Shown one piece after another: positions 1-64,000 of a stretch of 64,000 nt of DNA. The notes under the pieces were generated by a model that was not told where the DNA came from, did no database searches, and was given only the letters and a program-made list of their open reading frames with translations. Made by a program: the position numbers and the translations under genes. The number at the start of each line of letters is the position of its first letter. Positions within the stretch are counted from its first letter, which is position 1. The DNA comes from Niabella yanshanensis (GTDB taxonomy: Bacteria > Bacteroidota > Bacteroidia > Chitinophagales > Chitinophagaceae), in assembly GCF_034424215.1 (NCBI RefSeq), contig NZ_CP139960.1, forward strand, positions 2,604,001-2,668,000, read 5' to 3'.

Positions 1-455
1 AAAAATGCTCCCATCCCATATTTTTGAAAGGCCTCCATTTTTACGGCCTCATCTAAAAGCTGGTAAATACGATCTCTTGTTTTCTTCTGAAGCTGAAATG
101 AGTCTAACCGGTCAACATAGGGCTTAACATCATCTTCGTAATTATTGGTGCGGAAGTTCTTCTTTTTTTCGAGGAAAAAATCTACTGCGCTAACCGTTTG
201 CTGGATCTTGCTGAGATCACCCTGTAAAGTAGATAACAGGGATACGATCTTTTTATTAAGCGAACTATCCACGCCCCGCTTGCCGAGTTTCTTTGACATC
301 TCCGCCTGAAGGTCATTTAATGCAACAGAATCTGCATTAACAGATTCACGGGTAGTTTTGCTTTTTTCTTTTGTAGCGGTTATCCTTTTCTGGGTACCAC
401 AGGAAGTTATTAAAGCCCCGATCATCACAGAGGCATATAGAATTTTCTTAATCAT
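1..455 (-). CDS. Putative lipoprotein, 3' end outside the window
   Basis: The reading frame starts at an ATG at 455 and stays open to the left edge, so about 151 codons of the N-terminal part are visible. The protein begins with a short charged and hydrophobic leader followed by a lipobox-like LITSC, which predicts a lipidated envelope protein. The rest is highly charged, rich in Lys, Asp and Gln, and probably helical or coiled-coil. No family is recognised. It follows the single-pass membrane protein at 460-858 by 4 bp and so appears to be the fourth gene of the two-component operon to its right. It could be an accessory envelope part of that signalling system, but this rests on position only. 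Confidence 0.7.
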   Translation of the reverse strand, partial: MIKKILYASVMIGALITSCGTQKRITATKEKSKTTRESVNADSVALNDLQAEMSKKLGKRGVDSSLNKKIVSLLSTLQGDLSKIQQTVSAVDFFLEKKKNFRTNNYEDDVKPYVDRLDSFQLQKKTRDRIYQLLDEAVKMEAFQKYGMGAF

Positions 456-459
456 AAGG

Positions 460-858
460 TTATTGAGGAAGTGGTTTTATGATAAACCCATTACCGGAGG
501 GTGTTGAGGATATTTTTTTAATTTTATTTTTCAACATTTTGGAATATACGAGCTTTCTTTCAGGTGAAGTGCTGGTCTCCAGCTTCGCCTCATCTTCTGC
601 GGCATTTGCTATGGCACCTCTGTTAAGTGAAATATTGATAAGCCCTACATTCTCTCCCAATTGAAGATCCTGGGAAGAGAGCAATAATTCATCTGCAAAT
701 ATGCCTTTTGCCTTTAATAACGCTGTACTAGATTTTGAGCTATCAGTTTCAATACGCCAGTTGTATAACATCAGCATTAAAAGTATAATAGCGCCAATCC
801 AGAGCAAAACCAAAGAAGCTCTTGCCCTTCTTGTATAAAATGTACTAGCTTTTGGCAT
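460..858 (-). CDS. Small single-pass membrane protein of unknown function
   Basis: A 132-residue protein with one clear membrane segment near residues 15-33, preceded by a basic stretch (TRRARAS). It therefore probably has its N-terminus in the cytoplasm and about 95 residues in the periplasm. The exported part has no recognisable domain and ends in a basic, Ser/Pro/Gly-containing tail. Its start overlaps the last 14 bases of the hybrid histidine kinase gene, and the lipoprotein gene follows after 4 bp, so the genes are probably translationally coupled. Function is not recognised. Context suggests a partner of the sensor kinase. Confidence 0.65.
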   Translation of the reverse strand: MPKASTFYTRRARASLVLLWIGAIILLMLMLYNWRIETDSSKSSTALLKAKGIFADELLLSSQDLQLGENVGLINISLNRGAIANAAEDEAKLETSTSPERKLVYSKMLKNKIKKISSTPSGNGFIIKPLPQ

Positions 859-3040
859 TCTCTTTTAATGTTTTATTGATTAAACTATCAATTTCATCTA
901 TAAAGCTATTGCACTTATCTGCTGCAACTGTCTGCCCGTTATGTAACAGCCTGCCTTTATCTATAATGATCTTGTAAACCGAATGGTCGGGCCCCAGAGA
1001 CGAGAATGTTGATTTCATCCGGTGCAAAAGCCGGTTAATCGCTTCCGTATCTTCCTGGCCAGCGGCCGCAGCGAGATCCGTTTTATCTTTTAACCACTGC
1101 GCTCTCATTTCCTTTAATATCTCAGCCAGCACTTCTTTATCATCTCCTATAATTGAGGTCAGATAATCGAGGTTATCATTGTAATCAATAGCTGCATCCG
1201 TTTCCTGCTGCACCGGTGCCGACGGCTCTTTCCCTGTTTGTTTCAGATAAAAAGCCATTTTCTGAACCAGTAGTTCTTCGTCTACCGGTTTAGCCATGTA
1301 ATCTGAGAATCCGGCTTCCAGGCATTTCTGAACTTCTCCCTCCGATACGTAGGCAGTCATTGCAATTACCGGTGTTTTCAGGTAAAGCTCCCTGCGCAAA
1401 ATAGATATAGCCGTATATCCATCCATTACAGGCATTTGAATATCCATTAGTACCAGGTCAAATATCTCTTTCCTTAGAAGGTTTACAGCCTCCTGACCAT
1501 TGTCGATAATACGGGGTATCAGGCTATGTTTGCTAAAAATATGCTTCAATAATACCTGGTTGGCCTTGTTATCTTCTACAACCAGCACCCTGTAATCCTC
1601 AAATGAGTAGGTAGCCGAAACTTCATTGCTTACAGCCTCCTCTACTCTTTCCGCTTTTTCAAGTATGCATGTAAAATTAAATTCTGATCCCTCATTGACA
1701 TGACTGTATACCGATATAGACCCACCCATACGCTCTACGAGATTTTTCACAATAGTCAGTCCTAAACCAGTTCCTCCATGTTGCCTTTGAGCCCCCTGTT
1801 CCAGTTGTTCGAAGCGTTCAAATATAGTTCCGATTTTATCTTTGGGGATACCTACACCGCTATCTTTTATAGTAAAAGACAGCTTATAAAATTTTTGCTC
1901 CTCATCCACCCAAATGATGCCGGCGCTCACTTCTATACCTCCGTCTGTGGTAAATTTGATGGCATTACTGATCAGGTTTATAAATATCTGCTGCAACCGG
2001 TCAGGGTCTCCTACCACATGCTTGGGAATTTGCTCATCAATAAAGTAATTATAAACCAATCCTTTGTCCTGTATAGTGGCAGAAAACATTTTTTTGATCC
2101 TTGTGAAAAGGTCGTACAGGTTGAAAGGACGATGTGCTATGGTTAATTTTCCCGCTTCTATTTTCGAAAGATCCAACACATCGTTTACGATATACAGGAG
2201 ATTGTAGCCACTGGATTTAATGATCTCAACGTACTCCTTTTGCTTAACATTCAAATCTGTGCCATCCAGCAGGTTACCAAACCCAATCAGTGCGTTGAGC
2301 GGTGTACGTAATTCATGACTCATATTTGCCAGGAACTCGTCTTTGGCATTTTTGCTTTTAAGAGCGGCCAGTTCTGCCTCTTTTAATTCTTCAATTAATT
2401 TAAGTTGCTGCGACTGCCTGCGTATAATTATAGTTGCCAGCAGGAGGATCGCTATTATTGAAAAAACAGCCAATACACGATTGAACAGAGACAATTTACT
2501 GGCCTGGTCTGTATTGGTGTCCAGGGTTCGCTGCAGATCATCTCTCAATTCTCTCTGCAATTGCATGCAGTTCTTATAAACCTTGTTACCCAGGTCCAAT
2601 TTTTTCAGAGAGTCGATATTTAATTTTAGCTGCTGCGTATTGGAATTTTTTACTGCGGCCAGTATTTTTTCTGAAATAGTTACCTGGGTGTCGATAATAT
2701 TGTTAATAGAATCGGCTCTTGCCCTGGTGGGTCCTTCAGAAAATGAACTTAATACATAGGCATTGTATCCAAGGGTATTTACAGAGTCCTGGAGCGATTG
2801 CAACCGTATTTTATCTGCCGGTAAGTTGGTTGCCCCTTTGAGCTTGCTTTCCAGCTCAAAAGAGGTATTCACAATTTCCTGGATACGGTTATTGAGGCCG
2901 AAAGTTGATACGGCTTTCAGGTTCCCGGTGGTTAAGGCATTGGTTGCTTTGTTGGTAAAAAACTGGGTCACCACAATCAACGCCATTAACGCAAGGGCTA
3001 AGGTTACCACAGAAAAGAAAGCTACATTTTTTTTATTCAT
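845..3040 (-). CDS. Hybrid sensor histidine kinase with receiver and HPt domains
   Basis: A 731-residue inner-membrane phosphorelay kinase. Membrane segments lie near residues 7-27 and 187-207 and enclose a helical periplasmic sensor of about 160 residues. The dimerisation/phosphoacceptor domain contains MSHELRTPLN, with His at residue 242. The ATPase domain shows the N box (LISNAIKF), DSGVGIP and GTGLGLTIV. A receiver domain follows, with the phosphoacceptor Asp at residue 533 (VLMDIQMP). A C-terminal HPt domain has its His at residue 673 in LLHRMKST. All relay residues are present. The gene lies 17 bp after the LytTR regulator gene, a likely output partner. The input signal is unknown. Confidence 0.93.
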   Translation of the reverse strand: MNKKNVAFFSVVTLALALMALIVVTQFFTNKATNALTTGNLKAVSTFGLNNRIQEIVNTSFELESKLKGATNLPADKIRLQSLQDSVNTLGYNAYVLSSFSEGPTRARADSINNIIDTQVTISEKILAAVKNSNTQQLKLNIDSLKKLDLGNKVYKNCMQLQRELRDDLQRTLDTNTDQASKLSLFNRVLAVFSIIAILLLATIIIRRQSQQLKLIEELKEAELAALKSKNAKDEFLANMSHELRTPLNALIGFGNLLDGTDLNVKQKEYVEIIKSSGYNLLYIVNDVLDLSKIEAGKLTIAHRPFNLYDLFTRIKKMFSATIQDKGLVYNYFIDEQIPKHVVGDPDRLQQIFINLISNAIKFTTDGGIEVSAGIIWVDEEQKFYKLSFTIKDSGVGIPKDKIGTIFERFEQLEQGAQRQHGGTGLGLTIVKNLVERMGGSISVYSHVNEGSEFNFTCILEKAERVEEAVSNEVSATYSFEDYRVLVVEDNKANQVLLKHIFSKHSLIPRIIDNGQEAVNLLRKEIFDLVLMDIQMPVMDGYTAISILRRELYLKTPVIAMTAYVSEGEVQKCLEAGFSDYMAKPVDEELLVQKMAFYLKQTGKEPSAPVQQETDAAIDYNDNLDYLTSIIGDDKEVLAEILKEMRAQWLKDKTDLAAAAGQEDTEAINRLLHRMKSTFSSLGPDHSVYKIIIDKGRLLHNGQTVAADKCNSFIDEIDSLINKTLKENAKS

Positions 3041-3057
3041 GGTTGTGCAAAAAACCG

Positions 3058-3765
3058 TTACAGCAATTGCAGGCTTTTCAGAAGCGCATCTTTGTACGAT
3101 TCTGAAATGGGTATGGCCTGGCCATGCACATAAACAATTCTATCTTCAATATAATCAATCTTGTCGAGAGCTATCGTATAGCTTCGATGAATACGCATAA
3201 ATTTCTGAGAAGGTAATTTATCTTCAATAGCCTTTAAGCTGCCATGGACAACATAGCTTTTTTGAGGAACATGAAGCTTAATATAATCTCCCTTAGCTTC
3301 GATCCACAAAATATCATTCATATTGAGCTTCCTGATTACTTTGTTATCTTTTACAAAAACAAAATCGCTTGACTCATCTTTTCCGATTTTTACATTTTCG
3401 TTGCTCAGCAGTTCCTTAGCCCGTTCCACCGCATGTAACACTCTTGCCAGCGAAAAAGGTTTAACAATATAATCCACCACATTCAGTTCAAAAGCTTCAA
3501 CAGCGTAGCCCTGTTTGGCAGTTGTGAAGATGGTCAGCGGTCTTTTTTGCAGCATGCGTAGCAACTCGATTCCCGTTAATCCCGGCATTTCGATGTCTAA
3601 AAACAGCAGATCAATAGGATTATTCTCAATGTAGGTCTTCGCTTTCAAAGGATCGTCAAACTCCCCAATGATATTAATACCATCTATCTTGATCAGGATC
3701 TGCTGAAGCAACATCCGGGCTACTTTGTTGTCGTCTACTATGAGGCAATTTATTCGGCGGTCCAT
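3058..3765 (-). CDS. LytTR-family response regulator
   Basis: A 235-residue two-domain regulator. The N-terminal CheY-like receiver (about 1-120) has the phosphoacceptor Asp57 in LLFLDIEMP and the conserved TA and K positions (FTTAKQ, IVKPF). The C-terminal half (about 135-235) is a LytTR DNA-binding domain, shown by the pattern WIEAKGDYIKLH and the segment MRIHRSYTI. It is the first gene of the minus-strand operon and is followed by the hybrid kinase. It may be phosphorylated through the kinase's HPt domain. Its target genes are not known and could include its own operon. Confidence 0.93.
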   Translation of the reverse strand: MDRRINCLIVDDNKVARMLLQQILIKIDGINIIGEFDDPLKAKTYIENNPIDLLFLDIEMPGLTGIELLRMLQKRPLTIFTTAKQGYAVEAFELNVVDYIVKPFSLARVLHAVERAKELLSNENVKIGKDESSDFVFVKDNKVIRKLNMNDILWIEAKGDYIKLHVPQKSYVVHGSLKAIEDKLPSQKFMRIHRSYTIALDKIDYIEDRIVYVHGQAIPISESYKDALLKSLQLL

Positions 3766-3793
3766 AATCAGTTTTAGGCTAATATACGTATTC

Positions 3794-3801
3794 CAAAATT
3801 A
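3794..3801 (-). promoter_or_regulatory. Possible -7 element of the LytTR/kinase operon
   Basis: On the minus strand this reads TAATTTTG, which fits the Bacteroidota -7 consensus TAnnTTTG and lies 29 bases upstream of the ATG at 3765. No good -33 TTTG is present at the expected distance, because that position lies in the atpA terminator stem. The call is tentative. Confidence 0.35.
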
Positions 3802-3815
3802 TTAAATCTAAACGT

Positions 3816-3845
3816 ATAAGCCCTGTTCCGTAGAACAAGGCTTAT
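3816..3845 (-). terminator. Terminator downstream of atpA
   Basis: An inverted repeat with 13-base arms (3816-3828 and 3833-3845), a four-base loop and a single G/T wobble. It sits about 75 bases beyond the atpA stop codon. It is probably a transcription terminator for atpA, although the T-tract after the stem is weak in both directions. Confidence 0.6.
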
Positions 3846-3919
3846 TATTTTCCGAACAGCCCTCGCCGGCTATTCTCTATTACACACTTTATCCTTAAGT
3901 AATTGCTCAGGCAACGCTC

Positions 3920-5503
3920 TTAAGCCTTTTTATACTGTGGTATGAGGCTGTTAGCTAATTCTACCATTTGTTTAAGGCCTTCTTCGGGCAAGTTTCCTTT
4001 TTTAAACTCTGCCATTATTTCAGGTAATTTGTTTTCCATTTCCAGCAGGAAGTGGTCTTCAAATTCCCTAACCCTGTTTACCGGTACCTCTTTAATTAAA
4101 CCATTAGTGCCCAGGTAAATGATGGCAACCTGTTTTTCTACTGTAAACGGAGAGTACTGGGGTTGTTTTAAAATTTCCACGTTACGGGCACCTTTGTCAA
4201 TTACATTTTTAGTAGCAGCATCCAAATCTCCACCGAATTTAGAGAACGCCTCCAGCTCACGATAAAGCGCCTGGTCCAGTTTCAGGGTACCCGCAACTTT
4301 TTTCATCGATTTGATCTGAGCATTACCGCCCACGCGGCTTACAGAAATACCCACGTTGATCGCCGGGCGAATACCTGAAAGAAACAAGCTCGACTCGAGG
4401 AATATCTGTCCGTCGGTAATTGAAATTACGTTGGTAGGGATATAGGCAGATACGTCACCCGCCTGTGTTTCGATAATTGGAAGCGCTGTTAATGAACCGC
4501 CACCTTTTACCAGGTGTTTAATTGAATCGGGAAGATCGTTCATGTTTTTAACGATCTCATCATTATTGATCACTTTTGCAGCTCTTTCCAGTAAACGGCT
4601 ATGCAGGTAGAATACGTCACCAGGGTAAGCCTCACGACCCGGAGGACGACGTAATAACAAAGAAACCTCACGATAAGCTACGGCCTGTTTAGAAAGATCA
4701 TCATAAATGATCAATGCAGGACGACCTGTATCACGGAAGAACTCCCCGATGGCAGCACCGGCGAAAGGTGCATAGAACTGTAAAGGAGCCGGATCGGAAG
4801 CAGAAGCCGCTACGATGGTAGTGTACTCCATAGCTCCGTTGTCCTGTAAAGTTTTCATTACACCGGCAATGGTAGAAGCTTTCTGACCGATTGCTACATA
4901 AATACAATATACGGGCTTGCCGGCAGCGAAAAATTCTTTTTGATTGATAATGGTATCAACCGCGATCGCTGTTTTACCGGTTTGACGGTCACCAATGATC
5001 AACTCCCTTTGTCCACGACCTACGGGGATCATCGCGTCGATGGCTTTGATACCTGTTTGTAATGGCTCTTTTACCGGCTCACGGAAAATTACCCCGGGCG
5101 CTTTACGCTCTAAAGGCATTTCATATAATTCGCCGGCGATAGGGCCTTTGCCATCAATAGGGTTACCCAGGGTATTTACCACACGGCCTACCATGCCTTC
5201 ACCTACTTTAATAGAGGCGATCTGCTTGGTACGACGTACTTTAGAACCTTCTTTAATTCCCTTACCTTCACCCATTAATACCACACCCACATTATCTTCT
5301 TCCAGGTTCAAAGCAATGGCGCGAACACCATCTTCAAACTCAACAAGTTCACCATAACGTACATTTCCTAACCCGTAAACACGGGCAATACCATCCCCTA
5401 CCTGCAACACAGTACCTACTTCTTCTAAATCCGCATGGGCATTAAAATTGCTTAATTGTTCCCGCAGTATGGCGCTTATTTCGTCGGGTTTAATTTCTGG
5501 CAT
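3920..5503 (-). CDS. atpA: ATP synthase F1 subunit alpha
   Basis: A 527-residue alpha subunit, the regulatory nucleotide-binding subunit of the F1 hexamer and of normal length. It shows the P-loop [11 protein letters not shown] near residue 170, a Walker B strand ([13 protein letters not shown]), and the family signature around [16 protein letters not shown]. The ATG at 5503 fits the usual N-terminus ([17 protein letters not shown]). The gene stands alone: neither atpH upstream nor atpG downstream is present, although these normally flank atpA. It has its own consensus promoter and a terminator-like hairpin. Confidence 0.98.
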
Positions 5504-5564
5504 ATACTTTATTTAAATATTGGTTTTATTGCGGCCATTTTTATAGCCTTTATTTTTCAGGCTG

Positions 5565-5595
5565 CAAAAGTAGGATATCGGTAAATTATAACAAA
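5565..5595 (-). promoter_or_regulatory. Consensus Bacteroidota promoter of atpA
   Basis: On the minus strand a -33 TTTG (5592-5595) is separated by exactly 19 bases from TACTTTTG (5565-5572), which matches TTTG-N19-TAnnTTTG. It lies about 60 bases upstream of the atpA start and supports independent transcription of atpA. Confidence 0.75.
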
Positions 5596-5678
5596 ATAAA
5601 TACCCCGTATCCTTGCAGCGGTTTAAAGCATTTAGGCACCAACTCCCGGTTTTTAACGGGTGATCCTGTCATTTTCGC

Positions 5679-6152
5679 TTATTTCACTACTAAAACACCA
5701 TCCGCCAGGAATCTTAGCTGTTTTTGCGGCTCTTTTATGCCGTCAATTTCAGCCTGGCTCTTTTTAGCGTCTTTCGCATAATGTTGTAACTCAGCTACCG
5801 AAGTAGTTTTATTAAACGCAATTCCGTCTAAAACAATGGATTTGCCCACAATATCCATGGGTACAAAGAAGGCATAATCCTTAAATTTTACAAACATTTT
5901 ACTCTTATCCTCCAGTTCTACCTCCATCCAGCAACCTTTTTTTGGGCAGGAGGCTACTACTTTTCCTGAAATCTTGGTTGCTACGGAGTCTTTTTTAGCC
6001 AGATCTTTTGATACCTGGGAAAGGGTAGCCACTCCTTTGGGGTCTATCTTTTCTCCATAAGTGTCACCCGCGTTGGCAAGGCCTGCAGGAGGCTGTGCAT
6101 AACTCAACTTAACCAGACAAACCAATAGAAAAAGGGTGAACATTTTTTTCAT
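5679..6152 (-). CDS. DUF4920 domain secreted protein
   Basis: A 157-residue protein with a Sec signal peptide (about 1-19, ending in SYAQ) and a DUF4920 domain. The typical features are an early GDTYGEKI, a beta-rich core with SGKVVASCPKKGCWMEVEL, and a C-terminal LRFLADGVLVVK. The Cys-Pro-x-x-x-Cys pair may bind metal or haem or form a disulfide. The biochemical role of DUF4920 is not known. The gene is divergent from the DUF6580 gene, with a 49-base shared upstream region that contains a TAAATTTG -7-like sequence on this strand. Confidence 0.85.
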   Translation of the reverse strand: MKKMFTLFLLVCLVKLSYAQPPAGLANAGDTYGEKIDPKGVATLSQVSKDLAKKDSVATKISGKVVASCPKKGCWMEVELEDKSKMFVKFKDYAFFVPMDIVGKSIVLDGIAFNKTTSVAELQHYAKDAKKSQAEIDGIKEPQKQLRFLADGVLVVK

Positions 6153-6201
6153 ATCACTATATTTAAGACTGCAAATTTATAAAACTATCTATTTTTGCAG
6201 T

Positions 6202-6789
6202 ATGAACAAATTAAATGTAAAAGTTGGTGTACTTGTCGCGATTATTTTAGTGGCTGCATTGAGCAAACTGATTTTTTCTCATTTCGAGGTTTACAATCTT
6301 TCTCCATTGGTAGCTATTGCATTATTTGGCGGCTCACAGTTTAAAAACAAGGGTTGGGCTTATTGCTTCCCGGTCCTGGCCTTTTTAATATCTGACCTGG
6401 CTTTTTACCTGATAGGCAAAACAGGGTTTTACGGTGTCAGCCAGTTTTTTGTATATGGATCTATCTTGCTGATCACAGCTATGGGAACGACTTTACATAA
6501 TCTTAAACCCATCAAAATACTGGGTTATTCACTCACAGGCTCTGCCTTATTCTGGATTATATCCAATTTTGGCGTTTGGGTAGGCAGCCGCATACCGGGA
6601 GCTATTGAGTATGAGCCGGGGCTTACATTGGGAATGACCTACCTCAGAGCGCTCCCTTTCTATAACGAGATCAGTACCCAAATGTTTCGCAACGCTTTTG
6701 GTGGAGATATTTTTTATACTTTTTTGCTATTCGGCATATATGCTCTTATTCAAAAAACAACGCCTGCAGTTCGTTATTCGAATTCATAA
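6202..6789 (+). CDS. DUF6580 family multi-pass membrane protein
   Basis: A 195-residue membrane protein with five to six hydrophobic segments, in line with the DUF6580 family, which is reminiscent of small ECF S-component-like proteins. The ATG at 6202 is preferred over an upstream in-frame ATG at 6136, because that one lies in the divergent gene and would add a non-conserved extension. A TATTTTTG sequence only 5 bases before the ATG would make the transcript nearly leaderless. A strong intrinsic terminator follows. Substrate and role are unknown. Confidence 0.8.
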   Translation: MNKLNVKVGVLVAIILVAALSKLIFSHFEVYNLSPLVAIALFGGSQFKNKGWAYCFPVLAFLISDLAFYLIGKTGFYGVSQFFVYGSILLITAMGTTLHNLKPIKILGYSLTGSALFWIISNFGVWVGSRIPGAIEYEPGLTLGMTYLRALPFYNEISTQMFRNAFGGDIFYTFLLFGIYALIQKTTPAVRYSNS

Positions 6790-6845
6790 TAATCCCGATA
6801 GCTGGCTATTCAATCCCGTTGATACCAGCTAATCAACATATTGGA

Positions 6846-6870
6846 GCAGCGCATCATAGCGCTGCTTTTT
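6846..6870 (+). terminator. Intrinsic terminator after the DUF6580 gene
   Basis: A perfect 7-bp GC-rich stem (GCAGCGC/GCGCTGC) with a six-base loop, followed directly by TTTTT. This is a textbook Rho-independent terminator on the plus strand, about 55 bases after the stop codon. Confidence 0.85.
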
Positions 6871-6929
6871 CTTTGCAACCATCCCCGTTGCAAGAACATC
6901 TTTTAACTTTTTTACGTTATATATCAAAT

Positions 6930-6937
6930 TACCTTTG
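6930..6937 (+). promoter_or_regulatory. -7 element of the large secreted protein gene
   Basis: TACCTTTG fits TAnnTTTG and lies 21 bases before the ATG at 6959. The -33 region is only T-rich (no exact TTTG), so strength is uncertain. Confidence 0.45.
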
Positions 6938-6958
6938 CAGGCAAGATTAATTACAGTT

Positions 6959-9154
6959 ATGACAGGAAAGGCTTTATTATCAACGATTTTAGGTATTATA
7001 CTTTCAGCTTCTCTATGGGCCCAGGAGGATGGCAAGGGAATCAACATTCCTATTAACCGCCAGCTTTTTCATGAAAATATCATTAAAGAAAAAAACCTTT
7101 TGTTGGGAAGTGACGGCAAACAGGATGACGAATTTACCCTCCAGGGTAATGTTGATGCCGGCCGGTTAGCCACAGCAGCGATCAACAACCAGGTTGATGC
7201 CATCAGGTACCTGATTGAAACGGATAATAAAATTGAGCAGCGCCTGAAACCCGGCTACCTGGTGGGGCTGACAGATATATTGAGGCATATGCGCACCGGC
7301 TGGCGCAAAAGAGAAGTATTACCCAGCCATTTTGCCCAGATATTCTCTTTATACAAAAAACTGATCGAGGTAAATTCTGCGAAGGAGTCTATAATTCCTT
7401 ATGTACAACATTTTCCTTACGATATTGCTTACACGGCTACGCTTCCCCGCGTCTTTGAGGAAAATCCTAATTACAATGAGCTGAAAGACCTCCTGATCTT
7501 AAAATATTCGGCCCAGTATCCTGGTAAAACTTTTTACCAGCTTACGAAATATACTAACTCAAAGCATACGGACAGCCTGATAAAAGCTGTTGGACGGCAA
7601 TATCCTGAACAGCTGTATTCCTATGCCCAGGCTGGTAATTCGCTGGGATACAAAATTCGCAGCATTAAGGATGACAATTTCGTAAAAACAGTAGTGGGAC
7701 TTTCTGAAATGAAAAGCGGCCAGATCTATTTCCCCTTCCTGGACAATCTAGTGAAAGGAAAAGTTACCATGACTGAACTGGACGCTGCAAAAGACGACCG
7801 GGTTAAGTACTACCGCCTTTTGGTAAAAACACAAATGGACTATGCCCGGCGTGCACTAAGCGGAGACACCGCTGTAGGCTTTACCGAGCTGACCAATCGC
7901 TTACAAAAGAAAGCGAGTGATGAATTTGTAAACGAAATCAACGCCTTACATGAAGCTACCAATGCGGTGCGGTTCAAATGCCTGCAAGAGCTTACACCAC
8001 AGGAGTTGTATTACCTGGCAGTACTAACAGACGGGTTAATATATACCAGCAGTTATACTGCAGGCGTATACCCGCTGATGATGCAAAAAATGAATAACCG
8101 CGGAGACTCTTTACTGCTCAGCCTCTCATTTGACCATTACCGGAAATTCCTTCGCCAGGCGGCAGGGTATAACACGCTTAAAAACTTTTTTGCAACATTT
8201 AAAAGTAAAGACGATGCTACTGCTGTGATGACAGCTTTTGTAAACGGGCTGGAAAAATCGAAGGGACTGGAGGATGGTGTAGATGTGGCTGACTCTTACG
8301 CCAGTTTATACGAAACACTTCCCGACCTGGCTAAACAAATGTTGACGAATATTAAAACTAATTACCAGAGAAATGCAAGAACCGGTAATAAACGCGGTGT
8401 TGCTATTTATAATATTCTTGATAAATTATTCCAGTCGGCAGATCCAACCAAGAATATTAATCTTACCAAAGAATTGGGTATTCCACCGGTGTACAATGTT
8501 CCCTTCGACAATTTCACCAACGAAAAAGGAGAGATCATTACACAAATGTTTTTTTACGGCGATGAAGATGGAATGATGGATTTCGACATTTTCGTACGCA
8601 CTTTCAGTAATGATCCCAAATGGAAACTGGATCAAAGCAACAGCAAATTTGTGGTAGCGAAAACGACTTCAGGCGTACCTATTTACCTCTATGCCAACAG
8701 GCCACTGGCTAATACGCCTGATGAAGATTATGTAGCCCAGAATGCGATGCAGGAGTTCTTTGAAAAAAACAACCTGTCTCCCACCGTTACTTTTCACCGG
8801 GGACATAGTTATCACGCTCCAACCAGCGTTAGTTATATCACCCCTACCAACCGGGTGGTATTTATGGGTTCCTGTGGCGGCTTCTTCCTGATCGATTCTA
8901 TTTTGAAAAAGTCGAGCGACGCACATATTATCTCGTCCAAGCAAACCGGTTACCGCGATATTAACCTTCCCTTTATACGCACTTTCCTGGAAACCCTTCG
9001 CTTAAAAAAGAACATCGACTGGATATCTTTCTGGAAAGAATTTACATCAGTAGCAAAAGTTACAGGTATCGAAGATTATATACCTCCTTACAAAAACCTG
9101 GGCGCTTTATTTATCAAAGCGTATAAAAAGGAAACCGGGGAAGAGGATATATAG
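6959..9154 (+). CDS. Large secreted protein of unknown function with possible clan CD peptidase-like C-terminus
   Basis: A 731-residue exported protein. The ATG at 6959 is chosen because it opens directly into a signal peptide (MTGKALLSTILG, cleavage near SLWAQ). A start eight codons earlier would spoil it. Most of the chain is probably helical and matches no family I recognise. Near the C-terminus a hydrophobic strand runs into HRGHSYH (His613, His616), and a second strand runs into FMGSCGG (Cys639). This strand-His, strand-Cys layout resembles the catalytic dyad of clan CD peptidases such as gingipains and caspases, though the spacing is short. Periplasmic or surface location is inferred. 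The gene is monocistronic and followed by an ABC exporter. Confidence 0.75.
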   Translation: MTGKALLSTILGIILSASLWAQEDGKGINIPINRQLFHENIIKEKNLLLGSDGKQDDEFTLQGNVDAGRLATAAINNQVDAIRYLIETDNKIEQRLKPGYLVGLTDILRHMRTGWRKREVLPSHFAQIFSLYKKLIEVNSAKESIIPYVQHFPYDIAYTATLPRVFEENPNYNELKDLLILKYSAQYPGKTFYQLTKYTNSKHTDSLIKAVGRQYPEQLYSYAQAGNSLGYKIRSIKDDNFVKTVVGLSEMKSGQIYFPFLDNLVKGKVTMTELDAAKDDRVKYYRLLVKTQMDYARRALSGDTAVGFTELTNRLQKKASDEFVNEINALHEATNAVRFKCLQELTPQELYYLAVLTDGLIYTSSYTAGVYPLMMQKMNNRGDSLLLSLSFDHYRKFLRQAAGYNTLKNFFATFKSKDDATAVMTAFVNGLEKSKGLEDGVDVADSYASLYETLPDLAKQMLTNIKTNYQRNARTGNKRGVAIYNILDKLFQSADPTKNINLTKELGIPPVYNVPFDNFTNEKGEIITQMFFYGDEDGMMDFDIFVRTFSNDPKWKLDQSNSKFVVAKTTSGVPIYLYANRPLANTPDEDYVAQNAMQEFFEKNNLSPTVTFHRGHSYHAPTSVSYITPTNRVVFMGSCGGFFLIDSILKKSSDAHIISSKQTGYRDINLPFIRTFLETLRLKKNIDWISFWKEFTSVAKVTGIEDYIPPYKNLGALFIKAYKKETGEEDI

Positions 9155-9233
9155 ACATCCAGCTGCTGAAAAGTCTTCTATTGTTAACGAATACCTTTCG
9201 TTCAAACTGTTGTAATTTTTATATCTTGCGAGA

Positions 9234-11003
9234 ATGGAGCAGGGAAAGAAGTTATTTTTTGATGTTTCGAAATTGCGACGCATATTTCAATATGCAGCTC
9301 CCTACAAAGGCCGGTTTTACTGGTCGATGATATTGGCTATTGTACTGGCGGCATTGACACCTGTACGACCGTTGCTGATACAGTTGACAGTTGATCAGTA
9401 CATCGCACAATCGTTACCCAAAATGGTTATTTACGTAACCACTATACAAATGGGTATTATTTTGATAGAAACGCTGATGCGTTTTGCCTTTTCATTTATT
9501 ACTGCGTGGCTGGGCCAGGCGGTGGTAAAAGACATCCGGAATTCTGTGTATAAAAAAGTACTGGGGTTAAACCTGCGGCAGTTTGATCGGACGCCTATCG
9601 GAACGTTGACTACCCGAACGATTAACGATATTGAGTCGATCAACGAAATCTTTTCTGACGGTCTGATTCCTATTATCGCAGACATGCTTTCTATTGTATG
9701 TGTATTGGGCTATATGTTTTGGGTAGATTGGCAGTTAACCTTAATCGCACTGATACCCTTCCCTATTATGATTGCGGCTACTTACTATTTTAAGGAGAGC
9801 ATCAACAAATCTTTTTTTAAAGTAAGGAATGCCGTAGCAGCATTGAACGCCTATGCACAGGAACATTTATCGGGTATGAATGTAGTACAGGCTTTTGCCG
9901 CTGAAAGAAATGAGTTCAACAAATTTAAAGCCATCAACAAGCAACATCGCAATGCCAATATCAATGCCATTTTCGCTTACTCTGTTTTCTTCCCTGTAAT
10001 CGAAATTGTGCTGGCACTGTCTATCGGTTTGGTAGTTTGGTTTACGGCTAAAGAGGCACTAGGCCTGCAGCAAAGCCAGCAGGGCGTGATCGTATCATTT
10101 ATTCTATGTCTGAACTTATTGTTTCGCCCCCTGCGTATGATTGCCGACAAATTTAATGTGGTACAAATGGGTATCATAGCCAGTGACAGGGTGTTTACTG
10201 TATTAGACAACGATGATGAGGAAAAGGTACCGGAAGGCGGTTATACAGTGCCGGAGGATCGGATAAAAGGTCAAATTGAATTTAAAAATGTGAACTTTGC
10301 TTATGTAGATGAGCATTGGGTATTAAACGATGTAAACTTCGAAATAAAACCAGGTCAAACTGTTGCAATTGTAGGTCATACAGGCAGCGGTAAAACCACT
10401 ATCATCAGCCTGATCAACCGTTTTTATAATATTCAAAAGGGAGCCATTGAAATAGATGGCATCGATATTAGACGACTACCTCCTGATTACCTGCGGGAAA
10501 ATATAGGTGTGGTATTGCAGGATGTGTTCCTTTTCTCCGGTTCCATTATGGACAATATCACACTGCGTAATCCTAATATAACCAGGGAACAGGTAATAGC
10601 CGCTGCCAAAATGATCAACATGCATGATTTTATTATGCGCCTGCCTGGCGGATATGATTATAATGTAAAAGAACGCGGGGCTACGCTTTCGCTGGGGCAA
10701 AGACAGTTACTGTCTTTTATCCGTGCGCTTTTATATGACCCCTCTATATTGGTTTTGGATGAAGCCACTTCATCTATTGACACAGAGAGCGAGATGCTCA
10801 TTCAAAAAGCAACAGATACTTTAATCCAGAACCGAACTTCTATCATTATTGCTCATAGGCTAAGTACCATTCGCAAAGCCGACAAAATATTGGTGCTGGA
10901 CAAAGGCAAATTAATGGAAGCCGGTACCCATAGCGAGTTACTTGCCAGGAGAGGCTTTTATGCCAGCCTGCATCAGATGCAGTTTGAGAAAGAGATGGCA
11001 TAA
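9234..11003 (+). CDS. ABC transporter, fused permease and ATPase (exporter type)
   Basis: A 589-residue half-transporter of the MsbA/multidrug type that would work as a homodimer in the inner membrane. Six membrane helices occupy roughly residues 20-320. The nucleotide-binding domain has Walker A GHTGSGKTT (about 380), the signature TLSLGQRQL and Walker B SILVLDEATSSID, followed by the H loop IIAHRL. The length is normal. It lies 80 bp after the secreted protein gene and is convergent with the DUF1398 gene, with a 7-bp gap. The substrate (lipid, drug or peptide) cannot be told from sequence. Confidence 0.93.
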   Translation: MEQGKKLFFDVSKLRRIFQYAAPYKGRFYWSMILAIVLAALTPVRPLLIQLTVDQYIAQSLPKMVIYVTTIQMGIILIETLMRFAFSFITAWLGQAVVKDIRNSVYKKVLGLNLRQFDRTPIGTLTTRTINDIESINEIFSDGLIPIIADMLSIVCVLGYMFWVDWQLTLIALIPFPIMIAATYYFKESINKSFFKVRNAVAALNAYAQEHLSGMNVVQAFAAERNEFNKFKAINKQHRNANINAIFAYSVFFPVIEIVLALSIGLVVWFTAKEALGLQQSQQGVIVSFILCLNLLFRPLRMIADKFNVVQMGIIASDRVFTVLDNDDEEKVPEGGYTVPEDRIKGQIEFKNVNFAYVDEHWVLNDVNFEIKPGQTVAIVGHTGSGKTTIISLINRFYNIQKGAIEIDGIDIRRLPPDYLRENIGVVLQDVFLFSGSIMDNITLRNPNITREQVIAAAKMINMHDFIMRLPGGYDYNVKERGATLSLGQRQLLSFIRALLYDPSILVLDEATSSIDTESEMLIQKATDTLIQNRTSIIIAHRLSTIRKADKILVLDKGKLMEAGTHSELLARRGFYASLHQMQFEKEMA

Positions 11004-11010
11004 TCACACT

Positions 11011-11400
11011 CTAATGCGGGATTACTTCTACTAATATTTTATTACCCGACTTATCATAATAAGTGCAGGTCATTGCCCCCATCTCAACCATCCATTTTTC
11101 AATGCCAGACCTGGCGCAGTCGCTGCAGAATGTAGGATAATCTGTGTTGCCCTGTTGATGAGCTTTCAGGTCTGCCTGAAACTGGTCCTTATCAGACAAC
11201 TCAGCAATAACCAGTTCGGGATACTTAGGTCCTGCCGAAGTTTGAAAACCATTAGCACCAAAGTAAGTGATGTGCCCGTCAGAAACAAAAGCCTCGTAGC
11301 CGGTTACTCCCAGTGCTTTTATCTCCTGAATATAGGCAGGAAAATCTGCGCCAGATTGTACTTTGATATGTGCTTGCTTAACTTGTGCTACTGTAAACAT
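11011..11400 (-). CDS. DUF1398 family protein
   Basis: A 129-residue soluble protein that matches the DUF1398 (YbcV-like) family over its length. Typical elements are VKQAHIKVQSGADFPAY at the start, the central VSDGHITYFG and the C-terminal VEMGAMTCTYYDKSGN. No signal peptide or catalytic motif is known for the family, which is sometimes labelled phage envelope protein without functional proof. The gene is single and its 3' end nearly abuts the convergent ABC gene. Confidence 0.85.
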   Translation of the reverse strand: MFTVAQVKQAHIKVQSGADFPAYIQEIKALGVTGYEAFVSDGHITYFGANGFQTSAGPKYPELVIAELSDKDQFQADLKAHQQGNTDYPTFCSDCARSGIEKWMVEMGAMTCTYYDKSGNKILVEVIPH

Positions 11401-11479
11401 CGTTTCGGTTTTAATTACTGTTTCAGAAAATGAACAGATAGGTTCAGATTACAAATATAATACAGTGGTTTTAAAGAGA

Positions 11480-12694
11480 TCAGCTCCTTGGTTGCGCATG
11501 CTTTTTAGTGGTAAACATAAACTTTGTACCAACGCCAACGGTCGAATCAAGACTAATGGTACCACCCATTTTGTTGATCAGCTCCTTTACAATGGCTAAT
11601 CCCATTCCATAACCTTTATCCCCATAGTTATCTTTAGTTTCCTGGGCCTCGAAAAGGTTGAAAACTCTATCCATCAACTCGTTGGCAATGCCCTTACTGT
11701 TGTCTTTTACATAAAATGCATACTCCTGCTTACTATCGGCTATACCAATTTCGATCGCCGCAACTTCTTTATCATTGTATTTGATAGCATTGGAAATTAG
11801 ATTAATTAGTATTTGCTCGAGCGCTATTTTATTGATATGGATGAAATCGAGCGAGGTATTAAAATTAATAATCCGCTTATCGTTACATGCAAACAGATCT
11901 TTTATTGCTGTTCGCAACTCCTCCAATGAAACATTAGAAGCGCTTTCGTGTAACAATTTATTAGAGCGGCTTTGTTCCAGTAAATCACTGATCAGGTTTT
12001 TAAGTTTCAGTGATGAGGCTTTGACAATCTGGAGTAATTCTTCCACATCCGGCTCTATCGTGTAAGCCGTAGTTAATAAATCTGTTACTCCAATTATATT
12101 ATTAAGCGGCGATCTTAAATCATGAGCTACGGTCCCAACAAATTTTTCAAGAGCTTTATTTTTTTCGTTCAGACTATTGGTAACATTTTCTAATTGCGCT
12201 TTTTTCATGCGTAGCTCAATCAGACGCATAGCCTGCCTGGACAATGCTTTTAATGACTTCAACTGACTATCAGAAAGTTGCGTAGGCTGGTCATTTACCA
12301 CGCATAAGCTGCCTAAAGCAAACCCGTTTTCAGTTGTTAAAGGCACGCCTGCATAAAAAACCACATGCGGCTCACCAGTAACAAAAGGATTATCGGCAAA
12401 TCGCTCATCCTCCCGGGCATCCGGCACCATAAACAACTCACCCGGATTATTGATGGCATGTGTACAAAAGGAAAGATGGCGCGGCACTTCAGAGCCGGGT
12501 AAACCATGGCTGGACTTAAACCACAATCTGCCGCTATCAGCCAGCGTGATCTGCGAAATTTTAGTGTTGCATATCTGGGATGCTATTTCGGTTATATTAT
12601 CAAAATCTTCCTCAGAAATAGTATCCAGTATATTGTAGGAATATAGCTCTTTTAATCTTTCCTGCTCATTGGCAGGCATAGGAGGAAATTGCAT
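11480..12694 (-). CDS. GAF domain sensor histidine kinase, soluble
   Basis: A 404-residue cytosolic kinase. Residues about 20-165 form a GAF domain with the usual SLCVVND-type strand. A short coiled coil leads to the phosphoacceptor domain with His191 in VAHDLRSPLNN. The ATPase domain has the N box LISNAIKYND, a slightly degenerate G1 (KDNSKGI) and GMGLAIVKEL. There are no membrane helices, so the signal is probably a small cytosolic molecule or redox state. No response regulator lies next to it, so its partner is elsewhere. Confidence 0.9.
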   Translation of the reverse strand: MQFPPMPANEQERLKELYSYNILDTISEEDFDNITEIASQICNTKISQITLADSGRLWFKSSHGLPGSEVPRHLSFCTHAINNPGELFMVPDAREDERFADNPFVTGEPHVVFYAGVPLTTENGFALGSLCVVNDQPTQLSDSQLKSLKALSRQAMRLIELRMKKAQLENVTNSLNEKNKALEKFVGTVAHDLRSPLNNIIGVTDLLTTAYTIEPDVEELLQIVKASSLKLKNLISDLLEQSRSNKLLHESASNVSLEELRTAIKDLFACNDKRIINFNTSLDFIHINKIALEQILINLISNAIKYNDKEVAAIEIGIADSKQEYAFYVKDNSKGIANELMDRVFNLFEAQETKDNYGDKGYGMGLAIVKELINKMGGTISLDSTVGVGTKFMFTTKKHAQPRS

Positions 12695-12721
12695 GTATCT
12701 GTATAGTTATGATGTATAACA

Positions 12722-12729
12722 CAAAGATA
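12722..12729 (-). promoter_or_regulatory. Possible -7 element of the GAF kinase gene
   Basis: On the minus strand this reads TATCTTTG, which fits TAnnTTTG and lies 28 bases before the start codon. No -33 TTTG at 19 bases is seen. Confidence 0.35.
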
Positions 12730-12817
12730 GGAAGACCACACAGTTAGAGTACATTGTATATAAATGTTTTGCTACCTGTTTATTTTTTAACAACAATTGC
12801 TTATGCGTCTCAGAATG

Positions 12818-13474
12818 CTATTTAACAAGCGTTATAGTTGTGAACTCCCGCTCAACAAGGTCACCGGTTTTAGTTTTAACCGTTTCTGTTTCTGATACGG
12901 TGCCCGCTATTTTCCAGGCAGTTTTGGCAACCAGCTGCTCCGCTTTTTTTGTATCATACAGCTCAAAACCAAATTGTACAAAGGGCAATGTTTGCATAAA
13001 TGCTTTTTGAGCAAATGTGATATTGAACCAGCCACCATCAACCGTAATCCTGTTTATTTCATTCAATAGCGCTACAGGATTTTTCCAGAAATAGATTGTA
13101 TTCACCGTAAACACTTTATCAAAACTGTTATCATTAAAGGATGTTTTGTCTCCGTCATACAGGAAAAATGCAGCTTGTCTGTTTTCGACTAGTTGTTGAT
13201 TGATCCTCCGGGCTTCTTTCATCATTAGCTCAGACATTTCGAGTCCCGTATATTGAAGCCGCTCCGCCTGGTTTAGCAAGTAACCAATATGTCCGCCATT
13301 GCCATGGCCCAATTCAAGTACCTTCTGATTCTCATGCAGCCCGAGCCTGTTAATAGAATGATAGGTCATGCCAATATTATTTTCATTCATCATATTCGCT
13401 ACATCAATACCAGCAGCTCCATTAGGTTGCCTGAGCTGAGCTGCTAATTGTTCCAGTTCCTGTTGAGTTGCCAT
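12818..13474 (-). CDS. Class I SAM-dependent methyltransferase
   Basis: A 218-residue Rossmann-fold methyltransferase of the Methyltransf_11 type. Motif I reads VLELGHGNGGHIGYL near residues 52-66 and binds SAM. The acidic end of strand 2 is seen in TGLEMS, and motif IV-like FDKVFTVNTIYFW lies near residue 120. It resembles the UbiE/arsenite methyltransferase-like group, but the substrate is unknown. It is a free-standing gene between the kinase and the hydrolase. Confidence 0.87.
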   Translation of the reverse strand: MATQQELEQLAAQLRQPNGAAGIDVANMMNENNIGMTYHSINRLGLHENQKVLELGHGNGGHIGYLLNQAERLQYTGLEMSELMMKEARRINQQLVENRQAAFFLYDGDKTSFNDNSFDKVFTVNTIYFWKNPVALLNEINRITVDGGWFNITFAQKAFMQTLPFVQFGFELYDTKKAEQLVAKTAWKIAGTVSETETVKTKTGDLVEREFTTITLVK

Positions 13475-13600
13475 ATTTAATATTTAGATGAACCGCCAAT
13501 CATAGTTTACTACGACTATGATTGCAGTACTTGTGCAAGTAAGTTATTACACCTTTTACTGTCATACTTAAAACATCTACGAACTACTCGCTCAACACGA

Positions 13601-14251
13601 TCAGGTACTTTTTTCTAATACCGACCTGATAATGTGACCTATTTTATCAGCCTTATTCACTGTCATAAAATGCCCGCCACCTTCTATTACATAATCAGCT
13701 TTAACGTTCTTTACAGGAATAATCCTGTCTTTATTGCCGTGAATATGGATACTGTTCACGGGTATCATTTCATTTTCCCAGTGGATGATTTCATTAATTG
13801 CCCATTTAAAAAAATCCGGATCGGTATCCTTTAAAATATAGCGAAGCAATCGTTTTTCTTCGACTGTCTTTGCACCAAAAAACCAATCAGCTATCGCATT
13901 GGGGCGTGTTAGTTTGCGCTCTGGAATAAACTTTCTCAGCCTTAGCAAACATTTCATCAAAAAACCGCGTGGCAACTCATTTTTTGTTTTTGCAGAAGCT
14001 ATTAAGACGATCTTTTCAACGGGAATGAGTTTGGCTATTTCAACTGACAGCATACCGCCAAACGACAACCCAATTAAAGTGGAAGCCGGTGCAATCTTGT
14101 TTACTGCAATACGTCGGGCATAATGAACCAGGGGCTCATTGGGCTGTGGCTTTATCCATTCCACATGCGTAATATCGAGGTCACCAAAATCGATATTATT
14201 GAAAACGCGCCGGTCTACACCCAATCCGCTGAATACATAGATCTTGCTCAA
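13601..14251 (-). CDS. Alpha/beta hydrolase
   Basis: A 216-residue cytosolic serine hydrolase of the alpha/beta fold. The nucleophile elbow is GLSFGG, the acid is probably the Asp in GNKDRIIP, and the catalytic His is in EGGGHFMTV near the C-terminus. The set agrees with a minimal Ser-Asp-His triad. It lies 17 bp after the SRPBCC gene and may be co-transcribed with it. The substrate is unknown. Confidence 0.85.
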   Translation of the reverse strand: MSKIYVFSGLGVDRRVFNNIDFGDLDITHVEWIKPQPNEPLVHYARRIAVNKIAPASTLIGLSFGGMLSVEIAKLIPVEKIVLIASAKTKNELPRGFLMKCLLRLRKFIPERKLTRPNAIADWFFGAKTVEEKRLLRYILKDTDPDFFKWAINEIIHWENEMIPVNSIHIHGNKDRIIPVKNVKADYVIEGGGHFMTVNKADKIGHIIRSVLEKST

Positions 14252-14268
14252 TGACTTCAGCTATTTAA

Positions 14269-14691
14269 TTATTTTACAATCTTTTTCAACCCAGCTATCA
14301 CCAAACCCCAGTTGTCTGCAGAGTGCTTAGCTTTTTCATCATCGTAATTAGTTTGGGTAATGGTCAATTCTGTGCCTTCGTCAACCAGCTTTACTGCATA
14401 GGTTACAAAAAGATAGTTTTCCGGAATATCCTCCTTGCCGCTCCAGCTGCTTAAATAGGTAAACGAAAGCTTTTCATTGGGTGTATACTCCTGTATGATG
14501 CCCTTATCAATATAGGTTTTACCCTCATACTCACCGGTCCAGGTAATAGCGCCGCCTGGCCGCCAGTCCCCCTGTTGATCCGAACCAAAAAAATATTGTT
14601 TCACCAGCTCCGGGTTCGTTAATGCTTCCCATACTTTTTCAACCGGTGCGTTTATGATGGTTTGATAAGTAGCTATATGGCCTGTTTGCAT
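14269..14691 (-). CDS. SRPBCC (AHSA1-like) domain protein
   Basis: A 140-residue START-like protein with the AHSA1/CalC pattern: INAPVEKVWEALTNPELVKQYF at the N-terminus (residues about 13-34), a central GDWRPGGAITW and a long C-terminal helix (WGLVIAGLKKIV). These proteins form a hydrophobic cavity, but the ligand is generally unknown. A second member of the family is encoded at 35653-36075. The AraC-type regulator gene lies upstream on the same strand. Confidence 0.88.
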   Translation of the reverse strand: MQTGHIATYQTIINAPVEKVWEALTNPELVKQYFFGSDQQGDWRPGGAITWTGEYEGKTYIDKGIIQEYTPNEKLSFTYLSSWSGKEDIPENYLFVTYAVKLVDEGTELTITQTNYDDEKAKHSADNWGLVIAGLKKIVK

Positions 14692-14796
14692 GTTGTATAT
14701 TTTATTTTGATAAGAAGGCTGTTTAAACTACTAAGTTAAGACAAGCCATACAAACATCGCCCCTAACGACGCAGGTCGACCAGGTATTATCTTATT

Positions 14797-15723
14797 TTAA
14801 TTAAAAGCCTGGCGAAACTCCAATGGGGAAAAATTGGTTTTGCTTTTAAATAATTTGCTGAACGACTGGGAATGCTCAAAGCCCAATTCGTAAGCTATTT
14901 CGCTCACCGATAAAGCAGTAGTTGATAATTTTTCCTTTGCTTTTTCGATTAACTTATTATGAATGTGCTGTTGCGTTGTTTGCCCCGTTAAGGATTTTAA
15001 CAGGCTGCCCAGGTAATTGGGTGTCATATGAAGCTGCGCAGCTATTTGCTGGGCTGTAGGCAGTCCTTTATTGATCAGGTCATCATTGGCAAAACATGCG
15101 TCCAATGCCTGCTCCAGCCGCTCCAGCACCTGGTGCCCGCTCTTCTTCCGGGTGATGAATTGGCGCTGGTAGAAGCGCTCACAATAATTCAGCAACACTT
15201 CAATTTGAGCAATAATAATATTTTGGGTGAATTGATCAATACCCGATTGATATTCCTGTTCAATTCCTTTAAAAAGTCCCATTAATAATGCTTCCTCTTT
15301 TTCAGACAGAAACAAAGCCTCATTTACATCATATCCAAAGAAGTCGTAGTTATTTATAGTTTTGGCCAATGATGTGTTCCATAAAAAATCCGGGTGAAAC
15401 GCCAGCAGGTAACCAGAAGGCTTTTTTACATCTTCAGCAGGTTGGTCAATATGCACACGAATCAATTGCTTAGGCGCTACAAAACAAACCAGTCCCTCAT
15501 CAAAGTCATATTGTTTTTGACCGTACCTGAACTTGCCCTGTATATCCCGTTTCAGCCCGATAAAATAAAGGTCCTGTATCCAACCGATTTCCTCTTCATC
15601 TACCTGGTATTCTACCTGGCTATAGTCTACCAGGCTTACCAGCGGATGTTGTGGTTTAGGCAGTCCGCAAATGGTATGAAAGTCATTGATGGTGTCAATG
15701 GTATAAAGCTTACTATTTTTCAT
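14797..15723 (-). CDS. AraC family transcriptional regulator
   Basis: A 308-residue regulator. The N-terminal part (about 1-190) is a cupin-like ligand-binding or dimerisation domain. The C-terminal 100 residues hold two helix-turn-helix motifs, including AQQIAAQLHMTPNYLGSLL and SVSEIAYELGFEHSQSFSK, which fits the AraC signature. It follows the SDR oxidoreductase gene by 58 bp on the same strand and may control that gene. Effector unknown. Confidence 0.92.
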   Translation of the reverse strand: MKNSKLYTIDTINDFHTICGLPKPQHPLVSLVDYSQVEYQVDEEEIGWIQDLYFIGLKRDIQGKFRYGQKQYDFDEGLVCFVAPKQLIRVHIDQPAEDVKKPSGYLLAFHPDFLWNTSLAKTINNYDFFGYDVNEALFLSEKEEALLMGLFKGIEQEYQSGIDQFTQNIIIAQIEVLLNYCERFYQRQFITRKKSGHQVLERLEQALDACFANDDLINKGLPTAQQIAAQLHMTPNYLGSLLKSLTGQTTQQHIHNKLIEKAKEKLSTTALSVSEIAYELGFEHSQSFSKLFKSKTNFSPLEFRQAFN

Positions 15724-15781
15724 AATAATGATTTAAAGAGCGGCAGCGATTAAAATGCTGCCGCCAGTTTATCTGTATTCC

Positions 15782-16618
15782 TTAAAAGTCAGTAGACCGG
15801 CTGATACTTTCGTGCTGCGCTATTTCTTCACCTAATGTTTTCAGCGTTTTTCCTGCCAGATCAAATGCATCAGAACCTAACAGCAAATGTACAGGAGGAT
15901 TTTCCATTTCCGATAATGCTATTAAGGCCACTGCCGCTTTATCAGGATCACCAGGCTGATTGCCATCAATCTCCTGTTCATGCGCAGCCTGTATTTTCCG
16001 GGCTACCGAATACGCTTCAATTTCGTTAGCAGGCGTATTCAAAGATCCGCCCGACAGGAAGTTGGTACGGAAGTAGCCAGGGTATACCACTGTAGCTTTT
16101 ACACCAAACTCTTTCACTTCTGCCGCATAAGATTCTGTGAAGCCCACCATGGCAAACTTAGTAGCACAATACACACCCCAGCCCGGAAAATCACCTGTTA
16201 GTCCACCTATGGAGGCGATATTAATTACAATACCGCTTTGTTGTTTGCGCAAATAAGGAGTGGCTTTGCGTATAATATTCAATGCGCCAAAAACATTGGT
16301 ATCAAAGTTAGCACGGGCTTCTTTATCGCCCAACTCTTCCAGGGTACCCAGCTGGCCGTAACCCGCATTATTTACTACCACATCAATGCTACCCCATCGC
16401 GCCACCGTTTGATCGATAGCATTGCCCACACTTTCTTCACTCAGCAAATCCACTTCCAAAGCCAACAAACCGGGGTGCTGACCTAATGCTTTCTCCAGGC
16501 CTTGCAAAGTGCGCGAGGTGGCTGCCACCTGGTAACCTTCGCTTAATAATTTTTTAACCAGGCTTAATCCTAATCCTTTAGAGGCGCCTGTAACCAACCA
16601 TACTTTCTGTGTTTTCAT
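15782..16618 (-). CDS. SDR family NAD(P)-dependent oxidoreductase
   Basis: A 278-residue classical short-chain dehydrogenase. The cofactor motif is TGASKGLGLS near residue 11, and the NNAG motif (VVNNAGYGQ) lies near 85. The active site has Ser in NIASIGG and the YxxxK pair in YCATKFA. The Arg in AATSRTLQ after strand 2 hints at NADP(H) preference. The substrate is unknown. It heads a short minus-strand gene series with the AraC regulator and the SRPBCC gene. Confidence 0.92.
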   Translation of the reverse strand: MKTQKVWLVTGASKGLGLSLVKKLLSEGYQVAATSRTLQGLEKALGQHPGLLALEVDLLSEESVGNAIDQTVARWGSIDVVVNNAGYGQLGTLEELGDKEARANFDTNVFGALNIIRKATPYLRKQQSGIVINIASIGGLTGDFPGWGVYCATKFAMVGFTESYAAEVKEFGVKATVVYPGYFRTNFLSGGSLNTPANEIEAYSVARKIQAAHEQEIDGNQPGDPDKAAVALIALSEMENPPVHLLLGSDAFDLAGKTLKTLGEEIAQHESISRSTDF

Positions 16619-16784
16619 TATTTAATTTTTAGTTTTAATAATTGACACAGCAAAGATGGCACGCGCACACAGCTATAATGTGCCGAAAACAACGGATGTT
16701 GTAGCCAAAACAACGATCTGTAAAAAATAAGGATATTCTTTCACTGCAATGGTTAGACTTTTAAAAAATATTTCCCAATAGTAA

Positions 16785-17597
16785 CTAAATAAAATCGTCA
16801 GTGTTGTCTGACAATCTTTTTATTAATGGTTGCAAAACATGCTTCCGGATAATTTTTTTCAAAGGTGCTTTATCCTGAATAAAGTGTGCCAAGGCAGGAG
16901 ACACATAATAATATACCTTAACCGCTAACCGGCCAGCTGTCCTTTGCTGCAGTACATTATCCCGGTAACGTCTTAATACTAATACTTCTTTGGCATCATA
17001 GTCCCCATAGCAGGCGGTAGCTATAAAACAACCTTCTGTTTTTTTATACACGTCTGGCGGTACTATTTTTTCTACATACTCTAATGATTCCTTTAGCCCC
17101 TTGCCGCTGCAGTCCTTATAGTATTTAACGGCATGCAACTTACCTTTGGTTCGGGCTATTTCAATAACCCGCTGAGCCAACGTTGCAGTACCTTTCGCGC
17201 CCGACAGGTTCAATGGTTCTTCAATAGACCATTCATTTCCTTGTCCCTTATCTACCAGCTGATCGACGTACTGTTTACATTTATCAAGGCTCCAACCCGT
17301 ATTGTCCTTACAAAATTTTATTGCATTTAACTTCCCCGTTGCCTTTACTATTTCAACGATTTGCCTATTTAATGCACTCAAATCGAATGCCGGCTGCACC
17401 AGAGCGCTATCAGTTGCAGGATTCGCTGGTTTGAAAGGTTGCTCAACAATCTTTTGAGGTGTCGTGTCTGTATCAACCGCTTTAAACACATAACCACATG
17501 ACAAACAAGTTAAGGTAAGCTTTCCGCCGCTTTTTTCTGTGGTGCTTAGCTGTTTAGATTGGCAGGAGGGACAACGGACATTTAAAAGGTGACTCAT
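16785..17597 (-). CDS. Zinc-ribbon protein with two L7/L12-like repeats and a CFIATA box
   Basis: A 270-residue protein of mixed make-up. Residues 8-38 form a four-Cys zinc ribbon (VRCPSCQSKQ and LTCLSCGYVF). Two repeats of about 35 residues follow (GKLNAIKFCKDNTGWSLDKC and GKLHAVKYYKDCSGKGLKES), resembling the C-terminal fold of ribosomal protein L7/L12. The C-terminal third begins with GCFIATACYGDYDAKEV and LRRYRDNVL, a Cys-containing motif found in many uncharacterised bacterial proteins. No signal peptide is seen. The function is not recognised. Confidence 0.75.
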   Translation of the reverse strand: MSHLLNVRCPSCQSKQLSTTEKSGGKLTLTCLSCGYVFKAVDTDTTPQKIVEQPFKPANPATDSALVQPAFDLSALNRQIVEIVKATGKLNAIKFCKDNTGWSLDKCKQYVDQLVDKGQGNEWSIEEPLNLSGAKGTATLAQRVIEIARTKGKLHAVKYYKDCSGKGLKESLEYVEKIVPPDVYKKTEGCFIATACYGDYDAKEVLVLRRYRDNVLQQRTAGRLAVKVYYYVSPALAHFIQDKAPLKKIIRKHVLQPLIKRLSDNTDDFI

Positions 17598-17629
17598 GCA
17601 TCTAAGTTAATCAGTATAGGCAGCTTTGC

Positions 17630-17660
17630 CAAACTTAGTCCTGGCTACTTACTTTTTCAA
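17630..17660 (-). promoter_or_regulatory. Probable promoter of the zinc-ribbon gene
   Basis: On the minus strand a TTG (17658-17660) is followed after 20 bases by TAAGTTTG (17630-17637), close to the Bacteroidota consensus. It overlaps the 3' end of the antiporter gene and lies 33 bases before the zinc-ribbon start. Confidence 0.5.
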
Positions 17661-18927
17661 TATCGGGCAATGTATTGGCTACATCTTTCCCCTTACCAAA
17701 CTTTTTTACCACCCAGGGCAGTGTCAGTCCCTGCCCCAACAAAGAAAACAGCACTACGGCTATGGAAAGGAATATGATTTCATTACGCAAAGGAAATGGA
17801 TGATGATTATTGACACTCAACGGAAGACCTAAGGCTATAGCCAGCGAAACAATACCCCGCATACCTGCCCAGGTAATAATAAGACTGGTTTTGGAATCGA
17901 AGAGCGCCTCTTCGCTGATACGACGCTTGCCTTCAAATGCCTTTTGCAGGTTGAATTGCTGCATCAATACTCTTATCAAACGGATCAGAAAAGTAACCAC
18001 CGTTATAATAGCTGCGTAGCCGATATAGGTCCATATCTGGTTCGTCTCCATTCGCTTTAATACTAAAGGGAACTGAAGTCCAATCAAAACAAATATCAAC
18101 CCATTCAATAAAAATATATTAACATCCCAGAAATTGCGTGACTGCTGCTTGATGTGTTCGGGGAACCTGTTTTTGCTTAACCAGGACATATTAAGACCTA
18201 ATACCACAACCGCTATTACGCCCGACACTTCAAAATGTTCAGCTATCAGATAGGTAACAAAGGGCATTAGCAGCATCAGGCTGATTACTACCATGGCGTT
18301 ATCTCTAAAAAAGCGCAACACGAACCCTAATAGCTTCGCAATGATAATACCCACCAGCAAGCCGCCTCCCAAAACAATTAAAAAATCAAACAGGGCCTTC
18401 CACCACACAAAAGCCACGCCTGTAACTGCTGCCACGGCAAAACGATAAGCCACGAGGGCTGAAGCATCGTTCACCAGGCTCTCTCCTTCCAGTATGGTAA
18501 CAGTTTTATGGGGCAAGCCCAGTCCCTTGGTAATACCGATTGCAGCAACTGCATCGGTGGCCGAAAGCGTAGCGCCTAACACAAAGGCTAAAGGCCAGCT
18601 CATGCCCGGAATTACATAGTGTGCCACTGTGGCGATGCCTGCGGTGGTAATAAAAACCAATCCTATAGACAGGGTGCTGATGGTATTAATATTGGTTTTA
18701 AAATCTTTGGCAGAAATATTAAAAGCAGCATCGTATAATAAAGGCGGCAGAAAGATCAGCATCACTATCTCCGGATCCAGTTCTATAGCTGGCATGCTGG
18801 GCGTAAAGCCCGCTATCATGCCCACCACAATCAACAATACCGGTACAGGCACTTTCAGCTTCTCCGCAAAAGCAGAAGCACCCAACATTAACGCCATAAT
18901 GACCAGTATAATGGTATAATAATGCAC
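17635..18927 (-). CDS. Na+/H+ antiporter, CPA1 family
   Basis: A 430-residue inner-membrane antiporter with about 12 hydrophobic segments. Diagnostic stretches are FLPPLLYDAAFN, GATLSATDAVAAIG and the ND motif LEGESLVNDASALVAY, which carries the ion-binding Asp of CPA1 exchangers. The frame begins with GTG at 18927. The resulting N-terminus fits the family better than the next internal ATG, which would cut into the first helix. It exchanges Na+ or K+ for protons across the membrane. No regulatory C-terminal TrkA domain is present. Confidence 0.92.
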   Translation of the reverse strand: MHYYTIILVIMALMLGASAFAEKLKVPVPVLLIVVGMIAGFTPSMPAIELDPEIVMLIFLPPLLYDAAFNISAKDFKTNINTISTLSIGLVFITTAGIATVAHYVIPGMSWPLAFVLGATLSATDAVAAIGITKGLGLPHKTVTILEGESLVNDASALVAYRFAVAAVTGVAFVWWKALFDFLIVLGGGLLVGIIIAKLLGFVLRFFRDNAMVVISLMLLMPFVTYLIAEHFEVSGVIAVVVLGLNMSWLSKNRFPEHIKQQSRNFWDVNIFLLNGLIFVLIGLQFPLVLKRMETNQIWTYIGYAAIITVVTFLIRLIRVLMQQFNLQKAFEGKRRISEEALFDSKTSLIITWAGMRGIVSLAIALGLPLSVNNHHPFPLRNEIIFLSIAVVLFSLLGQGLTLPWVVKKFGKGKDVANTLPDIEKVSSQD

Positions 18928-19020
18928 TTTTATAAAGATACTGTTTGCAACGAATAAACAACCAACAGCTGTTTTACGCAGTTACAGGGTATAGAACCAG
19001 GATTTACCAAACCAGGCAAA

Positions 19021-19602
19021 CTATTTTAAACGGATACCCATTTCCCTTATCACTCTCAACCATTGTGAACGCTTTTCTTCGGTAGCCGTTTTTACAATAC
19101 CTATATAGCTTACCTTGACCGGGCTGATCCCGCAGAACTGCAATACTGATCGCCGCAATTGGTTCACACTGGGCCTGCCGAAAGCCAGTCGATAGTAAAT
19201 ACCAGGCTGATCCAAAGTGGTAATGATATGCGCTGTTTTTCCTTTAAGCAGTTTGTCCCACCATACCGACCCTTCGCGATACTTAAAGGCATAGCCGGGG
19301 AGAAAAACCCGATCAATAAAGCCTTTTGTTATCGCTGGCAACCCTCCCCACCAAACCGGGTGTATCCAAACCAGGTGATCTGCCCATTGAATGCTTTCCC
19401 AGGCTGCGGCCAGGTCGGGTTCCCAGTCAATTCTTTTACGATAACCATACTGCAAATTGGGATTAAATTGAAGATCAGCTATCACCAATTCACGCACCTC
19501 TGCATCCGTATGAAGAGCGCCCTCCTTATAGGCATTTGCCAGTGCAAAACATAAGGATTCTTTATTAGGATGACCATTAATGATCAGTATTTTCTTGGAC
19601 AT
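19021..19602 (-). CDS. NAD(P)H oxidoreductase, flavodoxin-like fold
   Basis: A 193-residue FMN-dependent quinone reductase of the MdaB/KefF/NQO type. The N-terminal strand and phosphate loop read ILIINGHPNKESLC. The FMN-binding central region includes HLVWIHPVWWGGLPAITKGFIDRVFLPG, typical of this family. It is a cytosolic two-electron reductase for quinones or related substrates. The gene is monocistronic, between the antiporter and VOC genes. Confidence 0.9.
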   Translation of the reverse strand: MSKKILIINGHPNKESLCFALANAYKEGALHTDAEVRELVIADLQFNPNLQYGYRKRIDWEPDLAAAWESIQWADHLVWIHPVWWGGLPAITKGFIDRVFLPGYAFKYREGSVWWDKLLKGKTAHIITTLDQPGIYYRLAFGRPSVNQLRRSVLQFCGISPVKVSYIGIVKTATEEKRSQWLRVIREMGIRLK

Positions 19603-19684
19603 ATTTCAGGCTTTTGAGGGAAGACGGATCAACCTTAAATTTATTTTAAGCCTTTTTAAATATGTCCGAAAAAAGAAAGGATCA

Positions 19685-20074
19685 TCATTCTGTTATTTCT
19701 ACCGGGTTACCTTCGGTATCCAGCACAACACTTTCATAGTATCCATCACCCGTAGTACGAGGCTCTCCCACAATAGTGAAGCCGTCTGCTCTTAATCTTT
19801 CAGTGAGCAGATCTACTTGCTCTTTAGAGCCCACCGAAATAGCCAGGTGCGTAATGCCGGTAACGAGCCCTCTCTGGCCAGTAGTGATGATAATATCGGG
19901 GCGATGCATTATTTCAATGCGTGTACCGCCATCTTTAAAAGAAAGAAAGTAAGAAGTGAAATTTTTTATAGGGTTATGATAACGATCGCTTGCTATCATA
20001 TCAAAATAAGTACAATAGAAATCTCTTGTTTTTTCAAGATCTGCTACCCAAAAGGCAATGTGTTCAATTTTCAT
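19685..20074 (-). CDS. VOC family (glyoxalase-like) protein
   Basis: A 129-residue protein with the paired beta-alpha-beta-beta-beta units of the vicinal oxygen chelate fold. Candidate metal ligands are His4 (IEHIAFWVADL), a Glu in RIEIMHRP, a His in GITHLAISVG and a Glu near the C-terminus (GNPVEITE). This is the pattern of glyoxalase/bleomycin resistance homologues. The reaction is not predictable. Confidence 0.88.
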   Translation of the reverse strand: MKIEHIAFWVADLEKTRDFYCTYFDMIASDRYHNPIKNFTSYFLSFKDGGTRIEIMHRPDIIITTGQRGLVTGITHLAISVGSKEQVDLLTERLRADGFTIVGEPRTTGDGYYESVVLDTEGNPVEITE

Positions 20075-20164
20075 GGCTTAAAAATAGCCGGTTTGATTGA
20101 TTCGCTTTTGTTAATACTGAAAACTCAAAATAAAAATGTACAGGATATTGACAGGGACTGATTT

Positions 20165-20455
20165 AATATGTCGCCGCTACGCGGCTTGATACATCTGGGC
20201 ATGCTCGTTATTATTGATATGGCACCGCTACGCGGCGCATATAAAGGCCATATCCCGATAAATCCAGCTCGAAGAAAACGGCGTAAAGTTTACTGTATTC
20301 CTTCGCTGCATAATATATCGTCGCTACGCAGCTGAGTACATCTAGGGCACGACCATTATTATTGATATGGCGCCGCATATAAGTGCTACATCCCAATAAC
20401 TTTGGTTGAAGAAATAGCTTGCAAAGCTTAATGTATTCTCCCCGCTATTTAATAG
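20165..20455. repeat. Two diverged tandem copies of a ~145-bp intergenic repeat
   Basis: The first copy runs from about 20165 to 20310 and the second from about 20311 to 20455. Both start with a palindromic core of the type GCCGCTACGCGGC (degenerate in copy two), continue with TTATTATTGATATGG, and end with a shared pattern around AGTTTACTGTATTC / AGCTTAATGTATTC. Short frames inside have no coding character. This fills the gap between the VOC gene and the next gene; nothing else is seen there. Confidence 0.65.
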
Positions 20456-20480
20456 TAAACCCAACAGAAAACAACAGAAA

Positions 20481-21530
20481 CTACTTCATCTTTTCCAGCC
20501 ACTGGTTTAACTCCTCTTCGCTCAGCCACTTTTCAATATTGATAGACGCGGGTAATGTTGAAAAACTACGCTGCACATATAAGCCTCTTTGATAAGAGGG
20601 TTCTTTTAAAAGAATTACTCTACGACCTTCCAGCGGTTCAATATCTTCAGGACTACCTTCGCTCCATATCCAATGGTCACTATCACTCTCACCTTTTTCT
20701 TTATGCGCTGCTGAAAGTATCGGCCAGTTGCACATGTCCCATTTACCGGCGACTGATGCCTCTCCATCCTGCGGACCGGTTCCATTCACTACCGCCGTAA
20801 GTTCTGCATCGATCGTATCACCCAGTTCTGGTATGCCCATTAATAAAAGCTGTAATTGAAAATTATCGGCAATGCCACTAATGCTGCCTGTAAAAGCTTT
20901 TTGCTGAGCAAGCTCTACCACCAATACAGGCTCATTAAATAGCACGCTAAACAAAGTGCTTAGCCAGCTACAGGCGGTACTTACCTGGCTATAAGGTTTT
21001 ACCCGATCGTGCAATAAAGATTTGCCCGTATTAAAAAGTTGCAAATCGCTACTGTAAGTTGATACCAGGCAGGGATATATTTTCTCCAACCAATCATCGG
21101 CTGCAATTTGTTCCGGATGTTCAACAACTACCTCCTCCCTTAGCTTATCCACTGCCTCATACGGATCTTCTTCTTCGTCATCCGTTGTTTCCATAACATT
21201 TACGGATGCCTTCAATAATGGTTCAGCAATATCCAGGTTTTTAATCGTTAACCGTTCCAGTTCACCGATAAAGTATTTTCCTCCATATCCCTTTTCCACC
21301 AGGTAGCCACAAAGCATGATGGCATTTATCGCATTTACTTCCTTTGCCGTTTCGAATACACCTGCTAAAGATTGCATAGCCGTAGCCACTTCTCGGGTTG
21401 TCGCCCCCGGAAGATTGTCCAAAAAGAGATTGATAGCCGCACTTACCTCTTTATCATTCGTTGAAACAGAAGTAAGCACCTCTGTTAATGATTGTGCAGC
21501 CTGGGGGAAAGTTTGCTTTTCAGATGTCAT
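20481..21530 (-). CDS. Uncharacterised acidic protein
   Basis: A 349-residue soluble protein that I do not recognise. The ATG at 21530 is preferred over an in-frame TTG eleven codons upstream. The chain is acidic, with an Asp/Glu cluster (TTDDEEEDPYE) near residue 130, a helical N-terminal half, and a mixed C-terminal half with several Trp (DSDHWIWSEG). There is no signal peptide or membrane segment. It lies between an intergenic repeat and a truncated gene, in an accessory-looking patch. Confidence 0.65.
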   Translation of the reverse strand: MTSEKQTFPQAAQSLTEVLTSVSTNDKEVSAAINLFLDNLPGATTREVATAMQSLAGVFETAKEVNAINAIMLCGYLVEKGYGGKYFIGELERLTIKNLDIAEPLLKASVNVMETTDDEEEDPYEAVDKLREEVVVEHPEQIAADDWLEKIYPCLVSTYSSDLQLFNTGKSLLHDRVKPYSQVSTACSWLSTLFSVLFNEPVLVVELAQQKAFTGSISGIADNFQLQLLLMGIPELGDTIDAELTAVVNGTGPQDGEASVAGKWDMCNWPILSAAHKEKGESDSDHWIWSEGSPEDIEPLEGRRVILLKEPSYQRGLYVQRSFSTLPASINIEKWLSEEELNQWLEKMK

Positions 21531-21616
21531 AAATTGCTCTGGATTATCTGATGAAATTAACAAGTATAATTGAAATGATCATATAAGCCGTAAGACTTTA
21601 TTGTGAACTACATTTA

Positions 21617-22042
21617 TTACTCAATTTTCCTTTTACCTTCATCATATAAACCCACCAATAAACTGTTACCGTTTTTATCAACCCGTAGTGCGCCATATTT
21701 TGCACCGTCATATTTTTCTGCCTGTCCTTCTTCAAATAAGAATGACTCTGCCCCTATATTTACATTCCAATTGTCAGGAGCTGTGTAGCCTATTAGTTGC
21801 TCGCCACTGTGTCCAGGTAGCGGGGCCTTTTGAAAACGCACCCGGCTGGCTACACCGTTCGATTCCAGCCGCACTACACAATACCCCCGTTTAGAGATTG
21901 TATCGGTATCGAGCTCTGCTGAAATTGCGTATCGTAAAGACATATAGTCTCCCTGCATTAAAGAGCGGGGGGCAACGGGCGCCAAAGGCAATAACACCAG
22001 TTGTCCGTCTTTCAATAGTTCCTCTTGGATTAGGCAATGCAA
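21617..22042 (-). pseudogene. 5'-truncated GDYXXLXY family gene
   Basis: The frame carries the diagnostic LAPVAPRSLMQGDYMSLRY and a typical C-terminal region (GYTAPDNWNVNIG, KYGALRVDKNG), so most of a GDYXXLXY protein is present. It lacks the N-terminal membrane helix of the family. There is no ATG before the GDY core, only a TTG, and a stop codon lies just upstream. The usual partner genes (DUF4401/DUF2157) are absent. It is most likely a remnant left by a deletion or insertion near 22040. Confidence 0.65.
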
Positions 22043-22204
22043 GCTAGCGTTTTATTGTATTGGAAGCAGTTGTTATATGACTGCACACATGGGGCACTAT
22101 CGAATAGTTCTGTAGTGGAGGAAGTGGATGCGGGGGAGGTGCTGGGCTTGGGTAATGAGTTGAAGCGGTTAGTTGGGGCGTTGAATGTGTTAGAAAACTT
22201 TTAA
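22037..22204 (+). CDS. Possible small ORF or gene fragment, unrecognised
   Basis: An ATG at 22037 opens a 55-codon frame ending in TAA at 22202-22204. The product is rich in Leu, Val and Glu, would be helical (EVLGLGNELKRLVGALN), and uses many G-rich codons unlike its surroundings. It starts exactly where the GDYXXLXY frame on the other strand is broken, so it may be the tail of a foreign gene joined at that point. Expression is doubtful. Confidence 0.25.
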   Translation: MQASVLLYWKQLLYDCTHGALSNSSVVEEVDAGEVLGLGNELKRLVGALNVLENF

Positions 22205-22348
22205 AAATTTGATTATCAATACATTAAAAAGGTGGCATTATTAGAATTATGGTACTTCGAAAAAAGGTCGTACTTTTACACTGTTCTTTACCCTTGGTCT
22301 GGAATCTACAAAGGTTTTAAACGTTGAACCCGTCAATCAACGTTTTTT

Positions 22349-22798
22349 CTATTTTCCAAAATATTTTTCGCTTTTTTCAAAATCAGGCGCATTCATTATA
22401 TTTTCGATGTCTTCTTTTACATAGGCTGTTACAAATCTAGCCTTGAGTAAGCCTATAAATCTTATAATTACGACGTAGTTTCCTTTTACAATTGCGACTC
22501 TTCTGTCTTCGAAATACTCCTTCCTTCCGTTATCCCAACCTTTTTTAAAAATAGCGTCGGGATCTTGTAAAGTATCTTTAATCCAAAGCATTTTTTCGAG
22601 TCGATTAAGAGAAAGAACCGACTTATCCTTTTCTTGTCTATTAACACTCTCAAAAAAACAATGATCGAACATATCATCGTAAAACTGAACACGAACGCCA
22701 TCAAAAGTAAATATCTTCTGACTACAATATTCTTGTTGCCACAATATTCTCATTTCTGCTTCAGATAGCTGGTACGACTTTATTTTTTTATAAGCCAT
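22349..22798 (-). CDS. BECR-fold (Barnase-EndoU-ColicinE5/D-RelE-like) nuclease candidate
   Basis: A 149-residue cytosolic protein. Its core, with FDHCFFES, SLNRLEKMLWIKDTLQDP, a Tyr/Arg-containing hairpin and a final strand pair YVVIIRF and RFVTAYV, resembles the phage-type BECR nucleases, which cleave RNA. Candidate catalytic residues are the His in FDHCF, the Arg in LNRLEK and the final Thr-Ala-Tyr. The call is from pattern resemblance only. Its ATG directly follows the stop codon of the DUF3800 gene (TAGATG), which indicates strict translational coupling. The pair is AT-rich compared with its neighbours, suggesting acquisition. Confidence 0.5.
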   Translation of the reverse strand: MAYKKIKSYQLSEAEMRILWQQEYCSQKIFTFDGVRVQFYDDMFDHCFFESVNRQEKDKSVLSLNRLEKMLWIKDTLQDPDAIFKKGWDNGRKEYFEDRRVAIVKGNYVVIIRFIGLLKARFVTAYVKEDIENIMNAPDFEKSEKYFGK

Positions 22799-23494
22799 CT
22801 ACCACCCTCCCTGCAAGTTTATTTTGAATACATTAAACTTCTCTTGCCACTTAGGAGTTGGTTGGATTTCGTTTCTCAGATAGACTTGCTCCACATGAGC
22901 AATTAATCCTTGTTTTGCTTCACTTTTTAGTTCATTATTAAATTTGGAAACTACCAAGCCTGTCAGCAAATCAGCTAATTGAATGCCTAGAGATTGCTCA
23001 GAAGGCAACCCCTGCACACTAATTACATCTGATGTTAGATTTGATTTATCCAATACCCTATGCAGTTCGTTTAATCTCCCTTTATTTCTATTTTCTTTGA
23101 GATCCGTAAAAATGGTATAGGTATTAAAATCAAAAATCCAATGTTTGATTAATTGATAATAAAATTTATAAAAACTCAATTCTGCATCGTCATTATGAAA
23201 GCGAATATTATCAACTTTATTAGCTTCAATTAATATAACCCTAAATCTTATATACTCCGCATTAAAAAAAAAGTCTATTATATCTTTATACATTTCAAAA
23301 AATGCTGGGGACACTTTTTTCCATTTCCATTCGCCATGAACTGAATATTTCTCTTTTATCTTTTTTAACGCGTCTTTAAAATCTGACCGACACTCCGACG
23401 GTAACCATATGCCTCCAATACCTACATATAAATGAGCATTCTTCTGCGTGAGTGCCTCCAACCCGCTTTCATCACAATAAACTTCAAAATTCAT
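22799..23494 (-). CDS. DUF3800 domain protein
   Basis: A 231-residue protein of the DUF3800 family, a presumed RNase H-like fold. The early VYCDESG, the central FTDLKENRN and the C-terminal SEQSLGIQLADLLTGLV supply the conserved acidic residues expected of a metal-dependent active site. The ATG at 23494 is preferred over a TTG three codons earlier. DUF3800 genes are frequent in defence and mobile regions, and their activity is unproven. This one is coupled without a gap to the BECR-like nuclease gene and stands downstream of the nrdA terminator. Confidence 0.8.
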   Translation of the reverse strand: MNFEVYCDESGLEALTQKNAHLYVGIGGIWLPSECRSDFKDALKKIKEKYSVHGEWKWKKVSPAFFEMYKDIIDFFFNAEYIRFRVILIEANKVDNIRFHNDDAELSFYKFYYQLIKHWIFDFNTYTIFTDLKENRNKGRLNELHRVLDKSNLTSDVISVQGLPSEQSLGIQLADLLTGLVVSKFNNELKSEAKQGLIAHVEQVYLRNEIQPTPKWQEKFNVFKINLQGGW

Positions 23495-23555
23495 ATATCG
23501 CAATTTTCATGAAGTAAATAAATCGTGACGTTTAAACGTAGTCACAAAACATTAC

Positions 23556-23587
23556 AAAAAACCCGAACCACTTTACAATGATCCGGG
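23556..23587 (-). terminator. Intrinsic terminator after nrdA
   Basis: On the minus strand a 9-bp stem with wobble pairs (CCCGGATCA with TGGTTCGGG) and an eight-base loop is followed by TTTTTT. It lies 19 bases beyond the nrdA stop. Confidence 0.8.
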
Positions 23588-23606
23588 CTTAATCTTATTT
23601 AATTCT

Positions 23607-25292
23607 TTACGCTTCGCAGCTCACACAGGTAACCAAACTTGTTACCAGCTCTTTACTCACGCTCTGGCTGCGCTGGTAGTACAGGGTTTTTACACCCAGC
23701 TGCCATGCTTCAATCATCAGCTTATTTACATCTTTCACCGGCAGGTTGCTCGGTATGTTCAGGTTCAGGCTCTGTGCCTGGTCTACATACTGCTGGCGAA
23801 TAGCCGCTTGCTGAATAATTTCCAGCTGGCTTATTTCTTTAAAGGTTTTAAATACCGATTTTTCTTCGGGCGTTAAACCTTCTACCTGCTGCACGCTACC
23901 ATGGTTCAACATGATATTACGCCAGGTATCTTCGTTATCCAGGCCTTTATATTCCAGTAATTGTTTCAGGTATTTGTTCTGGCGCATAAAGTTACCTTTT
24001 GCCAAACCTGCTTTATAATAATTGCTGCTAAATGGCTCAATACCCGGAGAGGTTTGTCCTAATATAGCCGAAGAAGAAGTAGTAGGCGCAATAGCCATCG
24101 TAGTAGTATTGCGGCGACCATAACCCTTTAATACTTCCGGCTCACCATAGATCCTTGCCAGGTCCATAGTAGCTTTATCAGCCTTCTCTTTAATATCCGC
24201 AAATATTTTAGAGGTAAGCTGTTTCGCTCTCAAACCTTCAAACGGAATCATATTGCGCTGCAGGTAAGAGTGCCAGCCCAATACGCCCAGGCCTAATGCA
24301 CGGTGACGCTTAGCAAATTTATTGGCGCTTGCCAGGTAATGGTTGCCTTCTGTTTTGTTGATGAACTCCTGCAATACTGCATCCAGGAAGAAGATCGCCA
24401 AACGCACGGCATCCGTATCTTTCCACTCATCATACAGCTCCAGGTTCATAGAGCTCAGGCAGCAAATGAACGACTCATCGTTAGTTGATGGCAACATGAT
24501 CTCTGAGCAAAGATTGCTGGCATTGATCATGTAGTTCAAGTCTTTATATACCTGTGGCTTGTTACGATTTACGTTATCGGTAAAGAAGATATAAGGAAGA
24601 CCTTTCTGCTGGCGGCTTTCCAAAAGTTTCGCCCAGATCTCACGTTTTTCTTTATCTCCTTCGATCATATCCTGCATCCAGTAATCGGGTACGCATACAC
24701 CGGTAAACAGGTTTTGTATAGGGTGGCCAATGCTTTTAATTTGTAAGAACTCGCTGATATCCGGATGGTCAATATCCAGGTAAGCCGCAAAAGCCCCGCG
24801 ACGCACACCACCTTGTGAAATAGTATCCATTGCCGTATCAAACAAACGCATAAAGCTTACCGCACCACTACTTTTACCGTTATCGGTAACCGAGCTGCCA
24901 CGGCCGCGCAGGTCGCCAAAATAAGCTGATGTACCACCGCCTATTTTTGTTTGCATGATCACTTCGCCCAGCTTATGGGTAATGCCCTCAATATGATCGG
25001 GTACATGTACGTTAAAACATGAAATAGGTAAACCTCTTTCGGTACCCATATTGGCCCAGATAGGCGAGCTCAGGCTCATCCAGCCACGCTCTACCATTTC
25101 CATAAACGCCTCTTTCAATTCCGGCTTATACAGGCGTTGTGCTGCTGCTCCACACACACGCTCAATAGCGCCTTCTACGGTTTCACCCTTTAACAGGTAA
25201 CCGCGATTGAGTATTTGCTCACTTTCTTCGTTTCTCCACCACATTTTCTCTGTGATGGGCGTTTTTTGTATCATTGGGTCCATTACTTCCAT
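23607..25292 (-). CDS. nrdA: Class I ribonucleotide reductase alpha subunit
   Basis: A 561-residue catalytic subunit that reduces ribonucleoside diphosphates. It lacks an N-terminal ATP-cone, hence the short length. Active-site elements are the first redox Cys in LPISCFNV, the N-x-C-x-E triad in NLCSEIMLPS, the partner Cys in SFICCLSSMN, the Tyr pair of the radical path in LYYQRSQS and the C-terminal TCVSCEA relay. All are intact. The gene follows nrdB by 114 bp and is closed by a terminator. Together they form the complete enzyme. Allosteric activity control by an ATP-cone would be missing in this subunit. Confidence 0.96.
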   Translation of the reverse strand: MEVMDPMIQKTPITEKMWWRNEESEQILNRGYLLKGETVEGAIERVCGAAAQRLYKPELKEAFMEMVERGWMSLSSPIWANMGTERGLPISCFNVHVPDHIEGITHKLGEVIMQTKIGGGTSAYFGDLRGRGSSVTDNGKSSGAVSFMRLFDTAMDTISQGGVRRGAFAAYLDIDHPDISEFLQIKSIGHPIQNLFTGVCVPDYWMQDMIEGDKEKREIWAKLLESRQQKGLPYIFFTDNVNRNKPQVYKDLNYMINASNLCSEIMLPSTNDESFICCLSSMNLELYDEWKDTDAVRLAIFFLDAVLQEFINKTEGNHYLASANKFAKRHRALGLGVLGWHSYLQRNMIPFEGLRAKQLTSKIFADIKEKADKATMDLARIYGEPEVLKGYGRRNTTTMAIAPTTSSSAILGQTSPGIEPFSSNYYKAGLAKGNFMRQNKYLKQLLEYKGLDNEDTWRNIMLNHGSVQQVEGLTPEEKSVFKTFKEISQLEIIQQAAIRQQYVDQAQSLNLNIPSNLPVKDVNKLMIEAWQLGVKTLYYQRSQSVSKELVTSLVTCVSCEA

Positions 25293-25344
25293 TTTGCTAT
25301 AGGTTTTAACAGGTTTTAGTATTTATTGTTTAGGGGGCGTGTTG

Positions 25345-25405
25345 TTAAGTTTTCGGTTGACAGTTGTTAGTTGACGGCTGTCATCTGTACACTGTCATCT
25401 GTCCA
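25345..25405. repeat. Degenerate short-word repeat between nrdB and nrdA
   Basis: The spacer contains reiterated words such as TTGACAGTTG and CTGTCATCTGT in both orientations. The same kind of simple, heptad-like text fills several spacers in the sulfate cluster. No promoter or gene is seen in it. Confidence 0.45.
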
Positions 25406-25406
25406 A

Positions 25407-26381
25407 CTAAAAAAGATCATCTGCCGTAATGCTCTTATCGTGCTTGGTATAATCAACCGGGCGTTTTGCAAAGAAATCATCCAGGCTGTTGGCAAACACT
25501 TCTTCCTCAAACCAACGCATGGGGCGATATTGCTCGGCGCTGATAAAGTATTGCGATGGCAGGCCAATTTTATTCAGGCTTTCATCCACCCTGAACTTAA
25601 TAAAGTTGCTCAGGTCTTTTTTATTCAGGATGTCCACATCCCCCTCTTCAAATATCCAGTCCAGTATCTGCTCTTCAATAGCAATCGACTCTTTCACCAT
25701 ATCGGTAATACGCGACAGTGTTGCTTCGTTCAGCACTTCAGGATATTCTTCCCTTATTTTATTAATGAGGTAGATACCGGCATTGGCATGTATCTGCTCA
25801 TCTACCGATGTCCAGGCAATAATATTGCTTACATTCTTCATCCAGCCTTTAAAGCGGGTAAAAGAAAGAATGATCGCAAACTGGCTGAACAAGGATACGT
25901 TCTCAATTAAGATGGTAAACAATATCAGCGCAATGCTATACTCCTGTTTGTCGTTTGACTTGGTATTTTTTAAAACATTCGATAAATAATCGATACGTTC
26001 TTTAATCACAGGTACTTCTATCAGCTTTTCAAATTCGTCGTTATAGCCCAGTACTTCCACCAGCCTCGAATAAGCTTCGCTATGGCGGAACTCACATTCA
26101 GCGAAAGTGCTGCCTAAGCCATTCAGCTCGGGTTTGGGAAGATGGTTGTACAGGTTGCCCCAGAAAGATTTTACGGCCACTTCAATTTGGGCGATAGCCA
26201 GTAAAGCGCGCTTTACGGCATTACGCTCAGCAGGTGTAAGGTGGCTGTGGAAATCCTGCGTATCGGCAGTAAAGTCTACCTCGGAGTGCACCCAGAACGA
26301 TTTGTTGATAGCGCTGGTAAACTGCAATACCTCAGGGTACTCAAAAGGCTTGTAGTTTACGCGTTTGTCGAACAGTCCCAT
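25407..26381 (-). CDS. nrdB: Class I ribonucleotide reductase beta subunit, probably class Id
   Basis: A 324-residue ferritin-like radical subunit. Metal ligands are Glu67 (AQIEVAV), Glu97 and His100 (ECEFRHSEAY), a Glu in LIENVSLF, and Glu/His in DEQIHA. A Tyr stands four residues after His100. The first ligand is Glu rather than the Asp of E. coli NrdB, and the numbering agrees with what I recall for the dimanganese class Id enzyme of Flavobacterium johnsoniae. Class Id is therefore likely but not proven. It is the first gene of the nrdB-nrdA pair. Confidence 0.93.
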   Translation of the reverse strand: MGLFDKRVNYKPFEYPEVLQFTSAINKSFWVHSEVDFTADTQDFHSHLTPAERNAVKRALLAIAQIEVAVKSFWGNLYNHLPKPELNGLGSTFAECEFRHSEAYSRLVEVLGYNDEFEKLIEVPVIKERIDYLSNVLKNTKSNDKQEYSIALILFTILIENVSLFSQFAIILSFTRFKGWMKNVSNIIAWTSVDEQIHANAGIYLINKIREEYPEVLNEATLSRITDMVKESIAIEEQILDWIFEEGDVDILNKKDLSNFIKFRVDESLNKIGLPSQYFISAEQYRPMRWFEEEVFANSLDDFFAKRPVDYTKHDKSITADDLF

Positions 26382-26976
26382 GATAAAAAATATTTTAAAT
26401 AAGGTTTTATAAATTAGAAGAGAGACAAAGGGCCTTCAGCATTACCTGTTAAGTAACTGACTATCAAGCATTTCTGCCGTTCTTCTATAAAAATAAATTG
26501 ATTTTAAATGTCTGCTGTCAATGGCATGGGCCTTGTCCGCCCCACTCCTCTTAACACCTCCCGGTTAAGCAATTGTTAATCACAACCCGCAAAACCGAGT
26601 ACAAATTAATTCAATAAAAAACAGAAATAGTAAAGTTGTTATTCACACGATGTGCGAAACTTTGGTTGGATTTTTTGAAGGATTGATAACCTGTTTTTTA
26701 TAAATTATCGGTACCGGCAAAATATAGTTATCTATTGAAATACTGACACTTATGCTATATGTCACCCCCTTGGTTATAGCCTGCAAACGCAGTACAGTAA
26801 AGGGTTTCAGGCTGTCTGTTTAAACGCTGTTAATACAGCTGCTAACGGTCGTTACTAATGCTTCGCAAAGCGCTCAAACCCTTTATCAGAGCCGGTTTAA
26901 TGCACATGCAGGCGTTAATAACCGGTTGCGGAAAACTCATCGATTGAAATCGACCAGGATATATTAACCGCTGAGA
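26382..26976. other. Long intergenic region upstream of nrdB without a recognised gene
   Basis: About 590 bases with no convincing coding frame. It should hold the nrdB promoter, but I see no clear TTTG-N19-TAnnTTTG on the minus strand and no convincing NrdR box pair. Around 26644 a small CACA-CGA-TGTG inverted repeat occurs. The right end (26963-26976) is the left part of an intergenic repeat that seems to be split by the IS110 element. Confidence 0.5.
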
Positions 26977-27044
26977 TTCTGTGTTAAAATCCAAGAGATT
27001 CTTTAATTTTATTTTCTATTAGGCGGCATAAGCCAGCCTGTGTA

Positions 27045-27072
27045 AGAGGGTAATCAATTGAGATTACCCTCT
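27045..27072 (-). terminator. Hairpin after the IS110 transposase
   Basis: A perfect 11-bp stem (27045-27055 with 27062-27072) and six-base loop begins two bases past the transposase stop. There is no T-tract, so it may be an mRNA-end or IS-end structure rather than an efficient terminator. Confidence 0.55.
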
Positions 27073-27074
27073 AC

Positions 27075-28118
27075 TTATTTTATTTCAATTTTAGCTTCCT
27101 GATTTTGTTGTTGTAAATAGTCTTTGTCATATTTATATTGTTTTTTGTAAAGTGTATACATTAGTTCCAATAGTTTTCTTTGCACAGCTACAGCTGCTTT
27201 CATTTTTATTCCATGTTTTCCTACCAGCCTTGCAAAGATGGCTTTAAACCGATCGTCGTGCCGGATGGCTGCTAAAGCTGGCAGGTGTAGGGATTTTCTT
27301 AGGTGTTTATTGCCTTTCTTGGATATTTTCGGCTTGCCCTTTACCGAAGTGCCAGATTGCTTTTCTTTTACGTCCAGTCCCGCATAGCTGGTTAATTGCT
27401 TTTTGCTTCGTATTAAATCAAAGCCATTAGTTTCAGCCAGTACAGTAGCAGCTGTTAATAGTCCTACACCTGGTATAGAAGCCAATAATTCTACATCAGC
27501 TTTTATTTTTTCATTTGACTTTATCAAAACATTGAATTCTCCTACAACCTGGGCAATCTGTTTGTCTAAAAAAGTTATTTGCTTTTTAAGCCTGCCTATA
27601 GTGCCTTTTAGCGGTTCTACCTCTGCCTGCTCTGCATGGAGCTGATTTTTAGCCACTGTGCGGGCTTGAACGATCTGGTCCCGCTCTCTGACCAATTGTC
27701 TCATTTGCTTAAATACCGGGTGTGGTGGATGCCAGTCATCTGATTTTCTTTCCAGCCCAAACAGCGTAATAGCTTCGGAAGCTGTTTTGTCTGTAACCGT
27801 TCTTACATCCAGTGTGCGGGCATAGTTACTGATTTTATTAGGCAGTATGATGCTTACAGATTGGCTGTTGAGATATAGAAAATGAGCCAGTTTTTCATGG
27901 TATACCCCCGTAGATTCCATTACATAACGCACTTCAATACTTTCAATAGCGAACTTCTTTACCCAACTCACCAGCGAATCAAACCCTTTGGCATTGTTGC
28001 TAAATGTTTTATAGCACCAGATCTCCGGGCTCCAGTCATCATACATTCTCCCAAGAGCTACAACCAACTCTTTCTGTGACACATCAATACCACATACCTG
28101 CTTTACAATTTGTCGCAT
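27075..28118 (-). CDS. IS110 family transposase
   Basis: A 347-residue recombinase. The N-terminal RuvC-like domain contains GIDVSQKEL (first Asp) and YVMESTGVYHEKL (Glu), then TVTDKTASEAI, where the third acidic residue is present but the usual fourth Asp three residues later is Ala. A coiled region follows, and then the C-terminal Tnp domain with SIPGVGLLTAATVLAE and SGTSVKGKPKISKKGN, which should carry the catalytic Ser. The full length suggests an intact gene. Proteins of this family use a bridge RNA from the element's own non-coding end. Confidence 0.93.
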   Translation of the reverse strand: MRQIVKQVCGIDVSQKELVVALGRMYDDWSPEIWCYKTFSNNAKGFDSLVSWVKKFAIESIEVRYVMESTGVYHEKLAHFLYLNSQSVSIILPNKISNYARTLDVRTVTDKTASEAITLFGLERKSDDWHPPHPVFKQMRQLVRERDQIVQARTVAKNQLHAEQAEVEPLKGTIGRLKKQITFLDKQIAQVVGEFNVLIKSNEKIKADVELLASIPGVGLLTAATVLAETNGFDLIRSKKQLTSYAGLDVKEKQSGTSVKGKPKISKKGNKHLRKSLHLPALAAIRHDDRFKAIFARLVGKHGIKMKAAVAVQRKLLELMYTLYKKQYKYDKDYLQQQNQEAKIEIK

Positions 28119-28345
28119 ACCAATAGTTTTTAAATAAAAAGTAAAAGTGAAAAATCTCTCTCCGGCTTTTCTCCTGGCCGGATATTCTGGTTATAAAGTC
28201 TTACCTTATACCTTACATTCTGTTCAGTCTCCAAGAGATAAAAAAGAGTGAGGCTGTATCTCCGCGAGAGCATACTAAAAGTTGCTTAGAAAAGAGACGT
28301 GCTCTCACTCTTTTTCACTTTATAAAAATCAAATCTATTGGTATC
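28119..28345 (-). ncRNA. Putative IS110 bridge RNA region
   Basis: The 227 bases upstream of the transposase are bounded by inverted copies of ATACCAATAG (28117-28126 and 28335-28344), and inside these lie inverted copies of AAGTGAAAAA. Further in, on the minus strand, AAAGAGTGAG pairs with CTCACTCTTT around an open loop (about 28246-28315), and TCCGGC pairs with GCCGGA (about 28162-28183). Between these hairpins lies ATCTCTTGGA, identical to a 10-mer at 26990-26999 near the other end of the element, as expected if a guide loop matches a donor end. The RNA boundaries are not known. Confidence 0.5.
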
Positions 28346-28491
28346 TTCATTCAAAATCTCAAAGAACTACATAAAAAACAAACATAGGAGAAGGGAGATG
28401 GAGAGATAACGCAGGGGAAAGCACCAATTGTGTAAAAGCTATCTGTTAAGGATTATACCTCCGCAATTTTGACGTTAAGAACGCTATAGTT

Positions 28492-28705
28492 GAGGTTATA
28501 CAACCAATATTTTGGGGATCGGAACCACTCGCATGGGGTTCTGAACTTATCCGACGGGGTCTTTTACCTATCCGGCGGGGTTATCAACCTCATCGTTGGG
28601 GTTGGTAAACCTATAATTTGGGGTTATACAACCCCAATTTTGGGGTTCGGAACCACCCGGTCGGGGTTCTAAACCTCATCACTGGGGTTGATGAGCCTGT
28701 CCGGA
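28492..28705. repeat. Tandem array of ten 21/22-bp units
   Basis: Units start at 28492, 28514, 28535, 28556, 28577, 28598, 28620, 28642, 28663 and 28684, a period of 21 or 22 bases. Each has the form GGGGTT-N3/4-AACC-N8, so GGTT and AACC form a small inverted repeat, while the eight-base spacers vary (for example TCATCGTT, CCAATTTT). A further unit-like match, GGGGTCGGAACCTCAT, stands at 28767, about four periods on. The weak frame through it is a by-product of the 21-base period. Confidence 0.8.
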
Positions 28706-28819
28706 TGTATTAATAACCCACCAAAGCTATGCTTTACTGATCTGTACCTATTTTAACCCCGCGCGCGGGGTCGGAACCTCATAAACAAGCAGGCCACATT
28801 GTGTATCTACTCAGCGTAT

Positions 28820-28910
28820 CCTCTGCGCCCTTATTTCTCTGCGGTTAAATGTCTTATCAATTCACAGGTATTATTAACCGCGGAGAACAAGAAAAGGAGA
28901 GATAATGCAG
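28820..28910. repeat. Inverted pair of an intergenic repeat (AACCGCGGAGA type)
   Basis: 28820-28850 contains, in reverse orientation, the sequence ATTTAACCGCAGAGA, and 28873-28910 contains ATTAACCGCGGAGA followed by GGAGAGATAATGCAG. The second is the intact counterpart of the copy that appears split by the IS110 element. Such CGCAGAG-type borders resemble those around small GxxExxY cassettes. No gene remains between the two arms. The rest of 28706-28973 shows no feature apart from an extra unit of the 21-bp array. Confidence 0.5.
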
Positions 28911-28973
28911 CGTAAGGTTATTAGCATCGTAATATATCAAAGGAATGATATGATGTATTTGTAATATTGCCTT

Positions 28974-29453
28974 ATGAATCTGAGGAAAGTAAAAGCTACC
29001 GATAATGCTACGTTGGCTGCCATTATAAGCAGCGCATTTGATGATTACGATGCACCCAAAAGGGGAACCGTGTATTCTGATCCTACAACCGATGACTTGT
29101 ATACATTATTTCAAACAGAGCGATCGGTATTATGGGTGGCTGAAATAAACGGAGCAATTGTCGGCTGTTGCGGCGTTTATCCTACACCGGAACTTCCTGC
29201 CAACTATGCTGAACTCGTAAAGTTTTATTTAAACAAAACCGCCCGCGGGCTGGGTGTGGGCCGCGCGTTGATGGAACAATGCACCCAGTCGGCTATTGAG
29301 CTGGGGTATACCCACCTGTACCTGGAAAGCCTGCCGCAGTTTAGCAATGCTGTAAGCATTTACGAAAAGCAGGGCTACCAGTTGCTGGATCATCCTTTGG
29401 GTGAGTCGGGGCATACCTCCTGTGATATATGGATGGTGAAGGAGCTGGGATAA
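28974..29453 (+). CDS. GNAT family N-acetyltransferase
   Basis: A 159-residue acyl-CoA-dependent acetyltransferase. The core has VLWVAEINGAIVGCCGVYP for strands 2-4 and the acetyl-CoA loop ARGLGVGRALMEQC (the R/QxxGxG/A motif), then LYLESLPQFSNAVSIYEKQGY. The substrate is unknown. It stands alone between the repeat zone and the RAYT gene, and a GAGTC-type palindrome follows 7 bases after its stop. Confidence 0.9.
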   Translation: MNLRKVKATDNATLAAIISSAFDDYDAPKRGTVYSDPTTDDLYTLFQTERSVLWVAEINGAIVGCCGVYPTPELPANYAELVKFYLNKTARGLGVGRALMEQCTQSAIELGYTHLYLESLPQFSNAVSIYEKQGYQLLDHPLGESGHTSCDIWMVKELG

Positions 29454-29460
29454 AAGATAT

Positions 29461-29490
29461 GGGCGAGTCCGCCGGCGCAGAGACTCGCCC
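29461..29490. repeat. REP-like palindrome (GAGTC type)
   Basis: GGGCGAGTC (29461-29469) and GACTCGCCC (29482-29490) form a perfect 9-bp stem. It shares the GAGTC/GACTC ends with three other palindromes around the RAYT gene and may also end transcription of the GNAT gene. Confidence 0.7.
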
Positions 29491-29527
29491 AGCAGAATGA
29501 TACCTAAACTAACCCGCAATGTCCATA

Positions 29528-29570
29528 GCCGAGTCTTACCACGGGCTGCGTGCGTTGGCCTGGACTCGGC
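29528..29570. repeat. REP-like palindrome (GAGTC type), long loop
   Basis: GCCGAGTC (29528-29535) pairs with GACTCGGC (29563-29570) around a 27-base GC-rich loop. It lies just beyond the 3' end of the RAYT transposase gene. Confidence 0.65.
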
Positions 29571-29592
29571 GCCTAACGGTATGCGCCAGGCG

Positions 29593-30174
29593 CTAACGAG
29601 TCAGGTCGATATCTGCCAACTCTAAATAATGTAGCACTTTGTAACACCCTTGTTCGCCTGTAGCATAATATTTTGCAGAACAATGCAAATAGTTTACCGG
29701 GGTATCCGCCAGCATCCACTTCCCTTTGCAAGGATTGGCATTGGTATAATTAAGTTTCTGCCTTAGAAAGGCATTGGTTCTGCATTCTTTCCAGTTAAAA
29801 GAACTTTCCCAAACCTCATGTAGTTTATTTCTTTCCCTATCAGACATGTTAACGTTCCACTCCAGCTTTCGCAATAGCGTTTCCTCGCTCATTGCTTTTA
29901 AACGTTTTACAATGGCATAAGCCATAAATCTTTTACCATTTCCAACTATCGTGTTAATCGATTGAATGGTATTTCTGAAAGCAATTAATACATGTATATG
30001 ATTGGGCATAATAACATATCCCACGATATAATGTCCTTTACTTTTCAGGTAATCGAACCACTTATATACCAGATCGTAACCATCAACAAGTTGTATCAAA
30101 GGTCGCCAGTGCAGGCAGGTAAAAGTGATGAAATATACCCCTTCCGGTTCGGTGATTTTTCCTTTGGTTGGCAT
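29593..30174 (-). CDS. REP-associated tyrosine transposase (RAYT, TnpA_REP)
   Basis: A 193-residue Y1 HUH-type nuclease related to IS200/IS605 transposases. It has the N-terminal VYFITFTCLHWRPLI, the HUH motif in VIMPNHIHVLIAF and a long helix that should carry the catalytic Tyr (KRFMAYAIVKRL). The C-terminal part (SSFNWKECRTNAFLRQKLNY) fits the subgroup common in Bacteroidota. It appears intact and solitary. Palindromes with GAGTC/GACTC stems at 29461-29570 and 30781-30839 are its likely cognate REP sequences, which such proteins nick and spread. Confidence 0.88.
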   Translation of the reverse strand: MPTKGKITEPEGVYFITFTCLHWRPLIQLVDGYDLVYKWFDYLKSKGHYIVGYVIMPNHIHVLIAFRNTIQSINTIVGNGKRFMAYAIVKRLKAMSEETLLRKLEWNVNMSDRERNKLHEVWESSFNWKECRTNAFLRQKLNYTNANPCKGKWMLADTPVNYLHCSAKYYATGEQGCYKVLHYLELADIDLTR

Positions 30175-30251
30175 AACATAAAGTTACGATTCCTTTAAGT
30201 AAAAAGGATTAGCCAGTCGCTCGGTCCATAGTCCCCTCAATTACTATGCGG

Positions 30252-30695
30252 TCAATGATCTCCTAAAAAGCCAACTCTTAATACCAGCATATCTTCGTAT
30301 CTTTTAGCAATTTGTCCATTCCATTCTTTGTTTTTAGGAAGTTCGGGGTGTCGTCCATACTTGCCCTGTGCATCCATCACTGTTACCAGTAAACGTCTGT
30401 TATTTACCCAGGCCCCTCTTTTACTTTTAACGTCTTCTACACCGACGAAGAAAAATACAAAAGTTGCACTGCGTGGGCCTTCTATATCTGGCATATTTGC
30501 ATTTTCAGGATTGCCAAATGCTGCCTTTATGGGCACTCTGGAACTGTCGAGTAAAACCTTCAAAGGCTTGAGCGTAAAACTATCTTTAATTGCTTTAAGA
30601 TGTTCCAAATTTTTCTTTATGGCTAAGCTATCAGACTGGGCTACGGCATTTTTCATAATAAGGCTAATTGTCAGTAAATAAAGATATCTTCTCAT
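30252..30695 (-). CDS. Secreted protein of unknown function
   Basis: A 147-residue protein whose ATG at 30695 leads straight into a signal peptide (MRRYLYLLTISLIMKNAVAQ). A more upstream in-frame ATG would include the purH terminator and bury the signal. The mature part contains RSATFVFFFVGVEDV and NNRRLLVTVMDAQGKYG, mostly beta structure. No family is recognised. It lies between the RAYT gene and purH. Confidence 0.65.
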   Translation of the reverse strand: MRRYLYLLTISLIMKNAVAQSDSLAIKKNLEHLKAIKDSFTLKPLKVLLDSSRVPIKAAFGNPENANMPDIEGPRSATFVFFFVGVEDVKSKRGAWVNNRRLLVTVMDAQGKYGRHPELPKNKEWNGQIAKRYEDMLVLRVGFLGDH

Positions 30696-30726
30696 ACTGC
30701 TTATAGATCCCACCTTGCTGTATTTC

Positions 30727-30763
30727 CACAAAAACAAACCCCCACTGTTTACAACAGCGGGGG
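30727..30763 (-). terminator. Intrinsic terminator of the racemase-purH unit
   Basis: On the minus strand CCCCC-G-CTGTT pairs with AACAG-T-GGGGG around a three-base loop, with one mismatch, and is followed by TTTGTTTTTG. It lies about 80 bases past the purH stop, beyond two palindromes. Confidence 0.75.
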
Positions 30764-30780
30764 TCAATGTCGTCATTTAC

Positions 30781-30839
30781 GTCGAGTCCTGTAGAAGAGA
30801 CTCGATTATTTTTCGTCGAGTCCTGCTAGAGACTCGACG
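30781..30839. repeat. Two tandem REP-like palindromes (GAGTC type)
   Basis: The first has GTCGAGTC (from 30781) against GACTCGA (30799-30805). The second has CGTCGAGTC (30814-30822) against GACTCGACG (30831-30839), a perfect 9-bp stem. They share the stem core GTCGAGTCCT and lie immediately after the purH stop codon. They match the palindromes next to the RAYT gene. Confidence 0.75.
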
Positions 30840-30841
30840 AA

Positions 30842-32368
30842 TTAATGCTTAAAATGTCTCATACCTGTCAGTACCATGGCCAGGTTATTTTCCTTGCAAT
30901 ACTCGATAGAATCTTTATCGCGGATTGAACCACCGGGCTGAATAAAGGCGGCAATACCCGCGCTGTGCGCTATTTGCACGCTATCATTGAAGGGGAAGAA
31001 CGCATCACTCGCTAACACCGCTCCATTCAGGTCGAAACCAAATTGTTTTGCTTTTTCTAATGAATGACGTACCGCATCTACACGGCTGGTTTGTCCGGCG
31101 CCTTTGCCTACCAATTGCTTGCTCTTTACCAATGCAATGGCATTTGATTTTAAATGCTTGCAGATGATGTTCGCAAATTCGAGGTCTGCTTTTTCTTCGG
31201 CTGTTGCGGCACGGCCACCTTCTTCTTTCCACTCGGTATAAGAACCTTCGTCAACGGCTTGTTGCAATACGCCGTTCAATACCGATTTGAACTGCACTTT
31301 TACCTGCGGTAATTCTTTCAGCTGTAATAAGATCCTGTTCTTTTTAGACTTCAGGATGGTTAAAGCCGCCTCATCAAACGCAGGTGCAATTAACACTTCA
31401 AAGAAGATCTCGTTGATGGCATTGGCCGTAGCTTCATCAATCGTACCATTGGTAACCAATACACCACCAAAAGCGCTTTCAGGGTCACCTGCCAAAGCAG
31501 TAGCCCAGGCATCAGCGGTAGTGCTGCGACCACCTACGCCGCAAACGTTGGTATGCTTAATGATCGCGAAAACTGTATCGCTATCTTTAGGGAACTCAGC
31601 AATCAGCTGTACTGCCGCATCAACATCTACCAGGTTATTATAAGAAAGCTCTTTACCATTTAATTTTTCAAACAGCTTATCATAATCGCCGTAGAAAACG
31701 CCCTGCTGGTGAGGGTTTTCGCCGTAACGCATAATTTTAGGATGCGTTTCGGAATGGAAGAAATATTCAACATCAGCATTGGTAGTATTGAAATACTTAG
31801 CAATCGCCACATCGTAATGTCCTACCGTTTCAAATGCTTTTGCAGCAAAACCTTTACGCTGTTCGATAGAGGTTTCACCGTTCTGGGTTTTCAATAATTC
31901 TGTAATAGCGGCATAATCTTTTTTAGCAGCCACTACTAAAACATCTTTGAAATTTTTAGCGGCAGCGCGTATCATCGACGGACCACCAATATCAATTTTT
32001 TCGATAATCGCTTTTTCTTCGGTTGTAGAAGCTACCGTTTCCTCAAAAGGATAAAGGTCTACAATCACCAGGTCTATCTCTGGTATATTGTACTGCTTCA
32101 TTTCCTGCACATCAGTTTCCAGATCTCTCCTGCCCAAAATACCACCAAACACCGATGGGTGCAAGGTTTTAACACGTCCCCCTAAAATAGAAGGATAGGT
32201 TGTGAGGTTTTCAACCGGCACCACGGGTATACCCAGGTCTTCAATAAATTTTTGTGTACCACCTGTGGTATAAATGGTAATACCGAGGCGATCTAATTCT
32301 TTAACAATAGGTTCCAGGCCGTCTTTATAAAAAACGGAAATGAGGGCTGATTGAATTTTTTTGTTCAT
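30842..32368 (-). CDS. purH: Bifunctional AICAR transformylase / IMP cyclohydrolase
   Basis: A 508-residue enzyme for the last two steps of purine synthesis: formylation of AICAR by 10-formyl-THF and ring closure to IMP. The N-terminal cyclohydrolase domain shows TGGTQKFIEDLG, GGRVKTLHPSVFGGIL and GGPSMIRAAAKN. The C-terminal transformylase has LRYGENPHQ-type residues (MRYGENPHQQGVFY), AIIKHTNVCG with the catalytic Lys-His, and SDAFFPFNDSV. The length is normal. It follows the racemase homologue by 27 bp. Confidence 0.97.
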   Translation of the reverse strand: MNKKIQSALISVFYKDGLEPIVKELDRLGITIYTTGGTQKFIEDLGIPVVPVENLTTYPSILGGRVKTLHPSVFGGILGRRDLETDVQEMKQYNIPEIDLVIVDLYPFEETVASTTEEKAIIEKIDIGGPSMIRAAAKNFKDVLVVAAKKDYAAITELLKTQNGETSIEQRKGFAAKAFETVGHYDVAIAKYFNTTNADVEYFFHSETHPKIMRYGENPHQQGVFYGDYDKLFEKLNGKELSYNNLVDVDAAVQLIAEFPKDSDTVFAIIKHTNVCGVGGRSTTADAWATALAGDPESAFGGVLVTNGTIDEATANAINEIFFEVLIAPAFDEAALTILKSKKNRILLQLKELPQVKVQFKSVLNGVLQQAVDEGSYTEWKEEGGRAATAEEKADLEFANIICKHLKSNAIALVKSKQLVGKGAGQTSRVDAVRHSLEKAKQFGFDLNGAVLASDAFFPFNDSVQIAHSAGIAAFIQPGGSIRDKDSIEYCKENNLAMVLTGMRHFKH

Positions 32369-32395
32369 GATTGATATGTGATGTGATGTTGTTTT

Positions 32396-33085
32396 TTAAC
32401 TTAAAGCAAATGCTACGGCAGCATCTGAGTGAATTTTTGTGGTATCAAAGCCCGGAATAGTTAAATGCTCCTGCTTTATTAATAACGGTATTTCGGTACA
32501 ACCCAGTATAACGCCTTCGGCACCCTGAGCTATTAACTGATCAATAATTTTTAAAAAGCCAGCCCTGGTTTCCTCCGTTACAATACCTTTATACAGCTCT
32601 GCTTCCAGCTTTTGGGCTATATAATTTCGGCCCTCCTCATCAGGTATAATTGCCCCGATGCCTTTTTCCTCCAGCTTGTTTTTAAAGAAATCGCGCTCCA
32701 TGGTAAACTTCGTTCCCAGCAATGCCACTTTTTTAAGGCCTTTTGCCCGGATGGCTTCAGCAGTTGCCACGGCTACATGAATCAGGGGCACATCAATAAC
32801 CTGCGCTACCCTGTCTGCCAGCAAATGCATCGTATTGGCACCCAACAAAATAGCTTCCGCACCGGCTTTCTGAAGACTGTCGCAGGCCTGGGAAAGGATC
32901 AAAAATGTTCCCTCCCAGTTATCAGCGAGATTGTTATTGTGTATTTCCTGGAAATTAACGGAATAAATAATGCACTCCGCATAATTAAGGCCACCCAATT
33001 TTGCATTGATGCCCTCATTAATGTATCTGTAATAATCGGTTGTGGATACCCAGCTAATGCCGCCCACCAGTCCCAGTTTTTTCAT
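32396..33085 (-). CDS. Aspartate/glutamate racemase family protein lacking the first catalytic Cys
   Basis: A 229-residue protein of the Asp/Glu racemase superfamily, related to YgeA. The N-terminus MKKLGLVGGISWVST and the second catalytic Cys in VILGCTEIPLL are present. The first catalytic position, normally Cys or Thr before the NT of CNTMH, is Ala here (LLGANTMHL). Two-base racemisation therefore seems unlikely, and a one-base activity such as a decarboxylase or lyase is possible. It precedes purH in an operon with its own strong promoter. Confidence 0.87.
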   Translation of the reverse strand: MKKLGLVGGISWVSTTDYYRYINEGINAKLGGLNYAECIIYSVNFQEIHNNNLADNWEGTFLILSQACDSLQKAGAEAILLGANTMHLLADRVAQVIDVPLIHVAVATAEAIRAKGLKKVALLGTKFTMERDFFKNKLEEKGIGAIIPDEEGRNYIAQKLEAELYKGIVTEETRAGFLKIIDQLIAQGAEGVILGCTEIPLLIKQEHLTIPGFDTTKIHSDAAVAFALS

Positions 33086-33108
33086 TGAAATTGATCTGAA
33101 TGAGTGCG

Positions 33109-33139
33109 CAAATGTACGCTAATACAGGCTCATTACAAA
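33109..33139 (-). promoter_or_regulatory. Consensus promoter of the racemase-purH operon
   Basis: On the minus strand TTTG (33136-33139) and TACATTTG (33109-33116) are separated by exactly 19 bases. The promoter overlaps the 3' end of comEC and lies 24 bases before the racemase ATG. Confidence 0.75.
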
Positions 33140-35191
33140 AGCGCCGGATGTCGCTACATTATGACAGGCAATTTGCAGGGAATCGCAGTCCCGCAACCAA
33201 TAACGGGCTTTCCAGGCGGGCACAGAGCCATCAATAACAATTTGCGAAGGTTTTACCTTTTTTAACAGGTCGGATATGTACAATCGGGGGTTACCCGATA
33301 AAATGACCAGGTCTGCAGATAATGGCGCTGCTTCTATGGATTTTCGAAGAGGCTGATTAATACATAGAACCTTTTTGTTGTGAAACAACACCACATTACC
33401 TGAATATTCAGGTTTTTGTACCTGTTCTGCGGTTGACCGATGCAAAATGCGGCAAGGATTCATCACATAATTCATTACTGAACCATTCGTCAAAGCCTCG
33501 GTATCACCATAAAAAGAATAATACCTTCCGCTAATAATATCCATAGCAGCATACCGGTTGGCATTATATACAATCAGCTTTTGTTGCTTACCCGCATCAT
33601 AAAAAGAAGCGGCTCTTATCAGCAGGAAAATGCAAAGGCTCGACATAGCCCACCAGAAACCGGATTTCCGTTGCGCCATTAACCAAAATGCAATACCAGC
33701 GATCAATACGAAAAGCAATAAGGATTGAGCGAGGTTGATACTGATGCTCCACCATACGGCCAGTGGAAAATCTTCCATCCTTTCTATAAAGGTATTCAGC
33801 CACCAGATCAAGCCGTTGAGTAAAGAGCCGATAAAAGCTGCGATGATTTTTATGGGAGATAAAAGCACTAACACCAGCGTTGCTACTAATACCACGGTAG
33901 ATACTGGCACAACTACCAGGTTACTCAATAAAAAATAAACCGGGAACTGGTGAAAATAATACAATGCGATGGGTGTGGTTAAAATTTGCGCCGCTATACT
34001 TACCGCAGCCAGCTGCCATATAGCATGGAGTATCTTATTCTTAACGAATAGTAAGTTATAGATAGGTTTATAAAATACAACAATACTTAACACCGCTGCA
34101 TAAGACAACTGAAAGCCTACATCCCAAAGCCAGTAAGGATTATAGCAAAACTGGCAAAAAGCCGATACCGCCAGTATATTGTAAATAGAAGCATTTCGGT
34201 TGATCTGCTTTCCAACGGTAATAAAAGTAAACATCACTGCAGCACGTACAATGGAAGCTGCTCCACCGGTTATCAGTGAGAAAAACCAAAGGAAGGCCAG
34301 TACCAGTACCGCATGCAGCCATTTAGTTTTCTTCCTTCGAAGCAACGGTGCAAATAACAGGTTCAATAACCAATACAATAAGGCCAGGTGCATACCCGAT
34401 ACGGCTATCACATGCACTACGCCGGTATTGGTGTATGACTGCAACAGGCTCTTATCCAGGTCGTCTTTATAGCCTATCAGCATAGCCTCGGCCAATCCCT
34501 GTTCTTTAGCTCCCTTAATATGAGCTTTAATGGCGCTTAGCACATAATTCCTGGATTGCAACAACCAGCTCTGATACCAGGGCAGCCCATTACCGGGGAG
34601 CTTCTCATACCCTTTATCCGTCAAATAAACCTGGTGCGTAATCCCATTGAACAAGGCGTAACGCTCATAGTCGAAACCACCGGGGTTTCCGGCATTGTGT
34701 ATCTCCTGGAGATCTTTGGCAATAAGTATCCGGTCACCCGCCCGCAGAGAGGCATTGATGCTGTCTTTTTTGAAGTAGATAATAATGTTCCCGCTAACAG
34801 GGCTCTTGTTTCCGCTTTTAAGAATATGGCGAACGGTAGCAACCGCTTTGTAAGATCGTTCTTTGGCTACCAGCGGTTCCTCTAACCTGGCTACCAGCAT
34901 ATCTCCGGTCTGGTAACTTTTGCCCAACCAATGGTTTTGATGCCGCACATCTTTTAACCAGGTGAGCATCATACCAAACGTGATCAGGGTTATTACCATC
35001 ATCAGTCCCCTGAGAGGCGCCCATTTCCAGCTTTTGAAATTGCGGAGCGCACCTATCATAAAAAATACTGCGCCTGAAACCACAAAAATAACTATGCTAA
35101 CAGCAATAGGAGACTGCAGGTACCATTGCAGTATGATGCCAGTTATCATTGGTAGCAAAAGCCTTATAACAGGGTTGTGCTTTAAAAACAT
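33119..35191 (-). CDS. comEC: ComEC/Rec2 family DNA-uptake channel protein
   Basis: A 690-residue inner-membrane protein expected to pass single-stranded DNA into the cytoplasm. The N-terminal DUF4131 region (about 1-200) carries two to three helices and an extracytoplasmic domain. The competence core (about 220-510) has VIAVSGMHLALLYWLLN and SIVRAAVMFTFI, the family's best conserved segments. The C-terminal 120 residues have no HxHxDH and so lack an active metallo-beta-lactamase-like nuclease. Whether the cell is competent cannot be told from this gene alone. Confidence 0.92.
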   Translation of the reverse strand: MFLKHNPVIRLLLPMITGIILQWYLQSPIAVSIVIFVVSGAVFFMIGALRNFKSWKWAPLRGLMMVITLITFGMMLTWLKDVRHQNHWLGKSYQTGDMLVARLEEPLVAKERSYKAVATVRHILKSGNKSPVSGNIIIYFKKDSINASLRAGDRILIAKDLQEIHNAGNPGGFDYERYALFNGITHQVYLTDKGYEKLPGNGLPWYQSWLLQSRNYVLSAIKAHIKGAKEQGLAEAMLIGYKDDLDKSLLQSYTNTGVVHVIAVSGMHLALLYWLLNLLFAPLLRRKKTKWLHAVLVLAFLWFFSLITGGAASIVRAAVMFTFITVGKQINRNASIYNILAVSAFCQFCYNPYWLWDVGFQLSYAAVLSIVVFYKPIYNLLFVKNKILHAIWQLAAVSIAAQILTTPIALYYFHQFPVYFLLSNLVVVPVSTVVLVATLVLVLLSPIKIIAAFIGSLLNGLIWWLNTFIERMEDFPLAVWWSISINLAQSLLLFVLIAGIAFWLMAQRKSGFWWAMSSLCIFLLIRAASFYDAGKQQKLIVYNANRYAAMDIISGRYYSFYGDTEALTNGSVMNYVMNPCRILHRSTAEQVQKPEYSGNVVLFHNKKVLCINQPLRKSIEAAPLSADLVILSGNPRLYISDLLKKVKPSQIVIDGSVPAWKARYWLRDCDSLQIACHNVATSGAFVMSLY

Positions 35192-35255
35192 AGTTAGCCT
35201 ATACCTGATGTTTTAGGTTATATCTTAGGTTATAGTCAGTATTAAAGTTACAATA

Positions 35256-35301
35256 AAAATAAATATATTAGCCTTGATTCGTGACGACACGAATCAAGGC
35301 T
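35256..35301 (-). terminator. Strong hairpin terminator after the alphaCTD-like gene
   Basis: A perfect 14-bp stem (35270-35283 with 35288-35301) and four-base loop. On the minus strand it is followed by AATATATTTATTTTT. It lies 40 bases after the stop of the 35342-35623 gene. A third partial copy of the arm (CACGAATCG) lies at 35311. Confidence 0.75.
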
Positions 35302-35341
35302 TTAGGAGAACACGAATCGTAGCAGGGGGATACTAACGGAG

Positions 35342-35623
35342 TTATGATTTAAAGCGAAGCCCTTCCCTTTCAAGAGCCGTTCTTAATATGGGGAGGGAAG
35401 CCTTGCCCATACCGTGCAACTGCAGAATTTCTTTTTCGGAATAAGCGGATAGCTTTTGAATGGTTACAATACCGGCTGTTTCCAATGCCCGCCGCGCCGG
35501 TGCGCTTAGAGCAGACAGGAAACCACCCGGTTTGTTTTGCTTTTCGCATTCAGGGCAAACCGGGCAGTCGCTGCTTTTATAATACTGGTGCCCGTTAGGA
35601 CAGGTTCTTAATGTTTTTGACAA
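35342..35623 (-). CDS. Zinc-ribbon protein with RNA polymerase alpha-CTD-like domain
   Basis: A 93-residue protein. Residues 8-26 hold a Cys-rich knuckle (CPNGHQYYKSSDCPVCPEC) that probably binds zinc. Residues about 38-90 form an alpha-CTD-like helix-hairpin-helix fold (APARRALETAGIVTIQKLSA, LQLHGMGKASLPILRTAL). No ATG precedes the first Cys and a stop lies just upstream in frame, so the start must be the TTG at 35623. It may bind DNA or RNA. A role in transcription is inferred from the fold only. Confidence 0.8.
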   Translation of the reverse strand: MSKTLRTCPNGHQYYKSSDCPVCPECEKQNKPGGFLSALSAPARRALETAGIVTIQKLSAYSEKEILQLHGMGKASLPILRTALEREGLRFKS

Positions 35624-35652
35624 GGGTATATCGTTTTAGCTGAAACGATCGG

Positions 35653-36075
35653 TTAAGCTCTTTCTGCGTAAGCTTTAAAATTATCCAGAATAGCTTGCCA
35701 ACCGGCTTGTTGCATTTCTTCCGGGTTTTGAGACTCTGCTTCAAATTGCTCATCTATTTGGGTGCCGCCATCTACGTTCTTAAAATCAACCTTCACCTTA
35801 CGCCCATCACCTAATGTATATTCCAGGTATTGCGTTTCTGTTACTACATCAAAAGTGCCGCCAAAATCGAAACCAAAGCTGCCGTCTTTAGCTTCCATCC
35901 TGTAAGAGAATTGACCGCCAGGTTTTAAATCATGTTCTGCTTTAGGAGAGTGCCAATCAGGCGATGCGGCGTTCCACTGCTGAATATCGGATGGCGTAGT
36001 CCATAATTTCCATACTTTCTCTACGGGCGCGTTTACTAATGCTGATACAGTAATTGCATTTGCTTTTGTTTCCAT
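35653..36075 (-). CDS. SRPBCC (AHSA1-like) domain protein
   Basis: A 140-residue START-like protein, with ALVNAPVEKVWKLWTTPSDIQQW at the N-terminus and a C-terminal helix AGWQAILDNFKAY. The ATG at 36075 is preferred over an in-frame GTG eight codons upstream, because a -7 element, TATGTTTG (minus, 36097-36104), would overlap the longer form. It is related to the protein at 14269-14691. Ligand unknown. Confidence 0.88.
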   Translation of the reverse strand: METKANAITVSALVNAPVEKVWKLWTTPSDIQQWNAASPDWHSPKAEHDLKPGGQFSYRMEAKDGSFGFDFGGTFDVVTETQYLEYTLGDGRKVKVDFKNVDGGTQIDEQFEAESQNPEEMQQAGWQAILDNFKAYAERA

Positions 36076-36175
36076 GATAATTTTTGTTTTGTTACACAAA
36101 CATACAACAGCGATCTGCCAGAGATAATAGATATTAGCGACTAATTGAAGGTATTTTGCGACAGGTAATATTTTC

Positions 36176-36820
36176 CTAATCTTCTCTTACAAAAGGATTA
36201 TTGCGTTTCTCAAAACCAATACTGGTTCCACCGCCATGCCCGGAATATACTTTGGTTTCATCCGGCAAAGTATAGAGCTCGGTTTTAATGGAATGCTCCA
36301 GCTGATCGTAGTCTCCTCCCGGTAAATCAGTACGCCCAATGCTGCCACTGAACAACACATCACCACTGATCACATAGCCATCTTTCTCATTATAGAAACT
36401 TACGCTACCTGGTGAATGACCGGGTGTAAATAATACTTTCAATTCGTCGTGACCGATCTTTATTATATCTCCAGGATTTAGCCATTTCATTTCACCGTTA
36501 TAATTCTCAAAAGGCAAACCATACATATCCGCCGATTTGGGTGCGAAACTCAAAACCATTTTTTCCGTTTCGTGCAGGTATAAAGGCAACTGCCAGGTAT
36601 CGCTGACGAACTTGTTCCCAAAAACATGATCCAAATGACAATGCGTATTCAACAGGTAAACAGGTTTGAGATTTTTGGACTGTATAAAGCGAACCAATTC
36701 GTTGCGCTCCACGTCAAAATAACATCCGGGATCAATGATACAGCAATCGCCATTTTCAGCGTACAGCACATAAGTATTCTCTTGTATCGGGTTAAAAGTA
36801 AATTTATGTACGGATAACAT
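36176..36820 (-). CDS. MBL fold metallo-hydrolase
   Basis: A 214-residue metallo-beta-lactamase-fold enzyme of the glyoxalase II/YcbL type. Zinc ligands are in LLNTHCHLDHVFG (HxHxDH), a further His in FTPGHSPGS, Asp in VISGDVLF and a C-terminal His in VYSGHGGG. All are present, so it should be an active thioester or related hydrolase. The gene is divergent from the DUF5686 gene. Confidence 0.92.
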   Translation of the reverse strand: MLSVHKFTFNPIQENTYVLYAENGDCCIIDPGCYFDVERNELVRFIQSKNLKPVYLLNTHCHLDHVFGNKFVSDTWQLPLYLHETEKMVLSFAPKSADMYGLPFENYNGEMKWLNPGDIIKIGHDELKVLFTPGHSPGSVSFYNEKDGYVISGDVLFSGSIGRTDLPGGDYDQLEHSIKTELYTLPDETKVYSGHGGGTSIGFEKRNNPFVRED

Positions 36821-36846
36821 TTTTTGTTAAATTTTTTAATTTGAAG

Positions 36847-36854
36847 CAAAAGTA
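36847..36854 (-). promoter_or_regulatory. -7 element of the MBL hydrolase gene
   Basis: On the minus strand this reads TACTTTTG, 26 bases before the start. A TTG 17 bases upstream of it may serve as the -33 element. Confidence 0.45.
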
Positions 36855-36899
36855 GCAGATGTTGCCAAGACCAATACATATTACAATTTAAAACAATCG

Positions 36900-36907
36900 T
36901 AGATTTG
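36900..36907 (+). promoter_or_regulatory. Possible -7 element of the DUF5686 gene
   Basis: TAGATTTG fits TAnnTTTG and ends 6 bases before the ATG at 36914, which implies an almost leaderless mRNA. No -33 TTTG is seen. Confidence 0.35.
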
Positions 36908-36913
36908 CGTTCG

Positions 36914-39385
36914 ATGAATCTTATTCTGAAGTTTTTGATCCTGCTTATCGGACTAACAACCTGTACCGTAACTTTTTCGCAAAAAACATTAAGGGGATTG
37001 GTAAAAGATGCGCATAGCGATGAAGCTATTGCTTTTGCATCGGTTACTTTTAAAGGCACTTCGATGGGAGCGATTACCGACTCAACCGGCAGGTTTGCTT
37101 TCTCGGTTATCGACTGGCCGTCCGATACCCTGGTTATTAGCTATGTAGGTTATGAAACTTATTTCCTTACGATGGACCAGGCTAAAAATGATATGGATGT
37201 CACCATCCCTATGCAGCGGGGAACTACAGACGATGTTGTTATCGTAAAATCTAAAATTGACAAGGGGCTCTGGCTCTGGAAAAAAGTGGTAGAACATAAG
37301 CCACAAAACAACCGGTACAAGTTTGATAATTTTTCCTACGAACTATACAATAAGCTTGAAGTGGATCTGAAAAACTTTAAAAGCCTGCAAAAGATAACAA
37401 GATTTAAGCCACTCCGTCCTATCAACGATCTGATCAATCAAAACATAGACACTTCAGAAGGAATTAAAATTTTACCCACTTATCTCACAGAGGCTATCAG
37501 TAATTATTACTACCAGAAAAAACCGACGAAGCGCAGGGAAGAAATTATTGGCGCTAATACCAATGGTATTAAGAACGAAAGCATAGTAAAATTCCTGGGC
37601 GGTATGGACCAGGTAATTAACGTGTACAATAACTTCATTAATGTTTTTAATAAAGAGTTTGTAAGTCCTGTTAGTGACAATGGCGATTTTTATTACAAGT
37701 ATACAATAGCCGATACGCAATATATTGCCGGCGAAAGATATTATCATCTTTTATTCAGGCCTAGGCGTAAAGGCATGAACACATTTGAAGGAGATTGCTG
37801 GGTACATTTTGGCAGTTTTGCCGTTCAAAAAATGAACCTGGCTTTAGACAAAAGCGCTGATGTCAACTTCATGGAACGTTTCAGCTATATACAGGAATAT
37901 ACAAGATTGGCCGATAGCAACTGGTTTGTAAGCCGCGAAAAACTGGTAGTGGATGTGGCGCCTGTAGGAGATAAGACACCTGGAATTATTGGCCGCAAAA
38001 CAAGCACTTACCGTAATGTAATAGTAAACGACAGCTCGGTGGTTTCCCGGCTGAAACTTAATAAAGAACTGGAAGAAATTGTTACCATTCCCGGAGCGCA
38101 ACAAAAAGACAATACTTACTGGGAAACTGCCAGGCACGAGGAGCTCAGCACTACAGAAAAGAACATTGTGAAAATGATCGACACTATCATGAATGCCCCG
38201 GTATATCAGAAGCTTACCAAGCAACTGGAGTTTATGGGCACTGGTTATTTTGATGTAGGCAATGTAAGATTAGGGTCTGCCTACAACTGGTTTTCAGGCA
38301 ATGCCTGGGAAGGATTCAGGATGCGTTTTGATGTAGCCAGCAATAAACATTTCAATAAAAAATTCATGTACCATACCTACCTGGCTTATGGCTTCACCGA
38401 TAAAAAGCTAAAAGGTATGGGAGAGCTTTTTTACCTGCCTAAAAAAGATCCGCGCCAGTACTGGGCACTAACCTATAAAAATGACCTGGATTTTGGACAG
38501 CGTTATTACGGTGAAATCTCATCGGACAATATATTTTCATTTGCAGTACGTAAGCCCGGCGTTCCGATGAAGTTTATGAACCTGGCAGAGGGCAGTTTCG
38601 AATTTTTCAATGAGTTACCAAACGGCTTCTCGGTTAAAGCAACAGCAGCTAACAGAACCTATACACCACTGGCCAATCTTTTACCGGCCGACGCTTTCGG
38701 TGAAGGATTGAAAAGATTAACAACCACCGAGCTTTCAGTCCGACTCCGCTTTGCCTTCCTGGAAAAATTCCTGGAATCTACTTTTTATCGCGCCAGCCTG
38801 GGTAGCCCTTACCCAATTGTAGAAGCCACTTATACCAAAGGAATATCAGGCATTTTAAACAGCAGGTATAATTACTCAAAGATATTAACAGCTGTTTCAG
38901 ATTATATAAAAACACCACCCTTTGGAATTATTAACTACCAGATATATGCAGGAAAAACATTTGGCACCGCACCCTATATGTTCTTAGATGTAGCGCCGGG
39001 AAACGAATTGTATTACTATAATAAATACGCGTTCAATACCATGATACGCTACCAGTATGTGCACGACCAGTTTGCCGGTATCAATTATGAGCACAATATT
39101 GGCAATGGGATTTTCAAGCTGATCCCTAAACTAAAATTCAGGCAATTCTACACGGTTAAGGCGCTATGGGGTTCTCTTTCAGATGCTAATAAGGCGCTTA
39201 ACTTTCAACCGGGTCATAATTTCTTATCATTGGATGGGAAAACCTACCTGGAATTAGGAACTGGGGTTGACAATATTTTAAGAGTGCTACGCGTAGATTT
39301 TATATGGCGTGTACTTCCCGGAGAGCAGCCTGCTTCATCCATAAAGAATTTTGGTGTTTTTGGCAGCCTACGGTTTAATTTTTAA
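36914..39385 (+). CDS. DUF5686 outer-membrane protein with carboxypeptidase-like regulatory domain
   Basis: An 823-residue outer-membrane protein. The ATG at 36914 opens a signal peptide (MNLILKFLILLIGL, ending near TFSQ). A TTG three codons earlier is rejected. Residues about 23-110 are a CarboxypepD_reg-like beta-sandwich (LRGLVKDAHSDEAIAFASV, YVGYETYFL). The remainder matches DUF5686, with a C-terminal beta-barrel that ends in GVFGSLRFNF, a typical terminal strand. The family is specific to Bacteroidota and its role is unknown. The gene appears monocistronic. Confidence 0.9.
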   Translation: MNLILKFLILLIGLTTCTVTFSQKTLRGLVKDAHSDEAIAFASVTFKGTSMGAITDSTGRFAFSVIDWPSDTLVISYVGYETYFLTMDQAKNDMDVTIPMQRGTTDDVVIVKSKIDKGLWLWKKVVEHKPQNNRYKFDNFSYELYNKLEVDLKNFKSLQKITRFKPLRPINDLINQNIDTSEGIKILPTYLTEAISNYYYQKKPTKRREEIIGANTNGIKNESIVKFLGGMDQVINVYNNFINVFNKEFVSPVSDNGDFYYKYTIADTQYIAGERYYHLLFRPRRKGMNTFEGDCWVHFGSFAVQKMNLALDKSADVNFMERFSYIQEYTRLADSNWFVSREKLVVDVAPVGDKTPGIIGRKTSTYRNVIVNDSSVVSRLKLNKELEEIVTIPGAQQKDNTYWETARHEELSTTEKNIVKMIDTIMNAPVYQKLTKQLEFMGTGYFDVGNVRLGSAYNWFSGNAWEGFRMRFDVASNKHFNKKFMYHTYLAYGFTDKKLKGMGELFYLPKKDPRQYWALTYKNDLDFGQRYYGEISSDNIFSFAVRKPGVPMKFMNLAEGSFEFFNELPNGFSVKATAANRTYTPLANLLPADAFGEGLKRLTTTELSVRLRFAFLEKFLESTFYRASLGSPYPIVEATYTKGISGILNSRYNYSKILTAVSDYIKTPPFGIINYQIYAGKTFGTAPYMFLDVAPGNELYYYNKYAFNTMIRYQYVHDQFAGINYEHNIGNGIFKLIPKLKFRQFYTVKALWGSLSDANKALNFQPGHNFLSLDGKTYLELGTGVDNILRVLRVDFIWRVLPGEQPASSIKNFGVFGSLRFNF

Positions 39386-39469
39386 GAGACGTATTTTAAA
39401 ACACATAGTCACTAGCAATAACATTTGTCTATATAAGACATTGGCTGCACAATAGTCCCATCAAAAATC

Positions 39470-39754
39470 CTACAAAGTATCCGACGGACTTGCAGTGGTT
39501 CTGCCAAACTTAAGTTTCAGGAATACCATCGTCAGCGACAACACCAATATCAGTACATTGGTCATGATAATAACCAGGTCTTTTTTAAGCACCCCGTAAA
39601 TCACCCACAATACCTGGTTAGCTGCGGCTATTAAAAACATATTTAGCGATACATCTTTGGCAGACTTTTCCTTTACCGTCTTTATTACCTGGGGTAAAAA
39701 CGTAAGCGTAGTTAATAGGCCCGCAACATAGCCCAGTATATCAACAAATTCCAT
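39470..39754 (-). CDS. SemiSWEET family sugar transporter
   Basis: A 94-residue three-helix membrane protein with one MtN3/PQ-loop repeat, with LTFLPQVIKTVKEKSAKDVS in the first helix region and a second conserved AANQVLWVIYGV. SemiSWEETs act as dimers for facilitated sugar diffusion. The ATG at 39754 is chosen over an in-frame TTG seven codons upstream, since a TATTTTTG -7 sequence (minus, 39773-39780) overlaps that region. Confidence 0.92.
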   Translation of the reverse strand: MEFVDILGYVAGLLTTLTFLPQVIKTVKEKSAKDVSLNMFLIAAANQVLWVIYGVLKKDLVIIMTNVLILVLSLTMVFLKLKFGRTTASPSDTL

Positions 39755-39772
39755 ATCAGTGGGTTTAGATTG

Positions 39773-39780
39773 CAAAAATA
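39773..39780 (-). promoter_or_regulatory. Possible -7 element of the SemiSWEET gene
   Basis: On the minus strand this reads TATTTTTG, 18 bases before the ATG at 39754. The -33 box is not evident. Confidence 0.4.
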
Positions 39781-39931
39781 GATATCCTGCTTGAGTTAAG
39801 TACTTTATAGATTTGTTTTACGCCGGGGCTAACCGTCATTGCCAAACGCTGATAAACATTTCTAAACTATTTGCCGGGAAGGTATATTCTTAATATTTAT
39901 GAGGCTTAGTCGTCTTTTGATTTTAACAGAA

Positions 39932-39962
39932 TTTGTAATCCGGATTATCGTTACTATTTTTC
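39932..39962 (+). promoter_or_regulatory. Near-consensus promoter of the RlpA-like gene
   Basis: TTTG (39932-39935), exactly 19 bases, then TATTTTTC (39955-39962), which differs from TAnnTTTG only in the last base. The ATG follows 4 bases later. Confidence 0.55.
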
Positions 39963-39966
39963 CGGC

Positions 39967-40326
39967 ATGAATAAAATAATCCCGGCCCTTTTACTATGCG
40001 TTGTTGCCTTTAACAGTTGCAGCAGAAAAATAGTGGAGACAGGCAAAGCTTCTTTTTATGCCGATAAATTCGTGGGACGCAAAACCGCAAGCGGCGCTAT
40101 ATTCAAACAAAACAAATTAACCGCTGCCCATAAAACGTTACCTTTTGGCACTAAAGTGAAGGTGAAAAACCAGGCTAACGGTAAAACAGTTAAAGTATTG
40201 ATTAATGACCGGGGACCATTTGTTCAGGGCCGGATTATTGATCTCAGCAAAAAGGCTGCTAAAAGGCTGGATATGGTTAATGCAGGAATTTCTGACGTTA
40301 CCATTAAATACAAAAAGAAGAAATAA
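39967..40326 (+). CDS. RlpA-like lipoprotein (septal ring lytic transglycosylase family)
   Basis: A 119-residue lipoprotein with signal and lipobox (FNSCS, Cys near residue 18), followed by a double-psi beta-barrel domain. Family landmarks are GKASFYADKFVGRKTASG, LPFGTKVKVKN, the active-site NDRGPF and DLSKKAAKRLDM. It has no C-terminal SPOR domain, unlike longer RlpA proteins, so recruitment to the septum is uncertain. The substrate would be peptidoglycan glycan strands. Confidence 0.9.
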   Translation: MNKIIPALLLCVVAFNSCSRKIVETGKASFYADKFVGRKTASGAIFKQNKLTAAHKTLPFGTKVKVKNQANGKTVKVLINDRGPFVQGRIIDLSKKAAKRLDMVNAGISDVTIKYKKKK

Positions 40327-40370
40327 GCTGCGTGGAATAATTATTGCGGCCTGAAATAAAAATAGTAACA

Positions 40371-40829
40371 ATGAGCAATTACCAGGGAAAGATATTGAGC
40401 AGCACGCCTTCCATGGATGATCCTAATTTCGATTCATCTGTTGTTTTTGTAGCTGAACACAATGAGCAGGGCGCCTTAGGATTTGTGATCAATAAAATTT
40501 TTGCCCGTTCGTTAAACGAGCTGGTTGAATTCAGCAGCAGCCCTGCATTTCCCTTATATGAAGGCGGCCCGGTTGACCAGGAGCATCTTTACTTTGTTCA
40601 TCGCCGCAATGAGCTGATACCGGGAGCCACACCTATTATTGATGATATGTACCTGGGAGGTGATTTTAAAAAGACAATCGAACAAATCAATAATAAAAAT
40701 CTTACCTCAAAAGACATTAAAATATTTATAGGCTATTGCGGCTGGGATACCGGCGACCTGGAAGCAGAAATTGCGGAAGGCAGCTGGGAGGTAAAAGAAC
40801 CGGATGCAGATGGTTTATTTGGTCATTAA
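40371..40829 (+). CDS. YqgE/AlgH family protein
   Basis: A 152-residue cytosolic protein. It contains GKILSSTPSMDDPNFDSSVV, ALGFVINK and YEGGPVDQEHLYFVHR, and IFIGYCGWDTGDLEAEI near the C-terminus, which are the family hallmarks. The ATG at 40371 is used instead of an in-frame TTG nine codons earlier. The function of YqgE is not established. It lies 44 bp after the RlpA-like gene and may share its transcript. Confidence 0.93.
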   Translation: MSNYQGKILSSTPSMDDPNFDSSVVFVAEHNEQGALGFVINKIFARSLNELVEFSSSPAFPLYEGGPVDQEHLYFVHRRNELIPGATPIIDDMYLGGDFKKTIEQINNKNLTSKDIKIFIGYCGWDTGDLEAEIAEGSWEVKEPDADGLFGH

Positions 40830-40856
40830 AACAGCGGGCTTTTCAAGCCTTCTGTT
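40830..40856. terminator. Hairpin between convergent genes
   Basis: AACAG pairs with CTGTT and, inside it, GGCTT pairs with AAGCC, with small internal loops. It fills the space between the YqgE stop and the hydrolase stop and could end both transcripts. Confidence 0.5.
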
Positions 40857-41670
40857 ATTTACCATGCTTTCTGATCCAATCCACTATCAGGTAGCAGGCG
40901 GGCGCATATACATCACCATGATTAAATCCCTGCAATTCATGCAACTCCACTTCTTTAACACCTATCCCTTTTAGCACGGCATATAAGTGCGCATTCTCCT
41001 CGTACCTTGCCATCATTTCCAGGTTTTTATCGCCGGTAATCAGCAATGTAGGAGGTATATCTTTCCGAACTACGTTTAATGGTGCTAATGCATCTACAAT
41101 GGGTGTTTCCATCGGCAAGCCGCGCTCTTTCCTGATTGTATAATGCGTATTGGTTTGTCCACTTATAGGTAACAGTCCGCGAATACGATTGGCATCTGTT
41201 CCAAATTGAGCCAGATATTTTTTATCCAACCCAACCATCAAAGCCAGGTAACCGCCGGCGGAATGTCCTGAAACATAGATATGATCAGCACTGCCACCTA
41301 ATGAATCAATATGCTTAAACGTCCAGGCTACTGCTTCAGCCGCATCCTCAATATAAGCAGGGCTTTTAGTCTTTGGACTTAAACGATAATTAGCAGCAAT
41401 TACGGCAATACCCTTGTTTTTTAATTCCTGCGGAATGCCCTTCTCACCGCCTTCCAGGCCGCCTCCATGAAACCATACCACAGTGGCAAAGCCTTTCTTG
41501 TCTTTTGGATAATAGATATCCAACACACAACGAGACTTTTTATACGCATCTTTTTCTGTTTTAGCCACATAGGGGACATTCTCTTTAAGAATATAATCCT
41601 GTGCAAAAACATGAAAGGCGATACCGCACAATAACAACAGTAAAGAGAGCTTGCGTAACATAGTATTCAT
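40855..41670 (-). CDS. Secreted alpha/beta hydrolase (esterase/lipase-like)
   Basis: A 271-residue exported serine hydrolase. The signal peptide covers residues 1-24 (LLLLCGIAFHVFAQ). The oxyanion motif is WFHGGGLEGG, and the nucleophile elbow is SGHSAGGYLALM. The acid is probably the Asp in LITGDKNLEM, and the catalytic His is in GFNHGDVY. This HGGG/GxSxG set fits the BD-FAE/hormone-sensitive-lipase-like esterases, often active on acetylated sugars. It lies 22 bp after metH and may be in its transcript. Confidence 0.9.
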   Translation of the reverse strand: MNTMLRKLSLLLLLCGIAFHVFAQDYILKENVPYVAKTEKDAYKKSRCVLDIYYPKDKKGFATVVWFHGGGLEGGEKGIPQELKNKGIAVIAANYRLSPKTKSPAYIEDAAEAVAWTFKHIDSLGGSADHIYVSGHSAGGYLALMVGLDKKYLAQFGTDANRIRGLLPISGQTNTHYTIRKERGLPMETPIVDALAPLNVVRKDIPPTLLITGDKNLEMMARYEENAHLYAVLKGIGVKEVELHELQGFNHGDVYAPACYLIVDWIRKHGK

Positions 41671-41692
41671 TTCTTTTGAGTAATATAAAAAA

Positions 41693-44368
41693 TTATTCCA
41701 GAACCGGGCTCAACCATCTTTCTGCGTCTTCGATACTCATGCCTTTTCTTTTTGCATAATCTTCCAATTGATCTTTGCCTATTTTGCCTAACCCAAAATA
41801 ATGGCTTTTAGGATGAGCAAAATACCATCCGCATACCGAAGCGGGAGGATCCATTGCCAGGCTTTCGGTTAAGGTGATGCCTATATTATCTGTTACTTTC
41901 AATAAATCAAACAACTTGTATTTTTCTGTATGATCAGGACAGGCGGGATATCCCGGCGCAGGTCTTATGCCATCGTATTCTTCCCATATCAGGTCTTTAT
42001 TGGTTAGGTTCTCATCTTTTGCATAACCCCAATATTCTTTTCTTGATTTTTCATGCAGACATTCAGCAAAAGCTTCTACAAACCGATCAGCTAAAACCTG
42101 AACCATGATCTTATTATAATCATCAAACTCTGCGGCAAACCTGTCTATGTGCTGCTTCGCACCATGAATAGTAACTGCAAAAGCTCCCATGTAGTCCTGC
42201 CCTTTCTCTTTAGGCATTACAAAGTCGGCTAAAGAGAAGTTGAAATGTCCGGCTGCTTTCTTTGACTGCTGACGTAATGATTCGAGTTTCACTTCTGTTC
42301 CGTTGGCTTCAATGGTAATCGTATCTGCATTGTTACTGGTAGCTGGCCAGAAGCCAATAACACCATCAGCAGTAAACCATTTTTCTTCGACAATTCGTTC
42401 GACCATCTTCTGCGCTTCGGCCAAAAGTTTGGTTGCTTCTGCTCCAAACTTTTCATCACTTAATACCTGTGGATATCTACCGGGCATTTCCCAGGCTATA
42501 AAAAACGGGCTCCAATCGAGGTATTTTGCTATTTCTCCGAGATCAAAATCTTTAAACACCTTAACTTCATCTATGGCTGGCTGAGTGGGCGTGTAGCTAT
42601 CCCAGTCCAGGGACTCTTTAGCAGCTACAGCATCTTTATAAGCAATCAGATCTTTCTTATTCTTATTTGCAAATTGCTGACGCAAGCCTTCATATTCCTC
42701 GCTGGTTTTATTCAGCAATTCCTGCTTGTCTTTTCCCAGCAAAGTGCTTACCGCAGTTACACTTCTGGACGCATCCAGAATATGCATTACACCGTTATCA
42801 TACTGGGGAGCAATCTTCACGGCAGTATGCATGCGGGAAGTAGTAGCCCCCCCAATTAATAAAGGTTGTTTCATATTGCGACGCTTCATTTCATGGGCTA
42901 CGTGAACCATCTCATCCAGCGACGGCGTAATTAAGCCACTCAGTCCAATAATATGCGCACCTTCCCTTTCGGCAGTATCCAGTATCTTATCAGCAGGCAC
43001 CATTACGCCCAAATCAATTACATCATATCCATTACAGCCTAATACAACGCCCACAATATTTTTACCGATATCATGTACATCCCCTTTCACGGTCGCTAAT
43101 AAAACTTTGCCCGCACCGCCAGCCTGTGCTGCCGGGTTAGCTAACTTCTCCTCTTCAATAAAAGGCGTTAACCAGGCCACGGATTTTTTCATCACGCGCG
43201 CACTTTTCACCACCTGCGGCAGAAACATTTTTCCGGCGCCGAACAAATCTCCTACTACATCCATACCCGCCATTAAAGGCCCCTCAATAACCTCCAAAGG
43301 CCGCGGATACTTTTGCCTTGCTTCCTCAGTATCCGTATCAATATAATCTGTAATACCATTTACCAGCGCATGTTTCAGGCGTTCTTCTACTGTATTATCA
43401 CGCCATGCATCGTTTTTCTTTTCTACCTTGCCTTCAGATTTAACGGTTTCCGCAAAAGTGATCAGCTTGTCTGTCGCTTCATTATTCGTATTATTACGAT
43501 TAAGAATAACGTCTTCGCAAAGCTGCTTCAATTGTGGCTCTATTTCATCATACACCACCAACTGGCCTGCATTAACGATACCCATATTCATACCGGCCTT
43601 AATAGCGTAGTATAAAAAAACGGAGTGCATCGCTTCGCGTACCGGCTCATTACCTCTGAAAGAAAATGATAAGTTACTAACCCCGCCACTTACCCCCGCC
43701 AATGGCATAAGTTGCTTTATACGACGGGTGGCTTCGATAAAGTCTACGCCATAATTATTATGCTCTTCCAAACCAGTTGCAACTGCAAATATGTTCGGAT
43801 CAAAAATAATATCATGGCCTTTAAAACCAAGTTGCTCTGTCAGTATCTTATAAGCCCGATGACAAATTTCCACTTTTCTATCTTCTGTATCTGCCTGTCC
43901 TTTCTCGTCGAAGGCCATTACAATAACTGCTGCGCCATAGTTTTGACAGGTGATAGCCTGTTCAATAAACTTTTGTTCTCCTTCTTTTAAAGAAATAGAG
44001 TTTACGATACATTTTCCCTGTACACATTTCAAACCAGCTTCAATAATTTCAAATTTTGAAGAGTCAATCATCAAAGGCACTTTGCATATATCGGGCTCAC
44101 TTTGCAGGAGGTTGACAAAGGTGGTCATAGCTTGTACGCCATCTAACAGCGCATCATCCATATTAATATCGATAACCTGTGCGCCGTTCTCTACCTGTTG
44201 GCGTGCTACGCTTAATGCTTCTTCGTACTTATTTTCACGAATAAGACGTGCAAATTTTTTAGAACCCGTTACATTGGTTCTCTCGCCGATATTGATAAAA
44301 TTCGTTTCAGGGCGTACAATTAGAGGTTCTAAGCCCGAAAGACGGAGATATGGTTTGATAACTGACAT
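41693..44368 (-). CDS. metH: Methionine synthase, cobalamin-dependent: folate, B12 and activation domains
   Basis: An 891-residue protein equal to the C-terminal three quarters of MetH. It begins with the pterin-binding domain ([14 protein letters not shown]), continues with the cap and cobalamin-binding domains ([11 protein letters not shown], with the axial His432), and ends in the SAM-dependent activation domain ([15 protein letters not shown]). The homocysteine domain is encoded separately at 44839-45855. The split is at a domain boundary and both parts look complete, so the enzyme probably works as two chains. A decayed cassette lies between the two genes. Confidence 0.96.
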
Positions 44369-44380
44369 TTTTTTTATTTT

Positions 44381-44417
44381 ACCACAGAGGTTACACTGAG
44401 CTTATCACAGAGTTAAA
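44381..44417. repeat. Left border repeat of the GxxExxY cassette
   Basis: ACCACAGAGG (44381) and CACAGAGTTAA (44406-44416) recur in inverted orientation at 44806-44839. The pair brackets the GxxExxY gene. Confidence 0.55.
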
Positions 44418-44425
44418 AGAGATGG

Positions 44426-44806
44426 TTATAATATCAATCTTTTAATTCCGTTTTTTAAACTACTGGTATTAAAATTAAGCAGCAGCCCAACTTTACACCC
44501 AGATAATTTTAAGTATGTTAACACCTGCGCAGTATGTACATCATTTAGTGCTTCTACTGCTTTTATTTCTATAATTACTTTTTTCTCTATGAGCAAATCC
44601 ACCCGGTATCCTACATCCAATTTTACCTGCTCCTAAATTAATGGAAGTGGCTTTTCTTTTTCTGTGTGTAGACCCGAAGTCATTAACTCGTAGTACAAGC
44701 ATTCCTTATATGACGATTCCAGTAGTCCGGGACCTAATGCCGAATGCACCTTGAAAGCGCATTTCAATATTTGCTCGGTAATGATATTTATCGATTCAAA
44801 ACTCAT
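44426..44806 (-). pseudogene. GxxExxY protein gene with an in-frame nonsense codon
   Basis: From the ATG at 44806 the frame encodes a typical GxxExxY protein (about 126 residues) with CAFKVHSALGPGLLESSYKE, where the G-E-Y pattern sits, and a C-terminal PD-(D/E)xK-like part (YRVDLLIEKKVIIEIKA, VLTYLKLSGCKVGLLLNF). Codon 58 (44633-44635) is TAG where a Tyr codon is expected in the ...LPLIYE motif. There is no frameshift, so the gene is broken by one substitution. It sits between the two metH parts and is bordered by inverted repeats. Confidence 0.85.
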
Positions 44807-44839
44807 TAACTCTGTGCATCACTCCTTTAACACTGTGGT
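44806..44839. repeat. Right border repeat of the GxxExxY cassette
   Basis: TTAACTCTGTG (44806-44816) and CACTGTGGT (44831-44839) are the reverse complement of the left border words. The outer word begins exactly at the stop codon of the upstream metH part. Confidence 0.55.
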
Positions 44840-45855
44840 TACAAAATTTCCTCCACCACAGGTAATACTCTTGGTTGTATCGTTTTTACCGCTTTTGCAA
44901 TTTCACGGATATGATCAGGTGTAGTGCCACAACAGCCCCCTACGATATTCACGAAGCCCTGGTTAGCCCAATCGTCAAGAAAAGCGGCCGTTTGTTCAGG
45001 TAATTCATCGTACTCACCCATTGCGTTGGGCAAGCCGGCATTGGGATAAGCAGATACATAGCAACCGGCGATCTGTGACAACTCTTCTACGTGCGCTCTC
45101 ATTTCACGGGCCCCCAAAGCACAATTAAGACCAATACTTAATGGATTGGCATGTGCCACCGAAATATAGAAAGCCTCTAATGTTTGTCCGCTCAAAGTAC
45201 GTCCTGATGCATCGGTGATAGTACCACTGATCATGATCTCACATTCGGAACCCGGGTGCTCCCTGAAATATTTTTTTGCCGAAAAAATAGCAGCTTTCGC
45301 GTTCAAAGTATCGAAGATGGTTTCAATCAAAAGTATATCGGCTCCTGCCTCAATTAATGCATGGATCTGTTCGGTATAAGCTATTACTACCTCATCAAAA
45401 GTTACCGCACGATAGCCAGGGTTATTTACATCAGGTGAAAGACTTAATGTTTTATTCAATGGCCCTATTGCCCCCGCAACAAACTTAGGGGACTTGTCGC
45501 CCGTTTCCTTCTGATATTCTGCGATGGCATCTTTTGCAGATTGTACAGAAGCTACGTTTAGCTCATGTGCCAAAGCCTGCATATCATAATCAGCCTGGGC
45601 AATAGAGGTACTGCTAAAAGTATTGGTTTCGATAATATCGGAACCTGCCTGCAGGTATTCTTTGTGAATAGCTTTAATAATATCCGGCCGGGTAATACTC
45701 AAAAGATCATTATTGCCTTTCACATCGGTATGCCAGTCTTTAAAGCGATCGCCTCTATAGTCTTCTTCGGTAAGTTTATAACGTTGTATCATGGTGCCCA
45801 TAGCGCCATCCAGTACTAATATTTTTTCATTCAATAAATTTCTTATTGCACTCAT
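44839..45855 (-). CDS. Homocysteine S-methyltransferase part of cobalamin-dependent methionine synthase
   Basis: A 338-residue (betaalpha)8 barrel equal to the N-terminal domain of MetH. It shows [13 protein letters not shown] at the start and the zinc ligands: one Cys in LNCALG and two in [11 protein letters not shown]. It passes the methyl group from methylcobalamin to homocysteine, so it needs the 41693-44368 protein. The ATG at 45855 is preferred over a TTG three codons earlier. It has a leader of about 127 bases with a stable hairpin. Confidence 0.95.
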
Positions 45856-45889
45856 TCGTAACAATTTAAATTTTTGCCTTGTTTTTACT

Positions 45890-45942
45890 GAACTAACTAT
45901 AAACGTGGGAACCAGGGAGAATGGCCTTACGTTTATTAGTTC
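45890..45942 (-). promoter_or_regulatory. Structured leader hairpin upstream of the metH genes
   Basis: Arms GAACTAA plus TAAACGT (minus strand, from 45942) pair with ACGTTTA plus TTAGTTC, with a three-base bulge and a 22-base loop. It lies between the predicted promoter and the start codon. It does not match the SAM-I, SAM-II, SAH or cobalamin riboswitch consensus as I know them. Confidence 0.5.
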
Positions 45943-45988
45943 ATTTTTTTACGCAGGGTGAACAATAAACAAATCCGCCTGCGGCATA

Positions 45989-45996
45989 CAAAGTTA
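45989..45996 (-). promoter_or_regulatory. -7 element of the metH operon
   Basis: On the minus strand this reads TAACTTTG, which matches TAnnTTTG, 133 bases before the ATG. The -33 box is not clear. Confidence 0.45.
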
Positions 45997-46074
45997 CGAC
46001 AAAAGCCAAAAATTTGGGCTATATTACAATCTATAGACTAAAAACCTAAAAAATATTTTAAATATAGTAAAAAG

Positions 46075-46114
46075 CACTAAAAACGAATAGCCAAGTGTAC
46101 ATACACTTGGCTAT
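46075..46114 (-). terminator. Intrinsic terminator of the propeller/outer-membrane operon
   Basis: A perfect 13-bp stem (46087-46099 with 46102-46114) follows the barrel gene stop by 23 bases and is continued on the minus strand by TTCGTTTTT. Confidence 0.8.
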
Positions 46115-46137
46115 TACACTATAGGGAAAAAATAAAA

Positions 46138-49077
46138 TTAATTACGACCCCGCATACCGCCGCCAAAGCCACCGCCCCCGGAACCGCGTCTCTCAAAATT
46201 CCGACGTTCACCGCCCCTACCTTCGCCACTTTCTCCACGGCCACCGCCTCTTCGGCCTCCACCGCCGAATTTTCTCGGATAATAGGATAGCGTAACCATA
46301 AAGAATTGCTGTAAGCCATTAGACACCGTAGTGCTTAAGTTAGTTAAACCTGCTGTCGTCGATATATTCTGGTTCTTTTTTAATATATCCATAGCAGACA
46401 ACTTAACCTCAGCCTGTTTTGTTGGCAGGAAACGATAAGTAGCAAATGCATTCCATAGCGTGGACGATTGATTTGTAGTGTTGTTGGTTACGTAGTTAAT
46501 GGTTGTGCTGATTGTCAGATCCCGTATAGGAGAGAGATTCAAATTACCCTGGGTAATATAATTAACAGCATTTAAAGATTGCAGGTTACGACTGCTTTGC
46601 CGGCTACTGTTAGTGTTGATTGCCTGCGAGGCCTGAATATTACCAATATCGCCCAGTGTATAAAATACGCCCAGGTTATGTGTCAAGCCATTAGCCTTGG
46701 CAATATTATATAAACCATCCACATAGTTTGGAGAAGTAGTATTAGTATAGTTTAGCGAATAATTAAATTGAAGCACTTTATTATTTTTTAACTTAAAAGA
46801 AGTGCGCCCCGTAAAACCAGCGCTGTAATTACGCCTTCCATCCATATTGATCATGTAAATGGTTCTTCGACCATTTTGTCTGTTATAAAAACTGCTATCA
46901 ACAATACCGTCATTCACTCCACTGGCAGCGCCATTTACCTCAAAACTCAGGTCTGCTTTTCTTGAAGGTTGCTCCCGGCGATAATTAAAATTAAAATTCA
47001 CCCCATTAGTAACAGAAGGTCTGAGATTTGCATTGCCGAGATTGATATTATACACATTGGTGCTGGTATCAATAATAGGCCTTAGCTGATCAACAGAAGG
47101 AATAGAAGGCGTAGAATTTCCGGATAAATTAGCTTCTATGGTATATTTATTAAATCGCTGGTAATTATAACCAACAGCCGCTGAAGGAGTAAAGAAGCTG
47201 AAAGAGCGGTCGATATTGCGGTAATCAAAACTGGACTCATTTTTTTCCGTCAGGAATTGCCCCTGTATGTTTGCCGAAACATTAATATAACGATTAAAGC
47301 GGTCTGATAAACGCCTGGTAAAGTTTTTCGATAACCTCAATGAAGGCCTGTCTTCTATCCTGGTAACCCGGTTATCATTGGTCAGTGAGTCATTCCCGAT
47401 ATAATGTCCGGTTAATGAATCATAATCACTAACAAATGAACTTACATCTGATCTTGAAAAGGAAACGTTATTATTGAGCACCATATTAATATTCCATAAA
47501 CTAAAGTTGCCGAATAACAATCTTTTCAAGGCATTGTAGTTCATACCAAGGCTATTATTGAAGCTGGAGGACTCACTATTATTACGCCTGTTAAAATATC
47601 GATTATCATCTGCATTCTCGTAGGATATAAAATCGGTGATATTCCTGCTTTCATTTTCGGACTGATTATATCCCAGGTTATAATTAATACCAAAACTTTT
47701 AAGGTTGCGGTCGTCATCGTCTTTATTACGGAACGAAGTTGAGAAATTGATTCCATTATTAGATCCTTGTGAGATGGACGCATTGGAGCTTTCGCTTACC
47801 CTTGTGCCATCTTCTATGGCTTTATCGGAAGAGCTGGTAGAGTTCCTTTCACTGGTACCAGAATTAAAACTAAGGTTCACTGCAAAGTCTTTGTCCTGAT
47901 CTCTTTTATTATAGTTCAAACCAGCATTATGCGTATTATTTTCGGACGTACTTTCCTGCCTGGAATCCTGCAGAAAAACAACATCCGTAGCACTGTTTCT
48001 GGAGTCCGTGGTTGAAGTGGTAAAATTTCTTGTATTTCTAAAATCGTAATTAGCTCTTAACTGGTTATTAAAGCGGCTATTATTGGTTTGAGAGAAATCG
48101 TATTGCATACTACCTCCTAAAAATAACACCCGGTTAATACCATTGCTTCCAAAATTAGCTACATACCTGTTATTAGGATTATAGTTGCGGTAAGTGCTTT
48201 GCTGAAACATTTCCTGCAGGCCTGCCGATTTATTGATATTATTCATGCTGGCAGCTATTCCCCCCCTCATCTTTTTGTTATATGCCAGTCCCGACCCGTC
48301 GAATTCATAACGATCGTCGGTTCCGATACCCGCTCCGGCTTTGCCAAAGTATCCAAACTTTTTATCCTCCCGCAACTTTATGTTCATCGTCAACATAGAA
48401 TCTGCCGGGTTATCATCTATATTATCCTTACTATAATCGGTTTCCTTATATACCTGAATTTTTTCAATAGCGTTCTTGGGTAAATTTTGCGTGGCCATAG
48501 CCGGATCACTTCCGAAGAAAGGCTTACCATCTACATATACGTTATTTACCTTTCTACCGTTAACTGTAATCGTGCCATCGCCCCACATGGTAACACCCGG
48601 CACCCTTCGCAACATATCTTCTACTACTGCGTTAGAATCTAACTTAAAAGCAGCGGGGTTAATCTCCAACGTATCCCCGTTCATAGTAATAGGAACCACC
48701 GCTTTAACTACAACCTCATCCATGGTACCCTGGCTCTTGGCCAAAAACAGGTTTTTAAAATTGAAGCTACGATTCGTTGAATCTAAAGTGATCGTTTTAG
48801 AAAAAGGGTTATACCCGGTAAAAGAAAAATTAATATTAACCGGTGTAAAAAAGGGTATATCATTAAAAGTAAAGGCGCCATCTTCCCCGGTTATATGATA
48901 ATTTACCAGGGAAGAATCAGATTTTTTATATAATGTTATGGTTACAGATTGTAACGCATAGTCATCAGCAGAATCCTTCACAATACCTGTAATAGAACCG
49001 CTACGCGTAGTATCTTTTTGGGCTAATAGCAAAGAGGGTAAAAAAGCTATAAACAGCGCAGTTATTAGTATCCGCAT
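46138..49077 (-). CDS. Outer-membrane beta-barrel protein with Gly/Arg-rich tail
   Basis: A 979-residue TonB-dependent-receptor-like protein. A signal peptide (1-19) precedes a CarboxypepD_reg-like domain (SITGIVKDSADDYALQSVTI), a plug-like domain (VVEDMLRRVPGV, VNGRKVNNVYVDGKPFF) and a long Asn/Ser-rich beta-barrel. After the barrel strands (VTLSYYPRKF) a tail of about 45 residues is made almost only of Gly, Arg, Glu and Phe. The gene overlaps the end of the propeller gene by one base (TAATG), so the two are coupled. Substrate unknown. Confidence 0.9.
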   Translation of the reverse strand: MRILITALFIAFLPSLLLAQKDTTRSGSITGIVKDSADDYALQSVTITLYKKSDSSLVNYHITGEDGAFTFNDIPFFTPVNINFSFTGYNPFSKTITLDSTNRSFNFKNLFLAKSQGTMDEVVVKAVVPITMNGDTLEINPAAFKLDSNAVVEDMLRRVPGVTMWGDGTITVNGRKVNNVYVDGKPFFGSDPAMATQNLPKNAIEKIQVYKETDYSKDNIDDNPADSMLTMNIKLREDKKFGYFGKAGAGIGTDDRYEFDGSGLAYNKKMRGGIAASMNNINKSAGLQEMFQQSTYRNYNPNNRYVANFGSNGINRVLFLGGSMQYDFSQTNNSRFNNQLRANYDFRNTRNFTTSTTDSRNSATDVVFLQDSRQESTSENNTHNAGLNYNKRDQDKDFAVNLSFNSGTSERNSTSSSDKAIEDGTRVSESSNASISQGSNNGINFSTSFRNKDDDDRNLKSFGINYNLGYNQSENESRNITDFISYENADDNRYFNRRNNSESSSFNNSLGMNYNALKRLLFGNFSLWNINMVLNNNVSFSRSDVSSFVSDYDSLTGHYIGNDSLTNDNRVTRIEDRPSLRLSKNFTRRLSDRFNRYINVSANIQGQFLTEKNESSFDYRNIDRSFSFFTPSAAVGYNYQRFNKYTIEANLSGNSTPSIPSVDQLRPIIDTSTNVYNINLGNANLRPSVTNGVNFNFNYRREQPSRKADLSFEVNGAASGVNDGIVDSSFYNRQNGRRTIYMINMDGRRNYSAGFTGRTSFKLKNNKVLQFNYSLNYTNTTSPNYVDGLYNIAKANGLTHNLGVFYTLGDIGNIQASQAINTNSSRQSSRNLQSLNAVNYITQGNLNLSPIRDLTISTTINYVTNNTTNQSSTLWNAFATYRFLPTKQAEVKLSAMDILKKNQNISTTAGLTNLSTTVSNGLQQFFMVTLSYYPRKFGGGGRRGGGRGESGEGRGGERRNFERRGSGGGGFGGGMRGRN

Positions 49078-50324
49078 TATCCGATCTTATTTTTGGGTTT
49101 TAATTGAATGATAACCGGATTATCTGCACGGGTACCCTTTTCAAAATATTGTTTGATGACTGGTTTATATTGCGGGCTCTTTGCCTGGTTGTAGTCCTTA
49201 TTCTGAAACATGATAGAGGACGAAGCGCTCGTGTATAAATAATGACCATCGCTGTACTGAATACCGGTTGAAAGAACCGGCAAAAATGCATTGGCGCTAT
49301 CAGCGATTATTTTGCCGGTTGCATAAAACCGATTGGTTGATTCATCAAATAAAAAGTTGCGGTCCCTGGGACTGCGGTTATAATCAAGCGAGAAAAACAG
49401 GTATTGCCGGAGCTGGTATACATTCTCAATTTTCCACACAAAGCTTCCGTTTTGCGAGCGATACTGGTCGAAATCATTTTTCGAACGAAAAGGATGAGCG
49501 AAAAAAGCTTTGGAAAGAGAATTCTCGAAAGGCAGAATTAATGAATACAACAGCGATGTGCTATCGCTTGTCAATTTATATATTCCATAATGATAGGGCC
49601 GGGTAAATAATAATACTCCCGGATTATCGGTTGGGAAAAAAGAAACCTGTCCGGGCTTGAAATAGTAAGCATCGTTTCGCTTATTATATGGGAAATACTG
49701 ACTGATGTTCTTTTCCCCGTCATACACTTTTAGCTCATACTCTGTTTGGTCAGCAAACTTACGATTCGCAAATATGTAGCTATAAGCCCATTGATTGTTA
49801 TTATAAATGGTAGGATCAACCAGGGACAAACTAAACCCTTTTAATCGCTGAATTTTTTCTTTATGAATATCGGCCAGATCATAGTAAGCCGACCAGGTAA
49901 ATCTTGCAAAGGACTTATTAGTGGGGTCTTCCATCATTTTCTCTACTTCGGCAGGCGAAAAATTATAGTTCTTATTGCTGCCCGAGATGAAGATGGCATT
50001 CCTGGCCTTGTCTAATTGTATGGATTTAATAGTGCAGTTAGGCGGCCTGTATTTCTTTATAAATTTTCCTTTTTTATCAAAAAAATAAATGAAGTTGGTG
50101 TCAGCATCCCAAATAATAAAGTATTCGTCAGATACCAATAACTGCTTTATCCGGCCAAAAACGCTTTTTTTGGTTGTTTCGAGAGGTATATAGTTGATTT
50201 CCTCAAATACTTTTGACGCATTGGCACCCGATGCAAAGCCCGGCTGAAAGTACAGCTCCTTTCCGTTTTGGCCCATGACAGCATAACATGCCGACAGGCA
50301 AAAAATCGTTATCCATTTTCTCAT
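49077..50324 (-). CDS. 6-bladed beta-propeller protein, secreted
   Basis: A 415-residue exported protein of the Bacteroidota 6-bladed propeller family. The signal peptide is MRKWITIFCLSACYAVMGQ. The family entry motif follows: INYIPLETTKKSVFGRIKQL, then EYFIIWDADTNFIYFFDKKG. The ATG at 50324 is chosen because it starts the signal; a TTG twelve codons upstream would not. It is coupled by a 1-base overlap to the barrel protein, so the two probably act together at the cell envelope, perhaps with the propeller as a surface partner. Confidence 0.85.
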   Translation of the reverse strand: MRKWITIFCLSACYAVMGQNGKELYFQPGFASGANASKVFEEINYIPLETTKKSVFGRIKQLLVSDEYFIIWDADTNFIYFFDKKGKFIKKYRPPNCTIKSIQLDKARNAIFISGSNKNYNFSPAEVEKMMEDPTNKSFARFTWSAYYDLADIHKEKIQRLKGFSLSLVDPTIYNNNQWAYSYIFANRKFADQTEYELKVYDGEKNISQYFPYNKRNDAYYFKPGQVSFFPTDNPGVLLFTRPYHYGIYKLTSDSTSLLYSLILPFENSLSKAFFAHPFRSKNDFDQYRSQNGSFVWKIENVYQLRQYLFFSLDYNRSPRDRNFLFDESTNRFYATGKIIADSANAFLPVLSTGIQYSDGHYLYTSASSSIMFQNKDYNQAKSPQYKPVIKQYFEKGTRADNPVIIQLKPKNKIG

Positions 50325-50420
50325 AACCCCTTTGACGTTGGAAAAATCATTTTCCTGCAATTTTTAATTGAAAAACCGATATTAATTATCAGTTTGACTA
50401 TTAAACGGTCAAAAGGTTTA

Positions 50421-50457
50421 AAAAATAAAAAAGGCCCGCTGTAAAAACAGCGCGCCT
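50421..50457 (-). terminator. Intrinsic terminator after the TonB-dependent receptor gene
   Basis: On the minus strand AGGC-G-CGCTGT pairs with ACAGCG-G-GCCT around a TTTT loop, followed by TTTTTTATTTTTT. It ends the sulfate cluster's last gene, about 60 bases past the stop. Confidence 0.8.
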
Positions 50458-50515
50458 ATAATCGATTGCCAAAATAAAAAATATATGAAACCTTAACAGG
50501 TAAGAAACCTCATCA

Positions 50516-53095
50516 TTAATTAAATACGTAGCTTAAAGTAACACCGTAAGTACGCGGATCACCTAACACACCGGCATAATGCCCGGCATTACCACCAGCA
50601 GGCAACAGTTGTTCAAAATAGCCTTTATCCAAAATATTACGTCCCCAAATAAAGGCAGAGAACCCTTTTGTAGCTCTAAACCCAAGTCTCGCATTTACCA
50701 ATCCATAACCAGCTACATTTAAATAAGCTGATGGGGAGGGGCTTGAAGAAAAACCAGAACGGGCAAAGAAATCAGCACCGATAAAGAAACGGTTGGCTCT
50801 TCCGAATAAAGATGACGGCGTTGAATATTCACCACCTAAAGAACCTGCCCATTTGGAAATTCCGGGTATGGCACCACCAGAGATGTCCTTGAATGCCACC
50901 TGCACATTGTCTGCATTGGTTGCACCTGTTTCTTCTAATGGCAAAGGCGCGTTAGTGAACTTTACATAAATCCCCTCAGAATAAGCCAGCGCGCCATAAA
51001 AGCTGAAATGATGGTTTAACCTATAAGACGCATCGGCTTCAATACCCCTTACACGTACCTTATCTGCATTGGCAATATAACCCCTGTTTACTCCCAACTC
51101 TGCCGATTGTACGTTGGTTTGGTAGTCTTTGATATCGGAATTGTACGCGGCTATATTAAAGGTAAGATCCGCCGTCAGGTTTGTTTTAACACCTACTTCA
51201 TAGTGCTTGGTATACTCTGGCCTGATAACAGCCAGATCTGTTGCAGGCTGTCCGCTCACTGTAGGCAAACCTGCCACATTTACGCCCACCGGTTTGTAGC
51301 TTGTTGAAAAAGTACCAAAGGCATTTATTTTTCTTGAAGGCCGGCAAGCCAAGGTTACCTGGTAAGTAGCATTACGCTCATAGGCATCTGCTTCATAAAA
51401 CTGGTTGCTGTATACTCCGTTCTTTAATGTTAATAAAGCAGGATCTGTGGTTTGCAAACCGCCATAGGTTGTACGATCATACACCACCTGCTTTTCATCA
51501 TAATTTAATCTGATACCTGGCTGAATATGGAAATGATCAATAAACTCCCAGTCCACGTTGGCAAATACAGCAGCACTTTTAGAACGGATCGAAGAATTAG
51601 TTTTGATGCCATAACCTTCAAAAAGACCCGGGGTTTTCCAAAGAGCGCTGGTAGAACTTTGAGAAAAGCGCCACTGGTCACGACCGGATTCTTCTGTTCC
51701 GTCGATTTTTACTTCCTGGCCCAGGTAAAATAAGCCAATCACACCGCTTAAACGGTCTGTGATATCACCTGCATACCGGATCTCCTGGGAAATATTCTTA
51801 TGCTTTGCGGGGTTCTGAGATTTGGCCAAAGCCTGTAAGCCTGTAAAATCTCTGTCATTGGATGGGTCCCAGTTCCAATAACGCCATGCAGTAGTAGCCG
51901 TTAGCACGCCCGGCCCGATTTTGCTATCGATATTAACAGATGCGCCGCCTATTTCATTACCGGAATTCCAAGGTGTGTCATGGTCAATCACACGCATAAA
52001 TGCATCTACCTGGCCTGCCTTATTAATATTAGGTAATGTATAATTCAGGTCAGAAGTGATGGCATTGAATTGCCTGTACGCCGGTCTTTTAGTGGTAACT
52101 ACTCCTGCAACAACCTGTGCATATCCATCGGGTTTTTGTTTATTGTATTCGCCTGCTACAGTAACCGATGTGTTATCGGATACGTTATACAGGAATTGCG
52201 TACGTAAACCCAGGTTATTGATATCATTGGTATACTTATCGGTAGCTATATTATGTACCGTACCATCCCGTTGTGTTCCGGAGAAAGACACACGGGCTGC
52301 TAATCTTTTGGTCAGTGGCCCTGTAACAGACGCTTTAGCCTGTATAAATCCAAAATTACCGTAGCTTACTTCAAGATTACCGCCGGGCACAAAGCTGGGC
52401 TTACGTGTAGTAATATTGATAGCACCTGAAGTAGTGTTTTTACCAAATAATGTTCCCTGGGGGCCCCTTAGCACCTCTATCCTCTCAATGTCTACAAAAT
52501 CAAGTGTTGCTACAGCCGGACGTGCGTAATACACACCATCTACATAGTAACCTACTCCCGGATCCAGTCCGTCATTGGTCAATCCGAACGGAGACCCCAG
52601 TCCCCGAATATTAATACCGGTATTCCTCGGGTTGGAGGTATACATCTGCAAAGAGGGTACAATTTCTTTTACGCGGGTAACATTAAAAGCGCCGGACTCT
52701 TCAATCTGCTTACCTCCTACCACAGATACATTAATAGGCACGTCCTGCAGGACTTCACGTCTACGCCTGGAGGTAATCACTACCGTATCTGTCTGGTACA
52801 ATACCTGGAGTTTAACAATAAGTGAATCTTCCAGATTTCTTACCACTATATTGCGGATCGCATAGTTAACTGACGACACGGTTACGGTAAAAGGTACTTT
52901 AGGCGCCTGGGATAAAGTAAAAATACCGGCACCGTCGGTTGTTGTACCCTGTGCAGTACCTTTAATGACTACACTGGCACCGGGTAAGGGATCATTATTT
53001 TCATTGACTACCTTACCAGCCAGCTGGGCATTTACCAGCGCGGGCAGGAGGCCTAAAATCAATAATGTAAGTTTTAACTGGCTCGATTGTTTCAT
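50516..53095 (-). CDS. TonB-dependent receptor, probably for a sulfur compound
   Basis: An 859-residue outer-membrane receptor. The ATG at 53095 begins the signal peptide (MKQSSQLKLTLLILGLLPA, cleavage after VNA). A CarboxypepD_reg-like domain follows (LAGKVVNENNDPLPGASVVI), then a plug with VVITSRRRREVLQDVPINVS, VDGVYYARPAVATLDFVDIE and VLRGPQGTLFGKNTTSGAIN, and a 22-strand barrel ending in YGVTLSYVFN. The plug resembles FecA/iron-complex receptors rather than SusC. It lies last in the sulfate cluster and has its own promoter and a Cys-codon-rich leader ORF, so uptake of a sulfur source is the best guess. Confidence 0.9.
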   Translation of the reverse strand: MKQSSQLKLTLLILGLLPALVNAQLAGKVVNENNDPLPGASVVIKGTAQGTTTDGAGIFTLSQAPKVPFTVTVSSVNYAIRNIVVRNLEDSLIVKLQVLYQTDTVVITSRRRREVLQDVPINVSVVGGKQIEESGAFNVTRVKEIVPSLQMYTSNPRNTGINIRGLGSPFGLTNDGLDPGVGYYVDGVYYARPAVATLDFVDIERIEVLRGPQGTLFGKNTTSGAINITTRKPSFVPGGNLEVSYGNFGFIQAKASVTGPLTKRLAARVSFSGTQRDGTVHNIATDKYTNDINNLGLRTQFLYNVSDNTSVTVAGEYNKQKPDGYAQVVAGVVTTKRPAYRQFNAITSDLNYTLPNINKAGQVDAFMRVIDHDTPWNSGNEIGGASVNIDSKIGPGVLTATTAWRYWNWDPSNDRDFTGLQALAKSQNPAKHKNISQEIRYAGDITDRLSGVIGLFYLGQEVKIDGTEESGRDQWRFSQSSTSALWKTPGLFEGYGIKTNSSIRSKSAAVFANVDWEFIDHFHIQPGIRLNYDEKQVVYDRTTYGGLQTTDPALLTLKNGVYSNQFYEADAYERNATYQVTLACRPSRKINAFGTFSTSYKPVGVNVAGLPTVSGQPATDLAVIRPEYTKHYEVGVKTNLTADLTFNIAAYNSDIKDYQTNVQSAELGVNRGYIANADKVRVRGIEADASYRLNHHFSFYGALAYSEGIYVKFTNAPLPLEETGATNADNVQVAFKDISGGAIPGISKWAGSLGGEYSTPSSLFGRANRFFIGADFFARSGFSSSPSPSAYLNVAGYGLVNARLGFRATKGFSAFIWGRNILDKGYFEQLLPAGGNAGHYAGVLGDPRTYGVTLSYVFN

Positions 53096-53177
53096 TGTTC
53101 TGTGCTTTGATAAATTTTGGTGATATAGATTTTGCATGCTCCGTCGTATCGATATACTAAAAGAGAGTAGCAATAAA

Positions 53178-53197
53178 GTCTATAAATTATGTAGACT
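53178..53197 (-). promoter_or_regulatory. Inverted repeat in the receptor leader
   Basis: AGTCTA (53178-53183) and TAGACT (53192-53197) form a hairpin between the leader ORF and the receptor gene. On the minus strand the stem is followed by TTTATT, so it could be a weak attenuator. The half-site resembles the one in the hairpin at the promoter (53332-53361), so a protein operator is an alternative. Confidence 0.4.
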
Positions 53198-53226
53198 AAT
53201 TATGCAAAAAAATAGTTGGTTGTGTA

Positions 53227-53298
53227 TTAGCCGCAACAACAGCTTACACCTGGAAAGGCCCTACAGCAACAAGTTCTATAATACTTTTGTGTATACAT
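53227..53298 (-). CDS. Cysteine-rich leader peptide (23 codons)
   Basis: An ATG at 53298 opens a 23-codon frame that stops with TAA at 53229-53227. The encoded peptide has two runs of three Cys (RTCCCRAFPG and VSCCCG), six Cys in all, using both TGT and TGC. It starts about 10 bases after the predicted transcription start of the receptor gene, with a purine-poor, A-rich upstream region as is common in this phylum. The position and the consecutive Cys codons fit a leader peptide that senses charged tRNA-Cys, by ribosome stalling and attenuation. The mechanism is inferred. Confidence 0.7.
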   Translation of the reverse strand: MYTQKYYRTCCCRAFPGVSCCCG

Positions 53299-53315
53299 AT
53301 TTTTTAAACCGAGTG

Positions 53316-53346
53316 CAAATATAGGTGCATTAAAATAGTCCACAAA
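53316..53346 (-). promoter_or_regulatory. Consensus promoter of the leader peptide and TonB-dependent receptor
   Basis: On the minus strand TTTG (53343-53346), exactly 19 bases, then TATATTTG (53316-53323). The -33 box lies in the loop of the hairpin that ends the upstream gene. The predicted leader is about 210 bases. Confidence 0.8.
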
Positions 53347-53361
53347 AAAAGTAGACTATTT
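53332..53361 (-). terminator. Terminator-like hairpin after the siroheme/permease gene
   Basis: AAAATAGTC (53332-53340) pairs with GACTATTTT (53353-53361) around a 12-base loop, starting 14 bases beyond the stop at 53376, and ends in TTTT on the minus strand. It overlaps the -33 box of the next promoter. Confidence 0.6.
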
Positions 53362-53375
53362 TTTGAAAAAAATAT

Positions 53376-54938
53376 TTAGAGGAATAAAGCCTTGCAAATG
53401 GTAATAAGGCTCATTACGATAACCAGGACGCCCACCACAAGAAACATTTTCTTAACGGGCAAACGGGATGTGAGCATGGCCGAGAACGGGGCTGTAACAA
53501 TGCCACCGATTAAGAGGCCGGCTACAATATTCCAGTGATGAATACCAATAGTGAAAATAAAAGTAATAGCACTGGTTACGGTTAAAATAAATTTCGCAAC
53601 AGTAGAGCTGCCTACCACATAGCGCGGCGTTCTGCCGTTTTTAATAAAAGTGCCCGTTACCAGCGGTCCCCAGCCACCGCCGCCAAAGGAGTCGATAAAG
53701 CCTCCCACCAATCCTAATAAAGGGATATTCGTTTTTTTCTTTTCTATTTTGCGCTCTTTGCTTTTAAACACATTGGTTAGAATTCTCACACCAAGGTATA
53801 ATGTATAAGCTGCGATAAAAGGTTTGGTTATTGCGGCATATTTCTCGCCTACATAAGTAAGCAATAAAGCACCTATAACTGCGCCTATTATTGCCGGTAA
53901 TGCCAGCGCTTTGATGAGTTTTTTATTAACATTACCTAACCTGAAATGACTGATACTACCTGCTGCGGTAGTAAAAGATTCGGCAGAGTGAATACTGGCG
54001 CTCACTACGGGCGGAGGAACATTGAGCATCAGCAAAATAGTGGTACAAATCACACCATATCCCATTCCCATAGAGCCCGCAACTATTTCGGCCAGAAAGC
54101 CGGTCAGCAGCATCCAGTAAAACAGATGGTGATCCTTATTTAACGCCAGTAGAATGTCATCGACAAGATCAAATGCATATAACGCATATATGCTTAAACC
54201 AACCAACAATACTATTCCCAATATGATGAGGTACCAGTTGGTACTCTTTTGCGCTTTGGCTACTACATCAGCAGACTCCACTATTTCAGCGGCGGGTTCA
54301 GACTCAAATTCTTTTAAAGCTTCATCAGGATTTTCAACCAGCGAGCGTGTAACACTGTTAAGCACTTTCACTTTATGATCGAAATCGCCCGATAATTTAT
54401 TACGCAATGCCTGCATATTATCCAGAACTTCATCGATCTCGTCGGGTATTGTCTCGTTAAGTGTTTCCTTCAAGCGTTTGGCAATAGTGGGAGATTTTCC
54501 ATTAGTAGATATAGCTATTTTAAGATTGCCTTTCTTAACAACAGAACCCAGGTAAAAATCGCAAAGCTCGGGCTTGTCGGCAACATTTACCAGCTTCTCA
54601 CAAGCCATAGTATCTGTCCTTACCTGTTGTGCTATTTCCAAATCGTTTACAGCGGCGATAACAAGATCGGCTGCCTGGATATCTTCTATCTGATAGGCCC
54701 GCTCTTCAAGTACAATAGTATTATAAGGTGCCGTAAATTCACGGACGGCATCGCTTATTTGTATAGCAACAAGTTTGATTTGTGTTGCGGGCGCGTTCTT
54801 AATTACAGCCTGCAGCTTTTCCAATCCGATATTCCCTCCACCAATAATTAAAAGCTTCAACTGTTCCAGCTTTATAAAAACCGGGAACAAATTGTTTCCA
54901 AAATCAACTTTATTATTTGTATGTGCGGACTCGCTCAA
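53376..54938 (-). CDS. Fusion of siroheme synthase N-domain and TauE/SafE-type permease
   Basis: A 520-residue two-part protein. Residues about 15-215 are a CysG-type precorrin-2 dehydrogenase/ferrochelatase: FPVFIKLEQLKLLIIGGGNI with the NAD-binding GGGNIG, AAVNDLEIA and AISTNGKSPTIAKRLKE. After a linker, residues about 234-520 form an eight-helix TSUP permease with TGFLAEIVAGSMGMGYGV and GLVGGFIDSFGGGGWGP. It would finish siroheme and carry sulfate, sulfite or a similar anion. The start is TTG at 54938; no in-frame ATG lies near. It follows cysE in the cluster. Confidence 0.88.
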   Translation of the reverse strand: MSESAHTNNKVDFGNNLFPVFIKLEQLKLLIIGGGNIGLEKLQAVIKNAPATQIKLVAIQISDAVREFTAPYNTIVLEERAYQIEDIQAADLVIAAVNDLEIAQQVRTDTMACEKLVNVADKPELCDFYLGSVVKKGNLKIAISTNGKSPTIAKRLKETLNETIPDEIDEVLDNMQALRNKLSGDFDHKVKVLNSVTRSLVENPDEALKEFESEPAAEIVESADVVAKAQKSTNWYLIILGIVLLVGLSIYALYAFDLVDDILLALNKDHHLFYWMLLTGFLAEIVAGSMGMGYGVICTTILLMLNVPPPVVSASIHSAESFTTAAGSISHFRLGNVNKKLIKALALPAIIGAVIGALLLTYVGEKYAAITKPFIAAYTLYLGVRILTNVFKSKERKIEKKKTNIPLLGLVGGFIDSFGGGGWGPLVTGTFIKNGRTPRYVVGSSTVAKFILTVTSAITFIFTIGIHHWNIVAGLLIGGIVTAPFSAMLTSRLPVKKMFLVVGVLVIVMSLITICKALFL

Positions 54939-55059
54939 GTATGTAGATTGTACGATATAAGTTGTACTATGTACGAATTAAAACTGATCAGCTATATTCT
55001 GCAAAACAAGGGTGCGACGCAAGAGAGATGATAGTAGCACCCAGGCCGGGACAATAAAA

Positions 55060-55908
55060 TTATTTATCCTTCTTAGCAGCCTTTAAAATTTTGCTGACAG
55101 AATCTTTATGCGAAAAGCTGTCTTTATCAGTCACTTCGCTTTGATTATATACTAAAGAATTAGCCGGCACATTGAACGTCACCCAGGCATTACCCCCAAT
55201 GACACAATCCCTCCCAATGGTAATATCACCCAGAATAGTTGCTCCCGAGTAGATAATCACATTGTCTTCAATAGTAGGATGTCTTTTAGATTTCTTTTTT
55301 GTTTTTGCAGAGTTTAAAGCACCTACCGTCACCCCCTGGTACATTCTTACATCATTACCTATTACTGATGTTTCGCCAATCACAACACCGGTGCCATGAT
55401 CTATAAAAAAGTTTTTTCCAATAGTGGCGTAAGGATGGATATCGATACCCGTTTTACTATGAGCATATTCTGCAAAAAGTCTTGGCAGTCCACGTATGCC
55501 CTGTTTCCGTAATTGGTTGGATATTCGGTAAACTGCAATTGCATAGAACCCTGGATAGGTTTGCAGTATCTGGCTTACATTCAATGCAGCAGGATCATTA
55601 GCTACAAATGCCGCGGCGTCGTCCTGCAGGGTTGCATATATATCAGGCAAGGCAGTAAAGAAAACTTCAACGGCCTGTTGAGATTTAGCTCCGTCATTCA
55701 ACACATCATATATCAATGTAGCCAGGTGACTTTGTAAGGAGTAAAAGCCTTTCTCCAAATCGCTTTCCTTTTGATTAACCCCTGTTTTAGGGATAAACAA
55801 AAACCGGAAGATGTCATCAATAAACTGATGTGCCAGGTCCTTATCGGGCAGGTTACCCAGCTTAGCATTATTCTGTAAAAGAAGTTTTATAAAATTCTTT
55901 GTGCTCAT
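55060..55908 (-). CDS. cysE: Serine O-acetyltransferase
   Basis: A 282-residue enzyme that makes O-acetylserine from serine and acetyl-CoA. An N-terminal helical domain (about 1-150) is followed by a left-handed beta-helix of hexapeptide repeats: DIHPYATIGKNFFIDHGTGV, VIGETSVIGNDVRMYQGVTV and HPTIEDNVIIYSGATILG. The catalytic His and Asp pairs are in place. The cysteine synthase is not in the window. It lies between cysI and the fusion gene, and O-acetylserine would be the acceptor for the sulfide made by CysJI. Confidence 0.94.
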   Translation of the reverse strand: MSTKNFIKLLLQNNAKLGNLPDKDLAHQFIDDIFRFLFIPKTGVNQKESDLEKGFYSLQSHLATLIYDVLNDGAKSQQAVEVFFTALPDIYATLQDDAAAFVANDPAALNVSQILQTYPGFYAIAVYRISNQLRKQGIRGLPRLFAEYAHSKTGIDIHPYATIGKNFFIDHGTGVVIGETSVIGNDVRMYQGVTVGALNSAKTKKKSKRHPTIEDNVIIYSGATILGDITIGRDCVIGGNAWVTFNVPANSLVYNQSEVTDKDSFSHKDSVSKILKAAKKDK

Positions 55909-55932
55909 TGCTTAATAGTTAAAATGTTGACG

Positions 55933-55986
55933 AGTTGATATGTTCACAAGAAAAGTACTACTTTTTAACTAACAAACATATCAACT
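55933..55986. repeat. Inverted repeat between cysI and cysE
   Basis: AGTTGATATGTT (55933-55944) and AACATATCAACT (55975-55986) are perfect 12-base inverted copies. The same word ACATATCAACT returns in the spacer before cysD. It may be an mRNA hairpin between two genes of the operon. Confidence 0.6.
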
Positions 55987-55997
55987 TTTTAACTCAA

Positions 55998-57656
55998 TTA
56001 AAGAATCCACTTCCTGTGGGAGAAATCGCCGAAAGTTTCATTTTCCTTTTTCTCTTTGGTATAAACCCCGAACAGCTCATCCAACGTGGTCAGTATCTGC
56101 TCTTCGTTCAAACTATCTTTAAACTTAGTGTTCAATCTTTCACCTAACCTGTCGCCGCCGATATGCAGATTGTACTTACCGTAAGCGGTACCCACAAACC
56201 CTATTTCTGCATTTGGAGACCGGCCACAGCCATTAGGGCACCCCGTCATCCGTAATACAATATTATCATGCTGCATGCTGTGCTTCTCCAGTATGGGTTC
56301 CAGCTTGGAGATGAGAGTGGGCAAATAACGTTGTCCTTCAGCTAACGCTAACGGGCAGGTATTGAACGCTACGCAGGCAATTGCATTTTTCCTTAAAGCT
56401 CCTGCTTTATCTGTATGTTCAATAATGCCATACTCGTTCAGCATTACTTCAATAGAGGCCTTATCCTTAGCACTGATATCTGTAAGAATTACATTTTGAT
56501 TAGCTGTAAAACGGAAATTACATTTACCCAACTCCGCTATTTTAAGCAGACAGGTTTTGAAATCAATCCCTTCACCATCTAATACACGCCCATTTTCTAC
56601 AAATACCGTATAATGCCATTTTTTATCTGCGCTTTGCGTCCAGCCATAACGATCTATTCTTTCGGTGAAAGTATAAGGACGGGCCGGCTCTAATTTAAAG
56701 CCACAACGCTTTTCAATTTCTTCCCGGTATTTATCAACACCCAGTTTGTCTACGGTATATTTTAAGCGGGATAATTTCCGGTCGGCACGATTTCCAAAAT
56801 CACGTTGAACAGTGATTGTTTCGTACACCGCTTTCAGGATCTTTTCTTCATCATTCTCCACAAATCCCAACACAGTAGCCAGTCTTGCGTAAGTATTAGG
56901 ATTACCATGTGTAGTTCCCAATCCGCCACCTGCAGCCAAGTTGAAGCCTACCAACTTATCATTTTCAATGATTGCGATCAACGCTATATCATTGATGAAT
57001 ACGTCTACATCATTATTGGGAGGAACCGCTATACCAATCTTTAGTTTACGGGGCAGATAGCGGTCTTTATATAAAGGGTCCTCTTCGGTCTTCTCTCCTA
57101 TTTTTTCTTTATCAATCCAGATCTCATACCAGGCCTGTGTTTTGGGCTTAGCCATTTCGCTGATCTTAGATGCGAATTGAAATACTTCATCATGCACCGG
57201 AGACTCGCCGGGGTTGGAAGTACAGCAAACATTACGATTCACGTCGCCACAGGTTGCAATCGAGTCCAGTCCCGCAAGGTTAAACGACTGCATGGTGGGT
57301 TTAATATGCGACTTTAAGATGCCGTGTAATTGCACGGTTTGCCTGGTAGTTATTTTAATGGTTCCGGTCGAATGCTCTCCCGCCACGTGGTGCATCGCCA
57401 CCCATTGTTCGGGCTTTAAGAAACCTCCCGGTAAACGCAGACGCAGCATAAAGGAATACAGCCATTCCAGTTTCTTGGCGCTACGTTCCTCGCGCCTGTC
57501 CCTGTCATCCTGTTGGTACATACCATGAAACTTGATCAGGTTCGTATCATCTTCACGCACGGCCCCTGTATAGCTATCCGACAAACTTTCCTTTAAAGTA
57601 CCACGCAAGCCGTTACTGGCAATTTTTATCTTTTCTACTGGTGATTGTTCGCTCAT
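55998..57656 (-). CDS. cysI: Sulfite reductase hemoprotein subunit (beta)
   Basis: A 552-residue siroheme/[4Fe-4S] enzyme that reduces sulfite to sulfide with electrons from CysJ. It contains GTIKITTRQTVQLHGI, VCCTSNPGE and the cluster-binding CVAFNTC and GCPNGCGRSP, so all four cluster Cys are present. The ATG at 57656 (MSEQSPVEKIKI) is preferred over an in-frame GTG thirteen codons upstream, since the extra part is only translated spacer repeat. It follows cysJ by about 80 bases. Confidence 0.95.
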   Translation of the reverse strand: MSEQSPVEKIKIASNGLRGTLKESLSDSYTGAVREDDTNLIKFHGMYQQDDRDRREERSAKKLEWLYSFMLRLRLPGGFLKPEQWVAMHHVAGEHSTGTIKITTRQTVQLHGILKSHIKPTMQSFNLAGLDSIATCGDVNRNVCCTSNPGESPVHDEVFQFASKISEMAKPKTQAWYEIWIDKEKIGEKTEEDPLYKDRYLPRKLKIGIAVPPNNDVDVFINDIALIAIIENDKLVGFNLAAGGGLGTTHGNPNTYARLATVLGFVENDEEKILKAVYETITVQRDFGNRADRKLSRLKYTVDKLGVDKYREEIEKRCGFKLEPARPYTFTERIDRYGWTQSADKKWHYTVFVENGRVLDGEGIDFKTCLLKIAELGKCNFRFTANQNVILTDISAKDKASIEVMLNEYGIIEHTDKAGALRKNAIACVAFNTCPLALAEGQRYLPTLISKLEPILEKHSMQHDNIVLRMTGCPNGCGRSPNAEIGFVGTAYGKYNLHIGGDRLGERLNTKFKDSLNEEQILTTLDELFGVYTKEKKENETFGDFSHRKWIL

Positions 57657-57667
57657 CCTTCTATATT

Positions 57668-57732
57668 CGTTAATAGTTAATGGTTCATGGTTCACAGCCC
57701 ACTGCTATGAACTATTGTCTATGATCTATTGG
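57668..57732. repeat. Degenerate heptad-like repeat between cysJ and cysI
   Basis: The spacer consists of words such as TTAATGGTTCATGGTTCA and CTATGAACTATTGTCTATG. It resembles simple reiterated text in other spacers of this cluster and encodes nothing recognisable. Confidence 0.45.
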
Positions 57733-57735
57733 CAA

Positions 57736-59445
57736 TTAATACACATCCTTCTCCCAACGTCCTTCTTCTACTAATTGGTGCAGATATTTCTCGGCTTCTT
57801 CTTCCGTTTTATTACCATGCTCTTTAAAAATTTCTACAAGCATTTTTTCTACATCTTTGCTGGTTGGTTCCCGCTTTCCGCTGATGTACATATAAGCGCC
57901 GTTGCTGATCCAATCATATAACTCAGCGCCTCTTTGTTTCATACGATGCTGTACATAGATCTTTTCTTTCTGATCGCGCGAGAAAGCTACGTCCAGGTTG
58001 GTCAATACGCCTGTTTGTAAATAATCCTGCAATTCCGTCTGGTACAAAAAGTCGGTAACAAAATGTTGCTCTCCAAAGAACAGCCAGTTACGGCCCTCCG
58101 CACCCTGTGCATCTCTTTCTGCAATAAAAGAACGGAAAGGCGCAATACCTGTACCCGGCCCGATCATGATCACATCTTTATCATTGGCAGGAAGTCTGAA
58201 GTGCTTCTGCTTCTGTATGAAGAATTCAAACTCAGTACCTGCCGGGTGCGTTGAAAAGAACTCACTGCTCACGCCGGTACGCTTATCATCTTCCACATAG
58301 TACTCATCCTTACTTACCGTAATATGTATTTCGCCCAAACCATGGCTTCCCGGTGCCGAAGAAATAGAATATAACCTTGGCGCCTGGGGCGTTAATATCT
58401 TAATCACTTCTTCAAAAGCGGCAGCAGCCTTTATAGGATACTTTTTGAGCAAATCAGGGATGCTCAATCTTACTTCTTCAGGAATTTCGTAACCCGTTAT
58501 AGCTGCGTACTGTTTTATGGTAGACTTAAGCGGGTATAAAATATTCAGATGCTTTTTTAACAACTCACGAACCGGCGCCTTTACCTTGGCAGTTTGTATT
58601 TCCAGGTCGGGATTTACACCTGTTAACGTAATGATTTCTTCTACAGCAGCATCACTGTTTACCGGGATCAGTCCCAGTGCATCACCGGGTAGATAATCCA
58701 GATCCTCATCTGTACTGATCTCTACATGATAGGTTTCTTTATTGCTACCTCTATCGTTTAAATTGATGTTGGTTACAATAATACCGTTGTAATGTTTTTT
58801 ACCGACAGGCTTCTTTTCTTCAACTAATGGAGCCGCAATAGCCGGAACACTTCCCACGCTGGTTTGCAATACAGTGGCTACATTGTCGATCCAATGCAGG
58901 GAATCTTCCTCATAATCTACATCACACTTTTTCAGAGGTAACATACGATGAGCACCTAAGGCTTCCAGCCTGGCATCAATATCTTCTCCGGTTTTACAAA
59001 ACTGTGCGTAGGAAGTATCACCCAGCGCCAATACACCGAATTTCATTTTCTTCAACTCAACAGCCTGCTCATGCAGCTGGTCATAAAACTTCTTAGCCAG
59101 CAGCGGCGGCTCGCCTTCACCCTGCGTACTGATGACTACAAAGAAATATTCTTCTTTGGTCAGGTCTGTAAACCTGTATTGATCCAGCCCAGCCAGCTTT
59201 ACACCGATGCCTTTCTTCTTGGCAATACCTGCCAGCTGAGTAGCCAGCTTTTTGGAGTTACCGGTTTCGGTACCGTATGCCAGTGTAATTTTCTTATTTA
59301 GTGCTGCAGGAGTTCCAGATGAAGGAAGCGCGCCCTGTAATGCGCCAGCCTGCCCGGCAATATAGCCGTTCAGCCAGATCAGCTCTTCCCTGGACAGTGT
59401 AGAAGTAAATTCTTTAATCTTCTGCAGTTTATCTTCAGATAACAT
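57736..59445 (-). CDS. cysJ: Sulfite reductase flavoprotein subunit (alpha)
   Basis: A 569-residue diflavin reductase that passes electrons from NADPH through FAD and FMN to CysI. The FMN/flavodoxin domain has LAYGTETGNSKKLATQLA and STQGEGEPPLLAKKFYDQL. The FAD domain has RLYSISSAPG, and the NADPH domain GPGTGIAPFRSFI, LFFGEQHF and the C-terminal YMYISGKREPTSKDVE. It overlaps the 3' end of cobA by 11 bases, which implies coupling. Confidence 0.95.
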   Translation of the reverse strand: MLSEDKLQKIKEFTSTLSREELIWLNGYIAGQAGALQGALPSSGTPAALNKKITLAYGTETGNSKKLATQLAGIAKKKGIGVKLAGLDQYRFTDLTKEEYFFVVISTQGEGEPPLLAKKFYDQLHEQAVELKKMKFGVLALGDTSYAQFCKTGEDIDARLEALGAHRMLPLKKCDVDYEEDSLHWIDNVATVLQTSVGSVPAIAAPLVEEKKPVGKKHYNGIIVTNINLNDRGSNKETYHVEISTDEDLDYLPGDALGLIPVNSDAAVEEIITLTGVNPDLEIQTAKVKAPVRELLKKHLNILYPLKSTIKQYAAITGYEIPEEVRLSIPDLLKKYPIKAAAAFEEVIKILTPQAPRLYSISSAPGSHGLGEIHITVSKDEYYVEDDKRTGVSSEFFSTHPAGTEFEFFIQKQKHFRLPANDKDVIMIGPGTGIAPFRSFIAERDAQGAEGRNWLFFGEQHFVTDFLYQTELQDYLQTGVLTNLDVAFSRDQKEKIYVQHRMKQRGAELYDWISNGAYMYISGKREPTSKDVEKMLVEIFKEHGNKTEEEAEKYLHQLVEEGRWEKDVY

Positions 59446-60316
59446 GCTTTATTGGTTTATTAAGTTCGTTGATGTTTTGGATTCCTTCGCCTACCGGTAC
59501 AAAATATTGTTCCCCGTGCTCACTATTTTTCAGCCATTTAAACTGTTGATGTAAGGCTACTACTTTCCCGATGATTACCAGCGAGGGCGAAACAAATTGC
59601 TTCCCTGCCAGTACCTGGTCGTAATCATAAATATTGCATTCATGTATGCGCTGATAACAGGTAGTTGCCTGCTCTGCCACGGCTACATGTACATCTTTCT
59701 GAACACCGAAATGCTGAAGCTTTCTCACAACATTTTCGAGTGTGCCGGATGACATATAAAAGACCAGCGTATCGTTGGTGCGTGCCAGTTCTTTCCAATG
59801 CCCGTCAGTGACAATGTCAGATTTATAATAGGTTAAAAACCTTACGGAAGTAGCATAGCCCCGTGCCGTTAAAGGGATGCCGGCATAAGCCGCAGCACCT
59901 AAAGAAGCTGTAACACCCGGAATAATTTCGTAGGGAATTTTATTGGCGATCAATGCCTGCAGCTCGTCTAAAACATTAGAAAAGATAGATACATCTCCTC
60001 CCTTTAAACGAACCACTTTTTTACCTTTCAGGGCGTAATCAACAATTAATTCGTTGATCACCTGCTGAGGCGTTGAAATGTTATTGCGGCATTCCTTACC
60101 CACTCTTACTATTTCAACGTCAGCCGAAACGTATCGATGTAGTATGACTTCACTTACCAGCCGGTCTATTAAAACCACTTCAGCTTCGCGCAAAGCATTA
60201 GCTGCTTTTACCGTTATCAGGTCGGGGTCACCGGGACCAGCTGCTGCTAATACCACTGACCCTATGCCTGCCTTTGGCGGGTTTAAATGGCTTGTTGTAT
60301 GATGAGAAAGGATCAT
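59435..60316 (-). CDS. cobA: Uroporphyrinogen-III C-methyltransferase
   Basis: A 293-residue SAM-dependent enzyme that makes precorrin-2, the first step to siroheme. It shows AAAGPGDPDLITVKAANAL, VRLKGGDVSIFSNVLDEL (the family's GGDPFIF motif is altered to GGDVSIF), PYEIIPGVTASLGAAAYAGI and VAEQATTCYQR. It complements the dehydrogenase/ferrochelatase domain at 53376-54938. It lies between cysN and cysJ, overlapping the latter. Confidence 0.93.
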   Translation of the reverse strand: MILSHHTTSHLNPPKAGIGSVVLAAAGPGDPDLITVKAANALREAEVVLIDRLVSEVILHRYVSADVEIVRVGKECRNNISTPQQVINELIVDYALKGKKVVRLKGGDVSIFSNVLDELQALIANKIPYEIIPGVTASLGAAAYAGIPLTARGYATSVRFLTYYKSDIVTDGHWKELARTNDTLVFYMSSGTLENVVRKLQHFGVQKDVHVAVAEQATTCYQRIHECNIYDYDQVLAGKQFVSPSLVIIGKVVALHQQFKWLKNSEHGEQYFVPVGEGIQNINELNKPIKHVI

Positions 60317-60332
60317 CGGTTCAGATGCTTGT

Positions 60333-61574
60333 TTAAGATAATAAAACAGCGGCTACCGTACTATTGCTGGTTTCATCCACCAATATAGCATTCCCATAGT
60401 CACTGATCTTATCAAACGGATCGTATACCAGGGGCTGGGCTGTTTTAATTTTAGCTTTTACCACTTCGTTCAGTTTCACATTATCAGTAACCGCGGTATG
60501 TTCTAAAGTATTAACGTCCAGCTTATACTCAATCTCTCTGATTATGGTACGAACTAAACGTCCCTTATGCTGTAAGAAATATTTATTGCCCTGTACCAAT
60601 GGCTTGTTATCCAGCCAGCAAAGGATCACTTCCATTTCGCTTTCTGTTTTTGGCTGGTTATCACTGCGAACAAATGTGTCGCCGCGGCTTACATCTATAT
60701 CATCGGCAAGGTGCAGCACTACGGCCTGCGGTGCAAAAGCTTCTTCCACCTCTTCACCGGCAATTTCTATTTTTGAAAGTGTGGTTTCAATACCTGCAGG
60801 TAACACTGTGATCTTATCTCCTTTCCTGTAAACACCGCTCACCACCTGGCCTGCATAACCTCTGTAGTCATGCAATTCCTGTGTTTGGGGGCGTATTACA
60901 TATTGTACCTGGAATCGGGGGTCCGAATGATTGATATCTTCTGACACTTCTATTTCCTCAAGAAACTGCAACAGCGGCTGTCCCTGAAACCAGCTCATTT
61001 TAGCCGAAGGCTCCACAATATTATCCCCGTGCAAAGCTGCGATAGGTATATAAGTAACATTACTCAAACCCAGTTGCGATGCTACTTTCTCGTAATCAGT
61101 TTTGATTTCGTTATAACGTGCTTCCGAAAACTCAACCAGGTCCATTTTATTGATTGCCACTACTACATGCGGCATTTTCAATAACGAAGCGATGATTGAG
61201 TGACGACGGGTTTGTTCTATTACACCCGCACGCGCATCTATGAGAATAATGATCAGGCTGGAGTTGGATGCCCCGGTGATCATATTACGCGTATACTGCA
61301 CATGCCCGGGCGCATCAGCAATGATAAACTTCCTTTTAGGTGTATTAAAATAGCGATAAGCTACATCAATAGTAATACCCTGCTCTCTCTCTGCACGTAA
61401 TCCGTCAGTCAATAATGCCAGGTCAATACCATCAGCATTTTTATTCTTGGATTGCTTTTCCAAAGCTTCCAGCTGGTCTACCAGGATGCTTTTACTATCG
61501 TATAATAAGCGACCTATTAATGTGCTTTTACCGTCGTCTACACTACCTGCGGTTATGAATCTGAGAATGTCCAT
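60333..61574 (-). CDS. cysN: Sulfate adenylyltransferase subunit 1 (GTPase)
   Basis: A 413-residue EF-Tu-like GTPase that drives APS formation by CysD. The G motifs are intact: GSVDDGKSTLIGRLLYDS (G1), the DAPGHVQYTRNM switch (G3) and NKMDLV (G4). Beta-barrel domains 2 and 3 follow. It ends without a fused CysC kinase, so PAPS is not made by this protein. It precedes cobA by 16 bp and follows a four-helix-bundle gene. Confidence 0.95.
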   Translation of the reverse strand: MDILRFITAGSVDDGKSTLIGRLLYDSKSILVDQLEALEKQSKNKNADGIDLALLTDGLRAEREQGITIDVAYRYFNTPKRKFIIADAPGHVQYTRNMITGASNSSLIIILIDARAGVIEQTRRHSIIASLLKMPHVVVAINKMDLVEFSEARYNEIKTDYEKVASQLGLSNVTYIPIAALHGDNIVEPSAKMSWFQGQPLLQFLEEIEVSEDINHSDPRFQVQYVIRPQTQELHDYRGYAGQVVSGVYRKGDKITVLPAGIETTLSKIEIAGEEVEEAFAPQAVVLHLADDIDVSRGDTFVRSDNQPKTESEMEVILCWLDNKPLVQGNKYFLQHKGRLVRTIIREIEYKLDVNTLEHTAVTDNVKLNEVVKAKIKTAQPLVYDPFDKISDYGNAILVDETSNSTVAAVLLS

Positions 61575-61620
61575 TTTTGTTGATTAGTTGAATAGTTGAT
61601 TAGTTGATTTGACGTTAATA
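61575..61620. repeat. Heptad repeats (TTGATTAG type) before cysN
   Basis: TTGATTAGTTG, AATAGTTGATTAG and TTGATTTG follow one another with a seven-base rhythm. Confidence 0.5.
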
Positions 61621-61623
61621 CTG

Positions 61624-61986
61624 TTATTTTTTACCATTCAAATAGGTGATATAAACATTAAGCAACTTTCCAACCTTTTCTATTCGTTTTCTAAAATAAT
61701 TTATCTGTTCTTCTGCTATGTATTCTTCATCAAGGGCATCAATCAAATGATTCAAGGTTTCACTTAACGAGCCTCTTGCAATAATACAAAACCGTAATCT
61801 ATCTGGTATCGTATGCCTTCCATGTCCTTCAGATATTTGTGTCCCTACAGAGCGGGAACTTCTTATCAGTTGATCCGAAAGTCTAAATTTTTCTACATCC
61901 GGAAATGTCTTGGTCAATGCCGAAATTTCCTTTTTCAAAACTCTGGCGGCTTTCCAAACTTCCAGATCCTCAAAACTTTGGTACAT
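61624..61986 (-). CDS. Four-helix-bundle protein (23S rRNA intervening-sequence family)
   Basis: A 120-residue protein of the S23/four-helix-bundle family, with the typical FEDLEVWKAARVLKKEISAL, FRLSDQLIRSSRSVGTQISEG and the closing helix NYFRKRIEKVGKLLNVYI. Such genes are often found in intervening sequences of 23S rRNA genes or between ordinary genes of Bacteroidota. The function is not known. Here it separates cysD and cysN, two subunits of one enzyme, and heptad-type repeats stand on both sides, which suggests a small inserted cassette. Confidence 0.9.
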   Translation of the reverse strand: MYQSFEDLEVWKAARVLKKEISALTKTFPDVEKFRLSDQLIRSSRSVGTQISEGHGRHTIPDRLRFCIIARGSLSETLNHLIDALDEEYIAEEQINYFRKRIEKVGKLLNVYITYLNGKK

Positions 61987-62076
61987 TTAGTTGCTTAGTT
62001 TATTTGTTGATTAGTTGGTTCGCTTGCTTTTCCTAGTCAACCAGTTAACTAATCAACCAGTCAACCAACATATCAA
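61987..62076. repeat. Heptad repeats (TTGATTAGTTGG type) before the four-helix gene
   Basis: The left half reads TTAGTTTATTTGTTGATTAG and the right half returns in inverted orientation (AACTAATCAACCAGTCAACC), so the spacer can fold back on itself. The words match those at 61575-61620. Confidence 0.5.
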
Positions 62077-62985
62077 CTAAAAGTACCCCCCCTTCTTCCT
62101 ATCCTCCATCGCAGCCTCTGTAACGCGATCATCAATACGGGTTTCACCGCGCTCGGATATACGGGTGGCCATTATTTCGGTTACTACTTCATCCAATGTA
62201 GAAGCACTAGACTCCACCGCTGCAGTACAGGTCATATCACCTACCGTACGATAACGTACACGCTTATTAACGATTACATCGCCTTCATCAATAGTAATGA
62301 AATCAGAAACGGCAATCAACTGGCCCTCATGCACCAACACATCCCTGTCGTGTGCGAAATAAATAGAAGGTAATTGTACCTTTTCTTTTTTGATATAGCT
62401 CCACACATCCAGCTCTGTCCAGTTACTGATCGGGAATACCCTTACGTTTTCACCTTTGTGAATACGGCCGTTATAAATATTCCAAAGCTCAGGACGCTGC
62501 AGTTTAGGATCCCATTGGCCAAACTCATCACGAACGGAAAAAATACGCTCTTTGGCGCGGGCTTTTTCTTCATCGCGGCGGGCGCCACCAATACAGGCAT
62601 CGAATTTAAATTCTTCGATAGTATCTAACAGGGTATGCGTTTGCAACCAGTTACGGCTGGCAAATTTCCCTTTAGGCTCAGTAAGCTTTTTCTCGCGTAT
62701 GGTATCTTCTACTTTCCGTACGATCAACTCCGCGCCTAACTCTTTTGCCAGATTATCGCGATACGCCAGGGCTTCCGGAAAATTATGCCCGGTATCAATA
62801 TGTACTAAGGGAAAAGGGATTTTGCCCGGCGCGAAGGCTTTTTTGGCTAATTGAACCAGGGTAATAGAATCTTTACCGCCGCTGAAAAGCAAGGCTGGTT
62901 TTTCGAACTGTGCAGCTACTTCGCGCATGATAAAGATGCTCTCGGCTTCTAACTGCTCTAAATAGTCTAATTCGTATTTGCTCAT
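62077..62985 (-). CDS. cysD: Sulfate adenylyltransferase subunit 2
   Basis: A 302-residue PP-loop enzyme that forms APS from ATP and sulfate. The N-type loop is LLFSGGKDSITLVQLA near residue 30. Family signatures HIDTGHNFPEALAYRD, IGGARRDEEKARAKERIFSV and FPISNWTELDVW are present. The length is normal. It works with CysN, which is one gene downstream, beyond the four-helix-bundle gene. Confidence 0.96.
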   Translation of the reverse strand: MSKYELDYLEQLEAESIFIMREVAAQFEKPALLFSGGKDSITLVQLAKKAFAPGKIPFPLVHIDTGHNFPEALAYRDNLAKELGAELIVRKVEDTIREKKLTEPKGKFASRNWLQTHTLLDTIEEFKFDACIGGARRDEEKARAKERIFSVRDEFGQWDPKLQRPELWNIYNGRIHKGENVRVFPISNWTELDVWSYIKKEKVQLPSIYFAHDRDVLVHEGQLIAVSDFITIDEGDVIVNKRVRYRTVGDMTCTAAVESSASTLDEVVTEIMATRISERGETRIDDRVTEAAMEDRKKGGYF

Positions 62986-62998
62986 TTTTATTTTATTA

Positions 62999-63035
62999 GT
63001 CTTCCAGCTCCCATTTCTGCAGGAGAAAGGAAGAC
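62999..63035 (-). promoter_or_regulatory. Hairpin in the cysH-cysD spacer
   Basis: GTCTTCC with GGAAGAC and, inside, CTCC with GGAG form a stem with an internal loop and a ten-base apex, 14 bases before the cysD start. It could guide ribosome access or processing. The whole spacer (62986-63199) shows no gene. Confidence 0.45.
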
Positions 63036-63199
63036 GACAATCGATTGTATGTTTGGCTGAGCTTTATACCGGCAGATGAAGTATACGATCCCTTGACAAA
63101 CACTCCAAAGGAGTTCTAAAGGATAACTATTATTACGGGTTGCCTTTGGAATAACAAACCAATGTTATTATTTATACTTCAGCCGGGCTCATTATTATT

Positions 63200-63895
63200 T
63201 TAGCTGTTAACATGAAGGCCGCATTCTTTATGCGACACTTCCCACCACCAACGACCGGCACGTGCGTCTTCGCCCGGCTCAATGGCGCGGGTACAGGGTG
63301 CACAACCGATACTGATAAAACCTTTATCGTGTAGTGGGTTGTAAGGAATATTATTTTCCTTGATATAGTCGATCATCTGTTCGTAAGTCCAGTGAATTAA
63401 CGGGTTAAATTTGTATAACTGGCGGGCATCATCCCATTCCAGCATTTTCATCTCTTTCCTGTTATCGGACTGGTCCGCTCTTAAGCCGGTAATCCATACT
63501 TTAGCCCCTTGTAAAGCCCTGTTCAGCGGCTTCACTTTACGGATAAAGCAACATTGCTTACGATTTTCAACAGATTCAAAAAAGGCATTGACGCCTTTTT
63601 CATTTACAAATTGCTCCACATCCGCTGCCTCAGGAAAATACACCTGGATATTGGTTTTGTAGCGTGCATTTGTTTTTTCGAGTAGTTCGTAATGTTCGTA
63701 AAAAAGACGCCCGGTATCGAGCGTAAATATTTTTACAGGCAGGTTGTTCCGGGCAATTACATGAGTAAGCACCTGGTCTTCCTGGCCTAGTGAAGTCGAA
63801 AAAACAGTTTCCTGGGGAAACTGCTTAGACACTATCTCTATAGCTTCTGCAAGAGAAGCATTTTCGATATCCTGTATTTGTTGTTCTGTAAACAT
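63200..63895 (-). CDS. cysH: Adenylyl-sulfate (APS) reductase, CysH family
   Basis: A 231-residue PP-loop reductase that forms sulfite. It has VFSTSLGQEDQVLTHVI, FTLDTGRLFYEHYELL, KQCCFIRKVKPL and ISIGCAPCTRAI. The CC...CxxC set binds a [4Fe-4S] cluster and marks the APS-specific type. The catalytic Cys is in HKECGLH at the C-terminus. The ATG at 63895 starts the usual N-terminus. An ATG ten codons upstream lies in a palindrome and is less likely. It comes first among the complete genes of the cluster. Confidence 0.94.
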   Translation of the reverse strand: MFTEQQIQDIENASLAEAIEIVSKQFPQETVFSTSLGQEDQVLTHVIARNNLPVKIFTLDTGRLFYEHYELLEKTNARYKTNIQVYFPEAADVEQFVNEKGVNAFFESVENRKQCCFIRKVKPLNRALQGAKVWITGLRADQSDNRKEMKMLEWDDARQLYKFNPLIHWTYEQMIDYIKENNIPYNPLHDKGFISIGCAPCTRAIEPGEDARAGRWWWEVSHKECGLHVNS

Positions 63896-63911
63896 CAAAG
63901 CCTTTGGCTTA

Positions 63912-63944
63912 AGACCATAGTCCATGGTCGATGGACTATGGTCT
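63912..63944. repeat. Perfect palindrome upstream of cysH
   Basis: AGACCATAGTCCAT (63912-63925) and ATGGACTATGGTCT (63931-63944) form a 14-bp stem with a five-base loop, continued by further CTATGAAC-type words. It may be a structural repeat or an operator. Confidence 0.6.
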
Positions 63945-63952
63945 ATGAACTT

Positions 63953-64000
63953 TTATAAATTAGGTTGTGGGGTGTAACGCAGGTAAGGTTTTACCACTTT
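63953..64000 (-). CDS. Possible C-terminal end of the gene upstream of cysH
   Basis: A frame entering from the right edge encodes KVVKPYLRYTPQPNL and stops with TAA at 63955-63953. Only 15 codons are visible, so identity cannot be given. It lies on the same strand as the sulfate cluster, 57 bases before cysH. Confidence 0.35.
   Translation of the reverse strand, partial: KVVKPYLRYTPQPNL

Follow-up and report, generated by a model that had tools for sequence, protein, structure and literature searches.

The window examined here, a 64,000-nucleotide stretch of Niabella yanshanensis DNA, raises the question of whether a TonB-dependent receptor (TBDR) gene in a sulfate-assimilation cluster is controlled by the short frame ahead of it, which contains two runs of three consecutive Cys codons. 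The initial annotation had proposed that ribosomes stall in this frame when Cys-tRNA is scarce and that receptor expression rises as a result, so that the receptor would import a sulfur source. Our data support a cysteine-codon leader and place it, together with a palindromic promoter site, among genes that extend beyond the receptor.

Layout of the locus

We found the 23-codon frame with both Cys runs on the minus strand, as initially annotated, and ahead of it the described promoter, TTTG-N19-TATATTTG (Table 1). Reading along the minus strand, the order is op1 with the TTTG, TATATTTG, the leader, a T7 tract, op2 and the TBDR gene. We take the TTTG to be the -33 element on the basis of the Bacteroidota promoter consensus. 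The leader ATG lies 17 nt downstream of the TATATTTG box (counted by eye), 131 nt separate the leader stop from the receptor ATG at 53095, and this ATG lies 80 bases after op2. A hairpin at 53178-53197 had also been described between the leader stop and the receptor gene. The inverted repeat is present, but it belongs to op2 (53176-53198), a second copy of the palindrome found at the promoter (53336-53358), and we rejected it as an attenuator RNA element.

Table 1. Features of the receptor locus and its surroundings in the window.
Feature	Position	Strand	Basis or remark
TonB-dependent receptor, target gene	50516..53095	minus	Pfam plug, barrel and CarbopepD_reg domains
op2, second palindrome copy (23 bp)	53176..53198	minus	between leader and receptor; 2 mismatches to the palindrome
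T7 tract	53206..53212	minus	ends exactly 7 nt before op2
Leader ORF MYTQKYYRTCCCRAFPGVSCCCG	53298-53227	minus	23 codons and stop TAA; direct sequence reading
Second Cys-Cys-Cys run (TGT TGT TGC)	53233..53241	minus	leader codons 20-22; one codon ahead of the stop
First Cys-Cys-Cys run (TGT TGC TGT)	53263..53271	minus	leader codons 10-12
TATATTTG, -7 promoter element	53316..53323	minus	sequence; TAnnTTTG conserved before orthologous leaders
TTTG, assumed -33 promoter element	53343..53346	minus	19 nt ahead of TATATTTG; positions counted by eye
op1, operator-like palindrome TAGTCTAC-N7-GTGGACTA	53336..53358	minus	contains the promoter TTTG; 1 mismatch compared to TAGTCTAC-N7-GTAGACTA
Siroheme synthase N-terminal domain fused to TauE sulfite exporter, upstream neighbour	53376..54938	minus	domain matches
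Sulfate-assimilation genes: sulfite reductase, CysJ-like, tetrapyrrole methylase, CysN-like, two PAPS_reduct-family	55998..63925	minus	domain matches

The receptor gene and its sulfur context were likewise as annotated, with TonB plug and barrel domains in the product and sulfate-assimilation genes on the same strand. Among 25 of the 27 NCBIfam matches, which are those listed, most were siderophore-, heme- or B12-type receptors, SusC/RagA also occurred, and none scored above its cut-off. PDB matches from a sequence search were mostly siderophore or colicin receptors. By sequence, the window TBDR is nearest to the siderophore and heme receptor types. The two PAPS_reduct-family genes are presumably CysD and CysH, an assignment that we made by size and order, and a hexapeptide-family protein is also encoded among the upstream neighbours. 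A gene for a 23S rRNA intervening-sequence (23S-IVP) protein lies between the CysD- and CysN-like genes (61624-61986). Just outside the window, a peroxiredoxin gene precedes the cys genes and is itself preceded by a degenerate palindrome (by eye). Among 68 compared loci, 22 contain a cys-type gene of the window in their flank, 12 of them with a leader and 10 without.

The Cys frame recurs ahead of orthologous receptors

We collected 110 orthologous TBDR loci and kept 96 upstream regions, leaving out 8 loci whose 120 nt of upstream sequence duplicated another's, 5 that lacked a usable start and 1 that was too short; near-identical pairs such as L066/L076 were retained. One omitted locus, L041, carries a leader ending NRCCC. 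Considering ATG frames of 6-60 codons in the 400 nt before the receptor, we found at least three consecutive Cys codons (CCC) in 28 of the 96 regions, compared to 1 of 96 in the antisense control and a mean of 0.225 (maximum 1) in 40 shuffled sets. At least two consecutive Cys codons (CC+) were found in 49 of the 96 regions, compared to 8 antisense and 6.0 shuffled. The comparison of orthologous leaders that the initial annotation had suggested thus finds the Cys frame conserved, with synonymous changes, in about half of the regions. Two CC frames (L029 and L099) were excluded as unlike leaders, which left 47 CC+ leaders for further analysis. Since 47 of the 96 regions contain no CC+ frame, the leader is optional.

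The enrichment is also seen among intergenic gaps of at least 150 nt within the same loci, which gave 76 receptor regions and 147 regions ahead of other genes. CCC frames were present in 23 of the former compared to 3 of the latter (p 1.5e-9), and CC frames in 42 compared to 12. The other genes gave three CCC positives, all kept in the control count: one in L105 ahead of a Cys/Met PLP enzyme gene, one in L064 ahead of a peroxiredoxin-family gene and one in L058 ahead of an aldo/keto reductase gene that neighbours the receptor. Because of what they precede, the control rate may be too high.

Judged by record titles, CC+ leaders occur in Niabella, Niastella, Ferruginibacter, Mucilaginibacter, Daejeonella, Desertivirga and Sphingobacterium, as well as in Telluribacter, a Flammeovirgaceae and a Saprospiraceae MAG. 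A frame with the ending MCMC was found at two Flavobacterium loci. Five leaders (L065, L068, L002, L014 and L079) mix Met and Cys codons, with ends such as MCMC, RCCMCS, CCMCNC and CCGCMC, a composition that would suit sensing of both sulfur amino acids.

Frame conservation argues for translation

All runs of at least three TGY codons in the 96 regions, taken in any register, amount to 34, of which 8 have no TAnnTTTG box within 220 nt upstream. In all 26 box-preceded runs (23 loci), the first ATG after the box is in the Cys frame, and in 25 of them this frame is open as far as the run. The probability that 26 of 26 are in frame by chance is about 4e-13, or 1e-11 when one run is counted per locus. 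When any upstream ATG within 150 nt is accepted, the Cys frame is open for 30 of the 34 runs, and for 3 a frame in another register is open. Of the 47 leaders, 31 have such a box in the 60 nt before their ATG, compared to 1 of 47 in the antisense control, and in 17 of those 31 it is found 25-30 nt before the ATG. Because the box lies so close upstream of the ATG, we infer that the leader starts near the 5' end of the transcript. At the other end of the frame, the Cys run finishes 0-4 codons before the stop in 36 of the 47 leaders.

In Niabella hibiscisoli (L031), all six Cys codons of the window leader are kept. Its first run, TGT TGT TGT, is one synonymous change from that of the window, and its second run has identical codons followed by a fourth Cys. 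Among the other 17 codons, 7 differ nonsynonymously, one of them to Cys. Across six overlapping close pairs, nonsynonymous differences were found at 4 of 28 Cys positions compared to 51 of 128 other positions, and so Cys codons are retained more often, not always. Outside the Cys run, leader length and residues differ between relatives, and only the run is common to them. By this evidence of frame conservation, the frame is a real, conserved and translated Cys-codon leader.

In 18 of the 47 leaders, the Cys run is directly preceded by CGA, which makes up 185 of the 3572 Arg codons of the receptor genes and is the least used among them; CGATGTTG recurs across the set. By eye, L064 contains two successive polycysteine frames upstream of 9707, before its peroxiredoxin-family gene, and the called ATG of that gene falls inside the CGATGTTG of the second frame.

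Termination probably differs among relatives

In the window, a scan of 52900-53500 for intrinsic terminators gave 0 hits, the 214-nt leader RNA folded no better than its shuffles (z 0.23), and Rfam had no match at gathering scores. An intrinsic terminator and an unusual leader fold were rejected for the window on the first two of these results. A trp-type terminator with antiterminator is not seen in the window but is found in two TBDR relatives, L084 and L110, where a long hairpin is followed by a U-run and its 5' arm pairs with the segment directly downstream of the Cys codons. The antiterminator pairings (-17.8 and -16.4 kcal/mol) were each matched in strength by 1 of 300 shuffles. Terminator-like sites were found in 7 of the 47 TBDR leaders, compared to 0.7 expected from shuffles, and in 4 of 10 leaders ahead of genes for PhyH-like dioxygenases, compared to 1.0 expected. 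The PhyH leader of the N. yanshanensis genome itself (L208) has a 6-pair terminator-like stem downstream. Across the 47 leaders, the Cys codons pair with downstream sequence only slightly better than in shuffles (mean z -0.40 +- 0.17; 9 of 47 at p<=0.05).

The gaps between leader and receptor, available for 45 of the 47 leaders, have a C content of 0.212 and a G content of 0.110, compared to 0.195 and 0.169 in 226 control flanks (p 1.3e-7), and the window gap contains 26 C and 13 G among 131 nt. A bias of C over G is as expected of Rho loading sites, such as a Rho-dependent leader attenuator of the tnaC or mycobacterial cys type would have, and we treat it as weak evidence for them. Termination in the window is more likely to be Rho-dependent than intrinsic. 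Since some relatives have terminators, none was found in the window and the gaps tend to be C-rich and G-poor, the lineages would share the sensor and differ in the terminator.

Alternative readings of the leader

An attenuator with a classical intrinsic terminator can be drawn for the window: the Cys codons (GTTGTTG) would pair with CAACCAAC, the T7 tract would follow, and a stalled ribosome would cover the 5' arm. A weak hairpin with a U-tract can indeed be formed in 26-nt stretches of both the window and N. hibiscisoli (-3.5 and -2.5 kcal/mol), terminators were found at the corresponding position in L084 and L110 as well as at the L058 leader ahead of the aldo/keto reductase, and the terminator-like sites counted above include the leader in the same genome. 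The stem is very weak, however, the scan of the region was empty, and pairing of the window Cys codons with downstream sequence does not exceed that of shuffles (z +0.64), so we regard this reading as unlikely for the window. Stalling might instead act on translation of the receptor, through reinitiation or exposure of its start site. The short gaps of some relatives (29-31 nt in L043 and L058) would suit this, and the parts available to us of two reports describe mycobacterial Cys leaders as regulating translation (PMC13236596, PMC9031893). The gap is 131 nt long in the window, elsewhere it reaches 198 nt, and the inspected folds show no shared structure over the receptor start; we consider action on translation unlikely but plausible.

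If the TGTTGTTG run were a DNA or RNA element, protein-binding or structural, the recurrence of CGATGTTG before it at the nucleotide level, with CGA there in 18 of the 47 leaders, would fit, as would the three runs for which an ATG frame is open in another register as well. The in-frame position of every boxed run with its first ATG argues against such an element, as does the interchange of TGT and TGC across leaders (101 to 43); we rejected it on the frame test and consider it extremely unlikely. A functional peptide, for example a metal-binding or secreted Cys peptide, would fit the capacity of Cys runs to bind metals and the two Flavobacterium leaders that end MCMC. It is very unlikely given that, the Cys codons apart, relatives differ freely in the length and sequence of the peptide and that the two leaders tested had no NCBIfam match.

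A palindrome shared with other sulfur genes

The palindrome TAGTCTAC-N7-GTAGACTA has 2 matches in the window at 3 or fewer mismatches, compared to 0.17 expected. Across the N. yanshanensis genome we found 3 palindromes at 1 or fewer mismatches, compared to 0 in the control, and 17 compared to 19 at 3 or fewer. Since the latter count equals the control, only near-perfect palindromes carry weight. Neither a spacer of 6 instead of 7 bases (9 hits compared to 27 in the control) nor the core TCTAY-N7-RTAGA (27 compared to 28) was enriched in this genome. In 60 family genomes, 39 palindromes at 1 or fewer mismatches were found in 20 genomes, compared to 3 hits of the reversed pattern. They precede cysD-, cysH-, peroxiredoxin-, fatty-acid-hydroxylase-like, receptor- and PhyH-type genes, of which six were assigned by Pfam and the rest named by eye. 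Within 320 nt to either side, a CC+ frame accompanies only 6 of the 39, and thus most members of the palindrome regulon are without a leader.

At 2 or fewer mismatches, the N. yanshanensis genome contains 8 palindrome places, and 5 of them are followed by a short CC+ frame (by eye). Beyond the window, the leader MLLSATYSFYNRRERMLASTLCGCCCC precedes a PhyH-like dioxygenase gene that adjoins a Cys/Met PLP enzyme gene, MTISLASKHTYCCCCGPSF adjoins an FGE-sulfatase-family gene and precedes a small frame, MNQSGNYVWYTKRRLLYRMVSNSSVLSVTSPAISCCCS precedes a SusC/SusD pair, and MNKLICFVISVQSGYILYRVESFYNRIFTGSCC has no nearby gene on its strand. The initial annotation, which had considered a single leader, was right about the Cys codons and the link to sulfur, and it overlooked the palindrome regulon, the further leaders in the same genome and the other targets. 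Three places in this genome are recorded here as observations. At G000:C1:2018024 (L171/L201), a palindrome and a polycysteine leader stand beside an FGE-sulfatase-family gene with only a frame of ~90 aa downstream. At G000:C1:4490192 (L203:6195 onwards), a palindrome and a CC leader have no same-strand gene nearby and by eye resemble a stranded copy of the 4949168 unit. At G000:C1:2195000-2199200 (L200), a sulfur-looking cluster with three palindromes contains genes for a Cys/Met PLP enzyme, a PhyH-like dioxygenase, a short-chain dehydrogenase, a second NAD-binding/TauE fusion and a fatty-acid hydroxylase.

Leader and palindrome overlap among receptors but are not tied: 25 of the 47 leader loci have op1 no more than 130 nt from the leader, and the palindrome is also present in 24 of 49 leaderless regions. 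The PhyH-like genes served as a test independent of the receptors, for which we examined 30 loci of 58 match places. Among the 15 closest orthologues, 10 have a CC+ leader, all 10 with an upstream palindrome (4 or fewer mismatches), and 2 more have the palindrome only; among 15 more distant ones, no palindrome and one CC frame far upstream were found. No polycysteine leaders were found upstream of the palindromes in L304, L305, L310, L315, L320, L327 and L297. Searches by motif were less informative. Matches to CGATGYTGYTGYTRA across 195 family and 295 class genomes were mostly noise, and the 59 sites examined among those listed comprised 49 without an in-frame ATG, 9 overlapping long frames and 1 that passed. 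In the N. yanshanensis genome, TGYTGYTGYTRA gave 49 sites (30 loci and 16 stretches read), 12 of them in short ATG frames; 2 of these 12 are clear of long frames, and one is the PhyH leader.

A second palindrome copy at a fixed distance from a T run

A copy of the palindrome between leader and receptor (op2, 3 or fewer mismatches) was found in 16 of the 47 leader loci, 13 of which also have op1, compared to 0 for a mirror-pattern control. In 13 of the 16, a run of at least six T lies within 25 nt upstream of op2, and in all 13 (the window, L003, L005, L006, L007, L010, L011, L019, L031, L032, L038, L039 and L040) it ends exactly 7 nt before op2; the other 3 sites have no such run. On the downstream side of op2, only 1 of 16 sites has a T run of this length within 25 nt; for op1, 6 of 25 sites have one upstream. 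By eye, the palindromes before other genes in L305, L320 and L297 have the same 7-nt spacing, and in L304, L310, L315 and L327 a T-run follows a hairpin behind the upstream gene at a spacing of 9-10 nt.

Since the U-tract ends 7 nt before op2, a repressor that occupies op2 would leave RNA polymerase parked on this tract. We hypothesized a double lock, or roadblock-assisted attenuator, in which the repressor at op2 and the ribosome on the Cys codons act on the same elongating polymerase, and in which the ribosome, stalled on the Cys codons or clearing them behind the parked polymerase, would decide between release and passage. If true, the state of the repressor and the supply of Cys-tRNA would be merged at one site. 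This is a tentative idea that we would not expect to hold. Either the T run is such a release site or, as a duller alternative, it is the -33 element of a second promoter; a TAnnTTTG box between the T run and the gene was found in 0 of the 16 loci.

An Rrf2 protein is a candidate repressor

A gene for an Rrf2 protein (G000:2679069-2679473) lies 11 kb past the end of the window. Orthologues with at least 60% identity are present in 19 of the 20 palindrome genomes, compared to 18 of 40 genomes without a near-perfect palindrome (Fisher p 1.6e-4), and in genome G051 the orthologue lies 1.5 kb from the cysD palindrome. Around the three Rrf2 genes we found no palindrome at 4 or fewer mismatches. The relation between the protein and the palindrome is an association from which a repressor may be proposed. 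As with CymR and the Rrf2 sulfur repressors, an Rrf2 protein goes together with sulfur genes' palindrome here, whereas this protein falls below the CymR equivalog cut-off of NCBIfam (60.8 bits, cut-off 195) and the leader would form a second layer.

Discussion

Our data suggest that the receptor gene is probably controlled by an attenuation leader that senses Cys-tRNA and by a putative Rrf2-type repressor on the palindrome promoter, with termination in the window more likely through Rho than through an intrinsic terminator. The leader peptide would be translated and report on cysteinyl-tRNA. When Cys-tRNA is plentiful, the ribosome would complete the leader and depart, and transcription would then end, or the mRNA go unused, between leader and receptor, where the sequence is C-rich and G-poor. 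Under Cys-tRNA shortage, the ribosome would be held up at the Cys codons close to the stop, and synthesis of the receptor mRNA would run to completion. A sulfur-regulon repressor, probably of the Rrf2 family, would bind TAGTCTAC-N7-GTAGACTA at the promoter, so that repressor and leader would form two layers gating the receptor and other sulfur-scavenging genes.

Polycysteine leader ORFs have been described before cys/cbs operons in Mycobacterium, Propionibacterium and Bifidobacterium (BMC Microbiol 2005, PMC1262725), with a suggestion of Rho-dependent termination that its authors call a weak prediction (PMC1262725). Mycobacterial Cys leaders were described by Canestrari et al. 2020, as cited in PMC9031893 and PMC13236596, and in the parts available to us these later papers speak of translation. 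The leaders studied here resemble the actinobacterial ones in the short ORF, the Cys codons next to the stop, the sulfur genes downstream, the lack of a conserved terminator hairpin and the start near the promoter (leaderless there, with a 5' UTR estimated at ~12 nt here). They differ in phylum, in their targets, an outer-membrane receptor among others, in their variable peptide length, in the palindromic operator-like site, often in two copies, and in the Met codons mixed into some of them. In Rhodobacterales, uORFC-8-2 before cysS has tandem Cys codons and presumed ribosome-mediated attenuation; as far as the accessible portion of that report goes, its motif has two stems and a U-run, an intrinsic terminator, and its target is cysteinyl-tRNA synthetase (PMC8632094). 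Such a two-stem motif with a U-run ahead of cysS is not what the window contains, where the gene is another and neither terminator nor unusual fold was found.

Within the phylum, excerpts of a study of Flavobacterium psychrophilum give clues of leader-peptide attenuation at amino-acid biosynthesis operons, which is the same general principle; unlike here, the operons named there are biosynthetic, no Cys leader appears in those excerpts and their passage on cysteine concerns a protease (PMC9723704). Leader-gene distances in Bacteroidetes have been reported, in the part available to us without the word cysteine (PMC4833913). The initial annotation knew of no described Bacteroidota example, and our search of open-licence PMC literature likewise found no Bacteroidota Cys-codon leader. 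The principle is known; what appears new, judged by that search, is the phylum, the kind of target and the combination with a palindromic operator-like site.

If this reading is true, Bacteroidota control outer-membrane import and sulfur scavenging through cysteine-codon leaders, and an attenuation previously known from Actinobacteria and Rhodobacterales is joined here to a palindromic operator regulon. The sequence signature may mark receptors and enzymes whose substrates are sulfur sources. For a large phylum that has been little studied, the leader would also offer a natural reporter of how much Cys-tRNA is available.
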